Part shown: positions 1-64,000 of the stretch, one piece after another
Position numbering within the stretch: position 1 is the first letter of the stretch
How the letters are laid out: each line of letters starts with the position of its first letter
From: Eremomyces bilateralis CBS 781.70
Lineage: Eukaryota; Ascomycota; Dothideomycetes; Eremomycetales; Eremomycetaceae
Direction: 5' to 3'
Length of the DNA: 64,000 nt
Assembly: GCF_010015585.1 (NCBI RefSeq)
Contig: NW_022985081.1
Coordinates: forward strand, 295,995-359,994
Program-made: the position numbers and the translations under genes
The notes under the pieces: generated by a model
The model's database searches: none
What the model saw: the letters and a program-made list of their open reading frames with translations, nothing else
What the model was told of the DNA's origin: nothing

Positions 1-781
1 CTCCATTCGAACCCTGACATGCACCCCCTTGCCTTCGAGACTGTTCTTCCATGAGGTATAGAATTTCCCTAAATTCGGGAATACCACCATAGGCGGCATG
101 TTGCTCGCGACGCTTATTTCATCTGGTGGATACCACATCCCAAACGTTGGACTGGTACACAACCGCTCTAGTATCATCGATGGCACTTCGGGGGTATAGT
201 TCCCCGTCCCCAGAAAAAAACGCAATCATCGGCAACACCACCACGTTAGCAAATTCCGCCGAGAACCGAAATATCTTCAGAAGATATTTAATCGGCAGCA
301 GGGCAAACAACACCTCGAACGTCCGCACAGTCGACAACATTCTCCGGAACCGCTTAATCTCATTCTAGTGCTTCTCGAGCAGTTTAGTCGGATACACGTT
401 CGTCCAAAATCGGGTACCTTTACCAAAGGATACCTGCAGCTCCACGGGATGAGCTTGATAACCTTGCTGCGCAAACATGGTCATGGTGTGGTGAAAGATG
501 TAGCTTCCGCCTTTGACGCCTTGGTTGATCCAGCTCGCGTGGAATTTTTCCTTGTTGATGGGGATAGAAAAGGCTTGGCCGCCGCAGTAGTCTTGCGCTT
601 CGACCAAAGTCACGTCGAACTTGTCCGGATGCTCAGCCAAGTGGTGAGCGCATGACATCCCTTAGATACCTTAGAACAGGGGTTGGGTCGGATCCTGTTG
701 GTTAGACTTACTTGCAGCTCCAGCACCAACTACAAGCACTCTTTTCTTGGACCCAGCTAGGCGGCGGGTGCTGTCTGGCAT
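1..781 (-). pseudogene. FAD/NAD(P)-binding amine-oxidase-like protein, disabled, 5' part only
   Basis: The N-terminal part of a flavin-dependent oxidoreductase runs off the left edge. Exon 1 (781-712) encodes a start and a Rossmann loop, VLVVGAGAA. A 51-nt GTAAGT..AG intron (711-661) leads to exon 2, which reads MSCAHHLAEHP and VTLVEAQDYCGGQ, the usual dinucleotide-binding and FAD-contact region of the NAD(P)-binding Rossmann-like/amine oxidase families. The frame then meets an in-frame TAG at 367-365 (after KLLEKH); the same frame continues with convincing family sequence beyond it. Near 120-145 the reading shifts to another frame, which carries PPDEISVASNMPP. So I see one nonsense codon and one frameshift in about 660 nt. 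CAG to TAG would fit a RIP-type C-to-T change, but one site proves nothing, and an assembly error is the alternative. Substrate unknown. Confidence 0.7.
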
Positions 782-1534
782 TGTGATTGGACTTGGAAAT
801 CGTTATTCTGATGTGAGGGACAGATGTGACATATATCGATGAAAATACAAACGACAATGGTGGGGGATGCATTCATGGGCTAGCCAATTCTTCAATGAAC
901 ATAGAATTTGGGACAGACTTTAAAGATATCATCGATACGATAACGTAAAGTAAGTATAAGGACGCTGATATGCATTGCAGAGGGGCTGATACCTATGCAT
1001 CGCACGCAGGTCACAGCCTCTGCGAATTCATTGCGATCCTTTTCTGGTAAGCCTGCATCATCGAGGTCTCCACGAATCATGATCGCGAATCCGATCCGGG
1101 ATAGGATTCGACCATACCACAATAGGAATAGCGTATAACAAAGTGCCTGAGGCCATGGGGCAGAAACTCACCTACCTCCGCTAGTTACTCAGCGGCAATC
1201 CATATTTGGTAGCAAATATATTCCATACTCAGGATTGACAGCAATTGATTGCTCTCACGCACAATAGCCTTGACTCCAGGAGGTTATTGAACCAGAACAC
1301 AAAAGGAAGGTGGTAAGAAATGATCGTCACCCGGATTCGGAAATCATTTATGCCGATGTGACACGTACTCACCTGACCAGGCGCATTGGGAGGGGTCACC
1401 TCGTATTCTGCGCCATAAAAGAGGACGCGACGGACGCGTTTGGGGAGCAATACCATCTCTCCTCGCCATCCCCTCATTCTCCCGCCACTCTCTCACACAT
1501 TAGTTGGCTTGATAAAAGTTATAACACATTCAAA
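782..1534. other. Intergenic, divergent promoter region
   Basis: This lies between the disabled oxidoreductase and the GFA-domain gene, which are transcribed away from each other. The open frame that runs upstream of the GFA start (1310-1534) has no domain content and looks like leader sequence. I see no RNA gene or repeat. Confidence 0.5.
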
Positions 1535-2176
1535 ATGTCTTATCTCCCTGCTGAAGCCTTGGAACTCCATGGAGGCTGCTTCTGCTCCAAAATCCGCTAT
1601 ACCATCTCTCTCCCTTCCCGAGATGAGCGGCCCCTCATCCCAGGCGCCGTCCCAATACCGGTTGACGGGTCGGAGGAGTCTCCACCAGCGCGGTTCCCGT
1701 ACATGGACATTGATCACTGCTCAGATTGCCGTCGTGCTTGCGGTTCCATTGTCCAAGCATGGATCATCATTCCCCACGCATGGGTCAAGTGGCAGCTGGA
1801 GCAGAAGGACGGGAAGGGCAAGATAGACGTGGAAACAGGCGATGTTGTGCTGCCGTCAGACGAGCTGAAGACGAAGACGTTTATTGGCCATTTCAACTCC
1901 TCGGAAGATGTTCAGCGAGCATTCTGCTCCTTTTGCGGCACGCCTTTGACGTTCTGCTATACTGGGCCTCGCACCGGCTGGACGCTGGGCCCAATGGTCG
2001 ACATTGGCATGGGTTCATTGGACACGGAGAGTCTCGAGAAGGAGGGGGTGAGAGTTGATAGGCATGGTTGGTGGGATGACGGGGTTTCATGGGTGAAGGA
2101 CTTGCTGCGCCATGGCGATGGAGGGAAGATGTTGAGGCATCCAACTGGGAGCACGAAGACAATTGTGAAAGATTGA
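1535..2176 (+). CDS. GFA/CENP-V domain protein (Mss4-like zinc fold)
   Basis: A 213-residue single-exon protein. It shows the zinc-ligand pattern of the glutathione-dependent formaldehyde-activating enzyme (GFA)/CENP-V family: GGCFCSKIRY (Cys15, Cys17), HCSDCRRACGS (Cys62, Cys65, Cys69) and FCSFCGTPL (Cys131, Cys134). The ATG at 1535 is chosen because the domain begins about ten residues later and the context is AAAATG; the open frame extends upstream but has no family content. Most fungal members have no proven substrate, and glutathione or small thiol-adduct chemistry is only a family-level expectation. No signal peptide or membrane segment is evident, so it is probably cytosolic. The neighbours do not suggest a pathway. 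Confidence 0.85.
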   Translation: MSYLPAEALELHGGCFCSKIRYTISLPSRDERPLIPGAVPIPVDGSEESPPARFPYMDIDHCSDCRRACGSIVQAWIIIPHAWVKWQLEQKDGKGKIDVETGDVVLPSDELKTKTFIGHFNSSEDVQRAFCSFCGTPLTFCYTGPRTGWTLGPMVDIGMGSLDTESLEKEGVRVDRHGWWDDGVSWVKDLLRHGDGGKMLRHPTGSTKTIVKD

Positions 2177-2521
2177 GACATACTCAAAAGATTGGCCGCA
2201 CGGGTACGATAACGAATCTCTTTATCCAGTTTAACGGCAATAATGAGCTCAAGGATTTTGAATGTTAAGTCGACTGATATAAAGACATTATCAACGATGG
2301 CGATCTCAAAGTTGAGAAAGGAATGAAGGATGATCAATTGATGATGTCGCGTGGGTGGTTCGTAATCACCAGGTGACGCTAGCCCGTATCCAGTCTGGAC
2401 ATTTGATAGACCGCAAGCTTCATGCTTCTCTGACAGTCTGACTGCATCTCCATTATAGAGTCTCCGGTTGCCTTAGGCTCTCATTTGAAGGCCATTAATA
2501 ACCTTCACACTCCTATCAAAA

Positions 2522-4522
2522 ATGCGTCATGGCTCGATAGCGATGTCCCTCGCCTATCGTGTCTTCCGAAGGCCGATCCTCTCCCACCTCTGCCCTCATT
2601 CCACACCGACCCGTGTCAATCAACCGTCGAATATCCGCCGACTCCAGACGGCACGATTCTCCCCCTTCGTACCTCCCGATCCATCAAAGCTCCCCAAAGC
2701 TAAGAAACCCCGGAAATGGGTGCAACGCTTCGTACGCTTCGGCGTATACAGCTCCGTCTTCTCCGTCACCCTCTACCTCGTCGACACCAACTTCAATGAC
2801 TCCTGCATCGTACGCAGCTTACGGACATTCTACACCGGGCTCCTGATCGGATTTGACTATAAGATAAATTTTCGGGAAAACCCACCGCTCGCAAAGTCGA
2901 TTGTGCATCTCCACAACCGGAACGCCCACCGCGTGTTCAACCTGCTGCGGGAGAATGGCGGACTATACCTGAAGATCGGCCAGGCGATCGCGATGCAGAG
3001 CGCGATTTTGCCGCCGGAGTTCCAGAAAATGTTTGCCCGCATGTTCGACGATGCGCCGCAGAACGAATGGAAGGACGTGGAGAAGGTGATCCGGGAGGAG
3101 TTCGGGAAAAGCGTGGAGGAGGTGTTTGGGGTGAGCTTCACGGGAGAACCGGGAAAGGGGGTCATGGAAAAGACAGCGAGAGCCAGTGCAAGTGTTGCGC
3201 AGGTGCATTGGGCTAGATTACCGGATGGACGCGAGGTGGCCATCAAAGTGCAGAAGAAGGAGATCGCACGACAAACATCATGGGATTTATGGGCGTTCAA
3301 GGTGGTGGCGAGGGCCTATTCTTACTGGTTCGATCTGCCAGTGTATACCCTTGTGCCATATATCAGCGAGCGATTACAACTGGAGACGGACTTCGTTAAC
3401 GAGGCGAACAATTCGGACGAGATGAAAAAGTACGTCAATGGCGAACGGAGACTGCGAGGGAAAGTTTACATCCCAGAGATCTACCGCGAGTTTAGTTCGA
3501 GACGAGTCATGACAGCGGAATGGATTGAAGGGGTACGATTATGGGATAAGGACGCGATCACCAAGCCGTGGTACGGTGGGCATGGCAATGGTTCTCCAGG
3601 CGCCGGTGCGACTCCTTTGAATCCACCTAAGCCGACCTCGAGAAGATCCAGATCAAGTCAAGAGATCTCATCCGGCGCCTTCATAAAACCCGAGCGCGAC
3701 GAATGGAGAGGACGCACAGGCAAAGGAGGCCTTGGCGTTAGTCTCGACTCGGTCATGACCATCATGATTGACCTCTTCAGCGCGCAGATGTTCCTCTGGG
3801 GCCTCCTGCACTGCGACCCTCATCCGGGTAACATTTTCATTCGACGACTCCCATCCGGGAAACCCGAGCTAGTGCTGATTGACCACGGTCTCTACATCCA
3901 CATGAAGCCAAAGTTTCGACACCAGTACTCGCGGTTCTGGAAAGCATTGATCCAGTTCGACAACGAGACGCTGAAGGAGGTTGTGACTGCGTGGGGGGTG
4001 GGGAATCCGGATATATTTGCGAGCGCGACCTTGATGCGTCCATACACGGGTGGCAACCAATCGACGATGCGGTCCCTCCGCGAGGATGCGGCCGACGGCA
4101 AGACGGAGCAGCAGCGGGCGTACGAGATGCAGATGAAGATGCGGCATAATGTCAAAGATATATTGGGCAACGAGGATCAGTGGCCGAAGGAGCTGATCTT
4201 CATCGGGCGGAACCTTCGGATCGTCCAGGGGAATAATCAGTACCTGGGCAGCCCGGTCAACCGCATCAAGATCACCGGCCTGTGGGCCAGTCGCGCCCTG
4301 GCTGATGACCCGCACCTGAAGCTGTCCGAGCGGGTTCGGAATCTAGGGAGCCACATGGTGTTCAGATTGGTCTTGTTGGGGAGCGATATGGTTTGGTGGT
4401 GGTCGAGGATCAAGCAGTTGATGGGGAGAGGCAAGGGGATGGAGGATGACATGGAGGCGCAGATGCAGAAAATGGCGAGGCACCTTGGAGTGGAGCTGCA
4501 GCACGATGTTTTTGAGGGATAG
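2522..4522 (+). CDS. Mitochondrial ABC1/ADCK-family atypical kinase (Mcp2/Cqd2-like)
   Basis: A 666-residue single-exon protein. The Arg-rich N-terminus, without acidic residues for the first 45 positions or so, fits a mitochondrial presequence, and a hydrophobic stretch near residues 72-85 may anchor it to the inner membrane. ABC1 hallmarks appear in order: KIGQAIAMQ (the KxGQ motif), ARASASVAQVHWA (Ala-rich loop replacing the P-loop), VAIKVQ (VAIK lysine), ETDFVNEANNS, HCDPHPGNIF (catalytic loop) and VLIDHGLY (metal-binding DFG equivalent). Order and spacing best match the ADCK1/Mcp2 (yeast YLR253W, Cqd2) branch, linked to mitochondrial lipid and coenzyme Q distribution. A low-complexity Gly/Pro/Ser insert lies at about residues 350-395, between the N- and C-lobe motifs. 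A second ATG at 2546 is an alternative start. Confidence 0.88.
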   Translation: MRHGSIAMSLAYRVFRRPILSHLCPHSTPTRVNQPSNIRRLQTARFSPFVPPDPSKLPKAKKPRKWVQRFVRFGVYSSVFSVTLYLVDTNFNDSCIVRSLRTFYTGLLIGFDYKINFRENPPLAKSIVHLHNRNAHRVFNLLRENGGLYLKIGQAIAMQSAILPPEFQKMFARMFDDAPQNEWKDVEKVIREEFGKSVEEVFGVSFTGEPGKGVMEKTARASASVAQVHWARLPDGREVAIKVQKKEIARQTSWDLWAFKVVARAYSYWFDLPVYTLVPYISERLQLETDFVNEANNSDEMKKYVNGERRLRGKVYIPEIYREFSSRRVMTAEWIEGVRLWDKDAITKPWYGGHGNGSPGAGATPLNPPKPTSRRSRSSQEISSGAFIKPERDEWRGRTGKGGLGVSLDSVMTIMIDLFSAQMFLWGLLHCDPHPGNIFIRRLPSGKPELVLIDHGLYIHMKPKFRHQYSRFWKALIQFDNETLKEVVTAWGVGNPDIFASATLMRPYTGGNQSTMRSLREDAADGKTEQQRAYEMQMKMRHNVKDILGNEDQWPKELIFIGRNLRIVQGNNQYLGSPVNRIKITGLWASRALADDPHLKLSERVRNLGSHMVFRLVLLGSDMVWWWSRIKQLMGRGKGMEDDMEAQMQKMARHLGVELQHDVFEG

Positions 4523-7500
4523 AGTGGCGTGGGACGCACTGTTTGCATTGGCACGAGGGGATGGCATTTCAGCGTTAGTTGCAGAGTGGTCTTGACGGAA
4601 TAGACTTCACTATAGAGGAGGATCTATTGTTCGATTATGAATCCACCCTCCCTTCATATAAGGAATAGAGTTGTATAGTAGTATCCCAACTTAGATTTAC
4701 GGAGAAAATCAGACTACATCCCTTACCTGAAAGTCTACCGACGGGAGCACTTTTGTCGAGCAGTAAGGGCCCAACGTGATAGATTGTTCGATGCAGGAAT
4801 ACCTATGACATGCTATCCGACTCTCATTTACCTCGAGAGCTACAGTAAGTAGCAAGTACCCTTTCAGGCATTTAAAGAATGATAACGAATTTTATATTCT
4901 ATACGTTGCCACCTACACATACGCGGCGCTCCTTTCGTTTTTTCCGTTCGATTTCGATATACCGACGCTCCCTTGCCTGGGAAACCCACCCGAAGACATC
5001 CTTTTCTTTTGCGTCCTCTGGCCAGTCCGCCAGTCACCCCCTTCTCGGTATAGCGGGAGCATCTCCATTCTTGCACGTCTCAACCACCGCTCTTGCAGCT
5101 ACTACATGGCCACTGACTTCTCCAAAGAACGCATCGAAGACACCCCTATGGCCTTCGACTTGATGACCCCTAACCCGCACTGCGTAGCCATTTCGGAAAG
5201 AGAACTTCAAATTATGGCCGGATTGCATGGACAGCATCAGCTATACTGGTTTAGGAGGCACGGCACCGACGTATCGTAGAGAATAAAGAGATTCCGTCGT
5301 CGGCAGAATCAAGTGATGTCGACGCGTTGGACCCAATTTCCGACGCGGTGTCACCTGCCCATGGCTTTTGCTTCATCACCTGGCATTCCAGTTCAGTTAT
5401 TAGCATCAATCATCAGAATAGCAATAATGAACAGGCGTTGCTTGGACGCTGTTACTTATTGTGTTTCCTCCTTTTCCAACGACGGGAACGGACCAGCAGA
5501 GTAAATTTGAATCGGCACCAGAAATGAGACAACAAACGGCGATATTTAGAACACCTCCTGTCTGCTGACAGATACAGAAGCAATTCGCGCGGGGATATTG
5601 TCCCGCTGTGTCATTATCCCGTTTCTGGGTTCTGGCTTGTCCGGTAATACGTGATCCGTGATGCGAACTATTCACATAGAAATACACGTACTATTGCCGC
5701 TTCCAACCTCACCAATGTCGATCGTCACAGCTGATTCTGATTGTTCAGATGCAATGCAATTAGTATCACCTGGCTCGATCTATTCGAGGCGACTGTGGAT
5801 TTGTTACCAGTTCTTCCGCCGGAAACAAACGTCAGTAATACCTACTCCCTATCAGCCGAACCTCCATGCTCGAAGTTTGATGTCCGTTTATCGGCTCGCT
5901 TCGGCTGCATTGTTATCGCCAAGGCACCGCCTGCCAGTTGACTCGGAGTGAGTAATCATTCCGAAGATGGAAGGTCCAATGAACAACACATCAAATGTTG
6001 AGCCTGCTTACAGACGGCGTCAGTCTGCTGCATTCGCGGATATTGAGAAGTTCCAGGTTTCCAGCTCTTTGCAAGTCCTCCTTGCGTCGTGTTGGACTGT
6101 TTGTTAGGTCGGACTAGGCCATGAATCATGATACTACTGGATAGGTACTTGGAAGGAAAAGAACCCTTCTAGAAGGTCGCTCCCCTAGATCTCCATGCCG
6201 CATCTTGAATCCTTAGTCCTTAATGCTTGGACCTTGACATACTGTGTAAGACTGTACTAAGACATAAGACGTTACAGGGGCCGAAGCCCGAAAGACGAAA
6301 CAGGATCTTCATGTGGTTCGATTTTGTGGACTGTGGCTTACTACGTACAAGGCTACAAGGGCCTGTTGGTTGAGTGTTGACGTACTCCGTAGAGGGGAAT
6401 TCCTACTATCAATCTTCACTCGGCGACTCTCCAGTCCCTCGTCCAGCCTTTGCATACACTCCAACTTCGGGCTTTCAAAGTGCGGTTGTTTGACCTCTTG
6501 GTCACTACAGGTACCTTCCGTCTGTCACTTTGTCCTGCGTTTCTCGGCCAACTGCAGCCAACCAAAGAACTGCAGCGGAGTTCCCGTTGGTGTCCAGTGA
6601 TCGGCCAAAGGGATGAGGGAGGGTGCAGGCCGCAGGGGCGCCTTGTCCTTACCTGAGTTCCCAATATTTGTACTCCAAGATACGCCCTTCCGACCAGGGC
6701 TCGCATATTACTATCCACCTTCTTCATCCTTCAATTGGTCCTCTCACGCCCCGTCGCATACAATATCATCGTGGTGCATCCTGGAAACTAGACAGGTAAA
6801 AGGTGATGTGCTAAGAGCCTGAGTGGCTCGTTGATGCTCACCACTGGGCTACCCAGTGGCCAATGGTATTGGAGATGGTCTGTGTTGCCACACCTTGCAT
6901 GCGGCCTTGCGCAGTTCCCTTCTGACAATCTGGAAATAGAATCCGAATGGACCTGCGATTATGGTGACTGAACAGGCGAACAAGAGAGCAGAAGCCGATC
7001 GCTGGCATGTTTGACAAGTCACGAGAGCGTCAAGGGTGGACCTAGAAGATGCCAAACGAGACAGTTCGAAGCCCATGAACGTGGTTTCATAACCTACTTT
7101 ACCTTTGATGAGAGACTACGACGTACAGGGGACGCGCCGCCTCTTCGGGTTTGAAGATCGTCGAAAGACCACATTCTGTCGTTCTCCGGCCCAAAGCTCC
7201 AAGCCTCCAATAGGAGTTCATAAAATTCCGGCTTAAAAAACAGTCTAATGTGGTACCGGGTACGAAGTACGAACAATGAGTTGATACGGTCCCGTGAGCG
7301 GAGTAAATCCGACAGTCCACTCGTCCCTCACATCCAGCTGCTTCTCTCATATTTCCTCGGGCGTGTTGCCGTGGCTTCGTATAACCACGACGCCCCTCTC
7401 GCCACCGGAATTCGCAGACTGCAGCCTCCCGTTACTATCCCGTACATCGGGACATGTCTACATGGACATGGGCTGAGGACACCAAACGCTTGTTCGCCCC

Positions 7501-8527
7501 TCACGGGCTCTGACTTCTTACCCCACTTGTGCTGTCTGACGGGCATGAGAGATTGATGATACACCTGCATGTCGGATTTCCTTGCTTGCTTTCACTGTCC
7601 ATCCTTCCAATATCCATCCTTCCACGGACCATCCGTCATCCATGCCTGCTGCTTCTAGATCCAGTCCTACTGGGTAAGGCTGCGTGTGCATGGATGATGC
7701 CCGTCCGAGACCAGCCCTTGGCTGCACCATCTAAATCGTTCTTTACCATGCTCTCCATGTGTAAGACCCAGGTTTCGGTCTGATGGCGTGGTCTTAAAGA
7801 CTTCCCATCTACCTTTCTGTCTCTAGGGCTCATATGGCCGCCACACTTGAATCCTGAATCCATGTTCCTGGCATCTCTTAAACCAACTGAGTTCAGTCGA
7901 TCCTTCTCAAACACTTCTAGCCTCTAGGTCAATCCATGATTGCATGTCTTAGCCTGGTCTTATTCTTATTTCTATCCAGTCGTCAGTCAGATCACCTCTA
8001 GATGCTCGTGGATTTCTATGGCTCTGGTTGGGTTTTAGCTTTCTAATTAATGGTGCCTTCCCTGCATGCGCCGCTCGCGTACCATCATACCTACTCGTCA
8101 TCAACGCCATCGTTATCCTATTGTCAATCTATACGGAATATCTCTCGCTGCCAAGAGCCTCCGCTGTATATCTCTTACATGCACGAGGACTCCTCCAGAC
8201 GCTGGGTAGATTGCTTCATCCAGTGGGGGTCGCTCCTATTTTCATTCTCTCCCAAGCCCACGCCTCTCTAAAATATAGTTTCGACACCAATACTCTCGCT
8301 GGCGAAGTGGTTTCTGGTATGGGGGTCCAGGCTTACGAAACTTGAGCGATAGCACACGGAGATACTTCTAAGCTTCCTTACCCTACTTCGGGTGGCTCGG
8401 TATCTTGTCCTTTCGATTCTTAAGCTCTGCCATGCATACCGACCTACACTCGCTGAGTATATACCCAACGGTCTAACGTCCTCGAGTTGCAAGTTCCCGA
8501 TGTTGGACGGCGAGGTTACTGCACATC
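4523..8527. other. 4-kb gene-poor region upstream of the GPCR gene
   Basis: I find no convincing gene here. Open frames are short and without domain content. Pyrimidine-rich stretches, especially at about 7300-8527, suggest promoter and a long 5' leader of the GPCR gene. A 57-codon ORF at 5106-5279 is listed separately. I recognise no transposon ends or tandem arrays. Confidence 0.5.
5106..5279 (+). CDS. Possible small ORF, 57 codons
   Basis: Begins MATDFSKERIEDTPMAF and ends RRHGTDVS. It follows about 200 nt of pyrimidine-rich sequence that could be a leader. No domain, signal peptide or membrane segment is recognisable. It may be a small protein gene, the remains of a longer gene, or chance. 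Confidence 0.15.
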   Translation: MATDFSKERIEDTPMAFDLMTPNPHCVAISERELQIMAGLHGQHQLYWFRRHGTDVS

Positions 8528-10052
8528 ATGGACTTAGCAGTGATAATAGAAGCTGAGAAGATCGCTGCTCACAAGCTGGAAACCTCGAGCTTGTCCCCAT
8601 TACCAGACGATCTACGGCGAGGCCTCATTGCCATAGCTTTCTTTGGATTCCTGTCCCTCATTGCGTCGCTTACGCTATTCGTAATCCTCACATATCGAAT
8701 CGTATCATGGCGGCGACAATCGAATCGACCAACATCACAATTCGTCCTTCTCATCTACAATCTCGTCATTGCCGACATCCAACAGAGCGTCTCCTTCATG
8801 CTCGCGGTGGTGTGGCTAGCAAGGAATGGCCTCGAGGTAGGCACGCGGACATGCTGGGCTCAAGCCTGGTTCGTCAGCGTAGGAGATCTCGCGAGCGGAG
8901 TGTGGTGTTTTGCAATCGGAGTGCACACGTTTGCATCTATATTGTTTAACTATCGCCTCAGCCCGGTGAAGTTCCATGCGTCCGTTTTAGCTGGGTGGGC
9001 ATTTGTGTATGGGTGCAATATTATTGTAGTGTCGATGCACCCGAACATATTTGTTCGAGCTGGTGCATGGGTAAGTTCTCCTGAGTAGGACGAGGTCACA
9101 GACGCTAATTGATTATTGGTGACAGTGCTGGGTGGATTCCAGATACGAGAGTATTCGTCTCTGGCTTCACTATTTCTGGATCTTTATCTTCGAATTCGGC
9201 ACCATCATCGTCTACGCCGCCATGTTCATCATCCTCCGCGCCCGGATTCGGTCTCAATCCCATCCCGACTTCGCAACCTCTGCATCTCTCAAGCATGCCA
9301 GTTCCGCCGCGAAACTGATGGTCGTCTATCCTATCGTCTATGTTGTCTGTACCCTTCCCCTTGCCTCCGCCCGTGTCGCCGCCATGGCCGGACACCGCCT
9401 CTCGATCGTCCATCTCTGCGTCGCAGGCGCCATGATCACCTCCAACGGATGGCTTGACGTTCTCCTCTACACCATGACTCGTCGAATCATGATCTTCAGC
9501 GACGAACCTCCCCCAGATACTCTTGGCATCGACACTTTCCAGGTCCCCTTTTGGAGCAATGGCGGCGCCGAAACGCGCTTCGGCACAACTACTGTCATCG
9601 AAGCCACCGGCCCCGGAGCCGCTGCTTTGCATTCTGGCAGTACCAGTCGAACGGGCTACCATCAACGCGGTAAAGGCTACACCCCTGGCTCCAGTAGGGG
9701 CCATTCCAGCAATGGCCGACATGGCCGACGACCCAGTGTAGCCAATGTCCTTGGCCTTGGAGGCGTCGACCGAAAAGGGAACAATAGCCGACAAAATTCA
9801 TCCCACGAGAGCACCGATGAGCTATGGGGCTCGTCAAAACCCTCGCTCTGTACCCTCGACCTAAGCACGGGTGTCCAGACACAGACGACAGTCGAAGTGA
9901 CGAGCGATCCGCTGCCGCTCGAGCTAGTCGAGTATGGCGGCTTCGAGGACTACTTGAGAAATGAGCGAGGGCATCGGAGACCAGGCGACGGCGCCGAGTC
10001 ACCGGAGGACGCCATGAATTTGAATTTCCAAACGAAGCCAGATGGGTACTAG
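8528..10052 (+). CDS. Seven-transmembrane GPCR, Git3/cAMP-receptor-like
   Basis: Two exons, 8528-9070 and 9126-10052, joined at Trp-Cys across a 55-nt intron (GTAAGT, branch GCTAAT, end ACAG), give 489 residues. Seven hydrophobic segments occur in the first 330 residues; the first is IAIAFFGFLSLIASLTLFVI and the second contains FVLLIYNLVIADIQQ, typical of fungal carbon/nutrient-sensing receptors of the Git3/GprC-D-E type. A Cys in the first outer loop (RTCWAQAWF) could form the conserved disulphide. The last 150 residues are a polar Gly/Ser-rich cytoplasmic tail, as expected for G-protein coupling and regulated turnover. The ligand cannot be told from sequence. The long upstream region suggests complex transcriptional or leader control. 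Confidence 0.8.
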
Positions 10053-11682
10053 AATGGTACTCGGCTTCGGTTTTTTCTTTTTTCGGTTTATATGAGTTGC
10101 ATACCTTGCACACAATACGGGACTAAGGGCACTGGAAGTGGGAGCGACTCCCTCGAATAGATGTTATTGTGCTCATCAAGCATATATGGATGGCGTTATC
10201 GTCGTGGGACCTATCCCTGGGTCAGAAACGGGCATGACAAAAACGATTTCCTTGGTGTTGACGACAGTTACTAGACTCATTGGGACACTGAAGGCGTTAC
10301 GTCCTGGCAGGGCAACGACTGTGCATATTTTCGGGCATTATCACTGGATGGGGACAGAGACGGGCTAGTCTCATTGTAAATGATATCGCACGACGCTTAT
10401 ACGTCACTGGAACTAATGGATTGGGTTCCAACTGTATAAATATTCATTCCCTCGTGCATCATCGTCAATCATACCATACAATATCCATAGCAATGCCTCT
10501 CGAAACCACACTTCCGTAACACTTGCATGTAGCGGAATTCCCAATCCTCGACTCGCAGCAGTACAAGATTAGTCCACATCCCACTCTCCTGCCAACGTTG
10601 TCAATATCACGACGCTCATCCTTCTCCTCTCCGACTTGTCCAATGGTCCCGCCCTCTTGCTCTCCCTCCTCGCTATTTCCAACAATGAATATCTCCCTCT
10701 CCCCTCAATTTCTCGCCTCCTCTTTCCTTCGAGCAGCTCCCCCAATACTCTCAGCCGCGGCTCGACTTGACGCGGGATCCCCGCTGGCGACACATCATCC
10801 GGTGCATGGAGGCGTCCACCGCCGAAGAATGGTCGGCGATGATCGAGCGGGGAGGACTTTGGGTCGGAAGAGAGGGGGCGGTCGAGAGATTTGGTGTCGA
10901 TCAGGGGGAGCAGTTCGGACAGCCCCAACCATTCGAGCTCTTCGCACTGGGAGCAGTGTTGGAGATCTTGTCGTTGTCGGTGTGGCATGAGGTCTATATC
11001 ATCTGGCATGGACATGTAGCCGCCCTGAGTCCTCGTTCATCAGCTGTGGGGGTTGGAGGCTGCTGAGGGGATGAGTCGCACCAGCATCATGTGTTCATCA
11101 CAGGCGTCGCCGAGCTGCTCGACATCGCGAGGGCAGTCCTCGTCGACCCAGAAACAGCACGGATACATTCCGTGAACTGTGATTACGGTCAAAGACCAGA
11201 AACTTGCGGAATACTTCGAGAGACTGGGTATAGCCGGAAAGGAGGTGCTCCGGCGTCCTTCCTTAGATAAGGCACTATATCAACGATGAAGCTTCTAATT
11301 GAATATGAATGTTATAACTAACTCTCGCGAATTGATAGATTGTAACACGCAATGCGAACTAGCTAAAGCAAGAAGAACAATAGAAGACAGAGACATGTGA
11401 AGAGCAATGTCAGGACGAAATTAATTGAATATCAGATAGAGGGAGGGGAAGGAGGCACGCTAACCCCTGATGGCAAGTGGGTATGCGGATCAGCCCTCAG
11501 ATGAGAGGCTTGACCAGTTGACGCAATTGTCGCACAGCGTTCTTTTCAACTTCATATTTGCACAATGCAGACATGTTGGCCAGGGCATTCAGTCCGCTGA
11601 GTTGTGTGCTTTAGATTGGTGACTATATATGCTCTAGATCCCCTGATCTACGGCTGTTTACTACAGTCGGTTGGTTACACTA
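10053..11682. other. Intergenic region with a possible gene relic
   Basis: No intact gene is seen. At about 10,570-11,066 two overlapping plus-strand frames carry protein-like stretches: one has ITTLILLLSDLSNGPALLLS, and the next has LDLTRDPRWRHIIRCMEAS running to a stop at 11,066. A third frame is open from about 11,070 to 11,260. Frame-hopping of this kind suggests a decayed gene, but I recognise no family. The rest (10,053-10,480 and 11,270-11,682) holds nothing I can name. Confidence 0.3.
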
Positions 11683-12894
11683 CTAGACAACACAGGACGA
11701 CGACTCGTCGACGCCGAGAATGATGACCGCAATCCCCATCAGCCCACTGAGATTGTTCTTCAGATTCCTCCCTCCAGGATATTTGTCGAAATCATAATGC
11801 GCCTTCAACGTGATGTTGTCTCCTTTCTCGAACTTGCCAAAGTCATGACACGCTCCAAATGAGCTGACATGCACCGTGTCTGGCGCTCCCGCCGCAATGG
11901 TCTCCTTGCGGGGGATGTACTCCTCACTCCCACCATACGTGGTGAGCGAATTGCACACCTGCTCCCCATCTCTGAACACCTCGAGATGGACCCCGCCGTC
12001 ATGCATATGGCCAACAGTGGTAATCAGCGATCCAGCAAACGATGCGGTCCACGGCGCACCCTCCAACGTGAACTTCGTCGTGTTTAGCGGCGCTAGGATC
12101 TCCGACCCCATATCGTCACAACTCGCCGCATCGAGCCACAGCGCCTTAACTTCTTTATATCCGAGCTCCTTCGGCGTCTTATTCGCGTCCTCGGTGCTGA
12201 GTGGGACGAACTCAAACTCCGTGGTGAAGTACACCGGAGTGAGCGTGTCAATATCGTTCTTGATTTCTAGCTCCACGTCGATTGTGTCCTCCGGCCGGAT
12301 GAAATATCCCGCCTTGTCGTCAAACCCGGACCCATAGTACGTCGCATTTCGATCATTGTGCACCGCCATGATCCGCTCGCCATCCTTCTTGCTTCCGCAG
12401 AACAGATCACTCCGCCCTGGACCCTGGACCGAAAGCGAGTAATGATGCAACCAGACCCCGGTATTATAGTTCGCGATTTCAGGGCTTCCGTCGCAGGACG
12501 TTCGGTTGACGTACTCCAAGTTCGCGGAACCGTACTTCAGGATGCAGGCATCGCATGGCTTCAGCGTGTTCAGGATATTGAAGTGCTTGATGCCGCCTTC
12601 ATCTGCCATCCCGTGGTGTCCGCCCATCCCGGAGGTGTCGTTCCATAGCGGAGCGATGATGGGGCCGTAGCGAAGGCGGACTCGTTTGTTGGATGGGTGA
12701 GTCGGTGTGAGTTGCTCGATTTTCACGGGCAATGCGGGAGCATCATGGCCGCCTGCCATGCCACCGTCGGCTGCACCGCCGTGGCCGGGATCCATCTGCA
12801 TCCCGGCGTCATGACCACCATGCTCTTGAGAGTAGACGGAAGATCCGAAGGAAAGAATGAACGCAGCGAATGCGCTGCGGCTGGACCACTTCAT
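11683..12894 (-). CDS. Secreted His/Met-rich protein, SURNod19/PHM-like fold suspected
   Basis: 403 residues from the ATG at 12,894, chosen because a clear signal peptide follows (MKWSSRSAFAAFILSFGSSV, cleavage likely near VYS-QE); the open frame extends 20 codons upstream. The mature N-terminus is rich in His, Met, Gly and Asp (EHGGHDAGMQMDPGHGG, then GGMAGGHDAP), a composition that can bind copper. The middle has paired Cys (CDACIL, TSCDGSP, LFCGSK). A later part reads TTVGHMHDGGVHLEVF, resembling the HxH loop of SURNod19 and copper type II monooxygenase-like domains. Several N-x-S/T glycosylation sites are present. Family assignment is tentative; it could simply be an uncharacterised secreted fungal protein. 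It is alone on its strand here. Confidence 0.7.
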   Translation of the reverse strand: MKWSSRSAFAAFILSFGSSVYSQEHGGHDAGMQMDPGHGGAADGGMAGGHDAPALPVKIEQLTPTHPSNKRVRLRYGPIIAPLWNDTSGMGGHHGMADEGGIKHFNILNTLKPCDACILKYGSANLEYVNRTSCDGSPEIANYNTGVWLHHYSLSVQGPGRSDLFCGSKKDGERIMAVHNDRNATYYGSGFDDKAGYFIRPEDTIDVELEIKNDIDTLTPVYFTTEFEFVPLSTEDANKTPKELGYKEVKALWLDAASCDDMGSEILAPLNTTKFTLEGAPWTASFAGSLITTVGHMHDGGVHLEVFRDGEQVCNSLTTYGGSEEYIPRKETIAAGAPDTVHVSSFGACHDFGKFEKGDNITLKAHYDFDKYPGGRNLKNNLSGLMGIAVIILGVDESSSCVV

Positions 12895-14021
12895 GATGAG
12901 AAGCAAGATGACTTGAAGAAACGAATGTAGACCGCACTGAACACTGGGTAGCAAGTAAGAAGAAGGGATAAGGAGACTTTATAACTGAAAGGCGACGCGC
13001 AACATTGCGTAATGCAGAGAAGTGCAAATCATAGATTCTCCATTTGTATAGACCTCCATAGTAAGATCTACACGTGGATGTATCATATCGAAGTAATTAA
13101 TTCCCTACCATCCTACGCTTGGAAACGACGAAAACAATGACCTGATATTCCCATTGAAGGCCGCTGACAACCGTTTCAGGGTTGGCATCACACCAATCCA
13201 GCAAATTCAGCGCGCTTGGAATGCCGCGTTCGCAATAAACCATGAAGCAAATGGTAAAGTAACATTCCTAATATTCTTCGGGGCGGCAATAGATGAAAAG
13301 ATATTGCATGGAAGTTGAACGGATTAGCGAAGATCTGGCCTGCCGCACCTTCGTGCCGCAATATCTCGAAAACCTAGGCAATATCGCCAGGAGCCGATCC
13401 TCGCTCGCTGCCGCACTGTCGCCCTGCCGCACGACAACCATCGACTCGGCGAGCGCGGCGGGTAATATTTTATAGCTATGACGAGTAAGGTGGATACGAT
13501 CCAGGCCTTTAACCTTATATCTTCAGGTTAGATTTAGATGCAGATGCGCGAGGGCCTCGGGGCGGCGAGTGGATGCGGCTACAAATGCACTGCGATGCGA
13601 AGACGCAGGTACTGCACTCCGTTCTGTGTCAGAAGGCGGCTCTGATGAACGATTCTGATCCATTTCGTCGCGGCTTGGCTTGATCTTGATCACCAGGTCC
13701 TCCAGTAACAAATCGGCATTCTGATGGTCCTCTCTCCCCAGTCCGAATCGTTCTTTTCTTGTGCACCATCACACAATCTGAGAGATGATCCTCTTTCTCC
13801 GGTCCGATCTGTTCTTTCTTCCGTACCATCACACAATCTGAACGTACTCGCGCCGCCACTGGGTAGAAATAACTTCTAACCAACCTTCCATCTTGAGAGA
13901 CCTCACTAACCGAGATATGCAGCCCTGCGACCCAATTTCATCACCACTGACGATGCCTTGCATCCCATCTATTCATTCTGAGTAGGAACCAACCCCACAC
14001 GTCGGCAAGAAAGTTGCTCTT
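12895..14021. other. Intergenic region with a two-copy tandem repeat
   Basis: About 1.1 kb lies between the secreted-protein gene start and the end of the RGG/RS gene. Apart from the repeat listed separately at 13,722-13,842, I see nothing that looks like a gene, RNA or element end. Confidence 0.5.
13722..13842. repeat. Imperfect direct repeat, two copies of about 61 bp
   Basis: Copy 1 starts at 13,722 and copy 2 at 13,783. Each begins GATGRTCCTCT and ends with the same block, ACCATCACACAATCTGA, with scattered mismatches between. Only two units are present and there is no intervening spacer. Confidence 0.75.
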
Positions 14022-15624
14022 CTAGAAAGCCCGATCGCCCAACTCGCTCTCCCCATTCAATTTTCTCAGATGCTCCTCCGCGAGCTCACTCCGCACTGCC
14101 GAATTGTGGTTCTCTCTCTCCAACCGATCCCAATCATGCACGCCATCCCTCTTCTTCAACTCCCGCGCCTCAATGCTTTCCCTTAACCGCCTCGCCTCCT
14201 CCTCGAGCTTCTCGATCTTCGACATGTTCGCCACGTCCGGCAGCTTCTGCCCGCCGGAGACGATGGGCGGAAGGTCGGAGAGGTGCGACGACGAGGATGA
14301 GGGGGGTCCATTGTTGTTATTAAACCGTTGCGTGCGTGGGTAGGTGGTGGAGGTGCTGTTCCCAGCGCCGCGGAATGGTGCCGAACCAGGCCCACCGCCT
14401 CGGGGACCGGACGGTGCGTACCCGCCGCGCGGAGGCTGGTAGTTGTAGCTCGAACCGCGGCGAGGTGGACCGGAGGGGTAGTCGCGGTAATCGTCGCGAG
14501 GGTGCCCTCCGCGGCCCATGGGGCCGCCGCGTGGGCGGGATGGGGCAGAGAGGAGGGAAGGGCCGGTGGGGGCGGTGATAGGGGAGGTAAAGTTACGATT
14601 TGCAGCGGGACCCGTGGGAGGGGCGCGGATGGGAATGCCGTCGTCCCCGTTGCGGTATCCGTCATCGCGGTCGCTGGAATCGAACTTGTTGTCTCGGTAG
14701 TCGCGGTCGTCGCGGTCACGGACCGGGTAGCCATGTGGAGAGGACATACGCGACGTTGCATGGGAGTCGCGACCGGAGGGTGGGCCAGAAAAATAGTCGT
14801 CACGGATAGGTCGACGGGGAGAGGGTGAGCGGCGTCGCTCCGGGTAGTCTCGGCGGTCGTCTCGGTTCTGAGAGATGCGGTCTCTGGGTGGAGGGGAGTA
14901 ATCCCTAGGCTCGGCGCTAAGATCAATTAGACCCGTTCGCCGCCGAAATGCAACAAGCGATGAAAAGGACATACCTTCGGGGGGGTTCATATCGACCACG
15001 TGCAGAAGGCTCTCGCTCCCGTCGAGGCGGAGGCGATCTATCGCGCATTCGAATATCACGGTCACGGCTGTGTCCAGTCAATGACTCAGCCTTGTTTCGA
15101 TGAGTGGCGTAAACATACCCTATCTCCCGTCCAAAATCCCGCGGAGATGGCCGTCGCGGACCTCTTCGATCATCGTCTCGCGGCGACATGGCACGACGAG
15201 GAGGCGACCGAGCTCTGACGTCCTTGAACGCACCACGCGGGCTCCTGGACCGGCGTCGGAATCCCGGAGAGCGACTCCTGGGGCGCCCTCGGGGTCCTCC
15301 TGGAATATATGTATCGATCTGCGGTGCATCGCGTCGAGGAGGGGAACGGTATCGGGGAGGGCCAGGTCGCGGCGGTGGATCACCGCCCGGGCGGTAGGAC
15401 TCGCCGGCGCCGAGCCTGAAGGTGTTACGGTCATAATCTCGGTCTCGATCTTGGTCTCGATTAAACCTAATATGATGGATTAGCAAAGGCAGAGACGGTA
15501 GAGTCGATAAAGCTGCATCAAGACGCCCTGATCATGACCGAGAAATACTTGGATAGCCAAGTGCAATAGTGCAAGATAGAAAGGCGCCGTACCTCCGGTC
15601 TCTAGTATCGCGTTCACGATCCAT
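14022..15624 (-). CDS. RGG/RS-rich low-complexity protein, probably RNA-associated
   Basis: Four exons on the minus strand (15624-15593, 15466-15119, 15067-14975, 14916-14022) give 455 residues with all phases consistent; introns are 126, 51 and 58 nt. The protein is dominated by Arg with Asp, Ser, Pro and Gly: RSRSPGFRRRSRSPRGAF in the first third, RD/DY repeats in the middle, then PRGG, RGGY and PRGGGPG motifs. The last 90 residues are a charged, probably coiled-coil helix (SKIEKLEEEARRLRESIEAR). There is no RRM or other folded domain. The composition suggests a splicing- or RNP-associated disordered protein; that is inference. The next gene upstream, on the same strand, encodes an SF3b subunit. 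Large open frames on the opposite strand here are GC-rich shadows. Confidence 0.75.
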
Positions 15625-16434
15625 AGTGAAGGCTCCGAATCAGAAATGATCGTCGTTGGTTGAAAACTCCAAAAGCCAAGTGTAGCCAACGACACTGGTG
15701 CACTCGTTCGGGTGGAAGGAACTGGGGGTATGAACGAAAGTGATGAAGAGCGGTTTCATTCCTTCGCGAGGCGACAGTCGCGAGGCTCGAGGCGGCATTT
15801 TTATCGAATTTCGGCGTTCGCCCACGTCACGTGCGCCGACTGAACTTCACACACCGTTCTGTTGCATGCAGCCGTGCGTCTTTTGGGAGGCATCCAGAAA
15901 CCGGTTCGATGCAGCAATAAGTTATTTTCATGTCTTCTGATTGTCCATTTCGGCCTTTCGTCTTACTTCGAATGTCTAGCAGCGGTATAGGCGTCTTGCG
16001 TGGTGGTTTGGCGGCTTCAACTGTCGTGACCACGAAGCAGGGAGGCCGCACGGTGTGGCAAAGGCATCTCGAAGCCTCGTCCTTCTTGGGAACGGTTTCA
16101 TGGAAGATCGCATCGTTCGAGCGTGCAAGTTGCATGGTCTTACTTCTTTTGTCCTAGCGAGCGCGTCGACCGTACTGTCAGACGCATCTTTACTTCTCGT
16201 CGTCGAGCGCTATTCATTCGATCAGTGTCGTCTTGAGTTGCGGATGAGTATGCAGCAGTCGTTCCCAGTTCACGGATGTGTAGATATCGATTGTCGAACT
16301 TGTAAACTCTTGGAATCCTCTTCGTTCCCGTCCCAATAATATGTATACCACCGGATCCAGTTTCGCCATTTCGCCTCAACGCCTTTCCATGCCGAGATCG
16401 ATGCGTCGCCCGCCCAGTTCCTGTTATACACGGA
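15625..16434. other. Intergenic, promoter of the RGG/RS gene
   Basis: About 0.8 kb between two tandem minus-strand genes. It contains the 3' end region of the SF3b gene and the promoter of the RGG/RS gene. No RNA gene or repeat is seen. Confidence 0.5.
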
Positions 16435-18210
16435 TTACCGTTTACTTTTCCGCTCTTCATCCTTCTTAAGCCGCTTCCTGCTCTCCTCAGCAATCATCTG
16501 GCTTAGATCATCCTCGAAGCCACCTTTTGCCCAAGGATTCTGCTCTTTCTTTTGCGCCTCGTACTGCCTCTTAACCTCATCCTTACTGAGCTTCTCGTCT
16601 CGTTGCAGCGCATCTACATCCACGGACACGTCCACGTCGCCAGCTTTCCTCTTTCGCGACTTATCCTCCTGACCCAGCACAGGCAGGTTTTGATTGGCCG
16701 TCTTCAAGTCGTACTGCCGCTCGCTTCCGAAGAAACCTTGATTGCCGCGAACTTGTTGCTCGGGAATGACCTGGTAAGCTGCCCGACGTTCTTGAGGCTC
16801 TTCAGTATCTGTGCCACGGGTCTGTCGTCTGAGGGTAAAGTCAGGAGCCATGCTCTCCGCTCCACCGAATTCAGATGTCACCGCAGTTGCAATACCACTT
16901 GGAGTCGCGGTGCCACTCGGTCCAGGCGGGCCTTCATAACCTTCTTCTTCCTCCTCTTCCTCCTCCTCTTCGCTTTCTTCCTCCTCCTCGGATTCCTCTT
17001 CTGGAGGTTGTAGCTCGCCCCATAGGGTCTTCTCAACTGGCTCTCCTTGTTGTTGATTTTGCTGGGGCTGCATCACGCCGAAAATATCACCGCCATATAG
17101 AGGTCGGTTGAACTCATCAACGGGTGGCTTGCCGTAGCCGCCAGGATGGAAACCCCACTGCCCGCCGGGCGGAGGAGGGGCGTTCAAACCCGGGATTTTG
17201 AGAGCCGGATATGATGGTGGAGGACCATAGCGCTGTTGGTTGATCAGCCATGGCGGGGGAGCACCTGGCGGGATGTTCAGAGCCTCTTTCAGCTCGTCAC
17301 TTAGCTCACCGGGACGAAGGTGTCGAAGATTCGTCTCATACTCTTTGCCTTCGTAGTACACCTCGCCATATCGCGTCAATTCCGGTTTCGTTTGAAATCT
17401 GAAGAACGCTTCGTATAGCTTCTGGTAATCGATATCCAATTTGCCCATTTTTGGATTGACGCGCTCTCTTTGCTTCTGCTTGAGAGTCTGCTCGTTTTGC
17501 TTGTCGAGGACGGCATCTCGCATTTCTGCAATGCCAGTTTCTTGAATGAACTTGGGAAGGGTGAAAGCCGGTTTCTCGATTCCACGCTTCGAAGATAGGT
17601 ACTCTCGTTTGAGCGACCAGTGCGGTGGGACCGGGACGACATTTCTGTGCGACTTGATAGCTAACAGTAGCTGTGGATCTGAAGAAGTCACATCCGACCA
17701 CTCTACCAATTCCGGTTTTTTGACCAACGCTTTCAATTCAGCGATGGACAGCCTGCTCGCATCCTTTCGCTTCTTCTTGGATAGTTTCTGCTGCTGTTCC
17801 TGTTCCTCCTCTTCATCGAACACGTCGTCTTGTTCCCAGATCATTTGACCTTTCTCGGCTTCCTCTTGTTGAGCGGCCTGCGCGTCGGTATCGACGAACT
17901 TTCCCAGGACATCTTTGAAGGTGGCGAAAAGGGGATTGTCTTCATCAACGTTGATCTCGAAGTCGACGGGCTGTACCGGTTTGCCATCATCAGAATTTGT
18001 TTTTGCGGCGCCGTTGATGCCGTTTTGCTTGTCGGTGGGTGCTTCTTCACCTTGAAGTGTAGTTTCAGTGGCTGGAGTCGCCGCAGTCTGAAAGACGTTA
18101 GTATATTCATCCAAAAAAACTCGAGTCGACCGGTTCGCGCATACCTCTGCCTTCCTCTGCTTCTTCAGAGCCCTTCTTCGGGCATTCTTCGATTCTTTAG
18201 GTGCCGCCAT
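16435..18210 (-). CDS. Splicing factor 3b subunit 2 (SF3b145/Cus1)
   Basis: A U2 snRNP subunit that helps seat U2 on the branch site. Exon 1 is 18210-18145 (22 codons, rich in Lys/Arg); a 57-nt intron (GTATGC, branch ACTAAC, TTCAG) precedes exon 2, 18087-16435, giving 572 residues. The intron happens to be open in frame, so a simple ORF call would add 19 false residues. The DUF382 region lies at about residues 180-290 (VKKPELVEWSDVTSSDP, VPVPPHWSLKREYLSSKRGI) and the PSP proline-rich domain at about 300-360 (PPPWLINQQRYGPPPSYPAL to PLYGGDIFG). An acidic run of Glu at about 385-410 and a basic tail ending KKDEERKSKR follow. Order and length match the family. Confidence 0.93.
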   Translation of the reverse strand: MAAPKESKNARRRALKKQRKAEVCANRSTRVFLDEYTNVFQTAATPATETTLQGEEAPTDKQNGINGAAKTNSDDGKPVQPVDFEINVDEDNPLFATFKDVLGKFVDTDAQAAQQEEAEKGQMIWEQDDVFDEEEEQEQQQKLSKKKRKDASRLSIAELKALVKKPELVEWSDVTSSDPQLLLAIKSHRNVVPVPPHWSLKREYLSSKRGIEKPAFTLPKFIQETGIAEMRDAVLDKQNEQTLKQKQRERVNPKMGKLDIDYQKLYEAFFRFQTKPELTRYGEVYYEGKEYETNLRHLRPGELSDELKEALNIPPGAPPPWLINQQRYGPPPSYPALKIPGLNAPPPPGGQWGFHPGGYGKPPVDEFNRPLYGGDIFGVMQPQQNQQQGEPVEKTLWGELQPPEEESEEEEESEEEEEEEEEEGYEGPPGPSGTATPSGIATAVTSEFGGAESMAPDFTLRRQTRGTDTEEPQERRAAYQVIPEQQVRGNQGFFGSERQYDLKTANQNLPVLGQEDKSRKRKAGDVDVSVDVDALQRDEKLSKDEVKRQYEAQKKEQNPWAKGGFEDDLSQMIAEESRKRLKKDEERKSKR

Positions 18211-18814
18211 CGCAAGAGAGCGGCGCGATTCCTCGGCGGCGATCCCTCTTCTGTTGAAACGTAAGACGGATCAGTAGGGAATCCAGACGGTTATCTCACG
18301 CTTCGCGACGCCATCAACTGAGGTTACAGATGATGGGTATTATCTCGAATCTTGTGCGCTGTTGGGTTGACGCGGGTGGGTGGTGATGGAGATGATGGCG
18401 AACAAGTGGAAGTACACGGGATTTGTGGTGAAAGACTGGGAGCTGATCGGTGCACGTGACTTCGCGTTCGAGATCAGGCACCCCTAGTATTTTGGATGAA
18501 GCATTTGATAATAGCGTAGCTAGAAGGATGTCTGCAGACCACGAATCTCGTCCCGCACGCCTTTTTATTTCGTCTATAAAATAAATTGGCATCAGTGCTA
18601 CAGTGGACAGGATCTCTCACCACTAAAACGGTCGCGAACGTTTAGAAGGCTTCGGTCAATTGAGCGCATTTTGGGAACGAATGTGTTCATTTTGGACGGA
18701 TTACAAAGGACAATATCCCGTAACCTGCTAGATAGCACTCTGCTGATATGAATGCTTCCGAACAATGCTTCTCTACTCGCTGCCATGACATCCGAACGCC
18801 TTGAAAGCCCGTGA
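18211..18814. other. Intergenic, promoter of the SF3b subunit 2 gene
   Basis: About 0.6 kb between the SF3b start and the Mak16 stop. No gene or repeat is supported. Confidence 0.5.
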
Positions 18815-19883
18815 TTAAATAGCCAATTCTTTGCGTGTAGGTTCCTTCTCAATCTCATACTCAATCTCCGTCCTTGGTCCTTTGCTCGGGCGTTTGCTCG
18901 GCTTCGTGGCTTTGGTTGGCGGCCTCTTCCGCTTCAAGTCGCCAAGGGTCTTCTTCAAGCGAGCGACATCATCCCCATCGTCACTGGCCGAGCCATCGTC
19001 GCTCTCCTCTGAACCTTCCTCGTCGTCATCCTCTTCTCCGTCGGAGCTGTTGCCGTCAAACCAGTCTTCCATGTCACCCAGATCATCATCGTCTGTCTCG
19101 ATGTCGGATCCAGAGACATACTCGACCTCGCCCTCAGCACCTTCGTACTCGTACTCTCGTTCCATCTCGGATCCTTCCTCTTCCTCTATTCCCTCGTCCA
19201 AGTCCTCATCGCGGATACCTTCGCCTTGATTTTCCAAACCCCGCAGCACCTTCTTCCAAATGCCCTCCTCGACATTGAGCGGCCGATCTCCATAAGCCCC
19301 GCTGCGCAACCGCTCGACCAACTCCCTCTCAATCGCCCTCTCCACCCGCGCGGCAGACTCCGCCTTCCTCTCCCTCGTCGCCTCGCGTCTGCGCACCTTC
19401 GGCGCCAACTTAGGGACCAGTTTCTCACCCAGTCTCTCCTCCTCCTTCGCCAATCGTCGTGCTCGGATGGCCACTTGCGTCAGACGGGTCAAGCGCTGCT
19501 TGCATTTGTGAATGAGAAACTTCGGCCAGTAGATCAATCGCTCATCGACCTGCTCGAGCGCTTTGGCGTAGTTGTTGGAAAGTCGAATGCGCTCCCACCA
19601 TTTCGAAGGCATATGTGACCGCTCGGCTGTCCTCATGTAGAGATAGAGGACCCCGGTTTCAGGGTTTGCTCGGATGGTGGCGTAGCGGCTGTTGGCGAGA
19701 GGACATGACTGCCGGTTACATAGACCGGTGACATTGTACTCGTTACGGCAGAAGGTTTGCTCTTTGGTTGTCCTGGTTCAGTTAGCGACATGCTGCGAGG
19801 CGAAGGATTGTTGCGACGTACTTGAGCTTAAAGGCACAGAATTGCTGGTTGATAACCTGCCAGACAATCTCGTCGGACGCCAT
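18815..19883 (-). CDS. mak16: Mak16, 60S ribosome biogenesis factor
   Basis: A nuclear/nucleolar factor of early 66S pre-ribosomes. Exon 1 (19883-19822) encodes [20 protein letters not shown]; a 49-nt intron (GTACGT, branch GCTAAC, CCAG) leads to exon 2 (19772-18815), for 339 residues. The N-terminal L28e-like part carries the conserved Cys set ([20 protein letters not shown], then [10 protein letters not shown]). The Mak16 signature follows: [20 protein letters not shown] and [19 protein letters not shown]. The last 130 residues are strongly acidic (Glu/Asp runs) and end in a Lys/Arg-rich stretch, typical of the family and of nucleolar targeting. It is divergent from the next gene, with under 300 bp of shared promoter. 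Confidence 0.95.
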
Positions 19884-20175
19884 ATCTGCTCGTGATCGAG
19901 GCAATGTACCCCGGAGACAAACTGGAGTAAATTTCGGGAGTGGAAGTGCACACGGGATGGGTTGATAATGGGCAGGGTGTATTCCAGTTTCCCGTTCAGA
20001 GGATTTTCAGTTTTTGATAAATTTCGGGCCCCACAATTCCGACCAAAGTTGAGCACCCCTGCCTCCAAAGTCTTGGCATATATCACTGATTGGCCCGTGC
20101 GTCGAAGGACATCAATTCGGCCTCACGCGTCGCTGAAGCTCACAGCAACAAGAACAACACTATGATCTATAGCTG

Positions 20176-21414
20176 ATGAGGAATCCTCTCCCCAAGTTCC
20201 TTTTCCTCAAACGATGTTATCATCGTAGCTCTCCCCTCTTGGTGTCCCGCCAACGATTTCCCCAACACGCAAGACGCATTCGACCCGCCCCAAACCTGAC
20301 GTCTCTCCCTTGGAAATGGACAACCCTAGAGGACCCGTATCTCTCACCAGAGCATAGAGACGATGTGGGGGGTGTCAGGGTTGCGGATGTGCTACAGAGG
20401 GTCCAAGGGGGGCTACAACTTCATCCGGGCTCCCGTCAAGGCTCATCCTCTGGCGCACCGAGCGAAGGAAACGAACAAGATCGAGATGAAATCCAGAGCC
20501 TCGCGCTCTTGCTGGAGCACAGTGGATTAGTAGACAGGTCTAGGGGCAGCTCTCCCTCCGAACACGCCACGCAACTTGTCCACGCGATCTGGAAGTCCAC
20601 AAACCAGGCGGGGTTAATAATTGGCAGCTACAAGACCATGACTTCCTCCATCCCCCAGATTCCCGAGCTCGAGCTCTTAGCGGACATCGATGTCATGCTG
20701 TGGCTCAAGGCCAATCGAGCTGCTGAAGGTGTGTTTTATACTCTTGGGGACGGTCATGTCGACCTTCGCGTCCTCACACAGTCTGTATGCGACCTGAGCC
20801 GAGCCCTCACCATCGCCGCACCAGCGACGCGCACCTATCTCCCGCAAGCGTCGCCCGTCATCCTCCCATCCGTCTACTTCCACTCTACCAGCATTCTCCT
20901 CCGTTTACTGGCACCCGTTGCGCCGGCCTTTGCCGAAGAGTGCTGGCATACCATGCACAGGTTGACTCGACTCCCGGACCCGCTGCAGTCGTACAGCGAT
21001 CCAATGACCCGGGCGCTTGGATTGGTGCGGTTTGACAAGCGGTATGGAGGCCCTCCGCTATCGATCATGGCGCATCCGTTCCCGCAGGCCGACGAGAAGG
21101 CGTTGGAGCAGCTAGCCGCGCGGAAAATGAAGGCCACGAAGACACCGGACCGGAAAGATTTTTTCGAGGACGAGGTCCCGCTGCCTGACATTCTGTTGAC
21201 GGACAAGAATGCGGAGAACCAGCTGAAGGAGTGGTTGGGACAGGAACTCCTGAAGAAGGGGAGAGCAACGGGTCGGGCCAGCTCTGATCTATCTACGGTT
21301 GATAGTCGACCGTTTGTAAGCTCGGCAGTCGTACAAGCATTCAGAACAGGATTTCTGCGCATCAGGTTTGAGATGGAGCCTTCGGGCGATCGGCGTGGGA
21401 ATCCGAAAATATGA
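20176..21414 (+). CDS. Mitochondrial protein resembling the anticodon-binding end of LeuRS, no catalytic domain
   Basis: 412 residues, single exon. The N-terminus is rich in Arg, Leu and Ser and lacks acidic residues for about 45 positions (MRNPLPKFLFLKRCYHRSS), fitting a mitochondrial presequence. From about residue 155 the sequence resembles the class I tRNA-synthetase anticodon-binding helical domain, especially the leucyl type: the segment STSILLRLLAPVAPAFAEEC is close to the LeuRS signature (LAPxAPxxAEExW). No HIGH or KMSKS motif and no editing domain is present, and no upstream exons that could supply them exist in the 292 bp before the Mak16 gene. It is either a paralogue reduced to the tRNA-binding part or an unrelated helical domain with local similarity. 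Function unknown. Confidence 0.65.
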   Translation: MRNPLPKFLFLKRCYHRSSPLLVSRQRFPQHARRIRPAPNLTSLPWKWTTLEDPYLSPEHRDDVGGVRVADVLQRVQGGLQLHPGSRQGSSSGAPSEGNEQDRDEIQSLALLLEHSGLVDRSRGSSPSEHATQLVHAIWKSTNQAGLIIGSYKTMTSSIPQIPELELLADIDVMLWLKANRAAEGVFYTLGDGHVDLRVLTQSVCDLSRALTIAAPATRTYLPQASPVILPSVYFHSTSILLRLLAPVAPAFAEECWHTMHRLTRLPDPLQSYSDPMTRALGLVRFDKRYGGPPLSIMAHPFPQADEKALEQLAARKMKATKTPDRKDFFEDEVPLPDILLTDKNAENQLKEWLGQELLKKGRATGRASSDLSTVDSRPFVSSAVVQAFRTGFLRIRFEMEPSGDRRGNPKI

Positions 21415-21480
21415 CCGTCGCACAATATCAACGGTCACAGTATACATATTCGCTAGATTAACTACAAATCAATGGGGACA

Positions 21481-23469
21481 TTACCACCTTCCCCATCGTT
21501 TCCAGAACTTCCAGCCGTCTCCTTTCTCTCTATGCGTGCGGGATGAATTCCGTGGCTTCACCAAAAAGAAATAAATCGGGACACCGGCCACGACAAACGA
21601 CACGACCAAGATTGTCTGCAGCGGGTCGGCCAACGCGGCTCGACTCAGGAGGAAGAGGCTGACGCAGCAGAAGATGATGGGCGTGGTGATCCAGGTCTTG
21701 TATGGACGCTCCAGGTTCGGATCCTTAAACCGAAGGATAATCAAACCGAGAACGGTCGAGAAATAGAACGTGTACCCCGCCACGCCGTAGAAGGTGAGTA
21801 GCGTCTTGAACTCGCCCGCGATCACATATATGGCAGTCAGCGTCGCGTTGAGCACCATAGCATTGATCGGTGTGTAGAACACCCCCGCATCATCCGCGAT
21901 CAGTCCGAAGAGCTTCTTCGCCACCCTCCTTGCTCTCGACGTCGGCGCCGTGCGCGCCGCTTGCAGCCGTAGCTGATCTCGACTGCCGACTCCGATCTTC
22001 CCGAAGATCGAGGGCATGTAGCCCTCCTTGCCGGCCGCATACACCAGACGGCCGGAGGTGAAGGTGGTGGCGTTGAGGGCCCCGAAACAGCTGCCGGCGA
22101 CGAAGAGCGCCAGAACCAGGGCGCCGACGGGGCCGAATACTTCGGAGCCGAAGGCTACGGCGACGGTGTTGGAGGATTCGATGATGTGGATGGGGAGGAC
22201 GAGGTAGTATGCGACGTTGGCGAGGAGGTAGGAACAGATGACGATGGGGAGAGAGGTGTGGATGACTCGAGGGAGATCGCGTGTGGGGTTGATGAACTCT
22301 CCTGTCACGTAGTTGACCTGTTTGCTGTCAGCGTTTCCATAAGGACGAAATATGGTGAAACACACATTATCCCAACCGTCAAAAGCCCAAAGTCCCGCAT
22401 ATAGCGCCACCGCCCAATTCGAGATATCGGAACTCGTGCCCTCAAACCACCCACGAGCTTTCCAGTCCTCGCTCGCATGCCCTTTGTAGGAAAACCCAGT
22501 AATCGCCACCACAATGCCCGTCACCGTAACTCCAAGCAATGCAATGAACTTCAGAAACATGAACAGATCCGCCGACCGCGTGCCCAGCTTGGTCGATATG
22601 CAATTCAATAACGTCACAACGATCAATCCCCCCAACGCTACCCCCTTGTTCACCCATGTGCTCACCTCCAAGGCATCCGCGCCCACAATCGCGCGAACCA
22701 CATACTCCCCGAAAATGATGGCGATGATCGCAGCGGAGCCGGGCTTGAGGACGCAGACCGCGCACCAGGTAAAGAGAAACCCCGCCCACTCCCCGAATAT
22801 CTTCGACAAATACACCTGCGCGCCTCCATTCAGCGGAATCGCGCCTCCCAGCTCCGCGTACGACGCCGCGCCCGTCCACGCAAGGACGCCCGCAACCATC
22901 CACACGATCAGCGATGCGCCCGGGCTCCCGGCATTCGAATTGACCTGGCTCGGGCTCGAGAAGATGCCAGACCCAATAATCAACCCGACCACGAGGCTCA
23001 ACCCGTTCAGGTACGTCAAGGTCTTATGTTTCTCCAGACTCCCGCCGTTGAGCGCCCCGGTGACGTCGAACCCCGTCCCCGCCGGGGCGCCGAGCGCCGT
23101 GTATCCGGCAGCCGTCGACGACAGAGGGAAGAGGTTCTGTGCGAAGTCGAAGGTGGAGGAAGCGCTGTAGGAGCGGTCCGGGCGGCCGGACGGGCGGGGG
23201 GAGGAGGGTCCATGGGCGAGAGGGTCGTCGGAGGAGAAGGAAAGGCGCCGGGAGGAGGGGGCGCCGGAGAGGGAGGACTCAATGGATTCGCGGTGGGAGA
23301 GGGTGGAGGAGGCGAGGGAGGCGAGTTCGAGGGAGTCGCGGGCTGGTTGGGATGGAAGTGGTTGGTGGGAATAGGAGGGCATGGCTGGGTGGGAGAGCGG
23401 GCGTTGCGTGGCTATCGGATGCTGAGGATACGTGCTGGCATGATGAGGGTTGACGGATAGCTCTCCCAA
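21481..23469 (-). CDS. LAT-type amino acid permease (APC superfamily)
   Basis: A plasma-membrane or vacuolar amino acid transporter. Exons 23469-22366 and 22317-21481 are separated by a 48-nt intron that is open in frame (GTGTGT..ACAG); removing it restores GWDNVNYVTGE, the LAT-family loop, leaving 646 residues. The first 135 residues are a Ser/Pro-rich cytoplasmic tail, likely a site of regulated endocytosis. The permease core begins at LTYLNGLSLVVGLIIGSGIF, with the IGSGIF substrate-binding loop in the first helix; about 12 hydrophobic helices follow. It ends in a basic tail (EKGDGWKFWKRWGRW). Substrate is not certain; the family includes methionine and large neutral amino acid transporters. 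It converges on the LeuRS-like gene with only about 65 bp between stops. Confidence 0.9.
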   Translation of the reverse strand: MGELSVNPHHASTYPQHPIATQRPLSHPAMPSYSHQPLPSQPARDSLELASLASSTLSHRESIESSLSGAPSSRRLSFSSDDPLAHGPSSPRPSGRPDRSYSASSTFDFAQNLFPLSSTAAGYTALGAPAGTGFDVTGALNGGSLEKHKTLTYLNGLSLVVGLIIGSGIFSSPSQVNSNAGSPGASLIVWMVAGVLAWTGAASYAELGGAIPLNGGAQVYLSKIFGEWAGFLFTWCAVCVLKPGSAAIIAIIFGEYVVRAIVGADALEVSTWVNKGVALGGLIVVTLLNCISTKLGTRSADLFMFLKFIALLGVTVTGIVVAITGFSYKGHASEDWKARGWFEGTSSDISNWAVALYAGLWAFDGWDNVCFTIFRPYGNADSKQVNYVTGEFINPTRDLPRVIHTSLPIVICSYLLANVAYYLVLPIHIIESSNTVAVAFGSEVFGPVGALVLALFVAGSCFGALNATTFTSGRLVYAAGKEGYMPSIFGKIGVGSRDQLRLQAARTAPTSRARRVAKKLFGLIADDAGVFYTPINAMVLNATLTAIYVIAGEFKTLLTFYGVAGYTFYFSTVLGLIILRFKDPNLERPYKTWITTPIIFCCVSLFLLSRAALADPLQTILVVSFVVAGVPIYFFLVKPRNSSRTHREKGDGWKFWKRWGRW

Positions 23470-23693
23470 TTCCGAGCGACGGGCCTCCAGGGGGTTCGAT
23501 CTGCTGTGAAATAGTGTCCTGATTTGAAGTTGACCTGCTGTCGAGCGTCGGTTGGATGTTTCGAGGATTACATGTGCAGTGCACAGGCGGATATTAGCTT
23601 GCTGGGAGCTCCTTAAAGGAGATTTGCAGACCAGACAATGAACGCTCTATTGACGCCGATCCTCATCACGACCTCCATGCAACGGTTACGGGT

Positions 23694-25681
23694 ATGAAAA
23701 TAAGCTTGCTGAGACGGCAAGTCTTTGCAAACACTCTACTTCGATGCTTCCCTTCGTCTTTGAATTGCATCATACACCGGAGCGAACTTGCTCGGGCCAA
23801 ACATCGACCATCCCGTCCAACTGGTTCGCAATGGCGACGGTACACCTCTATCCGCGGCGCTGCCGCTGCCCATCAGGAGACTGTTCGCCTGCCAGAAGGC
23901 GCAGAGATAGGTGAAGAGACTATATTTGCTTTATCAACAGCTCCCGGTCCCGCCGCCATCGCAATCGTTCGTATATCCGGACCACTCTGCGAGCACGTAT
24001 GTGTCGACCCTCTCTCAATAGTATCAATCCATTGTCCTGACCTATAACTAGATCTACAACCATCTCTGTCCAGACAAACCACTCCTGAAGCCCCGCCATG
24101 CCACGGTTCGAACCCTCTATTCTCCTCACATCCCTCCCTCCCCCGACACCATCCTCGACACCTCCGCCCTCCTCCTCTACTTCCCCTCCCCCAACACCTT
24201 CACCGGCCAAGACCTCCTAGAACTCCACATCCACGGCGGTCCTGCCACCGTGCGCGCCGTCCTCAGCGCCATCCCAACGTGCTCCGGCCCCCTCTCCCCT
24301 ACCCATCCCACCAACTACCCACGCCGCAAAATCCGTCCCGCCGACCCCGGCGAATTCACCCGCCTCGCTTTCCACGCCGACCGCCTCTCCCTCCCTCAAA
24401 TCGAGTCCCTCTCCGCCACCCTCTCCGCGTCCACCGAGCGCGCCCGGCGCGCGGCGATCCGGGGCTCCGGTGCGTCGCTCACCGCGCAGTACGAGGCGTG
24501 GCGGAAGGATCTGATCGGCGCGATGGGGATGTGCGAGGCGCTGATCGACTTCAGTGAGGACCAGGCGTTTGAGGAAGGGCCGTCGGATCTGGTGGCGCGG
24601 TGTGTGGAGTTGGTGGAGGATTTGAGGGGGAAGGTGACGGCGGTGAAGGAGAATGCGACGCGGGGCGAGCTGATGAGGGAGGGGATTAGTGTGGCGTTGT
24701 TGGGGAAGCCGAATGCGGGGAAGAGTAGTTTGCTCAATCGGATTGTGGGGCGGGAGGCGGCGATTGTGAGTAGTGAGGAGGGGACGACGAGGGATGTGGT
24801 GGAGGTGAGTGTGGATTTGGAGGGGTGGTTGGTTAGGGTCGGAGATATGGCCGGGTTGAGGAAAGGGGAGGCTTCCAATAGTGGAGGCTCGGGGGTTGGG
24901 GTCGTTGAAAGGGAAGGTATCAGAAGAGCAAAGGAACGGGCATTGGCTTCGGATCTCGTCATTGTCATGGCAAGCATCGAGGATGTGGGCGATATTACAG
25001 ATATACCCAAGCTGGTGTTGGATCCTGAAGTGGTCGAAACTACTCGGGAGGCCCTTAACAAGGGGATCGAGGTGGTTGTTGCTGTCAACAAAGTTGACAA
25101 ACTCTGCAAATCCTTCCCGGGAGATAACCTGGAGCAGTACCTCGAGGGTTTCCGGACTGGAATACGTTCTGTCCTCCCCACCGTCAGCTCCGAGCGGATT
25201 CTTTTCATCTCCTGCAAAGGCGAACTGCCATCCGCTACTTCTACCACTCAGGACACCATCCAAGTCCTACTCAGGACCTTGTCGACTGTCTTCACCGAAA
25301 TGACCACACCCCTCGACTCCAATGCCACAGGCGCGTGGAACGACGCTAGGCCGGTGGATAAATCCATTTGGCAAGAATCATTGGGTGCCACGACGAGGCA
25401 GAAGCTACTCCTCGATGAATGCGACCTTCATCTTCAAGATTTTCTAGATAGTGCCGATGGTGAGACGACCGGTGAAGCGGATATCGTCATGGCAGCGGAA
25501 CATCTTCGTTCCGCGGCGGAGTGTTTTGCACGAATCACTGGACGTGGCAGTTCCGGTGATGTTGAGGAGATTTTGGGTGTGGTGTTCGAAAAGTAAGTGG
25601 CCATTTCTTTATCTCCATGTCCTTACTCAACTGGATTTGATTCAAATTGACTGTGAGCAAAGGTTCTGCGTAGGCAAATAA
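23694..25681 (+). CDS. mss1: Mss1/MnmE, mitochondrial tRNA wobble-uridine modification GTPase
   Basis: With Mto1 it installs the C5 modification (taurinomethyl or carboxymethylaminomethyl) on the wobble U34 of mitochondrial tRNAs. Three exons (23694-23996, 24052-25592, 25663-25681) give 620 residues. The last exon is only 19 nt and encodes FCVGK, the obligatory C-terminal CxGK catalytic motif; the apparent stop at 25,594 lies inside the second intron (GTAAGT..AAAG). Visible parts: mitochondrial presequence (1-60), TrmE N-terminal folate-binding domain (GQDLLELHIHGG, PGEFTRLAF), helical domain, G1 GKPNAGKSS (about residue 319), G2 GTTRDVVEV, G3 DMAGLR (usually DTAG) and G4 NKVD (about 447). 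The Met in G3 is unusual. It converges on the micro-ORF transcript. Confidence 0.95.
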
Positions 25682-25699
25682 CGTTCTCGCAGAAACATA

Positions 25700-26286
25700 G
25701 ACTGTGGAAATCGGAGAAAAAGATGCGTTTCAATGAATAATACCGACATGTAAGAAATAAACGATGCAAACGCTAGAAATATACTGGGTATGTCTACTCC
25801 CCTCTCATCCCAACCATGTAAATGCAGCAAAATCCCATGCCCGAAACGCCATCCGATGCAAATGCTCTTTTTTTCCCATGCCCGTACCTTTTCCCAATGC
25901 TGACCCAAACCGTCGCTATGCAAATGAACGCTCAAACCGCTAAACTCAGGAATACAGAGCTCGAACATGCCCTACATGCCGCCAAATCTCAAAAAAATGC
26001 AGTCCAGAACTCGGAGAACTGGTCGGAAGAGTTGCGTCGTGCTCATGCTAATGTCCAATCGCCATGAAATCTGCAATGCCGCCGTCCCTGGAGCCGCGCC
26101 AGTTGCCGGAGCGTATCGATCATCAAGAGTGGCGATGTCGACGTCGAAACAGCCCGCTGTGTTCTCCGAACTAGCGGAGGCATAATTGGGGCCTCCACCA
26201 GGGAGGACACATCAAAAAAGAGGAAGGGAAGGGTGTCGAATCCATTCGATGGTGAGGGAGGTGAAGGGTGCCGCCCATGGCCAGGC
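25700..26286 (-). other. Putative 3' part of the micro-ORF transcript
   Basis: Downstream of the third micro-ORF the minus strand regains ATGs at normal frequency. The first (26,278) opens a 35-codon frame starting MGGTLHLPHH, 8 nt after the third stop. Other frames are short and show no domain. GT-rich and A-rich runs look like untranslated sequence. I could not fix a poly(A) site; the Mss1 stop at 25,681 on the other strand sets a likely limit. Confidence 0.3.
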
Positions 26287-26310
26287 TCAGTTGTAGCCAC
26301 CGCGACCCAT
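26287..26310 (-). CDS. Micro-ORF 3, heptapeptide MGRGGYN
   Basis: ATG GGT CGC GGT GGC TAC AAC TGA. The third and last copy in the direction of transcription. Start context is ACG-ATG-G (A at -3, G at +4), and the stop is TGA. It encodes exactly the same seven residues as the two upstream copies but with different Gly and Arg codons. The 83-nt spacer before it contains no ATG. Too short to have a domain; a product of six residues would remain after loss of Met. Confidence 0.75.
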   Translation of the reverse strand: MGRGGYN

Positions 26311-26393
26311 CGTGGAGATTTCGTCGGTCTTCGAAGGTAGAAAAGAGATTCTGCCAAGAACAGCGTCGAGACCGATGTCGAGCGAGAAGCTAT

Positions 26394-26417
26394 CTAGTTG
26401 TAGCCTCCACGTCCCAT
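26394..26417 (-). CDS. Micro-ORF 2, heptapeptide MGRGGYN
   Basis: ATG GGA CGT GGA GGC TAC AAC TAG. Start context ACC-ATG-G, stop TAG. Same peptide as copies 1 and 3. Relative to copy 1 it differs at the Arg codon (two bases), two Gly third positions and the stop; every change is silent. The 84-nt spacer from copy 1 contains no ATG. Confidence 0.75.
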   Translation of the reverse strand: MGRGGYN

Positions 26418-26501
26418 GGTGAATGTGGTCTATTTCGCGATTGATATGGAGGGAATCAGGAACCAAATGGTGAGCTCGCTGGTCGGTGTCCGCAAAGATA
26501 T

Positions 26502-26525
26502 TTAGTTGTATCCGCCTCTTCCCAT
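26502..26525 (-). CDS. Micro-ORF 1, heptapeptide MGRGGYN
   Basis: ATG GGA AGA GGC GGA TAC AAC TAA. The first ATG on the minus strand after about 400 nt without one (next upstream ATG at 26,929). Start context ACC-ATG-G, stop TAA. It is therefore the first start codon a scanning ribosome would meet on a transcript starting anywhere between about 26,925 and 26,526. I know of no named family with this peptide; I could not search. Confidence 0.75.
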   Translation of the reverse strand: MGRGGYN

Positions 26526-26943
26526 GGTTAAGTTGGCCCGATATGGATAGACTTGGTATGAGATGGAAATATTGAGACTCTTGACTTGTAGTAGGAAAGT
26601 AGGAAAGGACTTCAACTCTTGAAAATGGAAAGAAATGACCTTAAGAACAAGGAGAGCTTGGACTTCACTGATCGATATATGTGAACAGATAATTCGCGGA
26701 TGACTGGCTGTCGATTCAATGGCGCACCCTGGTAGTCAAGGGTCGGATGTTGGATTCTGATAGAGGTCGATGCAGTCAGGTCGGGTGGTTGTAACGCTTG
26801 GATGAACCGTTGAAGGGCGAAGTAAACGATTGGTTGATGGAAGTGGATTAAGGAAGAAGACGGATTGTATAGATTGGATTGATGTCTGCAGAGGGGATGA
26901 GCCGAGAGGGCCTTTCAAGCGCAAATCATGAGGTCTTATAATG
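26526..26943 (-). promoter_or_regulatory. Promoter and ATG-free leader of the micro-ORF transcript
   Basis: On the minus strand a TATA-like CATTATAAG lies at about 26,943-26,935. It is followed by a long stretch rich in C, T and A (26,890-26,526) of the kind seen at strongly expressed fungal promoters and leaders. There is no ATG from 26,926 down to 26,526, about 400 nt. No clear intron is present. The transcription start is not determinable by eye; around 26,880 is plausible. Confidence 0.5.
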
Positions 26944-29900
26944 CCACCGATGATCGATGCCTCCAACGGACGACATGGATCTGCAAGCCGCAAGGTGAAG
27001 GTCTGAGGGTCAAGGAAGCATTGTTCGGGTGGACTCAAGTGGAGGCACTCACGCAGGGATTGTGAGATGCTTAGCATCAGCCTCCCAGCCAGCCCAAACC
27101 AGCTCGATGCAACCTCGCAGGCACTGATGGAGATCAGAATTCTGAGATGATCGCTGAGCGTCCGGATGACTCCTCATGACCATGAACGATGGCCATGCAG
27201 CTCGTGCCAACGACCCAATGCGATGAGGTATCTTGGTCCGCACGTCCTGCATCTGATTCTGTACATTCACCGATGGCCGAACCATTGGGCAACCCGATTT
27301 AGTTTCCGCATCAACATGAACTGTCCGAGGGCGAAGGGATGTTGGAAAGGTCGAATCACAGCATCGGCCGTTTTGTGGCGCCCGACCAAATACCTTTTTT
27401 GGGAGGGAGGCTATGGCAAGTCATCATTGCTGCACTGCGATCGGTTTCCACTGTCCACGCCCGCCCAGGCCCGGACCACGTCCGAGCTTCGCTAAGGACA
27501 GAAATGAGAAACGTCTGACTTCAGCACGAAGTTCTACGCAATTTCTTCGTGGGGATTCGGCTTCCGATTCGCCGTTGGAGGTACAGTTTCAGGAGCTCAT
27601 AGACATGGTGCCACGAGCCGTCTGTCCGGATCGTGGTACAATTGGCTTGATGGCTCGAGCCGTCTGATGAACCCCTTGATGAAACAAGAGAACGGGTGTG
27701 GATGTGCTAGGGACATAGTGTGGCTATGAGGGGAATAACGTCCAATAGCGTTCGTAAAGAGCCTTCACATCTCTAGTGGACTGGTGATGAACCTTCCTGT
27801 TGATGACTGCCTGGAGTCACGGCACGTACATATTGTTCGCCAAGACACCTCTGTTCGTGATATCCAGTGACCTGCCAGACAGAAAATGCGCCATGCTCAC
27901 TTGCGTGAGGTATGAATGTATCCGACTTGGCGTGCGCGGTGAAGCAGACATAGTCATTCGGCATCTCCTTTGAGGACTGAGGCTTGCATAGAGCGCGCAA
28001 ATTCTTCGTTCTTGGTATCAAGGATTCTGCACCTCAAGAAGGTACCAATTACCATAGCATGAACCATGGCGTTGCGCCGTTGGAAAAACAGGAATAATGC
28101 TTGTGACTTCTGACTTGGTGTCAAGATCGACGCCCCGGGCTGGACCTCCCTCCTATCGATCTTGTTGGTCAAGCCACAACGTTCAGCCCTGAACCGGAAC
28201 ACCACGTTGTCCGCTGTCAGCCCTACCGCTACCCCAGTAGACACCCCCAGTAGGCTGCGACAGAGCACCTGCAAAATGGTGCAGTGATCTCCGATCTCAA
28301 GGCGGGTTTGATACTGTATCAAGCCGCAAGAGCAAATCAGCAAAATTAAATTGACCCTGGAGCCACACAATCAACAACGAACCACACCGCCGGCGCACCC
28401 GCTGCGAGAAGGATCCAACGGAGCCACCATCATAGGATGATTTTGGTGTCATCCACGCCTACAGCCGATGTTGCAATTCCGATTCTGAAGAGTTGTATTG
28501 AAAAATTCCTCCGTGAGGATTGCGTTGCGGCTCATGGACGATCGGTCGTGCGATCGACGATGGTGGCGTACTGCTGTCGCATTTTTCACAACAGATCCGA
28601 ATGAGAAAGACCCTAGGACGGGCCGGGCAAGGTAGAATAGAAATTTGAATCGTTCTATTCTCGCCAACATCCTTCCGATCCAATGGGACACGGATGTTGG
28701 TGTAGATTCAAAAAGGTAGAAACCCTCTGGCCGCAGCATATTCGTGATACTCCAACGTATCGATCCCACAAAGCCCCCACCGAATTAAGGCTCTCCTATT
28801 GAGGAAGTTCAGTCCCGTTCCCTGATTGGTTCTAAAGGATCAACTAGGCTCGGTTTCAGCCCTGGAGTCTAAAGTTGTTCATCCCAGGCCCGGATTTGGA
28901 TGCACCACTCATATCTTTATGCGACATTTGTACGACTTAATTGGTTAAATACAAAGAAATGGCCACATCGTAAGCCGCCTTTCGATGATTAGAATCGCCG
29001 GCAGTCATTGATATGAGCCCCAACTCTTCCGTGCTGTGGCGCAAAGCCGAGCACGACCAGGTCGACCAGATCGACCAGAAATAGAACGAAAGCGATATCA
29101 AAGCGGAATATATGACCATTAATAAATAAAAATTGAACACGATTACGATCCTTTCGATGGCATATGCAGCAACGGTTGCTTCATTCGAGAAGTCAACTCG
29201 ATAGTGGCAGACGAACTGGTCGACACAGAAATGCGAGCCCATGTCTGGTGTCTAGATACGGTACATTGCGTGTCGCTAATTCATGCAAGAATATATTGTA
29301 TAAGCCCAAAGTAGTGGGCAATGTCTCCGATCTGGATATGGTGACCCAATTGATACTTCCAGGGTACAGCAATGTCTCCGATCCGGGTATGATAGCCCAA
29401 TTGAGACATGCAGTGTCAGCATTCAGCAACCACGTATTACTCCATCGTTCGATGTGGCTTGCCAGTCCCCAAGACCGCTTCGACATCTCTAGTCCTGACA
29501 TAATCAAGAGAACATGATATACGTCAGACTCTTGACCTCTGGTCGTTCCCCGAATATTTCACGAAGGATCTTGCGCGACGATAACATGGTCCTGAAATTG
29601 ATGTCACGTTGTTCTGGTTGGAATGCCGGGACATTTCCCGGAGCCCAAAGTCTAGACCATCGGGGCATTCCCCAAAAATAGCAGCACCGGGAGCCCCTGT
29701 TTAGACTTTTTGAGCCGCCTATTAGCGCCGTCTGTCTCGGCGAATAGCAGCCATCGGGTTCGAATTTCGATATAGCGAGTCAGCGACATCACTAATTACC
29801 CTGCCCATCCGGGCCATCCAGCAGCCCATCCGTCGCCTATCTAGTTCTATTTCCAGCCACTCAGAACTTTGATGGTAACGTCAGAATTCCGCACGCCTGC

Positions 29901-30581
29901 CGAGTCTCCCAGCCTGGAAGAGCGGGGCCGGGGGGGAACCAGGCGGCTGGGAGAGTGCTACAGTAAGCCTCATCGTCGGCTTAGTAACGAGGAAGAAGTC
30001 GATGACAATGTGCTACTTAGAAATCACTGTCCATGCTGTGAAGGGATGCTTACTGTTCGGCACACATTCACATCCCACTGCAACTGTGGCTTGGAGAAGA
30101 GCAGAAAAGACGTCATAGGGAAGTAAACCAGGCAGGGCCCTTCGCGAAGATCACGCCCATTCAAGCCCGTCAGCACAGTAATCTTGCAGCAATAGACATC
30201 TATATTCACAACCGTTGTCTATTGTGATTTCATCAAGGAGAATTTTCCTTCCAATCCTGCGCATGCGACATCCAATATGGCTGTGCAATGCAATCCTTCG
30301 TCGCCGTGCCGACGGTGATACGGACTCGTCTGACAAATGGTTCATGCCCATGACATTTCGTAACCGTGTCGCGCACCGGACTCCGTGACTTCAACTGTCT
30401 GTGGCAGTGACATTCCAGGCCTGAACTCTCTGAACATTGCCTGCTCAGAAGACCATTTTTGATTCGTGAATAGACCGTTCGATTCGGGCGCTTAATGATT
30501 GGGTCTGCAGGTCTCTTTGGGCACTCCAGCAACCCATGACCATCCCGACTTTCAGGCACCGATATACGCCGATCGACATGC
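26944..30581. other. Gene-poor region, 3.6 kb
   Basis: No supported gene. The longest frames (27,954-28,370 minus; 28,449-28,769 minus; 29,164-29,517 plus; 29,869-30,126 plus) have no recognisable domain and no splice continuation that I could find. The last has a Cys cluster (HCPCCEGM, SHCNCGLEK) that may be chance. A short tandem duplication at 29,319-29,405 is listed separately. It probably includes upstream sequence of the micro-ORF gene and the 3' flank of hus1. Confidence 0.4.
29319..29405. repeat. Tandem duplication, two copies, 51-bp period
   Basis: CAATGTCTCCGAT starts at 29,319 and again at 29,370. About 36 bp of each unit match with few differences (GGATATGGTGACCCAATTGA against GGGTATGATAGCCCAATTGA). 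The period is a multiple of three and the plus frame stays open, but no gene is supported around it. Confidence 0.7.
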
Positions 30582-32047
30582 TCAGATGCTGTACGAACTG
30601 ATATAATACTGATCGGGAGTTGAGCCATGTTCGAGTCGCCGCAGTCGATCAAGGATAGCACTCACCGTCAACACCGAATCCTCCCGACCCTCATCATCCG
30701 GCATATAGACGTAAAGAATCAGCGCCGACTCGTGACAGAAGCCTACCCGCATTAGCACGCATGTCCACCCTATCATCCACGCCACCTACAAGCAATCACC
30801 CTCCCCCCAAGCCTCCCCACACTCATCACCTTCCCCCAATCCCGCCCATCAATCCTCACCGTCGCCCACCCCTCCTCCCTCCTCCCCAACGGATCCCCTA
30901 ATCCCCTCATCCGCGTACTCGGATGGCCCTCCACCCCGCCCTCCCCGCCCTCCACCTCCCCCGGATCCAGCTCCGGATTCACCAACCCTGTCCACACGCT
31001 CTTGATATCGATCGCGTCCGCCGCCACCCGCAGCCGCAGGCACCCATGCATGTTCGCCGCGAGCTCCAGCCGCGGCCCGGGACCCGTGAACGCTGGTCCC
31101 GTCCCCGCCGTCGAAGGGAGCAGCGTCCCGCCGGCGCCGCTGGTCGTGGTGGCACGCGTGCTCAGCGCGAGCTTGGTGAAGCGGTCGCTGGCGGCTTTGA
31201 GCTGCGCCAGGGGAGGGAGCAGGATGTGCACGTCGGGATCGCGGCAGCGCGGCTCGTGAAGGCCTTCGACGGTGGCTTGGCTGAGGATGCGGATGGGGAC
31301 GTCTTGGGTAATGACGGTTTCGCGGTCGGAGGTGCCCCATTGTAGGGGGACGGGGACGCCACCGAAGTCGTCGGTATCGCCGACAGGGGCATTGCCCGCG
31401 AGGGATGCTGAAGGACCCTGATTGTTGTGTGGGATGGGCGGGGGTACGGGGTTTGGTTGTCCGGGCTGGGTTTGTAGGTGGTCCGCAGTATCGGTGAAGG
31501 AGTGGAGGGGCCCGGGGGTGAAGTTGGCTGCGGTGACAGTGGTGCGATGGATGGTAATGGAGAGGATCGGACGGCCGTCTTTCTTCGTGAGACGAATGGA
31601 GGCCGAATGGGCCTGGAGAGCGGACTTCAGGGCGCGCTGTAACGATCCAAGGGGAACTTCGAGGTTGATGGTGTTATCCGCATTGGACTGGATGGAGTAC
31701 TCATGGCCGAAGATGGTGTCCTGTTGTCGGAGATCAGACGGCATATAGAAGGGGTGGGATATCGGAATGACGTACAATTGCGAGAACCCTGGCTTGATGG
31801 TAAGTAACAGGCCATAATACGGTATCGGTCATGGTGGAACTTACGCCCAAACCTGCGTGCCCTGCTCTGGCATCACCGTGAATCGAGCATGCTCCTCATC
31901 GAGGCGGACCCAGGCGATGGGTCCTATCGAGGCCAACGATGCGACGAACTCTGTTCACGCCATGTTTTAGATACGATTTGCGTGGTGATGGTCAAACTGC
32001 TTACTATTGAAAGTCGTGATATTCTGGATTTGCGCTTTGAAGCGCAT
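30582..32047 (-). CDS. hus1: Hus1, subunit of the 9-1-1 DNA-damage checkpoint clamp
   Basis: A PCNA-like clamp subunit loaded at damaged DNA with Rad9 and Rad1. Six exons: 32047-32005, 31950-31845, 31788-31776, 31720-30790, 30742-30666 and 30608-30582, giving 398 residues; introns are 54, 56, 55, 47 and 57 nt, all GT..AG and phase-consistent. The N-terminus reads MRFKAQIQNITTFNKFVASL. Exon 3 is 13 nt and is needed to read VWAVLAIDTIFGHEYSIQS. The core NTINLEVPLGSLQRALKSA follows. The two small final exons give VIACFCHESALILYVYMPDD and VLTYYISSYSI, the expected C-terminal strands. A Pro/Gly-rich insert (about residues 145-185) and another near 340 are longer than in yeast. Divergent from the MFS gene. 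Confidence 0.93.
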
Positions 32048-32936
32048 TTTCGATCAATATGACGGCATGGACATGGTATTAAATGTCTTCAGGCGTTCAT
32101 GTTTCAATACTGGAAATCATGGGCTCGTAGGCTTACTGCTAAGGCATTCCTAGTCGCGCACAGCAGCATGCAGCCCTATCCATATAGCGCCGAGCGTTAT
32201 CAGATCAAAAAACAATATCAGTGCCACTCCATTCTAATGGCATACGCCAGGAATACATTGGTGTAATTACAAACTCCGGTTTCGCGTGCGAAACGCGTCG
32301 ACTTAATTAACGCGGTATGATTCGGGTGATCGACTCATAACCTCCCCACGTCTGGGGCCACCATGCCGACAACACTCGCACCATCTTTCTCAATACAGCC
32401 CTGCTGCTATGATGGACAGTTTATTCTCTCCAACTTCAACTCCCTAACCATTTCTAGTATAGGAAATGACTATCTATGATACGGATGCTTCTACTCCATT
32501 TCGAGGGCATCTGGAGAACCTCCTGATTCATCGGAATCGCATCCATTCCAGAGGACAAAAACAGCTTAATTCCGCTTGGTGGATCCCGGACTAACTACCG
32601 ACGATAAGTCCAGCGCCGCTCTTATTTCATAAGCTAAGGAGCCCGAAGGGAATTATGTAGATCGTTAATAATTACTATCTCCTGATTCCGATGCGGATTC
32701 CGCTCCAATTAGTAATAGGGATTTTTTCACTTCGATCTAGGTCTTGTTACTTTTATACCATCGGAATTCGCAATATGTCGCAATAATACGGTTAATTCTA
32801 CTTCCGAATTACTTCATTTAAGGGGCCAGCGTTGGTTTTTACCTGTCGTCTGAAATTTTCGTCAGTCTTCATCATTTTCTTCATTCAGGGATCAGAGTCG
32901 CATACCCCTACCGTGGCATAGATATCTGGAGGTTAG
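32048..32936. promoter_or_regulatory. Divergent promoter region of hus1 and the MFS transporter, partly AT-rich
   Basis: About 0.9 kb separates the two divergently transcribed starts. The middle (about 32,600-32,830) is visibly AT-rich with runs such as TTAATAATTACTAT, unlike its surroundings. I see no element ends. TCGGAAT and CGGATTCCG-like motifs could bind zinc-cluster regulators, but this is speculative. Confidence 0.4.
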
Positions 32937-34904
32937 ATGGCAGAAGACAGGGTCGAGACAGCTGCCGATGGCTCCCCAAAGACAAACCATGGTGGGAGAC
33001 CCGTATGTTTCAAGACTACGTTTCATGAAGTCATGTTCGTAGTGATTGCGACCATGGCCATCGCCATGAGTTCAATGGTATGGACCCCTTCCTGTCCGAA
33101 TACTTCCAACTCCTAATAACCGTCTGTAGTTGACTGGATCGGTCACCGTCGTCTCCGCGGAGGTTGGGAAGTCGTTGGCCATGAAGGATGCGGAGATCAC
33201 CTGGCTTGCAGCTGGACCAAAGTGCGTACATCAACTAGGAGCTTTGCGAGAGAGCCAGAACTGAATGGATATTGCAGCTTAACGTCTGGGTCATTTCTAC
33301 TCTTCTTCGGTCGAGTGGCAGACTTGTTCGGTCGTAAGTCGATGATTATCGGGAGCTTTGCACTGTTCACGGTCTTCGCTATAGCGGCTGGTTTTGCTCG
33401 TACTCCATTAGCATTAGATACCCTATGTGGAGTAATGGGCTTTGTGGGAGCTGTGTCGATCCCACCGGCACAGGGGATGCTCGCCCTGGCCTACGGAAAG
33501 CCATCCAAACGAAAGAACCTCGCATTCGCCTGCTTCAGCGCCGGAAACCCTCTTGGATTTGTATTGTCCATGATCTTTTCCGGGATCGCGGCGCAAATAT
33601 TCAACTGGAGGGCTTCGTTCTTTCTCCTTGCGATCATCTATGCGCTCCTGACCGTGGCCTGCTTCTTCGTCACGCCAAATGACGACACTCCGAAGGCTCC
33701 CCTGTCGTGGGAGACATTTAAACGCATGGATATTGTTGGATCGCTTCTGACTGTCTCTGGAATTGCCTTGTTCACAAGCGCCTTGAGGTTTGTTACCGGG
33801 AGCTGCCGAGATGACCATTGGCTGACAACGCGAACAGTATAGCAGGTGACGCTCCTCAGGGGTGGACCACACCATATGTGCTCGCTCTTCTGATAGTCGG
33901 TGCTGTACTGATGGGTGTGTTTGTTATATGGGAGCTCTACTACCCATATCCGCTGGTTCCCATGGACATCTGGAAGGACCGCGATTTTAGTCTCGTAAGT
34001 ACCCCTTTTCAAAGAAAGATCATAATGGCTGACTGTGTAGGTTATCACGATCCTACTTCTCGGTTTCCTCGCCTTCCCCACCACCCAATTCTGGCTGTCG
34101 TTGTTCATGCAGCGTGTCTGGGAATCCTCGCCCCTTGACGTAGCTGTGCATTTGCTGCCCATGGCTATTGCTGGTATCCTAGTCAACGTGAGTATTGAGT
34201 GTATGTCTCACTTTTCAAGTCACCACTGACGTATGCAAAGGTTTTCGCGGGGATGGTCTTGCACAAGATTTCGAATAAGGTCTTGATGGGATACGGGGCA
34301 TTGTCATACGTTGCAGCGTTCCTCCTATACTCGTTTTACAAACAGGGCCAGTCGTACTGGGCGTTCATGTTTCCAGGACAGGTGCTTGCGGTCATTGGCG
34401 CAGATCTCGAGTTCAATGTGGCAAATGTGAGTTCCGCTATACCTTCACCTTCGATATGTATCACTTATCTATTTCCAGATGTACGTCATGTCCTCCCTCG
34501 CACCCTCTCAACAGTCGGTCGCTGGTGGCATTTTCCAAACCGTCACAAAGCTTGCTGTTGCAGTCGGTATGGGAGTCTCCACCGCAGCCTACAATGCACA
34601 GCAGCAACATCCGTCAGAGTCAGGATACTACGCCAACAATCCCTTTGAACCATATGCAGCTGCGTTTTGGTACTGCACAGCATGTGCGGCGCTGAGTCTC
34701 ATTTTCGTTCCGTTCCTCCGGATCGGCACCCAAGGCAATGCAGAAAAATCATTGGACGCTTCCACGGTTAACGACGAGTTCAAACGGGACAATGTCGCGA
34801 CACCAGGCAATCAAGAGGATATTGAAGTGACAACTCCAATTGACACAGAAAAGCCGATTATCGAAAAACAAGATTTAGCCTCTTTGAATGAAAAATGCCT
34901 CTAG
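32937..34904 (+). CDS. MFS drug/boron-type exporter, DHA2/Atr1-like
   Basis: Seven exons (32937-33077, 33130-33221, 33278-33787, 33838-33994, 34041-34187, 34241-34426, 34479-34904) give 552 residues, phases consistent, introns 46-56 nt. About 14 hydrophobic segments are present. MFS motif A reads GRVADLFGRK between helices 2 and 3; the helix-5 region contains GAVSIPPAQGML and later NPLGFVLSMIFSG. This pattern matches the Atr1 (aminotriazole/boron resistance) branch of DHA2 proton antiporters. The last 60 residues are an acidic cytoplasmic tail. Probably at the plasma membrane; substrate unknown. It converges on the oxidoreductase gene with under 50 bp between stops. Confidence 0.9.
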
Positions 34905-34952
34905 GATTGTTCTGATGCAGCTACTATAAACTCCCTCGTTCCAGCAAGGCAA

Positions 34953-36306
34953 TCAAAATCCAGGCAGTGGATACTCCAGCGTCTCAATCTTTTCAGGATA
35001 TACCAGACCATTCTGTTGGCGGACCTGGTCCATAACATCCATCATCACAAGACTCTCTTCGAGTGGGAGTGTCTCGCTCTCCAACTTGCCGTCCCGGAGA
35101 CACCGAGCGCACTCGTCCGCTTCCCAAAACATGCCTTGCCCCGGGATCTCGCGGGTTTCATCGGCGAACTCGACGCTAGTAAATCCTTCAAGAGGAATGA
35201 CGCGGAATCGAGTCGGACGAAAGATCGGACCAAAAACCTGGATTTCTCCTTTGGTGCCTTGGATGCGGACGGCAGGTCCGGCGGTCCCCTTATTGTCCGG
35301 GTCAAAGGATACCTGTAGGATTAGCGACGGAAGCCAAAGGAGTTAGAAGCCGCTTACCCGAAGACCTGTCGTTGCAATCCCATGGCTGTTCAGGGGAGGG
35401 AAAGACATGATGAGGGACGTCAGCTCATCAGCTCCCGTGTTAGGGTACTTGGTCAATTGGCTGACCACATTCGGCGGCAGGCGATGCTGCGGTGGCTGGA
35501 TGTGATAGAGGAACTGGAAGACCCATAGAATGCTATAGATGCCCACTTGATAAATGTTAGCCTTTCCTGTACAACCATCAGACCCGTCGACGAAAAGGCA
35601 CTTACAATCAAGCATCGCGCCCCCAGCCAAATCAACATTAACCATCCGATTCTCCACCCCCCATTTCGCCTCCGGCGTCCCACTATCCCCAATGCTCAAG
35701 TCCGCAAACACCCTATGTACAGTCCCGATCTTCCCCTCGCTCACCATCTTCCGCAGCTCCACCGCCAGCGGGAAATACCGCGTCCACTGCGCCTCCATCA
35801 AAAACACCTTCCTCTCCCGCGCAATCTCCACCAGTTTCCGCGCTTGCGCCGCGTTCACCGTCAGCGCCTTCTCGCACAGCACGTGCTTTCCGGCCTCCAG
35901 GCAGAGCCGCGCGTTCTGGTAGTGGTGAGAGTGCGGCGTGGCAACGTAGACGATGTCGACGTCCGGGTCGGCAGCGAGGGAGGCGTAGTCGCCGTAAGCT
36001 TTGGCCGTGGAGGGACATCCGCAGGAGGTAAGGAACTCCTGGGCGCGCTCTTGAGAGCGGGAGGCGGCGGCGACGACGGTGTGGGATACGTCCGAGACGG
36101 AGCGGGTGGAGGGGTCGAGGACAAGGTCTTTGGTGAATTCTAGGACGGGGTGTTAATTACGATCATGGAGAATATGGTTATTTACCCTCGTACTCTGGGC
36201 TATGCCTCCGGTTGCTACGACAGTGTCAGTTCCGCTGCATTTTGGGGATTGTTAGGGATATACCTAGGATTCCCCACCGGATCGTGTATGGTTTAGAATC
36301 AGTCAT
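34953..36306 (-). CDS. Gfo/Idh/MocA oxidoreductase (dihydrodiol/xylose dehydrogenase-like)
   Basis: Five exons (36306-36264, 36214-36194, 36139-35606, 35545-35358, 35312-34953) give 381 residues. The start MTDSKPYTIRWGIL and the 21-nt exon 2 (ATGGIAQ) together rebuild the NADP-binding Rossmann loop. The next part reads DVDIVYVATPHSHHYQNA and HVLCEKALTVNAAQA, the EK-x motif whose Lys is catalytic in this family. VFLMEAQWTRYFP and the C-terminal sheet domain follow. It is closest in pattern to dimeric dihydrodiol dehydrogenase and NADP-dependent D-xylose dehydrogenase, so sugar or diol oxidation is likely; the substrate is not fixed by sequence. The neighbouring transporter suggests no clear pathway. 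Confidence 0.9.
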
Positions 36307-37660
36307 ATTGAGCCACAAACCTAAATTTATCGATATTTGTACGACGTCAATGCAAACCAGTTGGTCCTTGGATGGCTTTCTTAAGCCTTTTCTCTTGTGT
36401 TCCTGAGAAATGATGGTGGGATATTGTCGCGTTCAACGAGGGACGTTTGATTGCGTATGTAATGGTGGGGGTGGGGTTACATACTTAGCGGAGAAGGGTA
36501 AATCTCCCCAGGCCGGATACCATAAATGGTGAGCCAAACAAACTGCTACAGATTGATGTGACATCAAAGTTTCTTGGTCTTTGTTTAATGCCCTTCGACC
36601 AAACCAAGGCGGGTGTAAGTGCAATTAGATGATGGGAGACATGGCATTTAACCTTGAATATCAAAGCAATTTATTACCAGTACTCCAGCTTCACCTTTAT
36701 TCCTCAAGACCATCGGTGTTACATAAATGACGATACTAATAGGTATCTATGGTAGCAGATTCAGAGGTAAATCGCTAACATCAGCTAGATTGAATGAACA
36801 CAGGTTCAAAGTATCTTGTTGTCATTTCGAAGCTATGGTTATTCCATATGGTAGCAGTGATAGCAAATTCTAAGGAGGGGGATATAACCTGTTAAGGGGA
36901 ACTGAGGAGGGCTGAATTCACCCCCCCATTTCAGAAAGTGCAGTATATATTTATAACTGTCAATCTGTAACTTCAGTGGAAATGGTCACGTTGGTTTCAC
37001 TGCTGACATGGGCCAAGTATAGCCGAAAAAAGATACTAGTCCCATGGAATAGACACCTGGGACCTGTGAGATGGTTGGCTTCTCTACCCCTATCTACTAA
37101 AAACCACCCTAGAAGGTGGGTAGAGTTTTGCTCTTTCTCTGGATACCTTTTTTTAGCTAAGGAGAGAGGAGGGGGAGAATGGGGGCCACATCAGGGGGAG
37201 AGGTAGGGAGGGTTCGAGTCCGGCGTGGGGCGGTCTATTTTCAGTCCAAATTTTGATCGTCAAATCGTCTTGTTGTTTCTGCTGTGCTATTTATACACAT
37301 GTATCTGAAGCTACCCACGAGAGAATTGTCCGACAGTGGACATGATCGTACAGTCGAAACTGCTCTGCTTTCAGATATAGGGACCCAAGCGCCAAGTCCG
37401 CCAGGCAAGACACGGGATGAACGAGAGACAGGAAGAGAAAGCTTTTGTTTCTCTTAAGAGTATAATGTACCCCTGTGAAAGCCACCCAGAGATAAGTTGG
37501 CTTTCACGAGAAAGGAAGTCGTAAGAAGATATGATATCGTAGCATCTAATTGACTCAAGAGGCCAATGAAAAAGAGAACAATGGGCTGCTATGACACATG
37601 CCTGTGTAAAGAAAGGAATACACGCATCAAAGATCGTGGTCTACGCTGTAGTAGTTTGCT
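36307..37660. other. Intergenic region, 1.35 kb
   Basis: Upstream of the oxidoreductase and downstream of the seven-TM gene. It holds purine-rich runs (37,150-37,215) and a perfect hairpin listed separately. No gene is supported. Confidence 0.45.
37475..37507. repeat. Perfect 10-bp inverted repeat (hairpin)
   Basis: GTGAAAGCCA at 37,475-37,484 and TGGCTTTCAC at 37,498-37,507 with a 13-nt loop. It lies about 150 bp past the stop of the minus-strand seven-TM gene, so it may be an RNA stem in its 3' UTR; it could be chance. Confidence 0.55.
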
Positions 37661-39971
37661 CTAGATCCAGCCCGGGGCTGGAGGCACGTTTCCCCCTCCG
37701 CCACCCAGCGGAAAAGCCAATCCGATCTCACCACGTACTCCTGGCTTTGGGGATGGCGTGCGAGTCCTCGCCAGCTGTGGTGTAAGCGACGAAACAGGGT
37801 TCATGCGCAATACTTTGGCTCGAGGAGTTGGAGGGAGGTTCTTGTTGACAAATGGTTGTGGAATAGTCACTGTGAGCTTGGGTTTGGTCGCAGTTGAGGG
37901 AAGGCAGCTGTCAGCTGGTTCAGGAGTATTTGCTGGTGCGGTAATCGGTAGCAAGAGAGAGCTGGAGGATGATAGTTGAGGTGTAGAGATAAGATTTGAG
38001 GACGTGGCCCCGTCAGTCTGGGACTGTAAACCAGTCGATTGAGTCCTTTTAGAGCCACTCAATTCTCTTCGAAGTGGCGAAGGCATCTCCGAAGGATCTA
38101 GAACACGTTTGGAAGCGCTTGAGTTGCCTGCTGCGATCGCTTCCGGCGCAACAGAGAAACGCAGACCGATTTGTACGGTCGCGCTACTCCCAGAACTGCT
38201 AAACCGCCTATGCTCTCGAGTGAAAGGGGCGGACGGTCCGTCCAAAGCCATCAGCGTCGCAACTTCGCTCACATCAGTGACAGAAGGTGCGTTTCGAGCC
38301 ATGGAAGTAGCTGTCGTTGGCGAAAATGGGGAAGCGGAAGTCAGGGACGCAGACTGATTCTTTTTCAGGGATGAGACGGACTGCATTAGACTGGCCAGCC
38401 CCTTTGCTGCGGGAGAGTAGACAGTGGCAGGGAGACGCGGGCTATCATTTTGAGGGAAGAGTGAATAGCTCGGTTTGCGTTTGTGGGTTGGAGTTCGAGG
38501 AAATGAGGATTGGGTTGCTGATGCTGGGATGAACACGGGAGTGGGTGGCAGAAGAGGGACTGTAGCGGAATTAGGGCGTGAAGGGGAGGTAAGAGGTATT
38601 GCGGTCGCAGTTCTTTGCGAGATTGGCGCAGAAGGGGTAGCTGTACTCGGGGATGACTGCACTGCACGTTTCTCCAAGGCCTTCTCAGAGTCCCTGAAGT
38701 AGAAGAGAGACTGCGTAGCTCTCAAATAAGGCTGATTCAACGGTGGGCTGATCTTGCGCAAGTCCAGGCTCCCAGCACCACCAGCTCCCCTGAAGCCTTT
38801 ACGAGCAAAATATGCGGAGTCTTTTGCCTGGATCACTCCCCAGTTCGGGTGCATTCGGTAGACGAAATATTCGAACGTAATGAAAACACCGTTTCCCAGC
38901 AGTGCGAAGTCACCAAGACCAGATGTAGTCATAAAGTTGTCGAATGTCATCAACTTTGCCTGGATGAAAAAGGGGAGTACCAGAACCTATTTTTATTATT
39001 ATTAACGATTGTTTCTGGATGGGGACAACAGTTTACTCACATTGAGGCAAATCGACCAGAATAATCGGAAAACCATCCTTGATGCGGCAACCCTTTGGCT
39101 AGGTTCGATATCCGACACCCGTTTGAGTTGGATGGCGATGACTGCAATCATCAAGGCAAATGCAACCACCTCAAATGACAGAACGACCAGCCCAATCAAG
39201 TTGAAAGGGACAGTTCTGAAGAGGATATCTCCAAGGCAGACATCCGGAATTTTCCATAGAGCGGTGGGGAGCCAGGTTGCGAGTAGGAGACTTGATATCG
39301 CGACAAGGCAGAACGGCGTATTTCGTCGGCTGCGCGGCATAAACTTCATATACTTGAGCGAGCGGATGGTGGTCTCGACGCCGAATACGAGATGAACGTA
39401 ACCGGATAGAAAGGCGACTGAGTCTTTGTTAGTAACCAAGCAAAGCACGATATATACCGCACGTACTCGGGAAGATGATTTGCACTGTCTTCGAGCATCC
39501 ATTTACTTCAATACTGTCTAATGAAGCGGATTGGATAGCAATGAACACGATGTTCTGCATTGCCAGAGAAACCCCAAGAATAAGGAAGACGTTCACTGCG
39601 GGGTTGACATTGCGAAGGATTCTCCAAATGCAGAGTTTGCTGTGTTCAATTAGAATCTCATCGGCTTTGGGTCCTAGACGTTGTCCTTACTTTGGTCGCA
39701 GCTTCACCTCCAACTTCGACACTCCATACCCCTCGACCAGTATTTTCCCGATCAGAATGATTGTCATCACCAAGGCAAAGATGCCCACCCCAACGCGCGT
39801 TGTCCGTACTGACTTTACTCTCTCAAGGACTAGACCTTTGATAAGTTGGTCCGTTTGATTGACCCCCACCGCTTGTCCTTCAAAATCGACCATCCCATCG
39901 AAATTCGCATCGTTGTTGAAGGATATTGCGGACGGGTCTCTAAATGATATTTCTCGACTCCATATTGCCAT
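37661..39971 (-). CDS. Seven-transmembrane GPCR-like protein with long Ser/Pro-rich tail
   Basis: Four exons (39971-39691, 39639-39467, 39417-39041, 38986-37661) give 718 residues; introns are 51, 49 and 54 nt. Seven hydrophobic segments are visible, starting with VGVGIFALVMTIILIGKILV, then VNVFLILGVSLAMQNIVFIA, a third around LSGYVHLVFGVE, a fourth in LVAISSLLLATWLPTALW, a fifth in LIGLVVLSFEVVAFALMIAV, a sixth spanning CLNVVLVLPFFI, and a seventh in FALLGNGVFITFEYFVY. The N-terminus (about 75 residues, one N-Q-T site) would lie outside and the last 390 residues, rich in Ser, Thr and Pro, inside. This is receptor topology, but I do not recognise the family. A later Met (MVDFEGQAVG) is an alternative start. 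Confidence 0.75.
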
Positions 39972-42900
39972 ATTGTTGTGTGAAGGGTTGGTATGGTGGT
40001 TGGCGAAATCGATTGACTCGTGTTCCTGTTCAAAGGCGTGCGACTTGGATTATAAACGTCATAAAGAACGAACCGGTATTGGAGACGAGAGTTACTCCAG
40101 CTCGATCGTCGATCACAAAACCAAGATGGAGGATCCAGCCAGCGGTAACGAAGGGAACGGGATTAAATCACAAACAACGTAAACGAGCGTGGGATGAATA
40201 CAATTGTCGAGCCCTGCGATGAACCGGCCGAACAGCAGAAGAATGGAAAAGAGTATATGAAGCAAGGACCATATCGCCATGTCCAAGCTGCGAGGCAGTT
40301 TCGCGACGCAGGCTATCCTTGTAGCGCCACCTACCTTCATCATTCAGGTCCAGATCAGGGCAAGCAGGGAGACCCTTGGATAGGTAGGATGGAACTCGCC
40401 CGAATTTCTGGGAGGTGCTGCTACAGTTTCATGATCTCACTGTACCCTCTAGCACACCGAGCCCATCCTGGTTCGCAACCCGTAAGCTCTCGGATCAGCA
40501 GTTACCGGTAGACTGCCGGTTCTTAGCGTCTGATAGTAGGATCAGTGTATCATCAGGGACGAATGCGACTGCCGCTATTATTATGCTAAGTGTGTTGGAT
40601 AGGTAGAGGCAGCTATCTCTTAGTATCGCTGTACTATGCAGTAGGGGGAGAACAACGACTGTTAATGACGACGGCACACGACGATTGACCTGACAATCTC
40701 AGAAAATCCAAGGACAACTGTATACAAATATGATGTATCTCAGCATAACCGACACTGGTAGCACAAAACCAGGGACAAGACGGAAGAAGACGGAGTAGGG
40801 GCGCAGGTTGGAACTATGATGAAGATATCGCAGGGATTTCTGAAACAGGAAAGGCTGCAGATCTCCCAGGGACGTCAACTTTATCTTGCTGCACGATACT
40901 ACTGCTTATTGACCATTTTCCATGACTAGCCCCGGCCATAGGACAAGCCTTTTAGCAGTGGGATAGGTCAATTTGTGACCAAAGTACGGCGGTCGCCAAT
41001 GCCTTGGTCTAGCTTCACCACCGAAAGGTTCGAGACGTGCAGCGTTGGAGACGTCCGCCACCACGCGACATGATGCAAGAAACCTCCATCGCGAGCGAAT
41101 GGGAGCTTAACGATGATGAAAGGATGCTAATAAGCTCTCGATCGTCAGATAGTGGAAAACCATAAAAGAAATTTGGGCAATTTCGCGAGATCTATGCAGG
41201 GTGGTGGTTCAAAGATCAAACACGGACATCGGAGGTTTTCCGGGGTCAGTGGCGGGCGGTTGAGTAGGACGACGGTAAGTATGGGCGAAGCCGAGGAAGT
41301 GTCAAGTGGTATATATGGTCGTATTATGAGTCGCAGCCGCCAACTTCGTATATGTTCCAGATTGAATGCTGATGGAAGTTGGTGGTTGAGATTGATGAAG
41401 TGCAGATGTGATGACTGGAAGATGTCAGGCCGGGGGCCATGCTGTGGCTGAATGGCCCCTGCCACACTTCTGTTGGCTCAGGGGCATTACTGCCTTGCGG
41501 CCTGATCCTCTACTCGGAGGCTCCCTCACTCATTCCACAGAGTCAGGGTGAGCATTATTATTGCAGGTAGACGACATCAATGCACATATTCTACGCTCCG
41601 ACATGAAAAGTCGAGTCTTCTGATCAACTATTCACCGTCAGAATGAGAGCATTGACCTACCTAGTCTCATGCCTTCATCTCTTCTGCTGGAAGCATCAAG
41701 CGGGATATCGCCCATCCGCTGCAGTCTGCTGATCTCAAAAAAGGGAGCCGTTAGAATCTCGGGACATTCATGCTTTCTTCCCAGGTGGATGACCACGAGT
41801 GCCCTGACTAGATGCGACTCTGAGCGTCCTGGGGCGTTCAAGGTTCGGGAAAGAGAACGGCAAGCCCTTGACTTGCGACGACAACATGGAATCCTTCAGC
41901 CGAGTACCTATTCTTTGACCACATCCATTTGATTCTCGTGTCTAGTTCCAGGGCATCACATCCCTTCTTTGACAAATGTGCCCCGAACGGAGGCCTTCCA
42001 AACCATTGGAGAAGGCTTCATTTTGGAGGGAGTGTCCATCGTCCGACGCCATGGATGTCTCGACGAGAATAACTTGATATGCCCTAGAAATCTCGGTTTT
42101 GGTTAGCCTTCCGGTTCCAGCGTGGAAACTTTCCCATGAAACGTTGACAAGTTCAATGTATCTACTTGTTCCGCATCAAAAGGAGGAAGAAGAGGGGTTG
42201 AACTTCGCAGTCAAGAGTTCCAGCGGACCAAAATAGGCGCGGCCATGACTCCGTGATACTCAGCATGCGATGGCTTGAGGTACTTTTGTAGGATCGACGA
42301 ACCCTTCTCCTGCTCTAGGGTAGTCCTTGTCTCGTACAGATGTCTCGTACCGATAGCGATCCAGGTCCTCTTCCAGCAGAAACATTTTTCCGTGTTTCTT
42401 CCTGAACCTCATCCTGTGTGCCTGCTTACCACTATGTTTGGCAGCTCAGGGCCCAACGGCACCCAATATATCCTCCCTAGCATCGAAACTCTAGGGTTGA
42501 CCATCACGACAGTCCGACGAATCTAAGATATATTAACGATCGACGTAGCCGATTGCACGGAGCTCGACTCGAGTGGGTTAACGACCTCATAGGACGATAA
42601 GACGCTCTAGCCGAAGCTTGATTTCCCGGGTCTGTCAGTGCTCAACAATTCGACATCCCGTAGAGATCTAGCCCTTAGCTTGGTAACTCTGCACTATCGT
42701 AGCAGCGAGTCACCCCTCGATGGGTGGAGGTTTCATCGTTTGCCCCAGCTGATTTCGTGGAGAAGGGCTTCCCCAAAGCTCCCTGCCATCGTTTGGCTAA
42801 TACTCGGAACTGGCTGCTCCCTTTCCATTTGCTTCGGTTGTTGGATGCTCGCGATGGTTGTTAGGCCGAAACCAATGTGTTTCAGATGTGTCACTTCTGC

Positions 42901-44159
42901 TCTTGCGTCAATCCTTTCAGGACCCATCACCATCGCCACCGGAGCTCCATTGCCAGTCTGCGATTCTCGATAGCTCATACGGTAAAGTTCTCCGAGGCCG
43001 TGCTAACTAGTGTTTCAATAAGTTTTGCAATCAGTTTGCTATGGTTGTTGGTAGAGCATATGTTGGTATCCTTGCGGATGTTCTCACATCTCGTGCGAGA
43101 CGGAGCTAGTGATGTAGGTTCTCGAGCGAGCTGCGAGCTCAGATGCGCTTGTGCCTGTTCCGTTCCGAACTGACAAAACCAAACTGTTCCAGGACAAACA
43201 ACGCGATTTTATGGGAACTGATTTCCTCAATGGGATTGCCTGGCAACCAACTTAAGGTATTTTTCGAAGACTCCAATCATCAACTCGTCATTCTCGGCTC
43301 TCTCATCCGAGTGCTTGTTCCCCCTCTAGAGCCAATTGTGGCAGCAATTCGCCGCCCCTCCCCTGCAGAACTCCATAACAAAATCCACCCCTACTGGTGA
43401 GGTGTTATCATTACTTATCAAGGACGACATAATGGCTAGCAGAGGAAATGGGTCTTATCAAATCATCCGCACGTGGTGATACCACAAGAGGGGTCTTCGT
43501 GCGACTGCAAGACGAGACAGCGACATCATTCCCTCATGCTGTGCTGATTCACGCTGTGAGGGAGGGGCTGCCCCGCACTTGTCCGCGAATCCATCTGCTC
43601 TTGGACGCGATATGCGATGACTTTTACTCCATCCAGCAACTCGTGAGAAGGAGTTCGCATGTAAGGGAGGGAGGTCGCGCGAGATCATTCGCCGACTCTT
43701 CCATCCCTATTCCCTAGGTCCATCTGTCCGTCGCGATACACTACAGTTGCTTGCTGTCATCATGGAAATCGTGGAGGCGAATTCGCGACTCCGCTTTGGC
43801 GTAACGGAATGAATCCGAGAGATCAGATGGTATAAATGGCGCTGGATGCTCGGGGATTTTGGGAAGCTTGACTGATAGTTACATCGTCAATCGAAAGTTG
43901 TCACAGTGAAACTTCGCTCTTGTTGTCAGAGTGATCGTGAATTTGTACTCCTTGCAAGGTTCTATACTTATATCTGTATCATCGAATCGTTCATTCCGCG
44001 GTCTCCCCCACAGCACACGTCATCAACGGTTCATCACGATAGCAGGTGCAGCCAACGTTCTCAGCACGAGGTAGCTTAACATCGTCGACTTGACATGGAT
44101 TTCCACTACTGACTCCTCTAGTCACAACATTCCACCTCAATCACGCTTCAATTCTCAAA
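39972..44159. other. Gene-poor region, 4.2 kb
   Basis: No intact gene is supported. Plus-strand frames at 42,275-43,400 carry protein-like pieces in changing frames: SSGPNGTQYILPSIETLG, then LPAIVWLILGTGCSLSICFG, then FLNGI-type sequence; this may be a decayed membrane-protein gene. The last 250 bp before 44,160 are the formate dehydrogenase promoter, with a CCCCCAC element near 44,007 of the CreA type. Nothing else is recognisable. Confidence 0.4.
42436..43400 (+). pseudogene. Possible decayed gene, family unknown
   Basis: Several protein-like stretches lie in different plus-strand frames, including a hydrophobic segment near 42,780-42,860 and a 45-residue stretch starting MGLPGNQLKVFFEDSN near 43,230. 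No splice arrangement I tried makes a continuous product. It could be random open sequence. Confidence 0.2.
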
Positions 44160-45499
44160 ATGGTATTTCCAATCGCCCGCTCAGTGGCACGGCTGGCTCG
44201 TCCAGCCACCTCTTCTCTACTCTCTTCCACCCGTCTCTCCGCTGCTCCACGAATCTTTCTAATCCGACCATCCGTCCGGACGCTAACCGCATCCTCAAAA
44301 CTCCAGGGCAAAGTGCTTCTATGCCTCTACGACGGCGGCATCCACGCCGAGCATGAGCCGAAAATGCTCGGGACCACCGAGATCGAGCTCGGCATCCGCC
44401 CGTGGATCGAGGAGCGAGGCCACACGCTCATCACCACCTCCGACAAGGAAGGCCCGGACTCCGCCTTCGACCGGGAGCTCGTCGACGCCGAAGTGATCAT
44501 CACCACGCCGTTCCACCCCGGCTACCTCACTGCCGACCGCCTCGCCAAGGCGAAGAAGCTCAAGCTCGCCGTCACCGCGGGGATCGGCTCCGACCACGTC
44601 GACCTTGATGTGGCCAACCAGACCAACGGCGGTATCACCGTCGCCGAGGTGACGGGCTCCAACGTCGTGTCGGTCGCTGAGCACGTCATCATGACCATCC
44701 TGGTTCTCGTGAGGAACTTCGTGCCGGCGCACGAGCAGATCCAGGCGGGTGACTGGAATGTCGCGCAGGTGGCGAAGAACGAGTATGACCTGGAGAGCAA
44801 GGTGGTTGGGACAGTGGCGGTAGGGCGGATCGGGAAGCGCGTGCTGCAGCGGTTGAAGGCGTTTGACTGCAAGGAGCTGCTGTACTTCGATTATCAGCCA
44901 TTGAGCGCTGCTGAGGAGAAGGAGATCGGGTGCCGGCGCGTGGAGAAGTTGGAGGACATGCTGGCGCAGTGCGATGTCGTTACCATCAACTGCCCGCTGC
45001 ATGAGAAGACGAAGGGTCTGTTCAACAAGGAGTTGATCGCCAAGATGAAGCCGGGTGAGTCAGGATTCGCTTTCGGGGATGGCCCAGGCTGACTTGTATA
45101 GGCTCATGGCTCATAAACACCGCTCGTGGCGCCATCGTCGTCAAGGAAGACGTCGCTGAGGCGCTGAAGTCCGGACATCTCCGTGGCTATGGCGGTGACG
45201 TCTGGTTCCCGCAACCCGCACCGAACGACCACCCACTGCGCTACGCGAAGAACCCGTGGGGAGGTGGCAACGCGATGGTACCGCATATGTCTGGAACGTC
45301 GATCGACGCTCAGGCGAGGTATGGAAATCGAGTGCCGATGTGCCATGAACCTGGCTAATGTTTCTGCAGATATGCTGCCGGTACCAAGGCGATCCTTGAC
45401 TCGTACTTCTCCGGCCGGCACGATTACCGACTGGAGGATCTGATCGTCAAGGATGGCGATTACGCCACGAAGGCGTATGGCGAGAGGGCCAAGAAATGA
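44160..45499 (+). CDS. NAD+-dependent formate dehydrogenase, mitochondrial
   Basis: Oxidises formate to CO2 with NAD+. Three exons (44160-45054, 45102-45318, 45370-45499) give 413 residues. The first 45 residues are a classic mitochondrial presequence ([20 protein letters not shown], no acids). The D-2-hydroxyacid dehydrogenase fold is clear: substrate loop [25 protein letters not shown], the dinucleotide loop [12 protein letters not shown] (fungal enzymes usually have VGAGRIG), [13 protein letters not shown] carrying the catalytic Arg, and [12 protein letters not shown] carrying the catalytic His. A CCCCCAC motif about 150 bp upstream hints at carbon catabolite control. In aspergilli the orthologue is the acetate-inducible aciA; I do not assign the symbol here. 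Confidence 0.95.
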
Positions 45500-45798
45500 G
45501 CGCGTCGACTGCAGTGGATGGGCGATGTAGAAACCAAGGGGTACGAGATGCAAAAGCAGACAGGGTCTGGACAGTCCCAGATGTGTTCAGCATTCCGAAT
45601 GATGGATGTTTTCGGCGTTTGAGTTAACCCACAGAACGTACATGCCATGCTCTTTCCGCACCAATGTTTTCCGGCGTTTCTTAACGAATATCCAAATGTC
45701 AAATCAATTGACCAATCCGTTCCTCAACTCCGTTACCTGTAACGCCATACCGCTATTAAATGCATAACCGAAACCACGCTCGTGATCCCCACACGCGA

Positions 45799-46315
45799 TT
45801 ACTCTTCATCACTATCGTCCCTAAACCCCTCTTCCAACTCCCGACTCAACCTTCTTTCCGTATCTCCCAACCGATCCCTTCTCCCCCACCCCTCCTCCCT
45901 CTCCACCTGATCATACCCCGGCGGCATATCCAACATGCCCTCCGCCTCCGCCTCCCCCCGTCCATCCGCCCCATCCCCCGCCCCGTCCCCCCTACCACGG
46001 CCTCTCCGAAACCGAGATAAATACTCCCAGCGCCACGCAGCGGGCAATAGGGCGGCGACGGCGCGGAACGGAGCGCTGAGGTCGCGCAGGGAGGCGAGGG
46101 AGACAGGGGATTCAAAGGAGGAGGAGAGGGGCGCGTAGGAGCGGTAGCGGTTGCGGTGGTGGCGGTAGAGGGGGAGGAGGAGGTAGGTGATGAGGAGGAA
46201 GAGGGCGAGGGAGATGAGGAGGGGAGGGAGTAGGGTCTATGCGGGGGTTAGTTGGTTGTCGGGTGGGTTGGATAGAGGGAGGGGGACGCACCTTGAGGAA
46301 TTCGGCTATGGGCAT
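45799..46315 (-). CDS. Small single-pass membrane protein, uncharacterised
   Basis: Exon 1 (46315-46292) is only eight codons, MPIAEFLK; a 55-nt intron (GTGCGT..ATAG) precedes exon 2 (46236-45799), giving 153 residues. The first helix is strongly hydrophobic (TLLPPLLISLALFLLITYLL), likely a signal anchor, followed by basic YRHHRNRYRS, so the C-terminus should be cytoplasmic. The rest is Gly/Arg/Asp/Glu-rich (GRGRGDGAGDGADGRGEAE) and ends acidic (DDSDEE). I do not recognise a family. The gene lies tail to tail with formate dehydrogenase, about 300 bp apart. Confidence 0.65.
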
Positions 46316-47418
46316 GGTTGGGTTGGGGGAATATGTGTAGATTGGGATGAGGTTGGTAAAGAAGCTGGGAGGACACGGGAGATGAGTGTCATGCAGCAAT
46401 GAAGAGGTAGATTAGGAGCATTTGGATCAGTGTCGAAGGCGAATTGACCGTTTGCTGCTTTTTCCTTGCTCCTGAGGCTTGGTTTGAGGACGTTATGCGT
46501 ATAATGATACTGATCTGGAGGGGAATAGGTTCATGCCTCTGTACTGGATTCGATGTGAGAGAAGGGTAACGACGCTCAGAGTATCGAATTGCACTGTGAA
46601 CATTCGCTATGTCTTTGCACAGTACCTTCTTCCAATTGCGGCATTCTGTGAAGTTCAATACTCCCTGCCGTGGTGAAGTAAGGTGCGATACGTCTCCTCT
46701 CTTTCTCCTGTCCACGCAACGCAACATGCTTTATGCGGGTGATCGGAGGTTTCATCGACCCCCAGCCCGAAGATAACCGCTAATATAACCTCGTTCCATA
46801 TACGGATTAGCGCTGGTTCAGTGACCAGTTATCATGTCTTCTTTTGTCCCAGCCGCCTTTTGGCATGTATCTTATATACATTACTGATTCCATACAGCTG
46901 ACGTGATTCATCCCCCGCTAATGCAGCTTCACGGCCTCATCGCTCGCGCCCTGAACATTGTCCGTGCTGACGGATGGCTGTCACTTGTCTCCTTTGGTCT
47001 CGTTTACTGCAAAGACGTCTCAATTCAATCCATCCCAAGTGTTTCTACACTTTTGCGTCCCCGTACTACATCGTATTCCTCCCTCCTCTTACAATTCCAC
47101 TCCTTGCCGTAGAGTCGGTGCTGTGTCATCGAGCGATATACATGACCACACCCCTGTTTACCGCAATACACACCCCTTGAACGCGCTGGTGGCGGGAATC
47201 CTGCACCGCAATCCCCGATTCTACCCTACGACATTGCACGCAGCATGGATTAATACATACTCAAGTCGAATAAACAGAAGGCGTCGGAATAGGAGGGCAA
47301 GCTGGCGACAACATCGCATCGAGCCCGCTGATGGGCATCAATATCCGCGCCAACAACCTTACGCACCCGTGCCTCGGAGTCCAGCTGGGCTTGAACCGAC
47401 GGCACAATCTTCCACAAG
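46316..47418. promoter_or_regulatory. Divergent promoter and formin leader
   Basis: About 1.1 kb between the small membrane-protein start and the formin ATG. From about 46,900 the plus strand is pyrimidine-rich and probably includes a long formin 5' leader with several upstream ATGs. No extra gene is supported. Confidence 0.45.
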
Positions 47419-50400
47419 ATGCCCTCCAGCTCCTCCGCGGATGCGAAATCGAGGCAGTCGTCGGGCGGGAAATCTTTCTTCTCGCGGCGACATAGAGAGA
47501 AATCCAACGACTACGGCTACTTAAACGCCGATCCCGCCACGGTGATGCCCGCACCGTCGGGGTCGCAGTCCTCGCGACATTCGAATCGACGGCCTAGTAC
47601 CGATCGCCCAGGCTCATCGGGTCACGATGCAGCGGGCTTGAACATGCAGGCGGGCGTCATCACGTCGATACCGTACGAGACCGTCGCGGATCGAGGATCC
47701 CCGATTGCCGTGAACTATTTGCCCAACGAAGAGAATCCGCCGAGGAGAGGCCCGAGGGAGCCATTACCACATCATTTAAATAAGGCGACCAGCGACTTTC
47801 ATCAGTACCCGGTGATCAATCGAATGGCACCTCCCCCGAAGCCCGGCGCGTCTGACGCGCCGCCACGGCCGCCACCGCATGCCTCCATGTCGACGCCAGC
47901 TTCGAGCGCCTCCGGGGATCGAAGCGGACACATGCAGAATTACAATAGGAAAGGAGGCGCATCGAACGGCTTTCAAGATATGGCAATCGCCCCAGGAAAT
48001 AACCGTATGGACGATCAAGCGAGCATTCACTCGAACCATTCGGGAGCCCGAACACCGAGTGTCCAGTCACACACGAATACCTCACAGCATTCATTTTCCA
48101 CATATGGGCAGGATATATCACCCTCGAAATCACACCAGTCGCCGATGTATAATTCCTCCGCACAAACCCAGAATTCGCGCTACAGTTCGACAACCTCCTT
48201 TTCGCCTGATGGCTTCAATTTGAAACGACCATCGGATGACCGCCTCATCGAGAAGGAATGGCTGAGCTTGATGAACAAGCGCGGCTGGCTTAATTTGCCC
48301 GAGCAAGCGCGGCGACAGATGCAGAACTACTCCGTTGACAAGAAATGGATGCTGGTATATCAAGATCGTCTGGCCGAGTGGCAGGGAGATCAGAAGAGAA
48401 AAACTGTCGCTCGACACACCGCTGCCGACACCGTCTTCGACCGCGCACACGAGGAGGGAAGCCCCGAGTGGTACGTTCGCAAGGTGCTGGATAACTCGAT
48501 CACCGCGAAGCAGTTGCAGAGCTTAAGCGTCTCTCTTCGAACGCAGCCCATCGGATGGGTGAAGGCGTTCGTCGAAGCACAAGGGCAGATCGCGCTCACG
48601 AATGTGCTCTCGAAGATCAACCGGAGGCAAGGGCAAGGGCCTGCTCCTCCGACCAAAAAACGGGATATGGATCTGGACCGCGAATATGACCTCGTCAAGT
48701 GCCTGAAGGCTCTGATGAACAATCGATACGGTGCCGACAATGCTCTGCAGCATCCGCAGATCACCGCGGCGTTGGCGGCCTCGCTCATCTCCCCGCGCCT
48801 CAATACGAGGAAGCTAGTCAGCGAGATCCTCACATTTCTGTGCCATTGGGGCACTGGTGAGGGACACGCGAAGGTCCTCGGAGCCCTGGACAACCTCAAA
48901 CATGCGCAGGGCGAGAATGGTCGCTTCGACGCATGGATGCGCATCGTGGAAGTCACCACCGACGGGCGCGGCAAGATGGGCAGTCTGGTGGGTGCCAGCG
49001 AAGAGGTCCGCAGCGGAGGCATCGGGGTCGAGAACCTGCTAATGGAATACGCTGTCGCGAGCTTGCTGCTCATCAACATGATTGTCGACGCTCCGTCGGA
49101 TGACTTGCAGCTGCGAGTGCATGTTCGAGCCGGGTTCACAGCATGCGGCATCAAGCGCATCTTGACGAAGATGGAGGGGTTCCAATACGAGGTGATCGAT
49201 AAGCAGATCGACCGATACCGCACGAACGAGGCGATTGACTACGAGGATTTCTTGGAACGGGAGAACCAGAGCATGGTGGATAGTGTCGAAGGCGATTCGA
49301 AGGATTTGAGCGACCCGATTCAGATCGCGGATGCGATTCAGACGAAGATCAACGGAACGAGAGCGAACGATTACTTTATTTCGACCATGCAGCATTTGCT
49401 CCTCATCCGGGATAACCAGGGAGAAGACCGGCTGCGGATGTTCCAGCTGGTCGATGCGATGCTGAGCTACGTGGCGATGGACCGGAGGCTGCCCGATATG
49501 GACCTCAAGCAGAGTTTGAACTTCACCGTCCAGAATCTGCTGGATAAATTATACACCGACTCCGAGGCACGCCAAGCGCAGGACGAGGCTACCGAAGCGC
49601 GGCAGGTCGCGGATTCGGCGCTCGCGGAGCGAGATCAGTTGACCGCGCAAGTGCAGCTGGGCGCTGATGGATTAGTCGCTAAACTGCAGAAGCAAGTGCA
49701 AGAGCAGCAAGCGATCATCGACCTGCGCGGGCGGCAGACCGAGACGTTGAAGGCCGAGGTCGCGGAAGTCCAAAGGATGCGGGCCCAGGAGCTCCAAAGA
49801 AATGAACTGGAGACTCGCGAGCTATACCTGATGCTCAGGGATGCTCAAGATGCAGCGGCCTCGGTAGCGAAGGACGGCAAAGCTCCGCTCGCAGACCCGA
49901 CTCAGATGCAAGGCATCCTCGACCGCGAGCGGCTCATGGACCGGCTGGAAAGGCAGCTTGAGCGCGCGAAGACGCAGGCGAAGCTAGAAGGCAAGGCATT
50001 CCAGGGCCCCGGTCCGAGCGACAAGCTGCGCGAGCTTCGTGAGCGGATGGATAACCCGATGGGCCAGCGGTTGGAGATCGGCGACTACAAAAACAGCATC
50101 ATCGGGTCGGTGTCGCGAGGGAAGAAGGCTCGCCATTTCGACTCGGATGACGAGACCGAGAAGGCGGACGAGGATGCAACGGTGTATGAACGGCCGCGGT
50201 TGGTCGAGATGCGTCGGCCGAAGATGAACGCGGAGCAAGCGACGGGTCTGCTTGGCGAGATCGCGAACAAAGTGAAACGGATCGACGGCAGCGATGATGA
50301 GGAGGGCGATGGTGTCACGACGGGGCCGACACATCCAAGCATTGAGTCCGCGTCGCCGAAGACCCCTGATGATGAGCAATTCGATGGGGCTGGAGGAAGG

Positions 50401-52804
50401 AAAGGTGTCTCACCGATGCCTGGATATGCTAATAACGTGCCACCCCCACCTCCACCACCCATGCCGGGCTATTCTGGCGCTCCTCCTCCACCCCCTCCAC
50501 CGATGCCAGGCTACCAATCCAATGGTGCACCTCCCCCTCCCCCACTACCGGGCACCAACGGTGCGCCTCCTCCACCTCCGCCTCCTCTTCCCGGCACCGG
50601 CTCCAACTTCGCTCCTCCACCCCCTCCCCCGATCCCTGGCGCGCCTCCCCTTCCCGGAGCCAAAACCGGCGGCTTCTTGCCCAAGCGTGATCTCAACACC
50701 GCGCCAACCATGGCACTTCCCGTCGCGCGGCCGAAGAAGAAGCTCAAGGCGCTGCATTGGGAGAAGGTCGACGCGCCACAAACCACGATCTGGGCGACGC
50801 ACACGCCGACGTACGAAGATCGGGAGGAGAAGTACAAGGAGCTGAGCCGGAAGGGCGTGTTGGACGAGGTGGAAAAGTTGTTTTTGGCGAAGGAGATCAA
50901 GGCGATCGGCAAGAAGCAGATGGCCAAAGATAATAAGAAGCAGATCATTAATAGTGATCTGATGAAGAAGTTCCGTAAGTACCTCGTGTCTCGATTACTC
51001 CTATGGGGAGGTTTATGCTGATGATTGGATAGATATATCCCTTGCCAAGTTCTCGCAAGTCTCCGTTGAAGTGCTGGTCCGCAAGGTCATCCACTGCGAT
51101 TCCGACGTCTTGGATAACGCGGTTGTTATGGACTTTTTGCAGAAAGACGACCTTTGCGTGATTCCCGACAACACCGCCAAGTTGATGGCTCCGTACGGCA
51201 AAGACTGGGCCGGTCCCGATGCTGCGAGCACCACTCGAGAATTGGACCCGTCTGAGCTGACCCGAGAGGACCAGATTTACCTGTTTACTGCCTTCGAGCT
51301 CCGCCATTACTGGAAGAGCCGTATCCGGGCGCTGTCGCTCACGAGGACGTACGAAGCGGATTACGACGAGATCTCGCAGAAATTGCAAGATGTCGTCCGG
51401 GTATCAGATTCGCTGCGAGACTCGGTCAAGTTGATGAACGTCCTGGGTCTCATTTTGGACATCGGAAATTTCATGAACGATTCCAACAAGCAAGCGATCG
51501 GATTCAAGCTGAGCTCGCTTGCGCGCCTGGGAATGGTGAAGGACGACAAGAACGAGTCCACCTTCGCCGATCTCGTCGAGCGGATTGTGCGAACGCAATA
51601 CCCCGAGTGGGAGGGCTTCGTCGATGAAATCGAAGGCGTCATCACGTCACAGAAACTCAACGTCGAGCTGCTCCAACTGGAGGCCAAGAAATACACAGAC
51701 AATATCAACAACGTGCAAGCGTCCCTCGACGCCGGCAATTTGTCCGACCCCAAGAAGTTCCACCCCGAAGACCGTGTCAGCATCGTCGTGCAGCAACACA
51801 TGAAAGAAGCGCGCCGCAAAGCCGAACAGATGAAAGTCTTCCTCGAAAACATGGTGGAAACGTACGACAACATCATGGTCTTCTACGGCGAAGATCCTAC
51901 GGACGAGAACGCCCGCCGCGACTTCTTCTCGAAACTCGCGATCTTCGTCAGCGAATGGAAAAAGAGCAAGGCCAAGAACGTCGAGATCGAAGACACCCGC
52001 CGCCGCAACGAAGTCAGCATGCGCCGCAAGCAAATCAGCGCCCAAACCATCAACGTCACCGCGGCTGTCGACGGCGACGCGCCGCCCTCTCCCGCGTCCA
52101 CCGGCGCGATGGACTCCCTCCTTCAGAAACTCCGCGAAGCCAAGACCGACACCCGCGACCAGCGCGACCGCCGGCGCCGCGCCCGCCTCAAGGACCGACA
52201 TCAGGTGCGCGTCGCATCCGGGCAAAATATCCCGGATATCCGGAGCGGCTCCGATGACGCCGACGACGCCGGTTCCGTGTCCGTGTCCGTCGACCCGACT
52301 GGGTTGCTCTCCCCGATATCCGACGCCGGCGAAGGACCGTCGACGGAGCCGGCGGGCGGCGACGCGGCGGAACAGGACGTGGGCGACCGGGCGGAGGCGC
52401 TGCTGGCGGGATTGCGGGCGGAAAGCGGGAAGGGCGGGGATGAGGTGCGGGTGCGGAAGCGGCGGGAGAGCGCGAACGATGAGCGGGAGAGGAGGCGGAG
52501 ACGACGCGCAGCGGCGGAGTCGGCGGCGAATGCGGCGAGTGAGGAGGCGGCGTGGAGTCGTGGGTCGAGGAACTCGCGGATTACGGAGTTGGAGGAGCCG
52601 AGGGATGGGGAGGATGTGGAGCGGAATCGATTGAGCGCGATTAGTGGAAGTGCGAGTGGGGAGGGCGAGGGTGAGGTGCCGAGAACGAGCGCCGAATTAA
52701 GCATATCGGGTAACCCGGATGCTATGGATGGTCCGCAGCTAAGTGCGGCGCCGGTGACGGTTGTGAGTCCGCCGAGTCCTGCAGGAGAGCAAGGGAGGCC
52801 GTGA
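47419..52804 (+). CDS. sepA: Formin, SepA-type, actin nucleator
   Basis: Nucleates unbranched actin for septation and hyphal tip growth. Exons 47419-50974 and 51033-52804, joined across a 58-nt intron inside FH2 (KKFHISLAKF), give 1775 residues, close to Aspergillus SepA. Order: Ser/Pro-rich N-terminal 270 residues; GTPase-binding and FH3 region about 270-720 (QPIGWVKAFVEAQG, SEILTFLCHWGTGEGHAKVL); coiled coil about 725-860 (SALAERDQLTAQVQLGADGL); FH1 about 1005-1085 with runs of PPPPPPPMPGY; FH2 about 1105-1510 (LKALHWEKVDAPQTT, LGLILDIGNFMNDSNKQAIG); and a DAD-like MDSLLQKLREAK near 1545 followed by the basic RDRRRRARLKDR. So it should be autoinhibited and Rho-activated like diaphanous formins. 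The tail after DAD is about 220 residues of disordered Glu/Arg/Ser. Confidence 0.95.
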
Positions 52805-54058
52805 GGTCTTCGGGAGGGGGTAATGTTTGCTGGGTGATGCTGAGTCCAACTTGACCGTGGCCCCCGGACGGTTTCCGTGGTCATTAGCGATACCAGTTTC
52901 TAATGTCTTATATTTTGCTTTACATCATCCTTTTTTTCTTCCGCCGTGTACTATAGGGGAGATATCGCTGCGGTATGCAGTAGGAGGACGGCTGTTGGGG
53001 GCCTTTCTTCGAGCATTTGAGCAGGGCGTTGAGATTGATTTGGGGGCGACAGAGCAGCCTTTGCGATGGATGTCAAGGACTGTTCCACTCTGCCACTGTT
53101 CCTTCAAATGGAGATAGCTATTACAAAGCACCGGGACTGTTAAACCAATATTCAGAGCTTGTTTGACTTGCACTCTGCCCTGTCGTTTCGACTCGAGAAA
53201 CGCTGGACTCCTTCTCCACATCTCGGTTTCCTCTCAATCCCATGCAACTACAGTCATAGTGCCTATTATTAACGATTGAAGGATGTAGTCATATTTTTAG
53301 GCGATCACGATTTTGTTATCGCCCCTGACGAAAATATAATGAAGTTGGTCGTTGGCCCCCCGGCTGTGATGGACAGCGTGAGTGCGGCAGATTACGAGGC
53401 CGGACCCTTGACCGGTTGATAGGGCGAACTTCAACCCCATGAGGCTGAGAGAACTCACCGACCTACTTCGCCATCACTTTTACGGATTCCGACTTCATGC
53501 TGCGAAACGCCTTCCGGCGATATTGGTGGAAGCCTGAAGGCAGGCAGTGTTGGACGGAGGTGTAACGAACACGCCTTTGCACCAACCAGATGTCCGCCAA
53601 CCTCCCCAAACGTGCCATGGATCGCTCGGTCTGGCAGAACACGTGGGACAAGTGTACAGGCCGTTAGGATTTTGACACTGGAAATTCGGACGGGTCTATA
53701 TCGGGCGCTATTGGTCGTGATACCATGGATCGTGCCTCGTTGGTGTCTCGTTGGTGCCAGGCAACCATGGCACTCACCCGTAGCTCACGCCTAAGGCGTG
53801 TGTCCATTGCGGCACGATGGTGAGAATTATTTGATGGCTGTGTAGGAAGACATGACCATAGATCATCAACTAACCGGTTGCTACAATTGTAAGGCCATAC
53901 GGTACGGTATTCCTATATTTCCCTTCCTAGAGATTTCTAGAATATTAGTCTTCGGACGCCTGTCCGTCTACGCTGATGCTCCGAGTCTTCCTTTCCTAAA
54001 TCTACTTCTAGTCTCTGTGTTACTTAAAGAACCTGTGTTCTAAGTTGTGCCTCCCAAT
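52805..54058. other. Intergenic region, 1.25 kb
   Basis: Between the formin stop and the RBR start, both on the plus strand. Short frames only; no RNA gene or repeat recognised. The right half should hold the RBR promoter and leader. Confidence 0.5.
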
Positions 54059-55960
54059 ATGTCAGGTGTTGTTCTTTACTCCCAACCGACTCCACCGGCG
54101 AGTCGGGAGAACTCGAAGTCGAGGGTTGACAGAACCGAAAGATCGCAGCGAGTTGGTAACCTCTTCAAGGGGCTCCGACTTAGGATCTCTGGGGACTCCA
54201 AGCCAACCCACCCTGCAAACGGCCACAGTGCCTCGTCATCAGCATCTTCTGTCCGTGGAGGTGGCCAGCGTTCATCATCGGCAAACACATCTCCAGTCTC
54301 GTCCGCTTCGACGGGTATGACCACCCCCCGGCTCTCCGCAACGATATCCGATTACGATGATTTCAATCTACTGCACATCCCGCCTTCATCACCGCTATCG
54401 CGATCGAAAAGAGTAAACTATTCTCGACCACTGTCTGCTCACCTTCAAGATCGGAGAAGAGCCACTCGAGGCAGCCATAATTCAGACGACAACTCGTCCC
54501 AATCTTCTAGCCATTCCAGGAGAACTACGTCAAAAGGGGCAGCCAGGCTGAGAGTCACAATACCAACCGTGGATGTTAGGGACAATGAAGGGTCAACACA
54601 TTCGGTTCTTACGTTTCCCCCAAACGACAGCATCCAAAACACCCCAAGTGGCTCACTGTATGATTTCGAACGTCGGCATGCATATGTCTTCGAGCGGACA
54701 CCTTGGTCTACGAGTGATATTGGTCGGTTCCGCAACTCAACGGTTTCTCATGCCGAGTCATCATCACCGAGCCCGCTAACACATGGCACATCACAATACA
54801 CGCGTGTATCACAGAGGATGGGCACGGAAAAAGTACTTTATGGCGCCCTCGATTCTCTTATCCATTTCCCTCCCCCAGACCTCGACAAGGCCGCTACAAC
54901 GAGTAAAGCAGAAGCCATGGCACGAATCCCCGGCGAAATAGCACCTCCAAAGAAGAAGAAGAAACGAACCAGTCCAAAAGAATCTGAAACGGGGAATGGA
55001 CCTTCATCCGACTTGACAAATATCTCAACTCTCCCTCCTTCCTCTGAATACACAAACAACCTCCAAAGGGAGTTTGAAATCCTGACACTCCGGGTCAATA
55101 AACTCACAGCTCAACTCGACGCTGCTGCCCAATCCAAGTCGAGACGCACCCCCAAACGCACCCTGAAGCGCCAATCGGAGCCTTGCGAATGCCAAGTGTG
55201 CGGAGACGAATTTTTCGAATGCCCCAATGCCAGCCAGAAATGCTCACACCCACGGATGACCTGCCGCCCATGTCTCTCCCAATGGATCCATAAATCCCTG
55301 GAGGATTCTGCTGGCCAAGTCAACGTACGCTGCCCGGACGCAGACTGCAACCGAGTCCTCGCCTTCACCGACGTCAAGAAATTCGCGGACCCGGAAGATT
55401 TCGAGCGATACGACCAGCTGCAAACGAGGGCCGCCCTCAACGACCTCCCGAATTTCGTCTGGTGCATTGGGCCGCACTGCGACAGCGGACAAATCTACGA
55501 TGGCTCGGAATTTGCCACGATTTTCACCTGTGCTGCGTGCGAATATCGAGCCTGCACTTCAGATGTACACCATCCTGATGCGCCGCCAGAGCAGGCGGGA
55601 ATGGAGTTGCGAAGTGGCCGGGCGATTGGTTCGAAGGGAGGAAATATCCGGCTCATTCCATGGCACACCGGCGAGACATGCGAAGATTACGAAGAGCGCA
55701 TCAACTACGACCCCGTGGAGGAGAGGCGGAGGGAAGAGGAGGCGCAATCCGCATTGGAGATTGCACGGGTGAGCAAACGGTGCCCGAATCAGCGGTGCGG
55801 CTGGAACATTCAGAAGCGCGATGGCTGCGATCATATGACGTGCAGGATGTGTTCGTATGAATTTTGCTGGATCTGCTTGGCGGACTGGAGGGCCAACCGA
55901 GAACCAAGGGGATATGGTCATATATGCCCCACTCATCGACCTAATAATAACGGCCGGTAA
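54059..55960 (+). CDS. RBR (RING-IBR-RING2) E3 ubiquitin ligase
   Basis: 633 residues if translation ends at the first stop. The first 370 residues are Ser-rich and disordered. RING1 starts near residue 376 (CECQVCGDEF, KCSHPRMTCRPCLSQW, RCPDADCNRVL), IBR at about 460-500 (CIGPHCDSGQIY, FTCAACEYRACTSD), and RING2 at about 580-625 (CPNQRCGWNIQKRDGCDHMT, CRMCSYEFCWIC). In RBR enzymes the catalytic thioester Cys is in the DGCDHM segment, and it is present. The ATG at 54,059 is the first in frame; the frame opens upstream without one. The stop TAA directly overlaps a GTAAAT donor-like site, and the same frame continues with Gly-rich sequence, so the true C-terminus may lie at 56,302 (723 residues); see the next entry. 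Confidence 0.88.
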   Translation: MSGVVLYSQPTPPASRENSKSRVDRTERSQRVGNLFKGLRLRISGDSKPTHPANGHSASSSASSVRGGGQRSSSANTSPVSSASTGMTTPRLSATISDYDDFNLLHIPPSSPLSRSKRVNYSRPLSAHLQDRRRATRGSHNSDDNSSQSSSHSRRTTSKGAARLRVTIPTVDVRDNEGSTHSVLTFPPNDSIQNTPSGSLYDFERRHAYVFERTPWSTSDIGRFRNSTVSHAESSSPSPLTHGTSQYTRVSQRMGTEKVLYGALDSLIHFPPPDLDKAATTSKAEAMARIPGEIAPPKKKKKRTSPKESETGNGPSSDLTNISTLPPSSEYTNNLQREFEILTLRVNKLTAQLDAAAQSKSRRTPKRTLKRQSEPCECQVCGDEFFECPNASQKCSHPRMTCRPCLSQWIHKSLEDSAGQVNVRCPDADCNRVLAFTDVKKFADPEDFERYDQLQTRAALNDLPNFVWCIGPHCDSGQIYDGSEFATIFTCAACEYRACTSDVHHPDAPPEQAGMELRSGRAIGSKGGNIRLIPWHTGETCEDYEERINYDPVEERRREEEAQSALEIARVSKRCPNQRCGWNIQKRDGCDHMTCRMCSYEFCWICLADWRANREPRGYGHICPTHRPNNNGR

Positions 55961-56419
55961 ATGGACGCTGGTTCTAGCGGCATTGAGACGTGCAATTGGT
56001 CGTGGAATAGTGTTTACCTTCTGTGTAGTTTTGGTACTGGAACTGGAAGGGTTGAGACTGGTGGCACTGATGCTGGTGGTCTTGGTGCCGGATTCGGTGG
56101 TACTAGCGTTAGTACAGGAGGCGCTGGCACTGGAACCATTGTCACCGGAGGAAGTGGCTTTGGCCCCATTGGTACTCCCGTTGGTGCTGGAGCAGTTGGT
56201 ACTGGAGCCTTTAGTAATGGAGGGGGAGGAACAGGTTCCATTTTGGCACCATCCATGTCATCAGACAGACCTTTCGGTGGTATTCCAGGCCCTACTCCTT
56301 AGGCAGGCATCGGAATCTTCGGTTCTGCGTCATCGGACAGCGGTTTTGGTGGTCCGCGTAACACCCCACCAAGCAACATCTTCGGTTCTCGACCCTCCCT
56401 CCATCGGAAGCTAGAATAA
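55961..56419 (+). other. Gly/Thr-rich in-frame extension of the RBR gene (candidate alternative exon)
   Basis: Directly after the RBR stop, the same frame encodes about 110 residues rich in Gly, Thr and Ala (GTGTGRVETGGTDAGGLGAG, GGTSVSTGGAGTGT). A GT at 55,957 and TTCTGTGTAG ending at 56,028 define a 72-nt, frame-preserving intron; splicing it replaces the TAA with Arg-Phe-Gly and carries the protein on to TAG at 56,300-56,302. Beyond that stop the same frame again reads family-like low complexity (GIGIFGSASSDSGFGGPRN, SNIFGSRPSLHRKLE) to TAA at 56,417. It could be an alternative C-terminus, a readthrough product, or a separate decayed Gly-rich gene. Confidence 0.4.
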
Positions 56420-57073
56420 GTTTCTTCCCACCCCCGCGGTAGCTAGCACGCTTTCTCGGCAGTTTTTTTTTGTTCAACACTCGCCTCACTCCTCCATCAG
56501 AATTTAGGATCTTCTTTGATCTAATATATCAGAGCGGCGAGGATGCATTAATATAGACCTGGGAGAAGATCTGAAGCTGGCAAGGGAAGGGTGTCATTTG
56601 GAGGGATGTCAAGTAGTTGACACAGAAACCCATCTAACCTATCGGCAAGATGTTAATCAATGTAATGTATTTATGAATAACTCATATACCATGAGTAGAT
56701 GTGCATTCAAGTGTTATGTTCGAGGCAGTTGAAAATACCTGATATTTCTCCTATTCTTTTGTAGGTCTTGGATAACATTTAAGGACCAGTGTTCAGGGGC
56801 AGTCCATGAATGTGAGAAGGGGATCAGATGCCTTACCGCCTTACAGCCTCGAAAATCGAAGTGACGCTAAGCCATATTTGGTATAGTGCAGTACTGTCGG
56901 ATAGGGACAACAACGACCTGGAACATCAACAACTCGAAGCCTCCACCAAAACAACCATCTCCACCCCATGATTACTTGTCGCTCGCTCATTTCGAACGCC
57001 GGACACGGTGCACATTGTCGTATATTTAAAGGTGCATTGGAATTAAGCGTGCATCTTTGGACGTTTATAAGCC
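56420..57073. other. Intergenic, mif2 promoter
   Basis: About 650 bp before the Mif2 start. No gene supported. Confidence 0.5.
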
Positions 57074-60000
57074 ATGGCGTCTGCTGTGCTAACTCCCGGT
57101 CGCATTAAGCGGCGGGAAAACCAGTTCTTCGATGTCGGCATTCAGGGACGGTGAGTGATGATCGCGCAGTCGCGTCCCAACATCGGACGAGACAACATGG
57201 AAGATGAGATGAATTCTAATCGACCATTGGGACCACAGGAAAACCGGAATCACGCTCAAAGACACTGGGATCCGAGACGAGAATGGGATGATGCCCCTCG
57301 ATGGCATCTTCTCGAGTCCGCAGAAGAGCCCGCCGAAGCAGATATTCGAAACCCAGAATGGGAAACTTGTGAGCGCATCAGGTGAGAGTATGCAGATGAG
57401 TATGACACCACCAACCGGACTATAAAACACATTGGTGCATCTTGTTTACGTTTCCCGATAGGCTCTGCGCCCGAAGTCACCGAAGTCCTATCAGCGAGGA
57501 GGTTGATGCAAAGCGGAAAGAAATTGCTCCCTCCACCAATGGGTCGATCGCCGATCAAGACGTCTCTCGGGTCTTCACCACAACGACTTTCAATCGCAGC
57601 GAACTCGGCAAGGAAGGCAGCCATGACCCCAACAGGATCGCTCCGGAAGCCACCGATACGGAAACTGGACTTTGATATGGACGAGCCGATTGCGAGCATC
57701 GAACGAAGCCCGACAAGGACCATCAAAATTGGTAGATACGAGCCGGAGCAGAGTCCGCTGATCAGGCGGAAAAGTCAGGCTAGTGTGGCAGAGGACGAAG
57801 TTCTACCTCGAAGCAGCCCTGTCCATATGAATGGACTCAATGAAGATGACGAGTACACTCTACCACATTACGGCGACGATGATTCTATCCAGATGCTGCA
57901 TGGGGCGAACCAATCCTTTGTCCGGGCCGAACAGACCGTGAGTTCGACTCCCGAAAGTCAAAGAAAGGGCGCCGTAAGAAGCAGTAATATCTCGAACATG
58001 CCCTCGGATCCGTTTCAAGATGCTCCGTCCTCTGGAACACGAAACAAACGAAAGCGCATTTCCGATGAGGCCATTGACCCCTCACTACTTCAGATGGAAC
58101 CTTCTGCAGGGCCCATCGAAGCTAGCCACTACGATATCTCCCCTAAGGTACCTATCGCAGCGCCTCAGGATCTGCCACCGCCCCAGGATCTGCCAGATGC
58201 AGAGACACCCGAGCGCTTTACTACGGATTTCTCGGACGAAGATGATTATGATCCAACGCTTGCCAACGCAAAGAGCAAGGCTAAGACTCGCCGCAGTACA
58301 GCTACCAATGCAAATAAAAAACTCCAGATCTACGAAGATGACTACGCAGAGGCGGGCGCTGAGGCGTCCGATAGCATGCCGCCACCTGCCGCAAAACGGG
58401 CCAAAACATCAAAGAAGCCCGCAGCGCGCGACCCGAATGCTCGAATGAACCGCACTGTCTCACGTGGTGCTTCCGCAAAACCGTCCTTCCCACCACCAGC
58501 CTATGCCCGCGATACCTACTCTCCACCGACCCGTGCACGAACGGGAAGCGTGGCGCGCGGTGCCTCTCGAGGAGCATCTGCTGCGCCATCCAATGGACGA
58601 AGTCGCAGTCATGCGCCACGCACATTGCAGATTCTCCGACAAGCCACGCCGTCCGAGGACGACGGTGCATTGAGGACGCGGAGTGGGCGGACGAGCATCC
58701 AGCCGGTCCACTGGTGGTGTGGCGAGCGGGTGGATCGCGCGCACGATGGGTCGATCAAGGGGGTGACAAGAGTGGAGGAGGCGGAGATGGAGTTGAAGAA
58801 GAAAAAGAAGGCGGCAAAGGGGAAGAAGCTAGGCGCGAAGTCAAGGCCGCCGGCGAATAGACTTGGGAGTTTAGAAGAAATTAGGGAAGAGGAGGAGGAG
58901 GTCGAGGAGGTCGAGGAAGAGGAAGGGATGGAAGAATGGGAGGCGGAGGGAAGGGTGTTGACAGGGCGGGTGAAGTCATGGGATTTGGCTATGAACCCAG
59001 ATCTAGAAGGCGAGGACGTGGAGATGGGTAAGTCGATTCCTCACTCCGTCCACTCCTCTGCTGCCGCTCCTTTACTTCCTCATGCTTACGTGCTTGTAGA
59101 GATCGCCTACGGACGAAACTCCATCGAACTCAAAGACGTCGCGGGCGCTGACTTCCAATACGGCAAATGCATTGCGCTACCCTTCTTCGGTGCCGGACTC
59201 GTCGATATCCCGCCCGGTGGCTACAAGAGAGCGAAGAATTCCCGACGAATGCAGATGACATTCTTCGTACACGAGGGGAAGGTCACCGTGAGTGTTGGGG
59301 ATGAAGGCTGCGTCTTTGCTATCAGCAAAGGCGGCCTTTGGTCGGTTCCACGGGGTAAGTGACCATTTCCTTCTTTCCCTTTTCCTCTTATTTGCTTGTC
59401 TTCTGCCTGGCTTGAGATACTCCCGACGGAATGAGACCACGCATCCACCGAATCTTGAAGCATTCGAACCCAAGCCGAGACGTTCCTGAATAGTTGATGG
59501 TGGTCCCTCGGCCGTGCAATCTGCTGCCCTGCAAGCCCAGCTATTTCCGCCAGAGATCGCATACATCTTTCCATCTCACTGTTCTCTTCTCTTACCTGAT
59601 TCATCTCATCTCCTTGCCTGTTCCAACCCACCTGTCTCTCAAAAAGCGGTGAACTCTTCATCGATTCCAATTTCTCCTTGTGCTACCATCTCCTACCTGC
59701 CCTCCTCCAACATCACCCCCACTATTGCATTTTGCGGCTACCTGCGCCATCTGTGTGTTTGCTTTTCGGCCACCTTACTGGATCCACCTGCCCTAGCATG
59801 ATCAACGTTCCTAAATCTGTCCGCACACCCGAAGGAGCGGCACACCACGACATAGAGCCGCAGGACAACCTCTACGACCACCTCACCGTTGCTGCGGGAA
59901 TGCGTCAACCCGCGCTTGAGCTACAGTCTGTGCGCGCAGATGCGGGAGCATGCTCTGGCTCGCGGTGTTGTGACTGGGAGATCAATTCGTCTGGTCAAAC

Positions 60001-60449
60001 TTCCTTTGCGGAGCATGCCTGTGCGACGTTACACAACAGCATCGGGCTGCTTCCTCGGGCTTGAGCAGAAGTTTGGTGGCACTATTGAGGGCCGTATCGT
60101 CTACCCGCCTCCCCGTCTGCCGTTTCCCCGATTGCGATGGCCGTTGCTACCCTGGTTTTCGTTCCAATCCTTTCCAGATGGCATGGATCGGCGTTATGCG
60201 CCCAACTTATGCCCCCTGGCCACATCTTCACTTTCTGTCCGAGTTCTGTTCCACAGCTATCGATCTTTCATTTCGCTTCTAGAATGCTTCGATACGGTGC
60301 ACGAAATCCTGCATGAAGCTCCAGTTTGAATCGGTAGGCTGACAGATGTTGTGGTGTTTTTAGGGAATACCTATTCGATCAATAACGATAGTGCGACGCC
60401 GGCGAGAATATTCTTTGCACAGGGGTGTGAGATGGTCATGGATGAGTAA
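57074..60449 (+). CDS. mif2: Mif2/CENP-C, inner kinetochore protein
   Basis: Binds CENP-A nucleosomes and links them to the outer kinetochore. Five exons (57074-57150, 57239-57381, 57462-59027, 59100-59354, 60364-60449) give 708 residues, all phases consistent. The N-terminal Mif2 block reads RKTGITLKDTGIRDENGM and DGIFSSPQKSPPKQIF. The CENP-C motif is at about residue 479 (RTRSGRTSIQPVHWWCGERV), with the Arg and Trp residues that contact the nucleosome. The C-terminal cupin dimerisation domain (about 596-708) ends GNTYSINNDSATPARIFFAQ followed by GCEMVMDE; that last part is in a far exon beyond a 1009-nt intron, very long for this genome. Without this exon the cupin fold would be incomplete, which supports the model. 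Convergent with TBCB. Confidence 0.92.
59355..60363 (+). other. Unusually long last intron of mif2, with a possible nested ORF
   Basis: Begins GTAAGT and ends TGTTTTTAG with a GGCTGAC branch-like site near the end, so it is a normal intron at its ends. The interior holds a pyrimidine-rich run (59,560-59,790) like a 5' leader, then an 88-codon ORF from 59,798 (MINVPKSVRTPEGAAHHDIE) and an overlapping 146-codon frame. Neither has a recognisable domain. It may be an inserted gene fragment, a nested gene or only a long intron. Confidence 0.5.
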
Positions 60450-60713
60450 AGGCGTTTTGATTAGGTGTTTTGGATTCTTGTCTCGATACCATGACGGAAG
60501 GCGTTGATTGGAAAGGCTATGTCCCGGAGGATGATGATGAGTTTCATGAAAGAATTTCTACTTCGCTAGACCGACCCATGGGTGGAACGGAATTTCGGTT
60601 GTGGTTGGGGGTACATCAAGGAAAGGCACATATTAACAACGTATCTCAACGCGACAGTTCTCGCAATCCAACATCTCATGTCCTGCGGTGGTAGTACCGA
60701 CCACTTGAACTAT

Positions 60714-63008
60714 CTAAATCTCCTCCATCTCCTCCCCGAAATCCAACCCCAACTCCGGGTAATCCCCCACCGTAATCCTATCCCCCCTTGCAAACGCCCC
60801 TCTCTTCTCCCCACAATCGAAATACCGCTTCCCCGCCACCCTCCCATCATTCTTCCCCGTCGGCTCATCCAGCTCCACCCCCACCCACGGCGCGCCCTCC
60901 GGTCCAGGCAACTGCGGCACCGCCCCAACGAACTTCACCGTGCCCCGGCGCGCCTCATCGCCGCCGACGAAACACCGCGCACCGACGGTGATGTTGCGGT
61001 CCTGGATGGACGCGGCGTGGAGATCGGCGGGAGAGGGACCGGCGGGAGAGGGACCGGCGGTGGATGGGTCGGTGGGGGCGAAGCGGCCGAGTTTGTTGGT
61101 TTGCTTGTACCGGAGTACGGAGTCGGAGAGGGAGGCGTAGGTGTCCTCGGGCATAATGTATTTTTCGACGGCGGAGAGGTCGGTGTAGTTGGGACGAGCA
61201 GACGGAGGCCGGAGATCGTGGACCTGTGAGAGCGTTAATGAGATATTGGGGGAGCCGCGTATCGTTCTGTGATGAGAGGCGGATTATTGAAGGGGTGGGA
61301 GTTGCTGCTGTCGTGTGTAGAAATGCGTGTCAAAATGCGCGTCATGTTGCACCAGCCAGTCCATGGTCGCCATCGTGCCTTGACGAGATCCTTGGTTTGC
61401 CTACAATGCTCATTGGGAGCGTGTTCTTGAGTGTTCCATGTTCTCTGGCCTAAAATACAGTCGTCCTCATACGGTGTGCACGAACAGACGAATTTAGCAT
61501 GCATTTTTGGTAGCACCCTGAGGAAGGATGGACCAAGGGAAATGGAATCAACCTGCAAAACAGATGCGAACCAGAAGATAGAGTGTAGAAATTCTGCAGG
61601 TCAGATGTCGCCTCAGCACCGGAAACGTTCGACTCATGCGAGACCTGCCGTCCATCCCGTTTTGCGTTTTTCGGCGACAAGCGATCTGCTTAAGGGGTAA
61701 ACGGAGAGTCCGAAATCCCTTGTCTGGCCGCGAAGAAGCGAAGCAGGTCTTCGACTTGATTTGAGATGCATCGCCAACATGCCGTGGCCAACAGGAAGCG
61801 CCATGCTCTCTTTCCCCCCGGTTACATAAGATGATTGGCTCTTGACACTCGGAATTCAATGTTCTGAGCACAAAGAATCCGATAACTTGAGACATCTTCT
61901 TCCCCAAGTACTGATTGGCAAGGGGCAATCGCAAGTTTGAGACAGTCCAGACCAAGATCGTGCTGTCAACCAATGGTTCCGAAGAATATCGAGGCCACCA
62001 AAGCCGAAGAAGCACTCTGGATCATAGGGACGCGTACAGCTATTACTTCGCCCAATTCTGGATTCCATCTCAAAGCTCAATTCGGCCCTCGAGCACCAAG
62101 TGGTGTGATTAGATCGGTTGCTCCGGTGGGGGTCTGAAAATGACAGGTTTCGCCAGGTTCAGGCACCGGGGCTCCGAGAGTTTAGCCGGCGAAGAATGCG
62201 GAAATTGTCCGTCAGCTCACCAGATGTCCGTCAAGCAGAACTCAGAGGTGCGGTGATCGACACGAACCGGACGCGGTCTCAGCGCGGTGCAATTTGGGTA
62301 TCAACATTCAGATGGGCCGAAACCCACACGGAAACATTTCAATAACTTAGGGTAAATAGAGAAAGTGGATGAACGTGGGGTATGCTGCAGAGACACATCC
62401 GAAGCATGCGTTGCATTGACAAAGGAAGACATGTTAGACTGGAGAACTGGGTCGGGTCAATCATGAATTGTCGGGGCTAGCCGGAGAACATGGAATCACC
62501 ATTTGGAAAGGTTTGGCAATGGATCTAATCGACACATGTGGCACACTGCTATACGCCGCGGCAACAAGCTGCAGCACGCAGGGCATCGTGTTGAAATGCG
62601 TGACGATCTTTCTTGCATATCGATATCGCTGACCACGCTTGTTTTTAGGCTGACGGAACATTTATGACGGCGACGCAGGTTACAGGTGGAGTGCAATTAA
62701 GCAGCGGACGAAGAATGACTGGAGGCAGGGGTTGTAGCTATAGTTGTACTCACATATATCTCGTTGTATTCCCGGAGTGGGAAAGCAGCCAACATAACTG
62801 CATCGTCGTCGGGTGCACTGAGCTCGACCGAAGCGACGTCAGAACGCAGCTCGAGCTTCTGCGAGCCGCTCGGGATCCCCGTGATAGGTTCCAGGCGGGT
62901 CTTGAACTGGGCTAAAGTCCATGCGGGTGAGATTCTGCGTTCCGATTCGGATGCGGATGAGACGACATTGATGGAGACGTCGGCTGAAGACTGAAAAGAG
63001 TGCGCCAT
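60714..63008 (-). CDS. Tubulin-folding cofactor B (Alf1-like)
   Basis: Binds alpha-tubulin and, with cofactor E, helps tubulin folding and turnover. Exon 1 (63008-62754, 85 codons) is the ubiquitin-like domain (MAHSFQSSADVSINVVSSAS, TLAQFKTRLEPITGIPSGSQ). Exon 2 (61223-60714) starts VHDLRPPSARPNYTDLSAVE and contains the CAP-Gly domain: GTVKFVGAVPQLPGPEGAPW, VGVELDEPTGKNDG, GKRYFDC. The protein is 254 residues and ends EEMEEI, the acidic, EB1-like tail expected for cofactor B. The intron between is 1530 nt (GTGAGT..CTCACAG, branch TTAAC), far above the norm here. The ATG at 63,008 is chosen because the domain begins at once; the frame upstream has no family content. Confidence 0.92.
61224..62753 (-). 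other. Unusually long intron of the tubulin cofactor B gene
   Basis: 1530 nt between two exons that together make a normal-length cofactor B. I see no ORF with a domain, no terminal repeats, and no RNA I can name inside. It could hold an old insertion. Confidence 0.5.
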
Positions 63009-64000
63009 GATGTCGATGGTCAAATTCTTTAGATCATGAGGGAGGGAATAGATGAGACTAGGATCGACTACGGAGAACAGAGTATGGAGAAAAGGTTGGA
63101 TACTTCTGATCCTTGGAGAGTGAGGCTCGGAGGCAGGGGTAGGGACTTGTGTAGTGGAGGATTTTCCCGTGAGTTTGGCGTGAACTTGGAAGTTGGATGG
63201 GATCAGATGAAGCGTTCTGCTCGTTTGCCAGAGAAATGAGGTTCCTTGGACAGAGCACCGAGGTTTCAGTCGAATCCAGCGGATTCTGATCACAGGAGGT
63301 TCGACGGGGTTGGGTCTTGATCCACAGTTGGTCTGCGTGTGGCTCGATCAGACCCACATGCGATCGGGATTCCAATGGTTCCGAGATCCAGCAGTTCGCG
63401 CCTCGGACGTTGTTAGGACTACAGTTTCAATCTGTCTGATGCAGGTTTGGATACTGTACATTAGAATATTCAAGGAACCTTAACATCGCGAACTCAAAAA
63501 GCCGGCAGGCACGTGACACGACGGTGGGGATGCAATTCGGGTAAATTTCGGATCAAGCCTCAATCACGTGCTTTTCCAATGGGAAGCGAGGATCTAGCCT
63601 TTGCACGTGACTTAAACTGTTCCTCCTAAGACTCCAATCCTATTTACTCCGCACATCTTGACACAGCCATCATTCCAACACTTCCCGATCTAATGTTGTT
63701 GCTGATCATCACTAATATTACCCGATCCTTTCAACCGTTCATTGTGTCTGCCTGTTAATGCTAACAATAGCGCCTGGTTTGCATAGTAGTTCATTACCGG
63801 CCTTATCCTCGTACATCATTCCCCCCTCATCCGAGGCACTCCATTCAGAATCCAGCAAACCATATCTCCCGTCCAAATGTCCAATCGCGTGTGACCTTCA
63901 CCGCTCCTATGCGGCTAAGAGCAGCGTCATGAAATGCTTGAATCCCCCAAGGGATAATGGAGCCGATGGACACGCGAGCAGCAAATCGTTCATTACTTAC
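63009..64000. promoter_or_regulatory. Cofactor B promoter and right-edge intergenic region
   Basis: No gene is supported up to the window edge. From about 63,620 the sequence is pyrimidine-rich and may be the leader of a plus-strand gene starting beyond 64,000. Three CACGTG boxes are listed separately. Confidence 0.45.
63510..63609. promoter_or_regulatory. Cluster of three CACGTG E-boxes
   Basis: CACGTG at 63,510, 63,565 and 63,604, each extended to TCACGTG on one strand. This is the core bound by bHLH factors of the Cbf1 type. It is 500 bp upstream of cofactor B and may instead serve a gene to the right of the window. Confidence 0.55.

Follow-up and report, generated by a model that had tools for sequence, protein, structure and literature searches.

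Three seven-codon open reading frames for one and the same peptide in a fungal genome: a candidate tricistronic micropeptide gene

Short-ORF systems related in design

Polycistronic micropeptide genes with a repeated peptide are, to our knowledge, known only from animals, and the closest described design is that of tarsal-less, polished rice or mille-pattes, which is found in insects and also in crustaceans. In the accessible part of one account, the Pri peptides are 11–32 amino acids long, are encoded by four smORFs on a 1.5-kb mRNA, share the motif LDPTGQY, and bind to Ubr3, whose targets they change (PMC11475943). We analysed a 64,000-nucleotide stretch of the Eremomyces bilateralis CBS 781.70 genome (hereafter the window, i.e. 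the whole stretch), which contains three separate, complete minus-strand ORFs that each encode exactly the heptapeptide MGRGGYN. The locus resembles tarsal-less/pri in that a single presumed mRNA has several tiny ORFs, which encode one repeated short motif, here in three identical versions. It differs in that its products are identical, only seven amino acids long, unrelated in sequence and fungal, and in that it has no known link to Ubr3 or Svb. The LDPTGQY core, as given in the part of the account cited above, is absent from MGRGGYN, and the locus is therefore not a member of the tarsal-less/pri family. The first-pass annotation had likened the design to that of tarsal-less/polished rice, and this likeness holds for the separate ORFs and the shared peptide, the sequences being unrelated.

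Arrest-peptide uORFs offer a second comparison. The peptide MAGDIS, from the AdoMetDC leader, acts in cis by halting the ribosome at termination; another uORF product with peptide-dependent arrest is the fungal arginine attenuator peptide. The present locus is like these in that very short ORFs, with differences between copies that point to selection on the amino-acid sequence, follow a leader-like stretch; it is unlike them in having three identical copies and no convincing main ORF downstream. Fungal alpha-pheromone precursors also provide several copies of one short peptide per gene, but there proteases cut a single long, secreted precursor that contains the repeated units, whereas here every copy begins at an ATG and ends at a stop of its own, the third being in another frame. 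As short fungal ORFs that annotation missed, the micro-ORFs are also like the conserved fungal sORFs of a genomic survey; the accessible part of that survey, which names MAGDIS as a six-residue uORF product, gives 11 amino acids as the length of the shortest sORF (PMC7394265), so that a seven-amino-acid ORF lies below the range reported there.

The three micro-ORFs and their silent differences

Micro-ORF 1 (26502..26525; ATGGGAAGAGGCGGATACAACTAA), micro-ORF 2 (26394..26417; ATGGGACGTGGAGGCTACAACTAG) and micro-ORF 3 (26287..26310; ATGGGTCGCGGTGGCTACAACTGA) all lie on the minus strand, all translate as MGRGGYN, and were each found in the minus-strand sequence, in the list of ATG ORFs and with a degenerate pattern. 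Each ends in a different stop codon (TAA, TAG and TGA), the start contexts are ACC-ATG-G, ACC-ATG-G and ACG-ATG-G, and the starts are 108 and 107 nt apart; the minus-strand sequence bore out the first-pass annotation in its coordinates, codons, stops and contexts, and a recount returned the same spacing. Micro-ORFs 1 and 2 share a frame and micro-ORF 3 is in a different one; read-through therefore cannot join all three. No degenerate further copy with up to three mismatches was found near the locus, and an ATG at 26278, considered as an extra copy, was rejected as it opens an unrelated 35-aa frame.

Among the 1330 ATG ORFs of 5–40 amino acids in the window (666 plus and 664 minus, nested starts counted and strands examined apart), MGRGGYN is the sole peptide that occurs more than once, and it is again the only repeated peptide in the window when both strands are pooled and ORFs of 5–60 amino acids are considered. 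The base composition of the window predicts 2e-6 copies of MGRGGYN-stop over its two strands, and a rough formula gives ~7e-15 expected identical heptapeptide triples within 250 nt. None of 100 Markov-2 random windows contained a peptide repeated within 500 nt, nor one with three copies, and the degenerate pattern returned exactly the three micro-ORFs from the window and nothing from 100 dinucleotide shuffles. An origin of the repeat by chance, to which we give practically no credence, is refuted statistically for this window by the expected counts, the uniqueness of the repeat and the shuffle scan: the three-fold repeat is not chance.

At the nucleotide level the copies are 19/24, 18/24 and 19/24 identical in pairwise comparison. 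Seven of the 24 columns vary (6, 7, 9, 12, 15, 23 and 24), and every change is synonymous or exchanges one stop for another, with arginine encoded as AGA, CGT and CGC, which bears out the earlier statement that all differences between the copies are silent. In a simulation that scattered the same numbers of variable columns randomly over a star tree, peptide and stop were retained in all three copies in only 1 of 2,000,000 trials. The earlier proposal of selection on the encoded peptide thus draws strong support from the silent-only divergence and from the repeat being unique, and weak support from the lack of ATGs in leader and spacers described below, and the comparison of copies argues strongly that within this genome MGRGGYN has been selected at the amino-acid level.

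This pattern also bears on the idea that a DNA- or RNA-binding element is repeated here and reads as an ORF by accident. Such an element would suit the three copies, their regular spacing and the long stretch without recognised genes, but we consider it highly improbable given that variation is restricted to synonymous positions, the three arginine codons included, that an ATG and a stop are kept in every copy, and that there is no excess RNA structure. A 321-nt stretch folded with a z score of +1.14 (86 of 100 shuffles folded at least as well), the whole window gave no match to Rfam at gathering scores, and a tRNA search of the window was empty. Ordinary folding and the lack of an Rfam match make a structured RNA unlikely, and conserved RNA structure as a candidate is not supported by these results.

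The DNA around the copies is far less alike. Placed in register, the 80-nt flanks match at 23–26 of 80 positions; of six gapped local flank alignments, five do no better than chance (11–68% of 300 shuffles equally good), and the one downstream of copies 1 and 2 is marginal (4% of 300 shuffles). No word common to both spacers exceeds 6 nt. The claim that flanks and spacers are not alignable accordingly stands for most comparisons, the exception being the marginal likeness beside copies 1 and 2. In the bases immediately adjacent to these two copies, 7/10 agree upstream and 7/10 downstream (5/10 and 1/10, respectively, in pairs with copy 3), for which reason copies 1 and 2 may retain a trace of shared ancestry.

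Alignable units including the spacers, as a recent tandem DNA duplication would give, were not found, apart from the slight likeness beside copies 1 and 2. Where the first-pass annotation had argued against a recent duplication, the flanks agree; an old, diverged duplication is nevertheless compatible with the data and would imply selection equally. In such a history, one micro-ORF would have been duplicated in tandem long ago, its neutral flanks losing their likeness while selection preserved the peptide. The near-equal spacing (108 vs 107 nt) and the likeness beside copies 1 and 2 (7/10 bases on each side, and the one alignment at 4%) fit this origin; the other five flank alignments at chance do not, nor does the output of Tandem Repeats Finder, whose single report for 25600–27300 is a 2-copy 8-nt repeat at 26590–26607, and on balance we regard it as rather improbable. 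It concerns only where the copies came from, and is compatible with a tricistronic gene. With diverged flanks and ORFs that differ only silently, the peptide has been kept where most of the surrounding DNA has not, and this holds whether the copies arose separately or by old duplication.

Putative leader, downstream region and neighbouring genes

Upstream of micro-ORF 1 is a putative 5′ leader (26526..26926, minus strand), presumably transcribed, which contains no ATG and is 61% C+T, with a TATAA-like motif at 26940 just upstream of it. Spacer 1 (26418..26501, minus strand, 84 nt) and spacer 2 (26311..26393, minus strand, 83 nt) are also free of ATGs. Leader and spacers together thus contain 0 minus-strand ATGs vs 5.0 expected (Poisson P 0.007, a value that is biased because the leader was delimited at its far end by the next upstream ATG), while the whole 640 nt including the micro-ORFs contain 3 vs 6.6 expected (P 0.11). 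Of the 1152 gaps between minus-strand ATGs in the window, this one of 404 nt ranks fourth in length. Upstream of 26929 there are further minus-strand ATGs, including that of a 113-aa frame (27077–26736) with a negative codon score and no Pfam match, so that if transcription began upstream of 26929 other ATGs would precede the micro-ORFs. All three micro-ORF starts have A at −3, compared with 24% of the 2346 window ATGs, and three of the five larger ATG genes compared share this base. Codon scores of the micro-ORFs are neutral (−0.06 to 0.08), seven codons saying little.

On the other side lies mss1 (MnmE/MSS1), whose plus-strand ORF at 24250–25596 matches MnmE_helical (6e-25) and MMR_HSR1 (4e-17) in Pfam. 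Read by eye, this ORF enters a GTAAGT site, and within 25591–25681 the gene apparently has a small last exon. An ORF ends there in FCVGK-stop (25664–25681), which, judging by the C-terminus of MnmE, we take to be the last exon of mss1. With mss1 on the plus strand and ending at 25681, the micro-ORFs therefore converge on it. The next recognised minus-strand gene upstream of the micro-ORFs is hus1 (Hus1, 30773–31777, minus strand; Pfam 4e-54), and besides MSS1 and Hus1 a Mif2/CENP-C gene was also recognised by Pfam in the window. Such gene content, together with the apparent mss1 intron, points to a filamentous fungus. No protein-coding gene was recognised in the ~5 kb between mss1 and hus1 (25700–30770), which contain the micro-ORFs at their mss1 end; regulatory DNA or further short genes may occupy the rest of this interval.

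When trained without mss1 and hus1, a hexamer score stays below zero in 17/17 300-nt tiles between 25700 and 30799 (range −0.54 to −0.02), and the best frame of every tile contains one stop or more, although the score separates poorly (−0.10 inside mss1, −0.29 over the mss1 end and −0.03 inside hus1, compared with −0.02 for the intergenic tile 28100–28399). With this modest power, the negative, stop-bearing tiles offer no larger protein that would explain the micro-ORFs. Four frames from the mss1–hus1 interval had no Pfam match at E 0.01; this search took in the 113-aa frame and, of the ORFs downstream of the micro-ORFs, one of 108 aa and one of 46 aa, the latter within a 104-aa frame. A larger host protein carrying the micro-ORFs, seen by neither Pfam, codon score nor tile score, was set aside.

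The putative 3′ region (25682..26286, minus strand) reaches the end of the convergent mss1, and its longest minus-strand ATG ORFs are 35, 46, 24 and 108 aa long, the last running into mss1. The codon scores of these four are −0.29 to −0.08, compared with 0.21 (mss1) and 0.16 (hus1) for two genes that themselves belonged to the training set; two plus-strand ORFs of 81 and 72 aa, at 25822–26185, score 0.04 and 0.02. It is here that the main rival to a stand-alone gene meets its difficulty. If the micro-ORFs were three uORFs whose product MGRGGYN arrested terminating ribosomes in cis, tuning translation of a downstream main ORF or mRNA stability, silent-only divergence would be predicted equally, and a six-residue precedent exists in MAGDIS (named in the accessible part of PMC7394265). 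From 26286 to 25681, however, there is no convincing main ORF, the candidates being the four short minus-strand ORFs with the low codon scores just given, the 108-aa ORF and the 104-aa frame are without a Pfam match, and intron signals from 27000 to 25650 are few (three 5′-splice-like and one branch-point-like). A short novel protein or unseen splicing may yet provide a main ORF downstream of the micro-ORFs, but the lack of a convincing one weighs against arrest uORFs, which we judge unlikely.

A candidate repeated-peptide gene

We favour, as fairly probable on the sequence evidence, a stand-alone minus-strand gene with a seven-codon ORF present three times in its mRNA and a peptide that would act in trans, the anatomy of the locus making a polycistronic mRNA a sensible supposition. 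A scanning ribosome would pass the ATG-free leader and translate the first MGRGGYN, and scanning would go on across the 84-nt and 83-nt spacers to allow reinitiation at copies 2 and 3, so that a single mRNA could yield up to three identical peptides. A seven-residue peptide is complete before it could emerge from the ribosome, and removal of Met before Gly by methionine aminopeptidase is probable, which would leave GRGGYN. By analogy with the Pri peptides and Ubr3, GRGGYN might then act in trans on a larger protein, as its ligand or modifier, and the identity of the copies suggests that copy number serves dose. To the fuller proposal, that this fungal gene makes nothing but three identical heptapeptides, each with its own ORF, and is an independently evolved tarsal-less-like tricistronic gene in which reinitiation would multiply the dose of a regulator of six or seven residues that acts in trans, we incline by a small degree.

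If true, repeated-peptide polycistronic micropeptide genes would exist in fungi too, in the barest form of seven codons, three times, and gene finders with a length floor would overlook a class of genes. The locus would also provide an easily edited system for reinitiation and peptide action, and would make the lower size limit of a genetically encoded regulator directly testable. Silent-only repeats inside one genome are, moreover, a search signature that needs no relatives.

The first-pass annotation knew of no described fungal counterpart, and our literature search agrees: the string MGRGGYN is absent from the open-access papers searched, and neither an MGRGGYN peptide nor a fungal counterpart is described among the matches listed (open-access titles and abstract starts, without preprints and most subscription papers). 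The novelty of a fungal repeated-heptapeptide locus is, for this reason, likely but unproven.

Elsewhere, the degenerate pattern, which is loose in that its MGN codon admits Ser too and its TRR admits TGG, gave three matches in viral contigs and four in prokaryote genomes, one per fetched stretch. These encode MGRGGYN-stop in 2/7 (L002, L004), MGSGGYN-stop in 4/7 (L001, L003, L006, L007) and MGRGGYN followed by Trp in 1/7 (L005). The seven fetched stretches contain no second copy with up to two mismatches, and the viral contigs contain neither two copies 75–104 nt apart nor a relative of the mss1 protein. Most simply, the seven outside matches would be chance, without visible relation to the locus.

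The string GRGGYN occurs in four open-access papers; in the accessible part of one of them, PMC8140498, these residues sit inside the RGG-rich PY-NLS listed for yeast Hrp1, which as a lead we treated as coincidence. From this likeness, possibly coincidental, RGG-protein receptors or arginine methyltransferases are conceivable partners of the peptide.
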